Assembly: GCA_903929765.1 (NCBI GenBank)
Contig: CAIYVX010000054.1
Span: forward strand, 1 to 32,327
Length of the DNA stretch: 32,327 nt
DNA from: an uncultured Planctomycetia bacterium
GTDB lineage: Bacteria > Planctomycetota > Phycisphaerae > FEN-1346 > JAACEH01
Reading direction: 5' to 3'
The notes below the pieces were generated by a model, which made no database searches, was not told the DNA's origin, and worked only from the letters and a program-made list of their open reading frames with translations. The position numbers and the translations under genes were made by a program. The first letter of the stretch is position 1. Each line of letters opens with the position of its first letter. This document shows positions 1 through 32,327 of this stretch, one piece after another.

Positions 1-54
1 ATAGAACAGTGCGGCTTGCTGACGGTCCAACGGCGGCGGCGACCAGTGGCTCAT
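1..54 (-). CDS. 5' end of a leftward gene, possibly a transposase (partial)
   Basis: An ATG at 54-52 on the minus strand opens a frame with no stop to the window edge, giving 18 residues beginning MSHWSPPPLDRQQAALFY. An AAGGAG ribosome site lies six bases upstream, and a TTGATC/TATGCT promoter with an 18-base spacer lies further up (83-112), so the start is well supported. The peptide resembles the N-terminus of IS1182/DUF772-type transposases, which commonly begin with a short PxLDRxQxxLF segment. That identification rests on 18 residues and memory of the family, so it is tentative. A dense palindrome array follows on its upstream side. The rest of the gene lies outside the window. Confidence 0.45.
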   Translation of the reverse strand, partial: MSHWSPPPLDRQQAALFY

Positions 55-82
55 GCCTCGCTCCTTAACCCCACACCGCCGC

Positions 83-112
83 AGCATACCATACTTGTCA
101 AGACCCGATCAA
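83..112 (-). promoter_or_regulatory. Putative sigma-70 promoter for the leftward gene at 1-54
   Basis: On the minus strand, TTGATC (112-107) and TATGCT (88-83) are separated by 18 bases. The predicted transcript would start about 25 bases before the ATG at 54 and include its AAGGAG site. A TTGACA also lies within the spacer but has no -10 partner at the right distance. Confidence 0.4.
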
Positions 113-119
113 AAAAGGA

Positions 120-530
120 GTCGATTAAACCGACAAGCCCTTCAGCGGGCTTTGCCACGACGAAGTCGGGGTACAGGCCAGGGCTTTTAGCCCTGGTAGA
201 CGAGATGGACGAAAATTAATTCTTTTCTTTTGGCTTTGTCTTTCAGCCCGTTTCAACGGGCTTACCGTATTTGGTCGCCACTGGTAAGTCCGTTGAAACG
301 GGCTAACAAAAGAAGAAGAAACAGAAGAAAAAAATATGGCCAGCCACTACGTCACCAGGGCTAAAAGCCCTGGCCTACACACGTCGCCAAAGGCGACGTG
401 CCAAGCCCGCTGAAGCGGGCTGAACGGCAACCGCAACAACAACAGAAGAAACAGCATCCCCCAGCAGTGCTGGGGGCTTCAAAAGAAACAACGACAAAAG
501 CAGGGCAGAGACAAGCTCTGCCCCCACGAA
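120..530. repeat. Gene-free array of nine different short palindromes with purine-rich linkers
   Basis: This stretch of about 400 bases has no credible gene. It contains successive hairpins: AAGCCC/GGGCTT (135-152), CCAGGGC/GCCCTGG (178-196), AGCCCG/CGGGCT (245-262), a related one at 287-304, CCAGGGC/GCCCTGG again (355-372, followed by CTAC), ACGTCGCC/GGCGACGT (381-399), AGCCCGC/GCGGGCT (404-421), CCCCCAGCA/TGCTGGGGG (457-476) and GGGCAGAG/CTCTGCCC (503-523). The spacers between several are built of AAC, GAA and CAG triplets. The arms differ from hairpin to hairpin, so this is not a CRISPR array. It looks like an accumulation site for REP-like elements. Confidence 0.8.
441..490. repeat. Family A palindromic repeat (CCCCCAGCA/TGCTGGGGG), copy 1
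   Basis: A 9-bp palindrome with one central base is preceded by AACAGAAGAAACAGC and followed by GCTTCAAAAGAAA. The same core and flanks recur at 10073, 10602, 23848, 26598 and 28828, and as a deleted form near 19376. Confidence 0.85.
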
Positions 531-544
531 AAACAACAACGGAG

Positions 545-1279
545 TCATTTGTTTAAAAGATGAAAATGCCACCCATCCGCCCCGTGTCGCAGGAAATGCG
601 GCGTCTTTTCCCACGAGCCGAGGTTGTAGAGATCCCATTGCCCCTCGCCTCGCCGGCAGACCAGATGTTCCAGCCGGTGCGTGTGGCCGCAGACTATCGC
701 CTCATGCCCGGCCTCGAAAATCTCGATCAGGGCCTCGTCGGGAATCGTGACCTCGCGCCGCGTTTTGTGCCCCACCACGCGGCTCGAATGGTTCTGGTAC
801 CCCGCGGCCAGGAACTTCGCCAGCCGCGCCGGCAGCACGCTGGTGAAAAACCATTCCACCGGCCGCGCGTGCGTGATAGACTGGGCCGATTGCGTCCGCC
901 GGTCGTGGCGGTAAAGGTCGTGCCCGTGGCAGAGCCAGACCTTCTGGCCGAACGATTCGACCGCGAAGCCGTCGCGGTGCGTGGTCATCCCGGTCCGCGC
1001 CGCCAGTTGTCGCAGACTGTAAAAGTCGCGGTTTCCCGCCAGAAAATGGGTTTCCACGCCCGCAGCCGTCAGGCGGCGCAGGGCCTCGGCCACTTCCGCC
1101 GTGTCCGCGTCGCGCAGTTGCTTATGGCCGATCCAGGCGTTGAACAGGTCGCCGAGAATAAAGACCCGCGCCGCCCGCGAACCGTGCCGCTCCAAAAATG
1201 AGAGCAGCGACCGCCGCCTTTCGGGGTGGTTCGCCGCCAAATGAACATCCGAAATAAACAAATCATTTTTGGGACTCAT
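545..1279 (-). CDS. lpxH: UDP-2,3-diacylglucosamine hydrolase (LpxH)
   Basis: A 244-residue calcineurin-like metallophosphoesterase that removes UMP from UDP-2,3-diacylglucosamine to give lipid X in lipid A synthesis, on the cytoplasmic face of the inner membrane. All metal-site residues of LpxH are visible in order: D11 and H13 (SDVHL), D44 (GDLFNAWIG), N83 with R84-D85 (GNRDF), H118 (CHGHDLY), and H199 and H201 (GHTHR). Spacing matches the E. coli enzyme to within a few residues, and length is typical. It is the last gene of the leftward envelope cluster. A G-rich ribosome site precedes the ATG. It is separated from the AsmA-like gene by about 95 bases that hold a small AAATAGGG/CCCTATTT hairpin. 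It implies the organism makes lipid A. Confidence 0.9.
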   Translation of the reverse strand: MSPKNDLFISDVHLAANHPERRRSLLSFLERHGSRAARVFILGDLFNAWIGHKQLRDADTAEVAEALRRLTAAGVETHFLAGNRDFYSLRQLAARTGMTTHRDGFAVESFGQKVWLCHGHDLYRHDRRTQSAQSITHARPVEWFFTSVLPARLAKFLAAGYQNHSSRVVGHKTRREVTIPDEALIEIFEAGHEAIVCGHTHRLEHLVCRRGEGQWDLYNLGSWEKTPHFLRHGADGWHFHLLNK

Positions 1280-1315
1280 AAAGCCCCCCGAAATACAAGG
1301 TTCACCCGACCGAGA

Positions 1316-1340
1316 ATAAATAGGGTCTGTCCCTATTTTT
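1316..1340. repeat. Small palindrome AAATAGGG/CCCTATTT
   Basis: The arms are 1318-1325 and 1331-1338, with a T-run on the + side and TTTATT on the minus side. It could end transcription after the AsmA-like gene. A closely related hairpin (CTAGGGAC/GTCCCTAG) lies inside kbl at 18532-18549, so it is probably also a dispersed repeat. Confidence 0.5.
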
Positions 1341-1375
1341 CCCCGCGTCGAATAACAAACTAACCTCCTGACTGT

Positions 1376-4300
1376 TCACTTCTGCGCGTCCTTTTTGGCC
1401 CTTGCCGCCCGCCCCTTCTCGATCGCCGCCATGAGTTCCCTGAACGGCGCCTTCAGATCCTTGAAGCTCTCCGACTTCACCTGCGGATCGTTCAGCGTCC
1501 CGGTCACTTCGATAGCCACCAGTTCCCGGCTCAGCCCGGCCTCCAGTTCCGCCAAAGCTTCCAGCGGCCCGCCCTTGGACTTTTCGCCACTGGTGAACAG
1601 CAGATCGATTTTGCCGGAAGAATCGATCCGCCCCGTGCCGCGCAGCGTCAGACCCTGGCCCCGAATCGACAGATCCTCCACCAGGCAGCCGCTCTTACGC
1701 ACCAGCAGCGTCAGGTCGGCGGCCGTGAAAGTTTTTTCGTCGCCGTGGAAGCGCAGCGTGTTCAGCATCTGCGTGAACCCCGGCAGTTGGGCGAAGACCG
1801 CGTTGGTGATGTGCAGCGTAGCCCAGGCATCGGCCTCGGCCACCTTGGGACCGGACCCGCGCAGCACAAACTCGCCGCTCATCAGGCCGCCCTTGAGGTC
1901 CGTGCGGGTAAGCCCGAGGCTTTCGCGGGCAAAGCGGTCGAAATGGACGTCCTTGACCTGGACGGCCAACTGGTAATGCGCCGCCGGGCCGAGGCCCAGT
2001 TCGCCCTGGCCCTGGAACCGGCCGCCGTAGAGGTCGCCTTCAAGGTTCTTCAGCATGAGCAGCTTCGAGCCGCGCGCCTGAGACAGTTCGGCCCGCAGAT
2101 TGGAGAATTGCTGCCCGGCGGCGCGACCCTGAAGGGCTTCGAGCGAACAGGTTTGCGACGCCTGGCCCTCGGCGTAGCTGCCGGCGATGCGGGCGTAGGC
2201 CACCAGGCGGTCGAGCGTCACCTGCCCCAGAGCCAGTTCGCCGCCGTCCAGGACCGCCGACCCCTGCCACCCGGCCGTGGGGTTGCCTTTGGCGTCCACG
2301 TCGTAGGTGAAATCCGGCAGGTTGACGTTGAGCCGGCCGCGCGGCGCCAGGCCGGCCACCATCTGCCGAATGCCGTCCGGCAAAGCCCTGACGAATTCGT
2401 CGCCCAACTCGACGCCCTCGGCCCGCAAGGCCAGACGGCTGCGCAGTCCGCCCTCGGGCGATGCTTCGATGGTGCCCGACGCCGCCAGCAGCGATTCGCC
2501 GTCGCGGGCCACCAGGTTCTTGAGCGTTGCCCTGTTGCCGGCGATGCGAATCTCGCCCTTGGCGTGGCGAATGGGATAGGGAAAATAGCGATAAGTCAGC
2601 GACAGGTCGCGGGCCGTCAGCAACATATCTTTTTTCATCGCCGTCTGCCCCAGCTCCCTGGTCAGGTGACATTGCAGATCAATGCGGCCCTCCGGCTGGA
2701 GGTCGGCCCAGAGTTGCCGCGACTGCAGCGCCAGCGCCCCCTTCAGGTTGCGGTCCAGCAGGACGTTCTGCCCGGCGATGGTCAGGTCGAGCGAATAGTC
2801 CTTGCCGCGCCGCTCGATGCGCCCCGTGGCCGAAAGCGCCGCCTCGGCGTTGGTCCCGTGAATGTCCTTAAGGATAAAAACGTCGGGGCGAATCTCCATG
2901 TGGCCCCAGAGGCCCCCCACCGGATACGGAAAATCCTCGAACGTGATCCCCGCCCCGCGCAGATCGATGCTCGTGTCGTGAACCACGTCCCATTTCGTCT
3001 CCGGCCCGACGTGGATTTTGGTCGTGATGTCGGCCCGACCCGAGGGGTGATAACTGCGGTAGACCGCCCGCTGGTCCGCCGGCAGCGCCGCCGCCAGGTC
3101 GTCGTCCAGACCCACCCCGCGACCGCCGACTTCCAGGTCGACCTGGCTGCCGTCCTTCACGGAGACGATGGCTCCGCTGATGGTCAGCGCCGCCGAGCCG
3201 TGACGACCGGAGGCCGTGACCGTGGTCCGGTCGCCGCAAACCGCGATGCGGCCCACGCCGTCGGTCATCAGGTAGGGGAATCCGTCATATTTGAACGTCG
3301 CGCCGTGAAGGAGAATTTCAGCGGCCACGTCCGCTTCGCCACCGGCCGGACGGTCAATGGTCAGGTTAACATCAGCCGTGCCCTCGGGATGCAGGCTGTC
3401 GTAGACCGCCAGGGCGGTGGGCAACTGCGGCGCCAGGGCCTGATGGGCCTCCGCTCCCAGCGTGATGTTTCGCGCCGCCACGGTGAAATGAACCTCCGCC
3501 TGCGGGCCGGAGTTGAGCACCAGGCCGCGCGTCACCGCGATCTCCGCCCCGCCGTGGCGACCGTGCAATCCCTGAACCTCCATCCGCAACGGCTCGATGC
3601 TGATCGTGCCGCTCAAGTCCTCGACCGGAAAGGGAAACCAGATCGGCGTGCACCGTCCGTCGCGCAGCCGGGCCAGGCCGCTGACGCGCGTCTGGGCGCC
3701 GGGCAAGGCATCACGCACGAGATGCACCGTCACGTCGACTCGCCCCGCCGGCTGGAGGCTGGTATAGACGTCGGCCGCCTCCGGCGAAAGCTCCGCCGCC
3801 AGCGGCCGCACCCGCCCGAGGTCCAGATCGTCCAGCGTAATCGTCAGATCCTCGCCCGTCTCGGCCTGGTCCAGCCCGGTAATCCAGCCGTCGATACCGC
3901 CGACCACCTCCACGCGCGGGCCTTCGGTCTCGCCGCCGGCGCTGGCGATGACGCCGTGAACGCCCAGCAGCCGCAGACCGCGCCGTGAGACCAGGCACTG
4001 TCCCGTCAGATTGTCGAAGTGAAACTTGCGGCCGGCGTGCTCGTAGGCCAGAGAGACGCCGTTGAGATCCGCCTCCAGACCCAGGTCGATTTCACCACCC
4101 GCCGCGGGGTCGGAGCCGAAGGTGACCTTTACCCCCATGTGGCCGCGCGGCTTAAAACGCTGGTAAATTTGCCGGGCCTCCGGCGGCAGCGTCGCCGCCA
4201 ACTCCTCCGACAACTGGACGTTGGTGGCCCGGCCCTCGAACGTGATGCTCCGCCGCGCCGCGTCCAACGTGCCCCCGGTGATGCTCCCGTGCAGGCCGTG

Positions 4301-4990
4301 CTGGCCGCCGGTGGTCAGGTCGCTGGCGAAAAACCGGAACTGGCCCGACCGGGCGCTGTCCGGCTGAACAATTCCAGATAATTTCAAAACGTGCTCATAT
4401 TTCACCTGGCCCGCGACCACTTGCCGCACCCGCACCGCCCCGTCCTCAGCATAGATCACCGGCCGCTGTTGCCGGCTGCCTCCCTCCCCGGAGGGCTGCG
4501 CCGCCAGCAAGCTCTGAAAATTCCATACCCCGTCGCGCTCCTCCAGGTTGATGCTCGGACTGATCGCCACGATCTCCCGCACGTCCAACCGCCCCGCCAA
4601 GAGGGCCAGCGGATCGTGGGCCAGACGCACCTCCTCCGCCTCCAGAATCGACGGCTCGTCCGCCGGCTGGTTTTCGTGGTAGATGTGCAGCGAGCGCAGG
4701 ACGATCCCGCCAAAGAAAGTAAAATGGGCCGAGTGCATCTTGACCTTGGCGTGGAACATCTCGCTCAGGTACCCCGCCGCCAGATCTTCCACCTGACGGT
4801 CGCTGGTTACGTAGCGGTAGCCGCCCACCACCAGCGCCGCCAGGATCACCACCACGGCCAGGACCACCCTCCGCCGGAAATGTCGCCGCGCCCGAATGCG
4901 GATCTTCGTCCGATCCAGCAGCGTGTGCCAGCGGCTTTCGTGCGGCGGCCGCACCGGCGGCCCGGAATTTTCTGCGGGTTTATCGTTCAC
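1376..4990 (-). CDS. Large AsmA/TamB-like envelope protein with six internal repeats
   Basis: A 1204-residue protein starting at GTG 4990. A GGAG site lies just upstream, and the start overlaps the 3' end of the GT39-like gene by 11 bases. Residues 42-58 form one membrane helix after a basic cytoplasmic N-terminus; the rest would be periplasmic. A motif of the form L-x(n)-Y-x4-P-x-G-x3-V recurs six times, centred near residues 282, 415, 536, 650, 767 and 884 (114-133 residues apart), and most copies are followed by an F-P-Y/F strand block. The C-terminal third resembles AsmA-family C-terminal regions. AsmA-like proteins with repeated beta modules are thought to carry phospholipids across the periplasm. 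Its place beside LPS genes fits that role, but substrate and partners cannot be read from the sequence. Longer starts run into the overlapping gene and are unlikely. Confidence 0.75.
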   Translation of the reverse strand: MNDKPAENSGPPVRPPHESRWHTLLDRTKIRIRARRHFRRRVVLAVVVILAALVVGGYRYVTSDRQVEDLAAGYLSEMFHAKVKMHSAHFTFFGGIVLRSLHIYHENQPADEPSILEAEEVRLAHDPLALLAGRLDVREIVAISPSINLEERDGVWNFQSLLAAQPSGEGGSRQQRPVIYAEDGAVRVRQVVAGQVKYEHVLKLSGIVQPDSARSGQFRFFASDLTTGGQHGLHGSITGGTLDAARRSITFEGRATNVQLSEELAATLPPEARQIYQRFKPRGHMGVKVTFGSDPAAGGEIDLGLEADLNGVSLAYEHAGRKFHFDNLTGQCLVSRRGLRLLGVHGVIASAGGETEGPRVEVVGGIDGWITGLDQAETGEDLTITLDDLDLGRVRPLAAELSPEAADVYTSLQPAGRVDVTVHLVRDALPGAQTRVSGLARLRDGRCTPIWFPFPVEDLSGTISIEPLRMEVQGLHGRHGGAEIAVTRGLVLNSGPQAEVHFTVAARNITLGAEAHQALAPQLPTALAVYDSLHPEGTADVNLTIDRPAGGEADVAAEILLHGATFKYDGFPYLMTDGVGRIAVCGDRTTVTASGRHGSAALTISGAIVSVKDGSQVDLEVGGRGVGLDDDLAAALPADQRAVYRSYHPSGRADITTKIHVGPETKWDVVHDTSIDLRGAGITFEDFPYPVGGLWGHMEIRPDVFILKDIHGTNAEAALSATGRIERRGKDYSLDLTIAGQNVLLDRNLKGALALQSRQLWADLQPEGRIDLQCHLTRELGQTAMKKDMLLTARDLSLTYRYFPYPIRHAKGEIRIAGNRATLKNLVARDGESLLAASGTIEASPEGGLRSRLALRAEGVELGDEFVRALPDGIRQMVAGLAPRGRLNVNLPDFTYDVDAKGNPTAGWQGSAVLDGGELALGQVTLDRLVAYARIAGSYAEGQASQTCSLEALQGRAAGQQFSNLRAELSQARGSKLLMLKNLEGDLYGGRFQGQGELGLGPAAHYQLAVQVKDVHFDRFARESLGLTRTDLKGGLMSGEFVLRGSGPKVAEADAWATLHITNAVFAQLPGFTQMLNTLRFHGDEKTFTAADLTLLVRKSGCLVEDLSIRGQGLTLRGTGRIDSSGKIDLLFTSGEKSKGGPLEALAELEAGLSRELVAIEVTGTLNDPQVKSESFKDLKAPFRELMAAIEKGRAARAKKDAQK

Positions 4991-6323
4991 CTGTTCTCCA
5001 TTTTGCGGCCAGCCACGCCACGCCCACGCCGCCCAGAATACACAACATCGGCTCCACCGGCACGCGGTAACGCACCGAACCCACCAGCACCAGATGCACC
5101 AGCGTAACCCAGATCGCCGGCACAATCAACACCACAACCGCCGCCGTCGCCGGTTCTTCTTTTCGTAGGGACAGGGCTCTGCCCTGTCCGGCCGTTGCTT
5201 CTTCACCCCTCTCCCTTGACGGGAGAGGGTAGGGTGAGGGTGTTGCTTCTTCTTTTCCTCTCCGCCGCAACAAAACCGATAACCCAATTGCCGCCCCCGC
5301 CATCATCACCGCCCATCCCACGGCGCTGGCCCAGCGATAATACCACGCCTGACCCATCGCCGCATTGGGCGTCGGACTCCAGAGCCGCCCGGCTTTCGTC
5401 ATCGCCAGCCGCACCATCCGCCCCGGTTCCTCAGCCATCGCCGCCAAGGCCAGGCGGCGGTAGTGCGCGTCGTACTCCATTTCGTTCAGCCCGCGCGTCT
5501 GGTCGGCGTCTTCCTGCTCGAACCGCATGTCGCTCGCGCCCGTCGCCCCCGGACGCACCCCGTCCCACATGGTCGTGCCCAGCCGCGTCGTCGCCATCAC
5601 CGGCCGACCCAGCAGTTCGTAATTCCGCACCCACCACGGCACCAGCGCCGCCACCACCACCGCCGTCGCCACCGCCCACACCGGCAGCCATTTCCGCCGC
5701 CCAGAGGCCACGAGCGCCACCACACCGAATGCCACCGGCAAGCCCAGAAACTCCGGATGAAAATACCCGAGCGCCGCACAAGCCGCCCCCGCCGCCAGGG
5801 CCCACCGTAGACGATTTACCTCATCCCGCATCGCCCGGAGGGCAAAGTAGATCGTCACCGCCAGAAACAGCCCCGACCAGCACTCCGTCAGTGCCACCGT
5901 CGAAAAATACACCTGCCACGGCTCCACCGCCACCAGCGCCGCTGCCGCCAAGCCCGCCGCAGCGCCGGGGCAAATCTCTCGCGCCACCAGAAAAACAACC
6001 AACACCGTCCCCGCTCCCGCCAGGGCCTGCAACACCAGCAGCGCCCACGTCGCCCTTTCACCAAAAATAATATCCAGCGCCGCCAAAAGCGCCGGGTACC
6101 CCGGCATCCGGTCCGCCACGCGCTCCCGCCCCGCGAAATCCGTCATCTTCAAGCCGCGACCGGAGGCAAGATTTGAACCCAACTCGCGATAAATCTGCGA
6201 ATCGCCCAACTCAAACACCGCCCCGGCCCGTGGCGCCGCCGCTCCCAGCCGCAGCCCCGCCGCGACGATCATCAGGGCGACCAGCAGCGCCGTGACGACG
6301 CGATCATTTCTGGAACTTGTCAT
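4980..6323 (-). CDS. Membrane glycosyltransferase, GT39/ArnT-like
   Basis: A protein of about 447 residues with many hydrophobic helices. A short N-terminal helix leads to a loop containing ELGDSQIYRELG and DRMPGYPALLA, the usual pattern of GT-C/PMT-like enzymes in which an acidic residue of the first periplasmic loop is catalytic. It probably moves a sugar from a polyprenyl-phosphate donor to lipid A, LPS or another envelope acceptor; the substrate is unknown. The start chosen is ATG 6323, which overlaps the DUF192 gene by 20 bases; an ATG 16 codons earlier is possible. Residues about 358-390 consist of two palindromic repeats read in frame (5156-5253), between two membrane segments. This gives a charged, Pro-rich loop not expected in the family. 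It overlaps the AsmA-like gene by 11 bases. Confidence 0.75.
   Translation of the reverse strand: MTSSRNDRVVTALLVALMIVAAGLRLGAAAPRAGAVFELGDSQIYRELGSNLASGRGLKMTDFAGRERVADRMPGYPALLAALDIIFGERATWALLVLQALAGAGTVLVVFLVAREICPGAAAGLAAAALVAVEPWQVYFSTVALTECWSGLFLAVTIYFALRAMRDEVNRLRWALAAGAACAALGYFHPEFLGLPVAFGVVALVASGRRKWLPVWAVATAVVVAALVPWWVRNYELLGRPVMATTRLGTTMWDGVRPGATGASDMRFEQEDADQTRGLNEMEYDAHYRRLALAAMAEEPGRMVRLAMTKAGRLWSPTPNAAMGQAWYYRWASAVGWAVMMAGAAIGLSVLLRRRGKEEATPSPYPLPSRERGEEATAGQGRALSLRKEEPATAAVVVLIVPAIWVTLVHLVLVGSVRYRVPVEPMLCILGGVGVAWLAAKWRTGER
5156..5253. repeat. Two palindromic repeats inserted in frame in the GT39-like gene
   Basis: First comes GTAG followed by GGACAGGG-CTCTG-CCCTGTCC (5169-5189), the same family as the element at the end of kbl (17439-17459). 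Then comes a CTCTCCC/GGGAGAG hairpin with GGGTGAGGG (5208-5241), the same family as elements at 10136, 27499 and 31050. Both are set in CTTCTTC linkers. The reading frame continues through both without a stop. Confidence 0.8.
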
Positions 6324-6822
6324 CTTCCGTACTCTTGACCTCGGGCGGAATCCGAACGGTGAGGCCCTCATGCAGCCCGTGCTTCTCGAACCAACCCGCC
6401 GCCACTTCCAGAGCGTACCTAGCCCGGGACATGCTATAGATCGGCTTCTCTTCGAAAGCCTTCATCCGGGAAATCTGAAACATCTTGCCCTCGGCGGAAA
6501 TGTAACCGATGTCGATGTCAAATGGCGTGTCCTTCATCCAAAAAATCAGAGGTCTATCGGTAGGCCAAACGAACAACATGCCTTCGCCATCGGCTGGCGC
6601 TTTGCGGAACATGTACCCGTACTCCCGCGTCTCGGCCCTGACGGCCAATTCCGCCTCTACCGCCACCCCGCCCACCTCGATCTTCGCCGTCGGCAACTTC
6701 GCCTGCGCCCCGCTCGCTTTCGTCGGCTTGGCCGGCAGACCCTGCTGGCACCCGACGACGCCGAAGAGCAGGCTCATGACGAGAAAGTGTTTGAATACGG
6801 TTTTCATTGGTTCCTGTTTCAT
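6304..6822 (-). CDS. DUF192 family lipoprotein
   Basis: 172 residues. The N-terminus is a lipoprotein signal (hydrophobic stretch ending GVVGC, Cys 25), so it is probably anchored to a membrane. The body matches DUF192: an E/A-rich strand, then GYMFRKAP, GMLFVW, FWMKDTPFDIDIGY, and YALEVAAGWFEKHGL. Members are small secreted or periplasmic beta-rich proteins of unknown biochemical role. The ATG at 6822 shares four bases (ATGA) with the maf stop, which favours it. A second ATG five codons later has a better AGGAA site and cannot be excluded. The 3' end overlaps the GT39-like gene. Confidence 0.85.
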   Translation of the reverse strand: MKQEPMKTVFKHFLVMSLLFGVVGCQQGLPAKPTKASGAQAKLPTAKIEVGGVAVEAELAVRAETREYGYMFRKAPADGEGMLFVWPTDRPLIFWMKDTPFDIDIGYISAEGKMFQISRMKAFEEKPIYSMSRARYALEVAAGWFEKHGLHEGLTVRIPPEVKSTEDDKFQK

Positions 6823-7427
6823 TTCCCTTGCCCCGCCCGAAAACCAACCTCTTCCAGCATCTCCGACACCAGTTCCATCGGCAGCCCCACCACGTTGCTC
6901 GCGCTCCCGCCAAGCCGTTCGACGTACCGATCCCCGCCCTCCTGCAACCCGTAGGCCCCCGCCTTGCCGCGCGATCCCCCCGCCGCGATGTACCGCCGAA
7001 TCTCCTCCTCCGGAATCACCCGCATCTTGATCCGCGTCACCGCGCTGCGCACCAGCCGCCGCAACGAACCGCTCTCGATCAGAGCCACACCCGTGATCAC
7101 CGCATGGTTCGACCCGCTCAGGCTCCGCAGAATCGCCGCCGCGTCTTCATCATCTCGCGGCTTGCCGATCAACCGCCGACCCAGCACCACAATCGTGTCC
7201 GCCCCCAGCACCCACCGCCCGGCCTCTTTCGTTTTTTCCGCCACCGCCAGTGCCTTCGCCTCGGCCAGACGCTCCGTCTCGCGCTCCGGCTCGTCGCACT
7301 CCTCTGGCAACTCCTCCGCCACGTCCGCCGGACGAACCTCGAACCGGTATCCCGCCGCCGTCATCAGCTCTCGCCGCCGCGGCGACGCACTGGCCAGAAT
7401 CAGCTTCGCTCCCTCGCTCAATTTCAC
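6819..7427 (-). CDS. maf: Maf-family nucleoside triphosphate pyrophosphatase
   Basis: 202 residues when started at GTG 7427, which has a GGAGGAA site two bases away and shares four bases (GTGA) with the stop of the oxidoreductase gene. Family signatures are LILASASPRRREL at residues 9-21, the acidic LGADTIV with catalytic D77, GKPRDDEDA, and the C-terminal KAGAYGLQEGG and SNVVGLPMELV blocks. Maf proteins hydrolyse dTTP, UTP or modified nucleotides to monophosphates, as house-cleaning or division-linked enzymes in the cytoplasm. The YGLQEGG block resembles the YhdE-like (dTTP/UTP) branch. An upstream start would add 45 residues lying inside the neighbouring gene and is unlikely. Confidence 0.92.
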   Translation of the reverse strand: MKLSEGAKLILASASPRRRELMTAAGYRFEVRPADVAEELPEECDEPERETERLAEAKALAVAEKTKEAGRWVLGADTIVVLGRRLIGKPRDDEDAAAILRSLSGSNHAVITGVALIESGSLRRLVRSAVTRIKMRVIPEEEIRRYIAAGGSRGKAGAYGLQEGGDRYVERLGGSASNVVGLPMELVSEMLEEVGFRAGQGK

Positions 7428-8815
7428 TCTTCCTCCGGCAACACCGCCAGCCGACCTTCGCTGTAAGTCAGCCGCAGTTTGTTCCCGCAACTGCGGCACG
7501 AGAACCGGTGCCCGATCAGCGTCCCCGCCGCCAGCTTCACCGCGTCCGTGCAGATCGGACAATGGGTCTCCAGCGGCTGTTCCAGGCGCGGCTCCTCATC
7601 CAGCAGCGCCGGCAGCAGCGTCTCGTGAAGTTCGCCTCGCGTCGCCCCACGCCGGATGTGCTCCTCCAGCATCGGGGCGTGTTCCACGTCGCCCAGCAAT
7701 ATCGCCCCGACCAGAATCTCGTCCTGAAAAACCAGCCGCCGGTAATGGTTCTCGTGCCGCACCTGATCCACAGTCACGCCCGCCGCCTTGGTCGACAGAT
7801 TCCCGTGACCCAGCACCGCCACGCCCAGGTCGCAGAGTTCCGTGCGGATGCCGAATGAGAAAGTTTCCAGAACCTCTTCAGCACCGAGAATATTCCGGGC
7901 CGCCACCTCGCCCTGGTGAAACGAGTTCTGCCACCGGAACGGTCCCAAAGCCCCGTCCTCGCGGGCCTCCTCCCGGCCCACCACGTCGCCCGCAGCAAAA
8001 ATGCCGTGAACGCTCGTCTCCAGATGCGGATCGACCACCACGCCGTCGCGGCAGGCGATCGCCGTGTTCACCAGTATCTCCGTCGCCGGCCGGAAACTGC
8101 ACCCGTGCCCCACCAGGTCGCACGGCCACTCCCGACCGTCCTCAAGTTCCACCGCCCTCACGTCCCCCGCCGCCGCATGAATCGCTACCACCCGCGACCG
8201 CTTGTGAATCCGCACCCCCGCGTCGCGCAGCAAATATTCCAGAATCCCCCCGGCCGTCTCGTCAAGCACCTCCGGCCAGAGCCGGTCGCCCAGCAGCAGA
8301 TAATCCACCTCCAGCCCGGCGCAGGCCAGGGACTCGGCCAATTGCAGACTGACCACCCCCTCCCCCAGCACCACCGCCCGCCGCCGGCCCTGCGCCCAAT
8401 TCCGAATCGCCTGCGCGTCGCCCAGCGTCCGCAGGCTGAACACGCCACGCAGGTCGCCACCGGGCATCTCCAGCGGTTGCGGCCGGCAGCCCATCGCCAG
8501 CAGCAGCCGGTCCCAACGAATCCGCTCCCCGCGCTCCAGGATCACCTCGCGATTCACCGTGTCCAGCGCCGCCACCCGCGTCTGGAGCAGCAGGTTCAGT
8601 TTCTCGCGCCGGTAAAGGTTGCGGCTCTCCAGGATCATTTCATGTTCGTCGAGCGCGCTGCAAATAAACTCCTTCAGCCGGCTCCGCAGGTAAAACGGGT
8701 GGGCCTCGTCGCTCAGGATCGAAATGGTCAAATCCCCGTCCTGCCGCCGCAGTTGCCGCGCCGCCGCGAACCCCGCCACGCCGTTGCCGATAATGACCAC
8801 GTGCCGAATCGACAT
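7424..8815 (-). CDS. FAD/NAD(P)-dependent oxidoreductase with C-terminal zinc-ribbon tail
   Basis: 463 residues from ATG 8815, with an AAGGA site six bases upstream. An N-terminal FAD-binding VVIIGNGVAGFAAA (residues 5-18), a second dinucleotide fold RAVVLGEGVVSLQLAESL, and HGIFAAGDV near the FAD ribose place it with the NADH:rubredoxin reductase/nitrite reductase NirB-like N-terminal family. The redox partner is not shown. The last 50 or so residues add HCPIC and FSCRSCGNKL, two CxxC pairs separated by about 20 residues, which form a plausible rubredoxin-like or zinc-ribbon knuckle. The fused tail could be an electron acceptor or a zinc site. It sits in the leftward cluster between DUF2062 and maf, with a 134-base gap on the upstream side. 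Confidence 0.8.
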   Translation of the reverse strand: MSIRHVVIIGNGVAGFAAARQLRRQDGDLTISILSDEAHPFYLRSRLKEFICSALDEHEMILESRNLYRREKLNLLLQTRVAALDTVNREVILERGERIRWDRLLLAMGCRPQPLEMPGGDLRGVFSLRTLGDAQAIRNWAQGRRRAVVLGEGVVSLQLAESLACAGLEVDYLLLGDRLWPEVLDETAGGILEYLLRDAGVRIHKRSRVVAIHAAAGDVRAVELEDGREWPCDLVGHGCSFRPATEILVNTAIACRDGVVVDPHLETSVHGIFAAGDVVGREEAREDGALGPFRWQNSFHQGEVAARNILGAEEVLETFSFGIRTELCDLGVAVLGHGNLSTKAAGVTVDQVRHENHYRRLVFQDEILVGAILLGDVEHAPMLEEHIRRGATRGELHETLLPALLDEEPRLEQPLETHCPICTDAVKLAAGTLIGHRFSCRSCGNKLRLTYSEGRLAVLPEEE

Positions 8816-8832
8816 GCCAATCCTTCGCGCTG

Positions 8833-8877
8833 GTGCCACACCTTGTCCCGGCGGGCTGTATCGCCGGGCAGGGTGCG
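8833..8877. repeat. Palindromic repeat related to the one inside the tandem-kinase gene
   Basis: The arms CACACCTTGTCCCGGCG and CGCCGGGCAGGGTG surround a short loop. The GGTGCCACAC start and CCCGGC core match the element at 12616-12660. It lies in the leader of the FAD oxidoreductase gene. Confidence 0.5.
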
Positions 8878-8949
8878 TCTGCGTTCGGTAAAACGCGTGC
8901 CATAAAATAAATCTCAACCGGCATTCTATCGGCGGCCGGGCCAACCGGT

Positions 8950-9663
8950 CTACGAAAAATGCGGTCCCGGCGGTCTCTCCTCGTCGCCAATCACTGGACC
9001 CGGGCCGGGCTTCTCGCCGGCGGCCTCTTTTGCGACCACCCGTGCTGCCGCCGCCAGTTTCCTGGCGTGCCGCGCCGCATGCCGCTCCTTACGCAGTTCT
9101 TTCAGGTGATGCAGCCGCGCGAGACGTTCTTTCACCCGCTGCCGGTAGAAAATGACCAGATAATACATGCCCACGTATGCCGCCACCGCCGCCACCGTCG
9201 CCACCACCAGGCTCCCCACCCAAAGCGGCCAAATGATCGCCTGCGTCGCCCGCCAGAATTCCCCCATCCACGTCCATAGGTCCGGAAAAAAACTCCCCGG
9301 AGCGTAAAACAGTTGTGTCATCTCCGGCACATGATGGACCAGCGCCGCCCACTGCCCGCGCACGTCCACCGAGCCGTCCGAGCCGAGGATCAACGCCCCC
9401 ACGCGATAATTGAAATAGAAAATCGGCACCGCCGTCGCCGGATTGGTAATAAACGCCACCGGCAGCGCCACCGCCTTGTTCCCCGGTATGAACATCAGGA
9501 AGAACAAAATCAAAATGATGTGCAGCCCCAGCGTCGGCGTCAGACCGATGAACATCCCCACCGCCGCCCCCAGTGCCAGCCGGTGGGCGCTATCGTCGAG
9601 GTGCAGCAAATGAGTGAACCAGCCACGAATCCGCTGGCCGGGATTTTTAAAGTGGTGAAACAC
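8950..9663 (-). CDS. DUF2062 membrane protein
   Basis: 237 residues from a GTG at 9663, with GGAG eight bases upstream and five bases after the VOC gene stop. Residues about 30-110 match DUF2062: AHRLALGAAVGMFIGLTPTLG, a hydrophobic helix, and an FITNPATAVPIFYFNYRVG segment. Another helix lies near residues 147-170. The C-terminal 60 residues are a highly basic K/R/A-rich tail, probably cytoplasmic. DUF2062 is found alone and fused to glycosyltransferases and has no established biochemical role; an envelope function fits the neighbours. Confidence 0.8.
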   Translation of the reverse strand: MFHHFKNPGQRIRGWFTHLLHLDDSAHRLALGAAVGMFIGLTPTLGLHIILILFFLMFIPGNKAVALPVAFITNPATAVPIFYFNYRVGALILGSDGSVDVRGQWAALVHHVPEMTQLFYAPGSFFPDLWTWMGEFWRATQAIIWPLWVGSLVVATVAAVAAYVGMYYLVIFYRQRVKERLARLHHLKELRKERHAARHARKLAAAARVVAKEAAGEKPGPGPVIGDEERPPGPHFS

Positions 9664-9668
9664 TTACG

Positions 9669-10061
9669 CTACTCCACATAGACCATCCAAAGGACGCCAA
9701 ACCGATCCGTCACCATCCCAAACCGCGGCGAAAAATGCATCTCGGCCATGGCCTGACACACCTCGCCCCCATCGCCGAGCGCCGCAAACAGCCGTTCCGC
9801 CTCGGCCACTTCCGGCATCGTAAGCGACAGCGCGAAGCCCGCGAAGTTCGGGCCGTCGAAGCTGTGTCCGTCGGACATCAGCACCGTTGTCTCCCCGATC
9901 TTCACGCTCGCGTACATCACTTTCTCTTCGCTGCTGGGCGGCGGTTTCGGGCTGTCCTTGTAGCGCACAACCATAGTCGTCTCCGCACCGAGCGCGCCGC
10001 GATAAAACTCAATCGCCTCCTCGCACCGGCCGTTGAAAAACAGGAAAGGCTTAATTTGCAT
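9669..10061 (-). CDS. PhnB/YjdN-like VOC (glyoxalase-fold) protein
   Basis: 130 residues from ATG 10061, which follows an AGGAG site. The longer frame upstream reads into a palindromic repeat and is not a real N-terminus. The opening residues (PFLFFNGRCEEAIEFYRGALGAE), MYASVKIGETTVLMSDG, and the end PRFGMVTDRFGVLWMVYVE are characteristic of the PhnB-like vicinal-oxygen-chelate group. Substrate is unknown for most members. It is separated from the upstream GT9 gene by a 160-base repeat-filled gap and is followed closely by the DUF2062 gene. Confidence 0.88.
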   Translation of the reverse strand: MQIKPFLFFNGRCEEAIEFYRGALGAETTMVVRYKDSPKPPPSSEEKVMYASVKIGETTVLMSDGHSFDGPNFAGFALSLTMPEVAEAERLFAALGDGGEVCQAMAEMHFSPRFGMVTDRFGVLWMVYVE

Positions 10062-10223
10062 GGTGTCTCCTTTTTCTTCTTTTGAAGCCCCCAGCACTGC
10101 TGTGGGACGCCGTTTCTTCTTCGTTTTCTTCTTCTTCACACCTCCCCCTTGGGGGATGGTAGGGTGAGGGTCGCCGTTTCTTCTTCTAATTTTTCATTTT
10201 CAATTTTTAATTTTTCATTATCT
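10062..10223. repeat. Repeat-filled spacer between GT9 and VOC genes
   Basis: In order: a family A palindrome with one arm base changed (10073-10136), a CCCCCTTGGGGG hairpin with AGGGTGAGGG (10136-10175), then an AT-rich tract of AATTTTTAATTTTT type (10186-10222). The same family A plus AT-rich combination occurs at 28828-28944. No gene is seen. Confidence 0.75.
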
Positions 10224-11390
10224 TCACTCGACCACTTTTCTCACCGCCGCAAACACTTCATCGACCGATACCGCCCGCTGGCACCGCAGTTCTTCCGCCC
10301 GGCCCGCCAACCGGCAGACCCGCTCGTAACACTCCGCACATTCCACCCGCCCGCTGATCACGACGTGCCCGCGACCGTAAGGCCCGGCCCGCTCCGCGCT
10401 GGTCGGTCCGAAAATCGCCACCACCGGCCGACCCAGCGCCGCCGCCAGGTGCATCGGACCCGTATCATTGGTAATCACCACCGCCGCCCCGCGCAGCACC
10501 GCCGCCAATGTCTTCAAATCCGTCCGCCCGGCTATGTTTACAGTGGCACGGGCGTCCCGCCCGTGAGTCACAGGGGCATCTTGCCCCTGTGCCGTTGTTG
10601 TTTCTTCTTCTTTTGAAGCCCCCGGCATTGCTGGGGGACGCTGTTTCTTCTGTTGTTGTTCCACCAGGCCCCCGTTAACCCGCGCCGCTATCTCCCGCTC
10701 CTCCGGCCCGCCCACCAGCACAATTGCCAGCCCCAGTTCCTCCCGAATCCGCCCCGCCAGCGCCGCAAACCGTTCCTCCGGCCACCGCTTCGTCGGCCAC
10801 CGCGCCCCGGGAACCAGCACGACGTACCGCTCGCCGTCCTTCAACCCCTCCGCCGCCAGAATCCGCCGGGCCTCGACCGCCTTCGCCTCGGCAATGTTCA
10901 GATCAAACCGTCGCGGCGCCTCCGCCGGAACGCCCAGCGCCGTCGCCGCCAGCATGTACCGATCCACCGCCGACATCGGCGCCGTCGGCACCCGAACCAC
11001 CGTGGTGTAAAACCGCGCCGCCCCTTCCCGCGCATCCGACAACCCGATCCGCGTCGCCGCCCCCGTCGCCCAACTCAAAAATCCGCTGCGGAACAATCCT
11101 TGAAGGTCCACCACCGCCGTGTACCGCGTGCGCCGCAACTTCAGCACAAACGAGACGAATGCCACAAAGGCCGCCGGGTTCCACCACATCCGCCCAAATC
11201 TGTGGCGGTCGAAAAGCACGATCTTGTCAACGGACCCCACCAGTTCCACCACCCCGGCGCAACCCGGCGTCACCAGCCAGTCGATCCGCGCTTGCGCCGC
11301 CAGCCCGCGCAACGCCCGCGCCACCGGCGCCGCCTGAATCACGTCGCCCAGACTGCTCGGCTTGATTATCAGTATCCGCGACAAATCCAA
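10224..11390 (-). CDS. GT9 family glycosyltransferase (ADP-heptose:LPS heptosyltransferase-like)
   Basis: 388 residues starting from TTG 11390, with AAGGAG seven bases upstream and one base after the kinase stop. GT9 features are ILIIKPSSLGDVIQAAPVARAL at the N-terminus, a mid-protein LVPGARWPTKRWPEERFAAL, and the donor-site block VITNDTGPMHLAAALGRPVVAIFGPT. These enzymes add heptose, or another ADP-/UDP-sugar, to the LPS inner core in the cytoplasm. Residues about 244-284 are an in-frame insertion made of a family A repeat and a GCCCCTGTG/CACAGGGGC plus CGGGCG/CGCCCG double hairpin. The insertion lies in the loop before the NIAGRTDL strand, so the enzyme may still fold. Heptose specificity is inferred only from family. 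Confidence 0.85.
   Translation of the reverse strand: MDLSRILIIKPSSLGDVIQAAPVARALRGLAAQARIDWLVTPGCAGVVELVGSVDKIVLFDRHRFGRMWWNPAAFVAFVSFVLKLRRTRYTAVVDLQGLFRSGFLSWATGAATRIGLSDAREGAARFYTTVVRVPTAPMSAVDRYMLAATALGVPAEAPRRFDLNIAEAKAVEARRILAAEGLKDGERYVVLVPGARWPTKRWPEERFAALAGRIREELGLAIVLVGGPEEREIAARVNGGLVEQQQKKQRPPAMPGASKEEETTTAQGQDAPVTHGRDARATVNIAGRTDLKTLAAVLRGAAVVITNDTGPMHLAAALGRPVVAIFGPTSAERAGPYGRGHVVISGRVECAECYERVCRLAGRAEELRCQRAVSVDEVFAAVRKVVE
10539..10661. repeat. Composite palindromic repeat inserted in frame in the GT9 gene
   Basis: Read on the minus strand: AACAACAACAGAAGAAACAG linker, family A palindrome with one mismatch, GCTTCAAAAGAAGAAGAA, AACAACAACGG, then the hairpin CAGGGGC/GCCCCTG and the hairpin CACGGGCG/CGCCCGTG. 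All 123 bases are an open part of the GT9 frame. A partner of the double hairpin occurs between genes at 28773-28815. Confidence 0.85.
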
Positions 11391-11391
11391 C

Positions 11392-13101
11392 TCACCGCTC
11401 CTTCGCCGCCAGCGCCTTCGCCACCATCTCCCGCCACCGCCGCACCATCTCCACTTCCGCCCGCGCCGCCCCCCGCCGACTCCTTATCGTTATCGCCTGC
11501 CGCACGCGCGACCCGAGATACGTCTTGAGAAATCGCAGGACATCGGTCCGGTGCAGACCCGCCACGCCATATTCATACTTCGGACTCCACGAATAAACCA
11601 GCCGCATCAGGTTCTGCACCCGCCGACTTTCGCTCACGCTCCGATAGCGCTCGACGCCGTCCGTATCGACCAGCGCCACCCGCCACCCGCTGCCGTCGCG
11701 CCGCACAAGAATATTCTGCGCCTTCAGATCCCGCTGCGAAAGGCCGCCGTCGTGAAGCCGACGAATTTCCCGCGCCGCTGTTTCAATCAGCGCCGCCCTC
11801 GGCGATCCCGCCAACTCCGCCAGCGCCTGATCGAGCCGGACCCACGGCGGATCAAGTGCCTCACTCACCACCACGCCCCATCGCCCGCTCGCGCCGCCCT
11901 GAACATCCACCCACGCCAACGGCCGCGCCGTCCGTATCCCGCGAACCATCAGCATATTCCCCCGCTTCCACGCCCGCTTGCTCCGCGTCCGCCGCAGCAG
12001 CGACTCGATCACCTGCGCCAGCCCGCGCGGTTCCCGCCCGCGCTTAATAAAAACGCGCCGCCCGCCCACCACGCCAAATCCCGCCACGCTGTTCGGCGAC
12101 TCTTTCACCACCTCCGTCACTTCCAGCGCCGCCCGAAGTTGCTCCGCCTCGTCCGGCAAATGTTCCTGCCAATCAGAAACCACAAATCCGCTAAGTTGGC
12201 CCGACCGAACCGGCCGGAAATATTTATTTTTTCTCAGGCACCGCCCGTCCCGCCCGCGATACCGCTCCCGCCGGTAACTCCACGTCTCCCGCTCGATCTC
12301 GACAGCGCTCGCGCGCAACTCCAACCCGCGCTTTTCCAGCAACTTAATCAGCCGAAACCGTTCGCTCCGCGTCGCCAGCGGCTCGAAATAATGGTTCAGC
12401 CGCACCAGATGCTCAAAGACCGTCGCCCGCCCAGGCATCACTTCCAGATCCAACAGGTCGAGCACTTCCAGCCGCTCCTGCCCCGCCTCGCCCACCAGGA
12501 GCAGATTCCCCGGATGAAAATCCGCGTGCCGGACCCCCAGAGAATTCATCGCCGCCAGCAGTTCGGCCAGGAGTCGGGCGATGACCGCCGGGCGAATCAT
12601 TGCCGGGAACCGGGGTGCCACACTTTGAAGACCCGGCGAAGCCGGGGCCAAAGTGTGTGCTTCTTTGCGCCGCCTGTACCCCCGGACCAGTTCCGGCGGC
12701 CTGTGGCCCGAGTACGGCGGCTCCGTTTCGGTAGCTTCAAAATAACCATCAAGAATCAGGTCCGACAGATTCCTCGCCCCGACCGATTCGGCCGTGATAA
12801 AAATCTGTCGCCCCGACCAGCACGCCGCCACCGGTCGCGGCGTCGGCAACCCCGCCGCCCAGGCCCACCGGGCGATCCGCCATTCCCGCCGCGACGCCCG
12901 CCGCAGAATTCGCCGGCCCAGATATTCTTTGACGAAATACCCCCGACCCCCGACTTCCACCCGGCTGATCTGCCGCCCCTGCCCCTCTTTGACCACCCGC
13001 CCCGAACCCAGGGCCGCCACGAGCGGACCGAGCACCTCGGCCTGTTCGGACTCGACCTGCCAGACCTCTCCGCCGACCGTTCGGACCATTTCTCCCCGCA
13101 T
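11392..13101 (-). CDS. Tandem LPS/Kdo-kinase-like protein with two kinase domains
   Basis: 569 residues. Two protein-kinase-like folds of the Kdo/WaaP/InaA type lie in series. Domain 1 has the ATP lysine K58 (YFVKEY), the catalytic loop HADFHPGN (D194, N199) and acidic D215/D218. Domain 2 has K353 (VFIKRG), QRDLKAQN (D458, N463) and VDTD (D479/D481). Relatives phosphorylate Kdo or heptose of the LPS core at the inner membrane. Both domains keep lysine and Asp/Asn, so both may be active. Residues about 148-162 are a palindromic repeat read in frame, in a loop of domain 1. The ATG at 13101 has GAGG five bases upstream; an ATG four codons later is possible. It begins the leftward envelope cluster and is followed at one base by GT9. 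Confidence 0.78.
   Translation of the reverse strand: MRGEMVRTVGGEVWQVESEQAEVLGPLVAALGSGRVVKEGQGRQISRVEVGGRGYFVKEYLGRRILRRASRREWRIARWAWAAGLPTPRPVAACWSGRQIFITAESVGARNLSDLILDGYFEATETEPPYSGHRPPELVRGYRRRKEAHTLAPASPGLQSVAPRFPAMIRPAVIARLLAELLAAMNSLGVRHADFHPGNLLLVGEAGQERLEVLDLLDLEVMPGRATVFEHLVRLNHYFEPLATRSERFRLIKLLEKRGLELRASAVEIERETWSYRRERYRGRDGRCLRKNKYFRPVRSGQLSGFVVSDWQEHLPDEAEQLRAALEVTEVVKESPNSVAGFGVVGGRRVFIKRGREPRGLAQVIESLLRRTRSKRAWKRGNMLMVRGIRTARPLAWVDVQGGASGRWGVVVSEALDPPWVRLDQALAELAGSPRAALIETAAREIRRLHDGGLSQRDLKAQNILVRRDGSGWRVALVDTDGVERYRSVSESRRVQNLMRLVYSWSPKYEYGVAGLHRTDVLRFLKTYLGSRVRQAITIRSRRGAARAEVEMVRRWREMVAKALAAKER
12616..12660. repeat. Palindromic repeat inserted in frame in the tandem-kinase gene
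   Basis: The arms TGCCACACTTTG and CAAAGTGTGTGC (one base imperfect) enclose an inner CCCGGC/GCCGGG hairpin. It is related to 8833-8877. Confidence 0.65.
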
Positions 13102-13124
13102 CGAATCCTCGTTCCCGGTGTTTA

Positions 13125-13284
13125 GAGCCTATCCGACTAACCCGTCGTCGGCCAAAGGTCGAGCGAGAGGGCCGAGGGCGCGGAGGCCGAAGAAGCCGTA
13201 TGCAGTTGCATACGGCGATGCAGGACGACAAAGCCATCGGCCCTCGCAGCCGACCGACGCCAGACGGGTTAGTCGGATCGGCTC
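13125..13284. mobile_element. 160-bp MITE-like element with 22-bp terminal inverted repeats
   Basis: The ends GAGCCTATCCGACTAACCCGTC-type (13125-13146) and GACGGGTTAGTCGGATCGGCTC-type (13263-13284) are inverted copies with a single mismatch. Inside are a second complementary pair (GAGGGCCGAGGGC near 13167 with GCCATCGGCCCTCGC near 13233) and a central hairpin GCCGTATGCA-GT-TGCATACGGC (13195-13216). No transposase is encoded. The element occupies most of the gap between the divergent kinase and LOG-family genes. It is either a non-autonomous transposable element or a structured RNA; copies elsewhere in the genome would settle it. No target-site duplication is obvious. Confidence 0.55.
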
Positions 13285-13359
13285 TGATAACCGTCGGGCC
13301 ATGATACCCAATGCCGCCGAAGTCGTCTACTTTCAAAGAAACGCGGCCCCGCTCGGCGA

Positions 13360-13387
13360 TTGTGCTTTCCCCGCCCCCGGCTATAAT
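13360..13387 (+). promoter_or_regulatory. Promoter of the LOG-family gene
   Basis: A perfect TATAAT at 13382-13387 lies 16 bases after a TTGTGC -35-like hexamer. The start of transcription would be near 13394, only about 20 bases before the ATG at 13413, leaving room for the AGGAAAGG ribosome site at 13396-13403. Confidence 0.6.
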
Positions 13388-13412
13388 GCTCCCCCAGGAA
13401 AGGTTGCCGCCT

Positions 13413-13967
<555 letters not shown>

Positions 13968-13999
13968 TAATATTACCCCAGTCCAGGAGGATTATGATC

Positions 14000-15511
14000 A
14001 TGCCATTCCGCGTCATTCTTGTTGTGGCCGTCTTAGCGACAGCACTCCTTCTCTCCGGCCAGGCGCTCCGCGCCGACAACAGTTCGTCCGCCTCCGCCCA
14101 GCCGGCGGCCGCGCCCTCGACCGCCCCGACCCCGGAGAAACAACGCCAGTTCGCCGATCTCGCGAAGCAACTTCCGACCTTAACGAAGGACAAAAAATAC
14201 GAAGAAGCCCTTGCGGTCACCCGGAAGATGATCGATTTGGGAATCGGCCTGCCGGAGTGCTACTACAATCTGGCCTGTTATAGTGCCCAACTGGGCCAGA
14301 CGGAGGAAGCCTTCACGAACCTTAAAAAAGCCGCAGACCTGGGCTACGCCGACGCAGAACAAATGAAGACCGACGCCGACCTCGACCGCCTCCGCAAGGA
14401 TCCGCGGTTCGCTTCGCTCCTGGCCACGGTCGCCCGGGCCGCCTTGAAGCCACAGGAGAAGTCTCGCCAGTACGCCCAACTCTTTAATCAATTAGCCTCA
14501 CTGATCCAGGAAAAGAAATCTGCCCAGGCCGAGGCCGTCTGCCGGAAAATGCTCGATCTGAACGTGCGACCGTGGGACTGCAACTTCTACCTGGCCGTTT
14601 GCCAGGCCCAGTCGGGCCAGACCGATGAAGCCTTCGCCAGTCTCGAGAAGGCCGTGAAACTCGGCTGGCCCGACATCGCGGTCATGAAAAATTCGCCGAC
14701 CCTCGATAGTCTCCGCCAGGATCCACGGTTCGCCCCCCTGGTGGACAAGGTCGCAGAGAATGCCGATACGGGAGCCGCCTTCCCCTACGACAAGGGAACC
14801 GACCTTCCGGGACTTAAGAAGGTGGAGAACGTCGTCAAGGATGGGCTGCGGTACCGTCTGTGGATGAATCCGAAGGCCACCAAGGAAAAACCGGACCGTC
14901 TGATCGTCTGGCTGCACCCCTCTGGTGGGCTGAACAACAACCTGGTCGAGAAGATGGCCCCGATGTTCTCCAAACACGGCTTTGCCCTGCTGGTCTTCAC
15001 CCAGAAAGACCCCGCTGCCTGGACGATTCCTGACCTTATCCGAACAACCGTCACCATGAAAGCCGTCGGCCAGATCGAAGGCCTTGACCTTAGCCAGCCG
15101 CTGCCGCCCGTACTGCTGGGTTTCAGCGACGGCGGCCAGGCGGCCATGTGGCTGTGGCGCCAGAACGCCCAACCGGGCGGCCTGATCCTCGATGCCGCCT
15201 ATCCGATAGACACGGCCTCCGGTCGTGCCATAGCTCCAAACCCCTCCGAGGCCGCCAAAACGACGCCGTTTTTTGTCCTGGTCGGGGCGGACGACCAGAA
15301 CGCCGCCAGTTGGCGCCAGGTCCAGGACGCCTGGCTTAACGCCGGCGTGCCGCTGGTGATCCATTACGTCCCCAAAGCCAAGAACCAGTGGCTCTTCGAC
15401 GCCGCCGAAACGACCGAGTTGGAAAAATGGTTGACCGACGTCACCGCCGGAAAGAAACCCGCCGGGTTGCCCGCCGTACTCGAACGGCCCGCCGATTCCG
15501 GCAAGCCGTAG
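14000..15511 (+). CDS. Secreted TPR protein with C-terminal alpha/beta-hydrolase domain, catalytic His replaced
   Basis: 503 residues. The start at ATG 14000 is nine bases after AGGAGG; an ATG at 13994 is only three bases away from it. A signal peptide ends near ALRA. Two repeats of about 120 residues follow, each with a TPR-like helical pair and the ending D/T-LDxLRxDPRFAxLL/LV, as in TPR proteins that carry a fixed DPRF tail. The C-terminal half is an alpha/beta hydrolase of dienelactone-hydrolase/esterase type: VWLHPSGGLNNN oxyanion loop, nucleophile S376 in LGFSDGGQ, and acid D431/D432 in VGADD. The expected histidine near the end is N462 (KAKNQWLF, where relatives have GHQW), so hydrolysis may be lost or use another residue. 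Confidence 0.75.
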   Translation: MPFRVILVVAVLATALLLSGQALRADNSSSASAQPAAAPSTAPTPEKQRQFADLAKQLPTLTKDKKYEEALAVTRKMIDLGIGLPECYYNLACYSAQLGQTEEAFTNLKKAADLGYADAEQMKTDADLDRLRKDPRFASLLATVARAALKPQEKSRQYAQLFNQLASLIQEKKSAQAEAVCRKMLDLNVRPWDCNFYLAVCQAQSGQTDEAFASLEKAVKLGWPDIAVMKNSPTLDSLRQDPRFAPLVDKVAENADTGAAFPYDKGTDLPGLKKVENVVKDGLRYRLWMNPKATKEKPDRLIVWLHPSGGLNNNLVEKMAPMFSKHGFALLVFTQKDPAAWTIPDLIRTTVTMKAVGQIEGLDLSQPLPPVLLGFSDGGQAAMWLWRQNAQPGGLILDAAYPIDTASGRAIAPNPSEAAKTTPFFVLVGADDQNAASWRQVQDAWLNAGVPLVIHYVPKAKNQWLFDAAETTELEKWLTDVTAGKKPAGLPAVLERPADSGKP

Positions 15512-15585
15512 GCCCGTAACCAAGCGGAGGATCAGCGCTAAAGTTTTAACCAGACGCTCTGAAAAATCGAAGTTTTGTTTGGAAG

Positions 15586-15612
15586 TTGACGGAGAGAGTA
15601 GACGTTTATATT
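15586..15612 (+). promoter_or_regulatory. Possible promoter for the leader ORF and secreted protein
   Basis: TTGACG (15586-15591) and TATATT (15607-15612) with a 15-base spacer. The spacing is short, so this is a weak call, but it sits just ahead of the GGAGG site of the leader ORF. Confidence 0.3.
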
Positions 15613-15625
15613 CTGGAGGTTCGCG

Positions 15626-15691
15626 ATGGCTCCGGCCCAACGAAAGGCCGGAACATTTACCAGGCGCAATCTTTGGGGAGTTGGAACATGA
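15626..15691 (+). CDS. 21-codon leader ORF, translationally coupled to the next gene
   Basis: An ATG at 15626 sits six bases after a strong GGAGG (15615-15619). The frame encodes 21 residues (beginning MAPAQRKAGTFTRR, basic) and stops at TGA 15689-15691. That stop shares four bases (ATGA) with the ATG of the downstream secreted protein. A hairpin TCCGGCC/GGCCGGA (15631-15652) lies inside the ORF. The arrangement is that of a regulatory leader peptide or a coupling cistron. It is too short to be judged by similarity. Confidence 0.45.
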   Translation: MAPAQRKAGTFTRRNLWGVGT

Positions 15692-17361
15692 AATGGGGTC
15701 TCGGCCTGGTGCTGGCGGCGATACTGTGCGTGGCGTGGTCGGGCGAAGCGTGGGCCCAGGGGCACGCGGCGGGGCATGGTCAGTCGTCTGGCCAGACGCT
15801 GGACTCGGTCTGGCCGGCGGTGACGCCAAACATTGTCTATACCAAGGAGAAGCCTCCGGCGACGCCGAAGCTGGAATCGCTGCCCAGGAAGGGCAGCATT
15901 ACGCAATATGGCATCACCTGGACGTTTGAAAAGCCGGCCCCGGTGGGCCGATTTGTCAACGGCGACTATTATGTGGTCGGGCCGGTGACGGTGACGGCGC
16001 TGGACCCGAAGCCGCTCTATGGCAAAGAGATTTCGGAGGACGAACTCGACGAACGGGACAAAGAACACCCCGAAAGCGAGCGGGTTCGTAACGGCTTCAT
16101 GCTCAATCCGCCGGCTCGACCGGAGGTGGCCTACGACAGCGGCACCAGGAACTATTTCAGACCGGGGCTGATACAGAAGCTCCCGGTGACGATGAAGGCG
16201 GGCGACTCGCTGGTGTCCACCATCAGCATGCCCATGGGTCTCATTGTCCATGCCCCGTTGGAAACGCAAGACGAGGTGGACCACTACCGGCGAACCGAGG
16301 GCGATACCAGCCCGACGCGCCGGGCGGCGGTCCTGACCTGCGTGAGCGAGCCGCAGCCGCCGGACGCCTTTCGGCCGGCCTACTGCGACCGGCAGGCGAA
16401 AATCTACCTGGCCCGCAACCTGAAACGCGAACTGTTGCCGACCGTGAACGCGGGGGGAATCCCGAAGGTTGAAGAGTTCGTCGGCTATACGCAGAAGCCC
16501 TGGGTGGGCACGTGCGAATTAATTTTCGAGCAGCCGATGGAGAATATGCCGGCCTACGGGCGGGAATATGCCCGGGTGGTGAGCATCGCCTCCCTGATCC
16601 TGTGCACTAACCTGCGGCCGGAGCAGAAGGAACCGCTGCTGGTGAACTTGGTGCAGGTGGGCATCGACCTGGGGGCGTTGATTCGGGCGGGTCATCCGGG
16701 CTGGGGTTCCTGCGGGGGGCACGCCAGCGGGCGCAAGATGCCGATCGTCTTTGCGGGGCTGCTGTTGGGTGACGAGCAACTGGCCAACGTCGGCAAGAAT
16801 TTTCCCCAGGCCAGGTTTGGAGAAGACGAGCAGACGGCCTACGGCGACTGCTGGACGGGAGCGAAGGTGGTTTTCGCGGGCTTCTGGGGCATCAACACGG
16901 CGACCGGCCTGACCTCTCAAACGAATGTGTTTGGAGCCTACGAGCACAAGCCGCCCAAGGAGTGGACGGGCATTGCTGCGGGACCTAATCGCACCGGCGA
17001 CAAGTGCAGCGAAGGTTATCGCCGCACTTGCACGAGCAGCGCCTGGATCGGTGAGGCTCTGGCCCTGCATCTGATGCGGGCCGAGAAATTCTGGAACCAC
17101 GACGCCTTTTTCGATTACTGCGACCGGTGGATGTACGAGGACGAAACTAAATTATTGAAAACCCTCAATGAAGTGTCCGGCAAGGATTTTACTGAAAATT
17201 TTTGTCGGGAAGGTCAGACCTTTGATCGCTTCGTCACCCAGATGTGGGGCAGTTACCGCAAGTCCCCCGGCCTGCCGCCCATCGACGGCTGGAAGAAACA
17301 GCATGACGACAGCTATTACCGTAATGCCGTCGAAAAGCAGGGCGGCAGTGTGAAGAAGTAA
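15688..17361 (+). CDS. Secreted protein of unknown function
   Basis: 557 residues from ATG 15688, with GGAG about 10 bases upstream. A clear signal peptide (helix LGLVLAAILCVAWSG, cleavage near AWA-QG) sends it to the periplasm or outside. The first 230 mature residues are rich in Pro and Gly with VTVTALDPKPL and TMKAGDSLVSTIS, suggesting beta modules. The second half is helical with ARVVSIASLILCTN, HPGWGSCGGHASGRKMPIVFAGLLLGD and a run of conserved-looking Cys, Trp and His. That half has the look of an alpha/alpha-toroid such as carbohydrate lyases and hydrolases, but I do not recognise a family and assign no activity. A leader ORF overlaps its start. Codons are G-ending, unlike the C-ending pair just upstream. 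Confidence 0.8.
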   Translation: MKWGLGLVLAAILCVAWSGEAWAQGHAAGHGQSSGQTLDSVWPAVTPNIVYTKEKPPATPKLESLPRKGSITQYGITWTFEKPAPVGRFVNGDYYVVGPVTVTALDPKPLYGKEISEDELDERDKEHPESERVRNGFMLNPPARPEVAYDSGTRNYFRPGLIQKLPVTMKAGDSLVSTISMPMGLIVHAPLETQDEVDHYRRTEGDTSPTRRAAVLTCVSEPQPPDAFRPAYCDRQAKIYLARNLKRELLPTVNAGGIPKVEEFVGYTQKPWVGTCELIFEQPMENMPAYGREYARVVSIASLILCTNLRPEQKEPLLVNLVQVGIDLGALIRAGHPGWGSCGGHASGRKMPIVFAGLLLGDEQLANVGKNFPQARFGEDEQTAYGDCWTGAKVVFAGFWGINTATGLTSQTNVFGAYEHKPPKEWTGIAAGPNRTGDKCSEGYRRTCTSSAWIGEALALHLMRAEKFWNHDAFFDYCDRWMYEDETKLLKTLNEVSGKDFTENFCREGQTFDRFVTQMWGSYRKSPGLPPIDGWKKQHDDSYYRNAVEKQGGSVKK

Positions 17362-17436
17362 TAATTCCGAGTTTCACCCCCGGCTACATTCCCCGCGCCC
17401 TTTCAGGGCGGAAAGCAGTACAAACAGCAGTAACAG

Positions 17437-17464
17437 CCGGACAGGGTAGAACCCTGTCCCTACA
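17437..17464. repeat. GTAG-flanked palindrome that overlaps the stop codon of kbl
   Basis: GGACAGGG-TAGAA-CCCTGTCC (17439-17459) followed by CTAC, that is GTAG on the minus strand. The kbl stop codon (TAG at 17462-17460) is formed by the GTAG flank. The same palindrome occurs at 5169-5189 within a coding region. Confidence 0.7.
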
Positions 17465-18680
17465 AGCCCATGTCCTTTTTCACGGCGGCGAAGGCGGCCA
17501 GCGCCGCGTCGAGGTCGGGCCGGGAATGTGCGGCGGAAATCTGGACGCGGATGCGGGCGGCGCCCTGGGGGACGACGGGGTAGAAGAAGCCGATGGCGTA
17601 GACGCCTTTTTCGAGGAGCTTGGCGGCCATGGTCTGGGCGACGGTGGCTTCGCCGAGCATGATGGGAATGATGGGGTGGTCGCCGGGGCGGATGGAGAAG
17701 CCGTGGGCGGCCAGGCCGGCGCGGAAATATTTGGTACTCTCGGCCAGGCGGTCGCGGAGTTCGGTCGAACGCTTCAGGATTTCCAAAGCTTTAATTGAGG
17801 CGGCGACGATGGTCGGGGCGACGGTGTTGGAGAAGAGGTAGGGTCGGGAGCGTTGGCGGAGGAGTTCGACGATTTCGCTTCGGCCGGAGGTGTAGCCGCC
17901 GCTGGCGCCGCCGAGGGCCTTGCCGAGGGTGCCGGTCAAGATGTCGATGCGTCCGGTTACGCCGCAATGTTCGGGCGAGCCGCGCCCGCTGCGGCCCAGG
18001 ACGCCGACGGCGTGGGAATCGTCGACCATGACGAGGGCCTCGTACTTGTCGGCGAGGTCGCAGATTTCTTTGAGGCGGGCGATGTCGCCGTCCATGGAAA
18101 AGACGCCGTCGGTGGCAATCATTTTAATGCGGGCGGCGGCGGATTCCTTTAATTTTGCTTCGAGATCGGCCAGGTCGGCGTGCTTGTAGCGGAGGCGCTG
18201 GGCTTTGCAGAGGCGGATGCCGTCGATGATGCTGGCGTGGTTCAATTCGTCGCTGATGATGGCGTCTTCGGGGCCGAGGAGGGTTTCGAAGAGGCCGCCG
18301 TTGGCGTCGAAACAGGAACTGTAGAGGATGGTGTCGTCGGTGGAGAGGAAATCGGAGATGGCCCGCTCTAATGTCTTGTGAATTTCCTGGGTGCCGCAGA
18401 TGAAGCGGACGGAGGCGAGGCCGTAACCCCACTTATCGAGGCTCTCGCGGGCGGCGGCGACGACTTCGGGGTGGGCGGCGAGGCCGAGATAGTTGTTGGC
18501 GCAGAAATTGAGGACTTCGCGCGGCCGAAAACTAGGGACTGTCCCTAGTTTTTCTTCTCGAACGGCGACGGTGACGTGCGCGCCTTGCGGGCCGGAGAGG
18601 ACGCGCTCGGATTTGTAGAGACCGGCGGCGCGGATTTGGGAGAGTTGGTCGGTGAGAAGAGATTTGGTTTTTCCGAGCAT
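17460..18680 (-). CDS. kbl: 2-amino-3-ketobutyrate CoA ligase (glycine C-acetyltransferase)
   Basis: 406 residues (about 398 in E. coli). This PLP enzyme cleaves 2-amino-3-ketobutyrate with CoA to glycine and acetyl-CoA, the second step of threonine degradation. Signatures are [47 protein letters not shown] (residues 220-226), the PLP lysine K254 in [10 protein letters not shown], and RPYLFSN. Compared with the E. coli sequence there is an in-frame insertion at residues 41-51 ([11 protein letters not shown]) that coincides with a palindrome. The last few residues (MGL) stop inside another palindrome. An AAAGGA site precedes the ATG. The partner tdh lies 830 bases upstream with a small membrane gene between. 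A 150-base composite hairpin repeat sits directly ahead of the start. Confidence 0.95.
18528..18558. repeat. Palindrome inserted in frame in kbl
   Basis: CTAGGGAC/GTCCCTAG (18533-18549) flanked by A-run and T-run and TTCTTC. It encodes residues 41-51 of Kbl, absent from E. coli Kbl. A related hairpin lies at 1318-1338. Confidence 0.7.
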
Positions 18681-18710
18681 GGGGAAATCCTTTCGTTAGA
18701 CGGCGCAAAT

Positions 18711-18862
18711 TCTAGCCCCGAAGGGGCGGAAGTTTTTAGCCGTGGGCGTAAGCCCACGGTAGACCGCTCGCATCGAGATTTTTTTTTGTTTCTTTCAAGC
18801 CCCGGAGGGGCGACAGTCACTTTCGCCCCGCTGGGTCTGAGAAGAAAAAGAAGAAAAAGTAT
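18711..18862. repeat. Composite hairpin repeat ahead of kbl
   Basis: In order on the + strand: GCCCCGAAGGGGC (18715-18727), CCGTGGGC-GTAA-GCCCACGG (18740-18759), GCCCCGGAGGGGC (18799-18811), a decayed copy near 18824-18840, then an AGAAGAAAAAG tract. The first 47 bases match the start of the element ahead of tdh (20563-20714) almost exactly, and the order of hairpins is the same. Confidence 0.8.
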
Positions 18863-18885
18863 GTCGCGGCGGCTTACAGGCGGCC

Positions 18886-19341
18886 TCAGACCCCGGTCCG
18901 GCTCTTGAGCATGATCACATCCGGATGCACGCCCCGGACCCAACCGGTCAGGGTAAACCTTGCGATGAACCGCACCCGCTGGCGGCCGCCCGCCATTTTT
19001 TCAAAGGACACTGTCACCAGCGGCAGCACGACCAAGAAAGCGGTGAGAAAATGGATGGAACTCACGCTCCGAATCTGGCCGTAGGGCACAAAGACTCGAC
19101 GTCCGAGCCGCGAGACCTCGATCCCTTGCTCGTTTGCTGAAACGCGGGACAGCCCGAATACGAGAAAAAGAGCAAGACACACGACAGCGATCAGCGTCAG
19201 CGCCTCGCCGATTAAGAACTGAGCCTTCAAGGGCGGGCCAGACCGGGCGTAAATGCCGATTGCTCCTGTGACCGCAACAAGAATCAATATGCCGAGCCCT
19301 TGGAGAACCTGCGTCAGCCGTGTGCTCAAAACCTGCTCCAT
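18886..19341 (-). CDS. Small membrane protein with PH-like domain
   Basis: 151 residues. Two hydrophobic helices (about 14-32 and 42-62) are followed by a compact beta-rich region (NEQGIEVSRLGRRVFVPYGQIRSVS and onward) ending in HPDVIMLKSR. This arrangement resembles bacterial PH-like (bPH) membrane proteins, in which the strands face the cytoplasm. Function is unknown. It lies between tdh and kbl on the same strand but is isolated by repeats on both sides. Unlike its neighbours, the + strand here is not G-rich, which may mean a different origin. Confidence 0.65.
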   Translation of the reverse strand: MEQVLSTRLTQVLQGLGILILVAVTGAIGIYARSGPPLKAQFLIGEALTLIAVVCLALFLVFGLSRVSANEQGIEVSRLGRRVFVPYGQIRSVSSIHFLTAFLVVLPLVTVSFEKMAGGRQRVRFIARFTLTGWVRGVHPDVIMLKSRTGV

Positions 19342-19375
19342 AACATTCTCCCTTCCGGGACAACGACAACAGCCA

Positions 19376-19400
19376 CAGCATCCCCCAGATTCAAAAGAAA
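19376..19400. repeat. Truncated family A repeat
   Basis: AGCATCCCCCAG is joined directly to ATTCAAAAGAAA; the right arm of the palindrome and the centre are missing. It is consistent with a deletion across the hairpin. Confidence 0.5.
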
Positions 19401-19429
19401 AGCAAGGCAGGCGGAAAACGGCATTTTAC

Positions 19430-19505
19430 TGTGGTGGTTGTCAAGCAACCACCCTACATAACGGCAACAGCAAGCTGATGTCGGGTCTGTTGACCCGACC
19501 TACCC
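19430..19505. repeat. Two GTAG-flanked palindromes after tdh
   Basis: GGTGGTTG-TCAAG-CAACCACC with CTAC after it (19433-19457), and GTCGGGTC-TGTT-GACCCGAC with CTAC after it (19480-19503). Read on the minus strand both are GTAG followed by G and a hairpin, and the second begins six bases after the tdh stop. Confidence 0.65.
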
Positions 19506-19508
19506 ATT

Positions 19509-20546
<1,038 letters not shown>

Positions 20547-20562
20547 TGATTTCACCTTTTGG

Positions 20563-20714
20563 TCAGCCCCGAAGGGGCGGAAGTATTTAGCCGTGGGCGT
20601 AAGCCCACGGTATGCAACGCCCAAGAACGTTTTCTTCTTTCTTATTCAGCCCCGAAGGGGCGATAGTACTGCCGCCCCTTCGGGGCTGAGAAGAAGAAGA
20701 AAAAGAAGAAAAGA
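20563..20714. repeat. Composite hairpin repeat ahead of tdh
   Basis: GCCCCGAAGGGGC (20566-20578), CCGTGGGC-GTAA-GCCCACGG (20591-20610), GCCCCGAAGGGGC (20649-20661), GCCGCCCCTTCGGGGC (20671-20686), then AAGAAGAAGAAAAAG. It ends 16 bases before the tdh ATG and duplicates the architecture of the element ahead of kbl. Confidence 0.8.
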
Positions 20715-20770
20715 TATTTTCTCTCGACCTTCTACCGGCGGCCGCAAACAGCGCATCCGCCCTACATAAC

Positions 20771-21382
20771 TCAACCGGCCCGCTCCACATGGAAGATGGC
20801 CAGCGAGGTGCGGAGGTTTTCGAAGACGGGCGTCATGCGGGCGCCGCGGGCGGTGAGGAAAATCTCCTTCAGAATTTTTACGCCCTCGCCGGCGGCGAAC
20901 TCGCGAAAGTCGCGGACGGTCAGTTGGCGGACGTTGGGCGTGTCGTACCAGTCGTAGGGGAGCAGGCGGGTGCGGGGCATGCGGCCGAGGAAGCCCAGTT
21001 GGAGCCGCATCGACCAGTGGCCGAAGTTGGGGAAACTGATGATGCCGCGGCGGCCGACGCGGAGCATTTCCTTGATGACCTTTCGCGGGTCGAGGGTCTG
21101 CTGGAGCGTCTGGCTGAGGATGACGGTTTCGAAGGTGCCGGGGCCGAAAAGTTCGAGTCCTTCGAGGATGTCGCCGTGGTAGACGGCCAGGCCGCGCTCG
21201 ACGCAATCGAGGACGCGGGTCTCGTTGATTTCTACGCCGCGGCCGACGACGTGCTTTTTAGAGACCAGTTCTTCCAGGAGCTGGCCGTCGCCGCAACCGA
21301 GGTCGAGGACGTGGGAGCCGGGCGGGATGAGTTCTTCGATCAGTTCGTAATCGACGCGGCGGCGGTGGGAGGGGTGGGTCAT
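20771..21382 (-). CDS. metW: MetW, methionine biosynthesis methyltransferase-like protein
   Basis: 203 residues. A class I SAM-methyltransferase fold: VLDLGCGDGQLLEEL (25-39), GVEINE, and SQTLQQTLDPRKVIKEMLRVG with FPNFGHW, diagnostic of MetW. MetW partners with MetX in homoserine acylation in many bacteria. The ATG shares four bases (ATGA) with the metX stop, so the two are co-translated. It is controlled by the SAM riboswitch ahead of metX. Confidence 0.94.
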   Translation of the reverse strand: MTHPSHRRRVDYELIEELIPPGSHVLDLGCGDGQLLEELVSKKHVVGRGVEINETRVLDCVERGLAVYHGDILEGLELFGPGTFETVILSQTLQQTLDPRKVIKEMLRVGRRGIISFPNFGHWSMRLQLGFLGRMPRTRLLPYDWYDTPNVRQLTVRDFREFAAGEGVKILKEIFLTARGARMTPVFENLRTSLAIFHVERAG

Positions 21383-21485
21383 GGCTTGCCCGCCTCATTC
21401 TCATGGCGGCAAACATCGCCGCCATGCCACCCAGGTTTTTCTTCATGGCCCGTCTGCGCCGGACCATGCCACCCACCGGTCTGAA
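21379..21485. repeat. Palindrome-rich C-terminal extension of metX
   Basis: It contains ATGGCGGC-AAACATC-GCCGCCAT (around 21402-21425) and two copies of CCATGCCACCC. These are read in frame as the last 34 or so residues of MetX. Confidence 0.55.
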
Positions 21486-22659
21486 CTTGACGGAGAGTGG
21501 CGGCGAGGAAGGAGCGGATGGCGTTTTCCTGCTGGTCGTTGGGGAGGAGGAAGGCGTCGTGGCCGTAGTCGGAGGGTATTTCGACGAAGGTGGCGTGGAC
21601 GGCGTTGGCCTGCAGGGCCTTGACGATTTCCTTGGACTGGGCGGTGAGGAAGAGCCAGTCGCTGGTGAAGCTGATGACGAGGGCGCGGGTTTCGGGCCGC
21701 AGCCGCGCGAAGGCCTGGACGAGGGAGCCATCGCCCCAGGCGGCCGCGGCGTCGTAATAGTCGACGGCCTTGCTGATGTAGAGGTAGGTGTTGGCGTCGA
21801 AACGTTTGATAAAGGCGTCGCCCTGGTGGCGGAGGTAGCTTTCGACTTCGAATTCGACTTCGAAATCGTAGCCGTAACCGGCGCGGCCCTGAAGGCGGCG
21901 GCCAAACTTTTCGCGCATCGACTGCTGCGAGAGGTAGGTGATGTGGGCGATCATGCGGGCGATGGCCAGGCCGGCGTGGGGCGGCTGGCCGGCGTAATAG
22001 TCGCCGCGATTCCAGTTGGGGTCCTTCATGATGGCCTGGCGGCCGACCTCGTCGAAGGCGATGCCCTGGGCCGAGAGGCGCGCGGTGGAAGCGATGGGGA
22101 TGAGGCTGGCGACGCGGTCGGGATAGCGCAGCGCCCAGTCGAGGACCTGCATGCCGCCCATGCTGCCGCCGATGACGGAGAGGAGGCGGGCGATGCCGAG
22201 ATGTTCGACCAGCCGAGCCTGGGCCTGAACCATGTCGCCCATGGTGACGACGGGGAAGGCGAGGCCGTAGGGCTTTCCGGTGGCGGGGTTGGTGGAGCTT
22301 GGTCCGGTGGAGCCTTTGCAGCCGCCGAGGCAGTTGGAGCAGATGACGAAATACTTGTTGGTGTCGATGGGCTTGTCGGGGCCGATCATGAGTTCCCACC
22401 AGCCGGGCTTGCGGTCGTCGGGTTTGTGGCGTCCGGCGACGTGGGCGTCACCGGTGAGGGCGTGGACGACGAGAACGGCGTTGTCTTTTTCGGGCGAGAG
22501 CGTGCCGTAAGTTTCGTAGGCGAGGGTGACGGGGGAGAGCTTCTGGCCGCACTCCAGGGGCAGAGCGTCGGCGGGCGTCGTGGCGAAGGTGAAGAACCTG
22601 GTCTCCACCAGGCCGACGCTGGGGCCGCGAGATTCGAGGTCGATGTTGTCGATGGACAT
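21379..22659 (-). CDS. metX: Homoserine O-acetyltransferase
   Basis: 426 residues. An alpha/beta hydrolase-fold enzyme that transfers an acyl group (usually acetyl) from CoA to homoserine, the first committed step of methionine synthesis. The catalytic triad is visible: S166 in GGSMGGMQ, D334 in TSDWLFLT and H367 in DYGHDAFLL. The family motif NCLGGCKGSTGP is present. The enzyme normally ends soon after the LRQ at about 392; here about 34 further residues rich in Gly, His and Trp follow (21379-21485), read from a palindrome-rich segment with repeated GGGTGGCATGG. The ATG at 22659 directly abuts the T-run of the riboswitch terminator, so the SD sequence lies in the terminator's 3' arm. Metal or succinyl specificity cannot be told. 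Confidence 0.94.
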   Translation of the reverse strand: MSIDNIDLESRGPSVGLVETRFFTFATTPADALPLECGQKLSPVTLAYETYGTLSPEKDNAVLVVHALTGDAHVAGRHKPDDRKPGWWELMIGPDKPIDTNKYFVICSNCLGGCKGSTGPSSTNPATGKPYGLAFPVVTMGDMVQAQARLVEHLGIARLLSVIGGSMGGMQVLDWALRYPDRVASLIPIASTARLSAQGIAFDEVGRQAIMKDPNWNRGDYYAGQPPHAGLAIARMIAHITYLSQQSMREKFGRRLQGRAGYGYDFEVEFEVESYLRHQGDAFIKRFDANTYLYISKAVDYYDAAAAWGDGSLVQAFARLRPETRALVISFTSDWLFLTAQSKEIVKALQANAVHATFVEIPSDYGHDAFLLPNDQQENAIRSFLAATLRQVQTGGWHGPAQTGHEEKPGWHGGDVCRHENEAGKP

Positions 22660-22689
22660 AAAAAAAGCCTCTTCCGATGGGGAAGAGGC
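22660..22689 (-). terminator. Riboswitch-controlled intrinsic terminator abutting metX
   Basis: On the minus strand: GCCTCTTCC (22689-22681), loop CCATC, GGAAGAGGC (22675-22667), then seven T (22666-22660), directly followed by the metX ATG. The 3' arm also holds the only SD-like sequence, so the hairpin could block both transcription and translation. Confidence 0.85.
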
Positions 22690-22710
22690 GGCGCGAGGTC
22701 GGCGAGCCTT

Positions 22711-22835
22711 CTCCTCATCTTTTCCCCCGGTCGAACGGGGGCGGGAATTAGCACCTGGTCATTTCGGCGGAACAATGCCGGAACCGGTTGCTGTGGCTTC
22801 GCAGGGCCCGTCCCTCAGCCACTCTGGATAAGAAG
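22711..22835 (-). promoter_or_regulatory. SAM-I (S-box) riboswitch aptamer of metX-metW
   Basis: On the minus strand, P1 is formed by CTTCTTATC (22835-22827) and GATGAGGAG (22719-22711), nine pairs allowing G-U. Between are the S-box core blocks: CCAGAGTGGCTGAGGGACGG, GGCCCTGCGAAGCCACAGCAACC, and GGTGCTAATTCC followed by a CCCCCG/CGGGGG stem. It binds S-adenosylmethionine and, with a terminator downstream, should turn the operon off when SAM is plentiful. The P1 3' strand (GGAGAAGG) can pair with the terminator 5' arm (CCTCTTCC) with one mismatch and one wobble, a possible antiterminator. Confidence 0.95.
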
Positions 22836-22864
22836 CAACGCACGTATTCGATTGTCAGGGAGCT

Positions 22865-22894
22865 ACTATAGCGGCAGGCGGCGGGGTCGGTCAA
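22865..22894 (-). promoter_or_regulatory. Promoter of the metX-metW operon
   Basis: TTGACC (22894-22889) and TATAGT (22870-22865) with 18 bases between them. Transcription would begin near 22858, about 23 bases before riboswitch P1. Confidence 0.7.
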
Positions 22895-22980
22895 GCGATT
22901 TTTCGGCAAGATGGGCGGCTAGTCGCGGTTGAAGCGACTTGCTACCATGCCTTCTCAACGTTCATTTTGAAGGAGATCCG

Positions 22981-25572
22981 ATGTCGAAGACGACACTCAG
23001 CGGGCGGTGGGAATTGCGGCAGCATTCGCGGACACCGACGATCAGCGGGACGGTGGCGGCGACGGTGCCGGGGTGCGTGCATACGGATCTGTTGAAGGCG
23101 GGGAAGATTTCGGATCCGTATTACCGGCGAAACGAACTCGACGTGCTGTGGATCGATTCGGCGGACTGGGAATATCGGCGGACGGTGCGGGCGACGAAAG
23201 AGCAGTGCGGCGCGCGGGTGCAGCAACTGGTGTTCGAGGGGCTGGACACGATTGCGGAGGTGTTTCTGAACGGGCAGAAGGTTGGGGCGGCGGATAATAT
23301 GTTCCGGCGGTGGCGGTTCGACGTGGCGGGAGTGCTGCGGGCGGGGGAGAACGAACTGCGGGTGATTTTTCGCAGTCCGGTGGAGTACGGACGGCGGCAG
23401 CACGAGAAACATCGGGCGGCGGTCAGGCCGCTGGAGAGCATGGCCCAGTTGGATGACCGGCCATCGCGGCTGACTTTTCATCCTTACCTTCGCAAGGCGC
23501 AGTACCAGTTCGGGTGGGATTGGGGTCCGATGCTGGCGACGAGCGGAATCTGGAAGGATTGCTATCTGCTGGCCACGGACGAGCCGTGGATCGAGTACGT
23601 GACGACGGCGCAGACACACCGGCGGGGGAAAGTCGAGTTGGAGGTGACGGCGCACCTGACGGCGCCGCGGCGCGCGGCGGGCGTGCTGCGCATTCGGGTG
23701 GACGGGCGGACGGTGGCGGTGGCCGGGGAATTGCGGAAGGGGGAGAATCGCGTTACGGGGCGCGTGACCATCGAGCGGCCGCGGCTGTGGTGGCCGGCTG
23801 GGGCGGGGGAGCAGCCGCTGTATCGGGTCGAAGTGCAATGGGAAACGGAGAAGCAACAGAAGAAGCAGAAGAAACAGCGTCCCCCGGCAATGCTGGGGGC
23901 TTCTCAAGAAGAAGCCACGTGGACCGGGCGGGTGGGGCTGCGGACGGTGGAGTTGGTTCAGGAAAAAGATGCCGAGGGGCGCACGTTCAAATTCCGCATC
24001 AATGGGCGAGATATTTATTGCAAGGGGGCCAACTGGATTCCCGACGACGTGTTTCCGACGCGGACCACACCGGAGCGGTTGCGGTTCCTGCTCAGGAGCG
24101 CGGTCGAGGCGAACATGAACATGCTGCGGGTCTGGGGCGGCGGGGTTTATGCGGACGAGGAGTTTCTCGATCTTTGCGATGAATTGGGAATCATGCTCTG
24201 GCACGATCTAATGTTCGCGTGCGCCGCTTATCCTGACCACGCGGCTTTTCTCAGGAACGTGGAGGCGGAAGTGCGGCACCAGGTGCGGCGGATGGGGAAC
24301 CATCCGGCCATCGTGCTCTGGTGCGGGAACAACGAGAACCAGACGGCGGTGGATTCCTGGTGGGCGAACGAGCCGAAGCAGCGGCGAATGCGGAAGGCTT
24401 ATGACCGCTTGACCTACGGCGTGGAAGAACGGGTAGTGCTGGAGGAAGACCGGACGCGGCCGTGGGTGCCGAGTTCGCCGTCGGGCTGCCCGCGAAAGAG
24501 CGGCTATGCCTTTGGTTGGGATAAGAGCGGCGACATGCACGATTGGAACGTCTGGCACGGGCGGAAGGAGTTTTCGTATTATCTGACGACGCGGCCGCGG
24601 TTTGCGAGCGAATTCGGGTTCCAATCGTTCCCGTCCATCGAGACGCTGCGGACGGTGGCGAGGCCGGAGGACATGAACGTCTCGAGTCCGGTGATGAACC
24701 ATCACCAGCGCAATCGCGCCGGCAACTCGTTAATTACGGACCATCTGATGCGGTCGTTCCGCTTCCCGGCCGACTTCGACGACTTCTGCTACCTGTCGCA
24801 GGTCAACCAGGGGCTGGCGCTGAAACTGGCCATCGAGCATTGGCGGCGCATCAAGCCGCGGTGCATGGGGACGACCTATTGGCAACTGAACGACGACTGG
24901 CCGGTGGCGTCGTGGTCGTCGATTGACTGGCGCCTGCGGTGGAAAGCGTTGCACTACCTGGCCAAACGGTTTTTTGCGCCGCTCCTGGCGTCGGTGAGCG
25001 ACGATGCGGCAGGTCTGCGGCTCTGGGCGACAAGCGATCTGGCCGAGGCGGTGCAGGGGCAGTGGACGGCGGAGGCGTGGACGTATGCGGGGCGGCGCGT
25101 CTGGCGGAAGAGCGGGCGGTTCGGCCTGGCGGCGGACGAATCGCGAGCCGTGGCGGCGCTGGCGAAGGAGAAGATTCTGGAACTGCCCGGCGGGGCGGAT
25201 AAGGTTTTCCTGGTGGTCGAACTTCGGGCGGGAGGGCAGCGGTCGACGAACACCTACAGTTTCACGCCGCTGAAGGCGGTGGAGTTGCGGCGGTCGCGGA
25301 TTCGGGCGACGGTGAGCAAGGCAGGCGAGGGGTTTGCGGTGCGGCTGGTTGCGGATGCTCCGGCGTTCCATGTGGAACTTTCGACGCGGACGATGGGCGG
25401 GGTGTTCAGCGACAATATTATCACGCTGTTGCCGGGGCGGGCGGTGACGGTGCGATTTACGCCGCGCGGTGAGACGACGCTGGCAGAGTTGAAGAAGGCC
25501 CTGAAGGTGCGGAGCGTGCGGGATACTTATTACCCGATCTTCACTTCGCGGCCCAACTTGCTCGACTGGTAG
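22981..25572 (+). CDS. Beta-mannosidase (glycoside hydrolase family 2)
   Basis: 863 residues from ATG 22981, with AAGGAG just upstream. GH2 architecture: an N-terminal jelly-roll sugar-binding domain, immunoglobulin-like domains, and a TIM barrel starting near KGANWIPDD. The acid/base E452 (WCGNNENQ) and nucleophile E544 (RFASEFGFQ) fit GH2 beta-mannosidases. It removes terminal mannose from beta-manno-oligosaccharides; no signal peptide is seen, so it is probably cytoplasmic. Residues about 290-311 are a family A palindrome and its linker read in frame, in a linker between beta domains. The 3' end overlaps the convergent oxidoreductase gene by 43 bases, and the last 13 residues (after VRDTY) may be an extension. 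Confidence 0.9.
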   Translation: MSKTTLSGRWELRQHSRTPTISGTVAATVPGCVHTDLLKAGKISDPYYRRNELDVLWIDSADWEYRRTVRATKEQCGARVQQLVFEGLDTIAEVFLNGQKVGAADNMFRRWRFDVAGVLRAGENELRVIFRSPVEYGRRQHEKHRAAVRPLESMAQLDDRPSRLTFHPYLRKAQYQFGWDWGPMLATSGIWKDCYLLATDEPWIEYVTTAQTHRRGKVELEVTAHLTAPRRAAGVLRIRVDGRTVAVAGELRKGENRVTGRVTIERPRLWWPAGAGEQPLYRVEVQWETEKQQKKQKKQRPPAMLGASQEEATWTGRVGLRTVELVQEKDAEGRTFKFRINGRDIYCKGANWIPDDVFPTRTTPERLRFLLRSAVEANMNMLRVWGGGVYADEEFLDLCDELGIMLWHDLMFACAAYPDHAAFLRNVEAEVRHQVRRMGNHPAIVLWCGNNENQTAVDSWWANEPKQRRMRKAYDRLTYGVEERVVLEEDRTRPWVPSSPSGCPRKSGYAFGWDKSGDMHDWNVWHGRKEFSYYLTTRPRFASEFGFQSFPSIETLRTVARPEDMNVSSPVMNHHQRNRAGNSLITDHLMRSFRFPADFDDFCYLSQVNQGLALKLAIEHWRRIKPRCMGTTYWQLNDDWPVASWSSIDWRLRWKALHYLAKRFFAPLLASVSDDAAGLRLWATSDLAEAVQGQWTAEAWTYAGRRVWRKSGRFGLAADESRAVAALAKEKILELPGGADKVFLVVELRAGGQRSTNTYSFTPLKAVELRRSRIRATVSKAGEGFAVRLVADAPAFHVELSTRTMGGVFSDNIITLLPGRAVTVRFTPRGETTLAELKKALKVRSVRDTYYPIFTSRPNLLDW
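23848..23913. repeat. Family A palindrome inserted in frame in the beta-mannosidase gene
   Basis: The linker GAGAAGCAACAGAAGAAGCAG, split over this region, precedes CAGCGTCCCCCGGCA-A-TGCTGGGGG, then GCTTCTCAAGAAGAAG. It translates as a Lys/Gln-rich stretch followed by RPPAMLGASQEE. The same peptide (RPPAMPGASKEE) is encoded in the GT9 gene, meaning both copies are read in the same frame and orientation. Confidence 0.9.
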
Positions 25573-26579
25573 AGGCCGTCGATGATTTTCTGGATGGTCA
25601 GGGCCTGTTCGCCGGGAATGGCGACGGGCTTATTGTCGAGGACGGCGTCGGTGAAGTTCCAGAGGCCGAGGTGGTGCGGCGGGGCGGCATCTTTGACGAA
25701 TTGGGGTTCGCAGTTCATGAGCGTGCCGTTTTCTTCGAGGCAGACTTTGAGCGGATTGACAGAGGCGCCGCCCTTGTCGCCGACGATGTCGGCGGCAGCT
25801 TCGCGGTCGGCGGGGAGGTTGGCGCAGAAGGCGCTTTCGAGGCAGAGGGTCTGGCCGCCGGCGAAGCGGACGAGGGCGACGGCGAAATCCTCGACGTCAT
25901 AGGTTTTCCAGTCCCAGGCGCCGAACAGGCCGAAGTGGCCGGGAGTTTTGCCGATGGTCTCGTAACATTTGCCGCTCACGGAAACGGGCTTCGGGCAGCC
26001 CAGGAGGAACCAGGCGAGGTCGATGGCGTGGACGCCGATGTCGATGAGGGGACCGCCGCCCTGGAGTTTTTTCTGGCCGAAGACGCCCCAACTGGGCACG
26101 CCGCGCCGGCGGATGCTGACGCTGCGGGCGTAGTAGATGTGGCCGAGGCGGCCGGCGTCGATGAGGGATTTGACGAATTGGACGTCGCCGCGAAAGCGGT
26201 TGTGGAGTCCGATCATGAGTTTGCGGCGGGCTTTTTTGGCGGCGGCGACCATGGCGGCGCCTTCGCGGCCGTTCATGGCGATGGGCTTTTCGCAATAGAC
26301 GTGTTTGCCCGCGCGGAAGGCGGCCAGGGCGGCGGGGGCGTGATCGTAGTTGGGCGTGCAGATGTCGACGGCGGCGATTTCGTCAAGGGCGAGGAGTTCC
26401 TTGAGGGTTTTGCAGACGCGGGGAATGGCGAATTTTTCGGCGGCGGCTTCGGCCCGCTTTCGATCCACGTCGAAACAGGCGACGACTTTGGCTCGTTTGC
26501 AATTCGCCCAGCCGGGCAGATGCGCGCCGGTGGCAATGCCGCCGCAACCGATCAGGCCGAGGGAAAGTATTTTGTCCAT
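25530..26579 (-). CDS. Gfo/Idh/MocA family oxidoreductase
   Basis: 349 residues. The N-terminal Rossmann domain has LIGCGGIATGAHLPG (8-22), CTPNYDHAPAAL and the catalytic-loop CEKPIAM with K98. The C-terminal domain has GGGPLIDIGVHAIDLAWFLLG (H184 and D187 shape the active site). Such enzymes oxidise or epimerise sugars or cyclitols with NAD(P). The substrate is not evident, but the neighbouring beta-mannosidase suggests carbohydrate use. It is convergent with that gene, overlapping by 43 bases. An AAGGAGCC site precedes the ATG. Confidence 0.9.
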   Translation of the reverse strand: MDKILSLGLIGCGGIATGAHLPGWANCKRAKVVACFDVDRKRAEAAAEKFAIPRVCKTLKELLALDEIAAVDICTPNYDHAPAALAAFRAGKHVYCEKPIAMNGREGAAMVAAAKKARRKLMIGLHNRFRGDVQFVKSLIDAGRLGHIYYARSVSIRRRGVPSWGVFGQKKLQGGGPLIDIGVHAIDLAWFLLGCPKPVSVSGKCYETIGKTPGHFGLFGAWDWKTYDVEDFAVALVRFAGGQTLCLESAFCANLPADREAAADIVGDKGGASVNPLKVCLEENGTLMNCEPQFVKDAAPPHHLGLWNFTDAVLDNKPVAIPGEQALTIQKIIDGLYQSSKLGREVKIG

Positions 26580-26597
26580 GGCAAGGCTCCTTGATTC

Positions 26598-26655
26598 AAA
26601 GAAGAAAAATAAGAAACAGCGTCCCCCAGCAGTGCTGGGGGCTTCAAAAGAAGAC
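26598..26655. repeat. Family A palindromic repeat, intergenic copy after rpmH
   Basis: AAGAAACAGCGTCCCCCAGCA-G-TGCTGGGGG followed by GCTTCAAAAGAAGA, identical in core to the first copy at 441-490. It lies between the rpmH terminator and the oxidoreductase start. Confidence 0.85.
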
Positions 26656-26659
26656 GGAA

Positions 26660-26696
26660 CAGCCCAAAGAAAACGGACGCCACAGAGGGCGTCCGT
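26660..26696 (-). terminator. Intrinsic terminator after rpmH
   Basis: ACGGACGCC (26696-26688), loop CTCTGT, GGCGTCCGT (26681-26673) on the minus strand, then TTTTCTTT. It is the expected transcript end for rpmH. Confidence 0.85.
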
Positions 26697-26741
26697 TGGT
26701 GTTCAGACGGCGAGAAATAAAACCTGGCGCGCCACGGTCGA

Positions 26742-26891
26742 TCAGGCGACGTTGGGGAGCTTTCGGCCGATTTTGCGGCGGCGATTGATCATGGCCCGAC
26801 CGCCGCGGGTCTTCATGCGGCTGAGGAACCCGCACTGTCGTTTGCGTTTAATGCGGCTCTTACGATGCTCTTTGGCGTTATTAAAACCCAC
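26742..26891 (-). CDS. rpmH: 50S ribosomal protein bL34
   Basis: 49 residues starting from GTG 26891, with AAGGAG six bases upstream. The body IKRKRQCGFLSRMKTRGGRAMINRRRKIGRK is the bL34 core (GFxxRMxTxxGRxxxxRRRxxGR). The N-terminus, GFNNAKEHRKS, lacks the common MKRTYQPS start. bL34 lies near the base of the 50S subunit and is nearly universal in bacteria. It usually sits next to rnpA, but no RNase P protein gene is visible here. It has its own promoter and terminator. The gene is easily missed because the start is GTG. Confidence 0.92.
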   Translation of the reverse strand: MGFNNAKEHRKSRIKRKRQCGFLSRMKTRGGRAMINRRRKIGRKLPNVA

Positions 26892-26947
26892 GGGAATCTC
26901 CTTATATAGCCGACGCCTGCCTGTACAGGGCAGCGCCAAGCCGGGAT

Positions 26948-26976
26948 AGAATAGCGGCGCGCGGCGGGATTTTCAA
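26948..26976 (-). promoter_or_regulatory. Promoter of rpmH
   Basis: TTGAAA (26976-26971) and TATTCT (26953-26948) with a 17-base spacer. The leader of about 50 bases contains a CCTGTACAGG palindrome flanked by CTGC and GCAG. Confidence 0.65.
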
Positions 26977-27003
26977 GGAAAATCGCCCGGCCCGGAAACG
27001 TGA

Positions 27004-27378
27004 TCATGCCGGGGTGGCGAATACGGCGTCGATTTCGAAGGCCTTTATTCCCGCGCGGCGTGCCTCGATGATGCGCACCGGCATCTTTTTTTCACCGCCG
27101 CCCCTGGCGGGCAACTTTACTTCGACCAGGTCTTCGGCCAGGAGTTCGTGACTGGCCAGGAACGAGAGACCTTTGGGCGACAGGCACAGGGCGATAATCT
27201 GGAAATCTTTCCTGATCTCCAGCGGGAGTCCGCCGTCGCGTTTGAGCAGGGTCGCGGCGCCTTCGATCTGGCAGTCTTTCCCCTGGCGTTTGGCGCCGGA
27301 GGGTTTCCGGCCTGGGCCTGCCTCCCGCCGCTGTGTGGCATATTCGGCCGCTCGTCGTAAGGCATGAATGTCCGGCAC
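27004..27378 (-). CDS. PilZ-like domain protein
   Basis: 124 residues from GTG 27378 (GGAG seven bases upstream). The N-terminal 45 residues are basic and probably unstructured. The C-terminal region (LSPKGLSFLASHELLAEDLVEVKLP, then a strand pair ending FEIDAVF) has the beta-barrel pattern of PilZ domains. The usual RxxxR and D/NxSxxG c-di-GMP residues are weakened (CLSPKG). It may therefore not bind the nucleotide. It has its own promoter (27431-27459). A TTG five codons earlier is an alternative start. Confidence 0.5.
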   Translation of the reverse strand: MPDIHALRRAAEYATQRREAGPGRKPSGAKRQGKDCQIEGAATLLKRDGGLPLEIRKDFQIIALCLSPKGLSFLASHELLAEDLVEVKLPARGGGEKKMPVRIIEARRAGIKAFEIDAVFATPA

Positions 27379-27430
27379 TGGTATTCTCCGCAAACAATGT
27401 TGTCAATTCGGCACTCGTGATAGGCGGCGA

Positions 27431-27459
27431 AATATACAGTGGACAGACTTTGATTGCAA
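27431..27459 (-). promoter_or_regulatory. Promoter of the PilZ-like gene
   Basis: TTGCAA (27459-27454) and TATATT (27436-27431) with a 17-base spacer. A TTGACA also lies closer to the gene but lacks a -10 partner before the start. Confidence 0.55.
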
Positions 27460-27498
27460 GAGAGATTTTTCAGAGCAAAAAAAACTTCAGGCGGAGCT

Positions 27499-27531
27499 GT
27501 TGCTTCTTCACCCGGGCCGGGTGAGGGTGTA
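27499..27531. repeat. Partial CTTCTTCACC...GGGTGAGGG repeat
   Basis: TTGCTTCTTCACCCGGGCC, then GGGTGAGGGTG; related to 5208-5241, 10136-10175 and 31050-31105, with the hairpin reduced to CCCGG/CCGGG. Confidence 0.5.
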
Positions 27532-27586
27532 CCGGTTTCGCCAAAATTACCGCTGACCTTTGTTGCTGTTGTTACTAACCACTGTC

Positions 27587-27615
27587 TTGCCGTTTCCGCC
27601 AAATCCTAATACAAT
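27587..27615 (+). promoter_or_regulatory. Promoter of the GT-B glycosyltransferase gene
   Basis: TTGCCG (27587-27592) and TACAAT (27610-27615) with 17 bases between them; the predicted leader is about 45 bases. Confidence 0.5.
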
Positions 27616-27667
27616 CTGAACAATTCCGTGGTTTAATTCTTGCGCTGTTTCGGCCTCAGGAGACCAC

Positions 27668-28762
27668 ATGGGCAAAAAAATTCTCGTCAGCCCCCTCAGT
27701 TGGGGCCTCGGTCACGCCACACGCGACTTGCCGATTATCCGCCGCTTCCTCGCCGACGGCCACCAGGTCACCATCGCCTCCAGCGGCCGCGCCCTGGAAC
27801 TCCTCAAGCACGAAGTGCCCCAGTGCAAGTTCGAAGTCCTCGAAGACTATCCCCTCCCCTACACCGCCTCGCGCTGGTTCATCCTCAAGTTCGGCGCCAC
27901 CATTCCCCGCATGGTCCGGGCCATCTTTCGCGAACGCGCCGCCGCAAAAAAATTGATCGAACGCGAAAAGTTCGACCTCATCCTCTCCGACAACCGCTTC
28001 GGCGTCCGCGACAAAGCCATCCCGAGCTTCTTCATCAGCCACCAGTTGCGCTTCGCCACGCCCTGGTTCCTCTGGCCCTTCGAACTCCTGGGCGAAGCTT
28101 TCAACCGCCTCTATCACCGCAAGTTCAACCGCGTCATCATCACCGACGTAGCCGACGAGTGCCACAACCTCACCGGAAAACTCGCCCACCACATGTACTG
28201 GCCCTCCGCCAAACGCTACTACTACGCCGGCATCATCTCCAGCACCCGAAAAATGGACCTTCCCGAAGACCTCGACCTCTTCATCACCATCAGCGGACCC
28301 GAGCCGCAGCGCACCGAATTTGAACGCATCGTCATCGGCCAGATGGCCGCCCTCAAAAAAATGGGCCGCGTCGTCATCACCCTCGGCAAGCCCGAGCAGC
28401 TCGACTGTGTCCGCCCGGCGCCGAACATCGAAGTCTACGGTTTCCTCAAACGCCAGCAGCAACAGGAAATGATGAACCGGGCCAAACTCATCGTCAGCCG
28501 CAGCGGCTACACCACGGTCATGGAAATCGCCGAACTCGGCAAAAAAGCCCTCTTCACCCCCACCCCCGGACAGACCGAACAGGTCTACCTCTCCGAATTC
28601 TACGAACAGACCCGCCAGTTCCACAGTGTCAGCCAGTACACGCTCGACCTCGCCCGCGACGTCGAGATCGCCCGCACCTTCACCGGCTTCACCGGCCAGC
28701 ACGACACCGACGCCAACCTCGACCGCCTCTTCGCCGAAGTCTTCGACCCGTTCTTGAAATAA
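27668..28762 (+). CDS. GT-B glycosyltransferase (GT1/MurG-like superfamily)
   Basis: 364 residues, AGGAG five bases before the ATG. The N-terminus LVSPLSWGLGHATRDLPIIRRFL is the acceptor-side GLGHATR motif. The C-terminal donor site has SRSGYTTVMEIAELGKKALFTPTPGQTEQ, as in PF13528-type glycosyltransferases. Such proteins use a UDP-sugar to glycosylate a lipid or other small acceptor at the cytoplasmic membrane. No specific substrate can be named. It stands alone on the + strand with its own promoter. Codons are strongly C-ending. An arginine-rich hinge separates the two lobes. Confidence 0.85.
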   Translation: MGKKILVSPLSWGLGHATRDLPIIRRFLADGHQVTIASSGRALELLKHEVPQCKFEVLEDYPLPYTASRWFILKFGATIPRMVRAIFRERAAAKKLIEREKFDLILSDNRFGVRDKAIPSFFISHQLRFATPWFLWPFELLGEAFNRLYHRKFNRVIITDVADECHNLTGKLAHHMYWPSAKRYYYAGIISSTRKMDLPEDLDLFITISGPEPQRTEFERIVIGQMAALKKMGRVVITLGKPEQLDCVRPAPNIEVYGFLKRQQQQEMMNRAKLIVSRSGYTTVMEIAELGKKALFTPTPGQTEQVYLSEFYEQTRQFHSVSQYTLDLARDVEIARTFTGFTGQHDTDANLDRLFAEVFDPFLK

Positions 28763-28768
28763 GCCCAG

Positions 28769-28944
28769 TAGCATGGGCATCTTGCCCATGAGTCCCACGG
28801 GCGTCCCGCCCGTGGTCTTGGCTTTTGCTTCTTCTTTTTCTTCTTCTTTTGAAGCCCCCAGCATTGCTGGGGGACGCCGTTTCTTCTTCTGCCGTTGCCT
28901 TTGTTGTCTTTAATTTTTAATTTTGCATTTTTAATTTTTAATTC
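28769..28944. repeat. Composite repeat between the GT-B gene and its terminator
   Basis: ATGGGC-ATCTT-GCCCAT (28773-28789), CCACGGGCG/CGCCCGTGG (28795-28815), a family A palindrome with its linkers (28828-28900), and an AT-rich AATTTTTAATTTTT tract (28909-28944). The first two hairpins correspond to those inside the GT9 gene. Confidence 0.8.
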
Positions 28945-28950
28945 CACGCC

Positions 28951-28991
28951 AAAAAAAAATGCGACCGCCCCGGACCTCCCGGAGCGGCCGC
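28951..28991. terminator. Bidirectional intrinsic terminator
   Basis: A 13-bp stem (28961-28973 with 28979-28991, two wobble pairs on the minus strand) has nine A before it (T on the minus strand) and CGTTTTTT after it on the + strand. It can end both the rightward GT-B transcript and the leftward secreted-protein transcript. Confidence 0.85.
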
Positions 28992-29014
28992 CGTTTTTTC
29001 CTGCCGTTCAACTT

Positions 29015-30934
29015 TTACATGTCTTCCGGCACCGTCTGCGGATGTTTCGGCATCGCCTGCTGCTGCATCGCCATGATCCGCTGGACCACGCCCTGCACCG
29101 TTGTCGCCAACTGACCCGTCTCGCCCGAGGGCATGTAAAATTCCGCCGTCAGCCGGCCGTGACCCGCCGCCATGCTGATCGCCGCCTTGCTCTTCGCCCC
29201 CGCAGTATCCATCGGCGGCACCGGCATCCCCGTCACCGCCGCCATGATGTTCCAGAACATCGCGTTGGTGAAGTTCGACACCGAAACGAACGCCACCATA
29301 TTCGCCTCCGCCACCGTGTGCTTCCGCAGCGCCGCCAGCGCCGGATCATCCGCCAGCCCGCCGCCGTCCTTGGCCGCCTTGACCAGGTCCGCCAGCCGAT
29401 CCGGTTTCGGACCCATCTGCGAAAAGGCATAGCTGTCGCTGTAGGTCAGCCAACCCGTCACCGAGTCGCTGCCCAGCAGGTTCTTCATCACCCCCGAAAA
29501 CATCGCCATGTTCATCGGGCCGCCGCCCTCGCCCTGGTTGAAAACGAACGTCTCTTTGAACCGGTCCACCGACAAGTCGCCGATCTTCTGCACGTCCTGG
29601 TCGTAGGAAATTTTGGCCTTGAACGGCATCGGCATCGCTCCGGCCCCGGAACCCGTGGCCGATTCTATTCCGGCCATCATATCTTTAACCGCCTTCATGT
29701 AGTCGCCCATCATGGCGCGAGTGGCTGCCGGATCCTTGGTCGCCATGACCCCGGCAACATTGAACAGGCCCCCGCTGCTGGCCGAGTAGGCCGCCGAAGC
29801 GCCCTGGCCGGCAAACAGGTCAGGATGGTTCTGTAACATCGTCTGCATCTTCGTGTACATCTCCTTCATCGGGTCGAGCGGACTCTTTCTGCCCATAAAC
29901 GGGGACAACGAACCCATGAACTGCCCCTCCAGCCCGCACAGGTCGCCGGCGATCTTCATCAGCCGCGGACCGTCGAACGAGTACCAGCCCGCCGCCCAGC
30001 AGTCTCCCTTCGGCAGGTCCGGCGAAAGCTTCGCCCCCAGCGCCGGATGATCCGACAGATAGCCCGCCAGCGTCGTCCCCGGCTTGGCCGCCATCGCCAT
30101 CCGCAGGTCCACCGCCGTACCCTCCAGCGTTGCCCCTGCCGCCGCCCAGTCCGCCTGCGTCGCCATGTCCCAGCACTGGTCCATCATCTTGACCTGCGCC
30201 GCCTTCTTGCCGTTCGCCGCCGGGTCAGGAGCCGCCGCACCCGAAGGCACGTCCCCCGCCGCGTCTGCGGCCTTTTCCACCATCTCCGCTCGCGCCTTTT
30301 GGAAGGCCGGCGTATAGGTCTTGACGATCGCCGCCAAATTACACGCCACGAACGCGTCACTGCCGGTCCACAGTTCCATCTGCCCCGCCGCCAGCTTCAC
30401 CCCAGCCGCCATCTTCTTATAGAACAGCACGCCCTCTTCGTGTTCGCCCATCAGCACCAGATTCCCGTACTGCGCCACCGCCCATTTGTCCCCGATCTGG
30501 TAAATCCCGTTCTCGTCCGCCTTCGCGTCGCCCACCAGGGCCTTGAAATCCGTCACCTCCACCAGCGCCGCCCCATACGGCTCCGCCTTCGGCTCATCGC
30601 CCCGGAACGTCACCAGCAGCACCAGCGGACTATTCACCTTCACCAACTCCGGCGAGGCCGTCAACTCGGCCCGCAGTTTCTTCAGCAACTCCATCTTCGG
30701 CTTTTCCGGCTTAACATTCGGCTTCGCCTCGTCCCCCGCCGGCGGTTGCGGCATGAACAGCGCCACCAACTCGTCCAGCTTCGCGTCGGCCGCCCCCTGG
30801 TCCTTGATCACGATGACCATGTGCGTGTCCTGCGGCACCTTGTCCAGCACCGTGCCCTCGCCGCGCACCGTTCCTACCGCCACCAATAGCAGCCCCACCG
30901 CCAGCACCAAAGCCATTCGTCTTACCAAAGCCAT
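29015..30934 (-). CDS. Large secreted protein, DUF3352-like, unknown function
   Basis: 639 residues from ATG 30934 (AAGGAG eight bases away); a start 12 codons earlier is less good. A signal peptide (LVLAVGLLLVAVGTVRG) is followed by an extracytoplasmic region. VLDKVPQDTHMVIVIKD near residue 35 and paired VTDFKALV... and GDKWAVAQYGNLVLMGE strands resemble planctomycete/cyanobacterial DUF3352-type proteins. Residues about 230-260 are a flexible Ala/Pro/Gly segment. The rest is rich in Met, Gly and Ala. No catalytic motif is seen. A TTGACG/TATAGG promoter precedes it and a strong terminator follows, so it is monocistronic. Confidence 0.7.
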   Translation of the reverse strand: MALVRRMALVLAVGLLLVAVGTVRGEGTVLDKVPQDTHMVIVIKDQGAADAKLDELVALFMPQPPAGDEAKPNVKPEKPKMELLKKLRAELTASPELVKVNSPLVLLVTFRGDEPKAEPYGAALVEVTDFKALVGDAKADENGIYQIGDKWAVAQYGNLVLMGEHEEGVLFYKKMAAGVKLAAGQMELWTGSDAFVACNLAAIVKTYTPAFQKARAEMVEKAADAAGDVPSGAAAPDPAANGKKAAQVKMMDQCWDMATQADWAAAGATLEGTAVDLRMAMAAKPGTTLAGYLSDHPALGAKLSPDLPKGDCWAAGWYSFDGPRLMKIAGDLCGLEGQFMGSLSPFMGRKSPLDPMKEMYTKMQTMLQNHPDLFAGQGASAAYSASSGGLFNVAGVMATKDPAATRAMMGDYMKAVKDMMAGIESATGSGAGAMPMPFKAKISYDQDVQKIGDLSVDRFKETFVFNQGEGGGPMNMAMFSGVMKNLLGSDSVTGWLTYSDSYAFSQMGPKPDRLADLVKAAKDGGGLADDPALAALRKHTVAEANMVAFVSVSNFTNAMFWNIMAAVTGMPVPPMDTAGAKSKAAISMAAGHGRLTAEFYMPSGETGQLATTVQGVVQRIMAMQQQAMPKHPQTVPEDM

Positions 30935-30987
30935 GTCCGATTCTCCTTTGTTGAGGTGGTCTGAAGTCACACTTTCTCCGAAACGAT

Positions 30988-31015
30988 CCTATATAACAAC
31001 GCCTCAACCCGTCAA
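30988..31015 (-). promoter_or_regulatory. Promoter of the secreted DUF3352-like protein
   Basis: TTGACG (31015-31010) and TATAGG (30993-30988) with a 16-base spacer on the minus strand; the predicted start is about 45 bases before the ATG. Confidence 0.6.
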
Positions 31016-31049
31016 GTAAATCCCTGATTTCCGATATTCGCCGTTTTTC

Positions 31050-31105
31050 CTTCTTCACCCCTCTCCCTTGGGAGAGGGTGGCCCTTCAGGGCCGGGTGAG
31101 GGGTT
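31050..31105. repeat. CTTCTTCACCCCTCTCCC hairpin repeat
   Basis: CTCTCCC-TT-GGGAGAG (31070 region) and GGCCCTTCAGGGCC, flanked by CACCCC and GGGTGAGGGG; same family as 5208-5241 and 10136-10175. Confidence 0.7.
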
Positions 31106-31140
31106 AGCTCTTAACCTCCCACCCCGGATTCCGCACTTCA

Positions 31141-31176
31141 TGATTGGACATTGAGCGTTGAGTATTGGATATTCGC
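31141..31176. repeat. Degenerate TTGGACATTGAGCGTTGAG-type repeat
   Basis: ATTGGACATTGAGCG and TTGAGTATTGGATATTC form a short imperfect direct repeat of the kind scattered in some GC-rich genomes. No gene is seen between 30935 and 31205. Confidence 0.35.
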
Positions 31177-31205
31177 TGTTTTCTTCTCCCCCCACCCGAA
31201 CCCTC

Positions 31206-31907
31206 CTACTTAAAAAGAGCCGTCCCCACCCGTACCAGTGTCGCCCCTTCCTCCACCGCCACCGCGTAATCCTGGCTCATCCCCATCGACAGTTCCGTCA
31301 AAGGCCGCGGATAGAACCCCGCCGCATTGATCCTATCCCGCAATTCCCGCAACCCCCGAAACACCGGCCGCGCCGCCTCAGGATCGTCCGCCAGCGGTGC
31401 CATCGTCATCAGCCCGCGCAGGTCAATATGCTCCATCCCCGCCACTTCCCCGACCACTTCTTCCATCTCGTCCGGCCACAGGCCGTACTTCTGCTCCTCG
31501 CCCGAAATGTTCACCTCCAGCAGAACCGCCACCGGCGCCAGCCCCGCCTCGGCCGCCCGCTTCTCGATTTCCTCCGCCAGTCGCAACGAATCCACCCCGT
31601 GAATCATCGCCCCGACCGGCAGCAAATCCCGCACCTTGCGCCGCTGCAAATGCCCGATCATGTGCCACCGTGCCCCCAGCCCCGCCGCCTCCGCCTCCAC
31701 CGCCCGGGCCACCAGTTGCTCCACGCGGCTCTCGCCGAAATCCCCCTGCCCCAGCCCCGCCAGCGCCGCCATTTCCTCCATCCCCACCGTCTTCGTCACC
31801 GCCACCAGACGCACCGCCTCCCCCGCCCGCCCGCTCCGCGCCGCCGAAGCCGCAATGACCTCCCGAACTCGCACCAGGTTGTCTTTCAGCCGTTCCAGAT
31901 CAATCAT
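31206..31907 (-). CDS. yggS: YggS/PLPBP family pyridoxal phosphate-binding protein
   Basis: 233 residues from ATG 31907 (a GTG two codons earlier is possible). Family hallmarks are VAVTKT with the PLP lysine K39, DFGESRVEQL, WHMIGHLQRRK, and ELSMGMSQDYAVAVEEGATLVRVGTALF. These single-barrel proteins hold PLP and keep vitamin B6 and amino-acid pools in balance in the cytoplasm; no enzyme activity is established. It stands alone. Its start is 176 bases from the divergent partial gene at 32084. Confidence 0.93.
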   Translation of the reverse strand: MIDLERLKDNLVRVREVIAASAARSGRAGEAVRLVAVTKTVGMEEMAALAGLGQGDFGESRVEQLVARAVEAEAAGLGARWHMIGHLQRRKVRDLLPVGAMIHGVDSLRLAEEIEKRAAEAGLAPVAVLLEVNISGEEQKYGLWPDEMEEVVGEVAGMEHIDLRGLMTMAPLADDPEAARPVFRGLRELRDRINAAGFYPRPLTELSMGMSQDYAVAVEEGATLVRVGTALFK

Positions 31908-32083
31908 CCCCACAACCTATCCCCCACCGCGCCCGATTTCAATACTAATAACCCGTTTTGCCGTTTTTGTTCCTTAAGTCTTAAGCCTTAGGCCTTCAGC
32001 CTCTCTTCTGGAAATTCATTGACGTAACCCCCGCCAATCTGGTAGCTTATAATTCTCTTACTTCGCCGTAAGGGGACCGAAAG

Positions 32084-32327
32084 ATGGCGACAGTCGCGGC
32101 TCATAGCTCCAATTCCGCCGGCGCCCACGAAATTGACGCCTTCCTGGAAGCGCTGACTGATGAGGACAAAATGCTCATCCGCCTCCGAGAGGAGCTTTAC
32201 GAGGGGCGCTGGGACGCCATGCTCGCCGACCTCAACGACCGACTCCGCGGAAAACCCTATATCTTCCGCCTGGCCAGTCGAATTCAGGACGACATGGCCC
32301 GCGTCGAAAAATTGAGCCGTTTCGAAC
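32084..32327 (+). CDS. Conserved hypothetical protein, 5' end (partial)
   Basis: An open frame from ATG 32084 runs 81 codons to the window edge without a stop. AAGGGG lies about 10 bases upstream and a TATAAT at 32048-32053. The acidic helical body (DAFLEALTDEDKMLIRLREELYEG, then YIFRLASRIQDDMARVEKL) does not fit a domain I can name. C-ending codons and the good context make it real. I recall similar short acidic proteins in planctomycetes but cannot verify this. Confidence 0.7.
   Translation, partial: MATVAAHSSNSAGAHEIDAFLEALTDEDKMLIRLREELYEGRWDAMLADLNDRLRGKPYIFRLASRIQDDMARVEKLSRFE

Follow-up and report, generated by a model that had tools for sequence, protein, structure and literature searches.

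In-frame insertion of a composite of two REP-like palindrome families in a planctomycetal GT9 gene whose product probably remains functional

The 32,327-nucleotide stretch of DNA analysed here (the window), from an uncultured planctomycete, raises the question of how a composite repeat came to lie within the open reading frame of a GT9 gene, and whether the encoded enzyme could still function. We propose, with a probability of roughly 85%, that this segment is made up of REP-like palindromes of two families, A and B, of which B is most likely moved by a RAYT transposase, and that it was inserted in frame in a loop of the GT9 protein, where it is tolerated, the enzyme probably still working.

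The host gene (positions 10224 to 11390, minus strand) is predicted to encode an ADP-heptose:LPS heptosyltransferase-like protein, and a Kdo/WaaP-like kinase gene is its neighbor. The product matches Pfam PF01075 in two stretches (E 2e-52; 178 bits versus a cut-off of 22) and narrowly exceeds the threshold of NCBIfam TIGR02195 (135.1 bits; cut-off 134.6), while the best solved Foldseek matches of its model are the GT9 enzymes 3tov, 1psw, and WaaC (2h1h), with TM-scores to the target of 0.82 to 0.84. Assignment to GT9 is thus based on both the PF01075 domain and the fold.

The segment had been described as an in-frame repeat insertion, a proposal which was borne out by alignment: it is absent from all 109 homologous GT9 proteins, in most of which the loop at this site is just a few residues long. 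The closest homologue, from a Phycisphaerae MAG taken to represent a genome of the same family (G001), has four residues there, and another member of the class carries an unrelated, shorter extension, which indicates that the loop tolerates changes in length. The insert extends the loop that follows the helix ending at residue 250 and, as previously noted, precedes the NIAGRTDL strand. The limits first given (10539 to 10661; 123 bases) did not hold to the same extent, since CA or CC precedes GTGG tags (see below) and the simplest event would therefore span positions 10543 to 10662. This extent (120 nucleotides or 40 codons on the minus strand, specifying the EQQQKKQRPPAMPGASKEEETTTAQGQDAPVTHGRDARAT region), which is more likely on the basis of the homologue alignment and the junction dinucleotides, has CA directly 5′ of the GTGG tag on the plus strand and CC at its far end. 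Joining the flanks without it yields N-G-G-L-V-V-N-I-A, in frame, with a loop approximately three residues shorter than that of a 62% identical orthologue, and either the boundaries or the extent of later small changes is, therefore, uncertain. An assembly artefact, in which misjoining at a repeat put the segment into this gene, was considered, as the genome is a draft of 116 contigs in which some transposase genes lie less than 800 bases from contig starts; it is, however, extremely improbable, as both flanks belong to a single GT9 gene from which nothing is missing and whose reading frame is intact, and the sampled DNA contained 15 further called in-frame cases, to which G001 adds one.

The composite nature of the segment, as originally recognized, was evident from its parts, all given here on the plus strand. 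A CA dinucleotide (10541 to 10542), the presumed RAYT target or cleavage dinucleotide in view of the genome-wide CA/CC rule and published work (PMC8266576), is followed by a B element (10543 to 10590), which comprises the GTGG tag and two 19-nucleotide hairpins at a 24-nucleotide pitch (tandem units at 10547 to 10565 and 10571 to 10589). A pyrimidine-rich, TTC-rich, triplet-like linker (10591 to 10614) then leads to the 27-nucleotide core of an A hairpin (10615 to 10641), whose CGTC-type tag precedes the palindrome on the reverse strand, and a further linker extends beyond it within the insert. The gene reads this composite without a stop codon and in its polar orientation, giving a Q/K/E-rich segment (GQDAPVTHGRDARAT) and the peptide GQDAPVTHGRDAR within the GT9 protein. 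No Rfam RNA family covered the insert.

Recurrence of the double hairpin between genes, also claimed from the outset, was confirmed at positions 28767 to 28814 (plus strand), and an A hairpin follows at 28851 to 28877 (plus) in the same order and orientation as in the GT9 insert. Further A hairpins of the window are located in frame within a GH2 (mannosidase-like) gene (23877 to 23903, minus, in gene 22939 to 25572), where the frame is that of the GT9 copy (RPPAMLGAS); at the 5′ end of the neighboring minus-strand gene 9669 to 10139 (10084 to 10110, plus); directly upstream of the minus-strand gene 25530 to 26579 (26619 to 26645, minus); and in an intergenic region (454 to 480, minus).

The 123-nucleotide query matched 47 places in the 3.83-Mb genome, the best non-self match having an E value of 2e-35, a similarity far above that expected by chance. 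A sample of 1.41 Mb, taken in stretches that are partly centered on known copies and whose densities are consequently not unbiased, contained 83 A and 138 B units in 128 clusters. Although 83% of the sampled DNA is coding, 105 clusters are intergenic and 7 lie at gene ends, leaving 16 inside called genes. B units have an 8-bp stem and a 3-nucleotide loop, and stem positions 3, 6, and 8 show paired changes; 92% of stem cells are paired, compared to 78% when the arms were shuffled (maximum, 84%). Tagged B ends carry GTGG (62), GTAG (9), or GTGA (5), the second unit of the dimer being without a clear GTGG tag, and 61 of 63 pairs are tandem, in one orientation and at the 24-nucleotide pitch. The A family has a CGTC (52/83) or CATC (29/83) tag, an 8- to 9-bp stem with C-G pairs at its base, and a CTTC tail.

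The order B-linker-A is a recurring arrangement, found in one orientation in 17 linked pairs as opposed to approximately three A-first clusters, and it may move as one unit, or A may prefer the linker adjoining B; the two parts may have reached the GT9 gene in a single step or in two. Most linkers, also those of intergenic copies, have lengths that leave the same remainder on division by three. Variation largely in three-base steps would be expected of triplet slippage, and growth of the insert in place, by slippage or copying of flanking DNA and without a transposase, might be envisaged. That B and A are high-copy families elsewhere, with conserved ends and transposase-linked copies, renders such an origin very unlikely and favors insertion of mobile elements.

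Genes hosting such elements include those for the GT9 and GH2 mannosidase-like proteins, an MMPL transporter, a helicase, ValS, GT4, KdtA, a BatA-like protein, MiaB, a P-type ATPase, a molybdopterin oxidoreductase, and a GH42-like protein. As genes were called with a simple codon-usage gene finder and "inside a gene" means inside an open frame, the in-frame counts are conditioned on this definition. Sense copies of B in genes (eight genes, one of them in G001) were found only in the frame giving TG(V/I)xPV, two frames being open, and antisense copies (nine) only in the GQDARAT frame, three being open; a weak single match in L183 is a possible exception, and L183, L286, and L291 each gave one weak B match, which was set aside as probable chance. 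All four A copies in genes are antisense and specify polar K/E/Q linkers rather than Phe/Leu runs. The use of only two of five open frames by B, coupled with intact stems in all 12 in-gene hairpins, could be taken to mean that the insert was selected as a useful feature, be it a protein linker or a regulatory mRNA hairpin, rather than merely tolerated. This is regarded as most improbable, given that the phase of CA/CC in codons accounts for part of the frame bias, that the hosts are unrelated, that orthologues are without the insert, and that stems are also intact in 40 of 49 non-genic copies. The residual frame bias (p approximately 5e-4, a rough estimate from independent genes only) instead points to selection against the peptides of the other frames. 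Close same-strand neighbors of in-gene elements revealed no obvious broken gene when split genes were sought, and under the proposed tolerance of in-frame copies, gene-breaking insertions would have been purged.

Candidates for the proteins moving these elements were found beside copies of each family. On contig C82 of the genome (L142), a RAYT gene is flanked on both sides by inverted B dimers and is itself nested in valS, the two forming one open frame of 1,308 amino acids (L142:11182-15024; approximately 71.2 to 75.0 kb of the contig; 909 bits), with the RAYT inserted between profile positions 206 and 210; no other valS scored above the cut-off in this genome (96% completeness). This RAYT matches REP_Tyr_transpos (NF047646) with 64.4 bits (E 1e-17), below the 80-bit cut-off, and the ValS protein harbors a further repeat-like insert (KPFLLHPSPSGEGGPSGPGEGLRPLP). 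A second Y1 transposase gene (L159) has A copies approximately 57 and 41 nucleotides beyond its ends. Across the phylum, a flank-to-flank repeat of at least 12 nucleotides was shared in 28 of 30 homologues of the A-type and 21 of 30 of the B-type transposase, far above the mismatched-pair controls (27/870 [3%] and 55/870 [6%], respectively), which suggests that the repeats tend to be particular to each transposase clade. A simple stem search (at least 9 bp) near A-transposase homologues returned few hairpin pairs, and the repeat-sharing test was the more informative. By eye, other Y1 transposase genes (L009, L014, L015, and L016) are each accompanied by a different hairpin family (CAGCCCGTTTTAACGGGCTTACC; GGTGCCACACTTTG...; TAGGGCGGTTGCGC...; GGTGGCATGGTCCGG...).

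The junctions of B follow a dinucleotide rule. Among 62 GTGG-tagged ends, CA stands ahead of 33 and CC ahead of 22 (55/62; background, approximately 14%), and these are the dinucleotides at which a GTGG guide is reported to select cleavage (PMC8266576), a correspondence which, by analogy, would link the junction to RAYT chemistry. The rule is weaker in G001, where CC precedes 26 of 42 tagged ends of the same B family and CA precedes none. B is, therefore, most likely a RAYT substrate, whose single-stranded hairpins would be joined 3′ of a CA or CC picked by the GTGG tag, and A is associated with the second Y1 transposase.

With regard to the enzyme, the insertion would have lengthened the gene by approximately 40 codons, and these, in their polar orientation, would form a disordered extension of the loop. 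An AlphaFold model built with 53 sequences has a mean pLDDT of 92.4 and a pTM of 0.89, and confidence is clearly lower only at residues ~251 to 280, which correspond to the insert (pLDDT ~56, disordered), and in part of the region near residues 350 to 370, the GT9/WaaC-like core exceeding 90. Residues D16, K201, D309, and H314, which we take to be the counterparts of the WaaC active-site residues, are invariant in the GT9 alignment. In view of this high-confidence modeled core and of the invariant catalytic residues, folding of the protein is most likely preserved and the enzyme is predicted to be active; the doubt about activity raised in the preliminary description is thereby largely answered by inference from a WaaC/WaaF-like model. 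The contrary reading, in which the insertion inactivated the gene and created a young pseudogene whose stops and frameshifts are yet to come, draws on the position of the insert directly ahead of the first donor-side motif strand and on the B dimer, whose closeness to the consensus may reflect a recent event. It is nonetheless considered unlikely, as the frame is open over its full length, the catalytic residues are intact, the core is modeled with high confidence, and similar insertions occur in genes that must work, namely the only valS of this genome and the only alaS of a relative. As to the age of the insert, for which it had been offered as a test case, a relative statement is possible: the GT9 B dimer differs from the genome consensus at 2 of 43 positions, compared to a mean of 4.0 for copies outside genes, and thus appears, judging by its sequence, to be no older than the average copy.

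Several known systems resemble parts of this arrangement. B resembles REPs and REPINs of the GTAG superfamily, with their RAYT/TnpA-REP proteins (PMC3733652, PMC8266576), in its small palindromes, 4-nucleotide tag, high copy number, mostly intergenic sites with some in genes, and Y1 RAYT association, and it has the terminal tetranucleotide tag, the 5- to 13-bp stem with a short loop and paired changes, and the RAYT association by which that superfamily is recognized. It is without the head-to-head dimers that are usual for, but do not define, the superfamily, and differs from it in the tandem pairs at a 24-nucleotide pitch, CA/CC ahead of GTGG, and the RAYT copy in frame in valS. A shares with CGTC REPs the CGTC/CATC tag and the 8- to 9-bp stem (PMC3733652); however, those REPs were reported without a transposase (PMC3733652), whereas A flanks a Y1 transposase, a finding of relevance to what mobilizes CGTC-like repeats. 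Formal classification of A as a CGTC REP was rejected, as the tag is present but A-T pairs at the first two stem positions and a CCA-like tail are not. Insertions of REPs in genes are already known (PMC3733652), and REP dimers within genes, as well as a GTGG variant, have been described in Opitutus terrae (PMC3733652, PMC8266576). Rickettsia palindromic elements are in-frame palindromes in unrelated protein genes that are translated as extra segments (PMC3733652), and the 16 in-gene clusters of A and B in the 1.41 Mb resemble them in behavior, without membership being claimed; the two are set apart, by description rather than by sequence, by the different phylum and the identified transposases. 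The GT9 protein shares its fold and catalytic residues with WaaC/WaaF (2h1h, 1psw, and 3tov) and differs in approximately 37 extra residues in the loop ahead of the donor-side strand. What is new here is that a single in-frame insert unites two REP families and that a likely mover and a rule for the junctions could be identified, which provides a natural case of mobile palindromes turned into protein sequence, with mover, site rule, and homologue comparison.

More surprising than the GT9 insert itself are the nested transposases, which are not confined to valS. In relatives, a RAYT homologue lies in frame within the only alaS of G105 (L252; 774 bits with its neighbors; between profile positions 652 and 654) and at the identical place in AlaS of G174 (L251), and others are in frame within PurH (L271) and DNA methyltransferases (L250, L265, L267, and L269). 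Eight genomes of a single family have a RAYT at one shared position in a second fabZ (L253 to L256, L258 to L260, and L263), where it is apparently inherited vertically; it was rejected as an essential-gene insertion, as all eight genomes have an intact fabZ. Neither the insert peptides nor in-frame RAYTs in essential genes were reported in the literature searched. It is tentatively suggested, at somewhat less than even odds, that in Planctomycetota REPs, and even complete RAYT genes, are maintained as passengers that are translated in frame within essential enzymes, and that such lock-in explains low-copy, vertically inherited RAYTs. If so, RAYTs would be kept because the host gene (valS, or alaS, purH, and methyltransferase genes in relatives) cannot be lost, and the transposase nested in valS makes the question of RAYT persistence directly testable.

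Other repeats and RNA elements were noted in the window. Two Rfam matches to the "sRNA" family Acido-Lenti-1 (18714 to 18759 and 20565 to 20610) resemble another REP-type repeat, and the family, listed as an sRNA, may instead be a mobile palindrome. The spacers of the window and of L127 to L164 are full of drifting short repeats (TTC, GTT, and GCC triplets, AATTTTTAATTTTTCATT, CTGAAGTCTGAAG, ACCACTGACCACT, CACCCCTCTCCCTTG...), and a SAM riboswitch (83 bits; 22712 to 22834, minus strand) lies upstream of a homoserine acetyltransferase-like gene (21379 to 22659).
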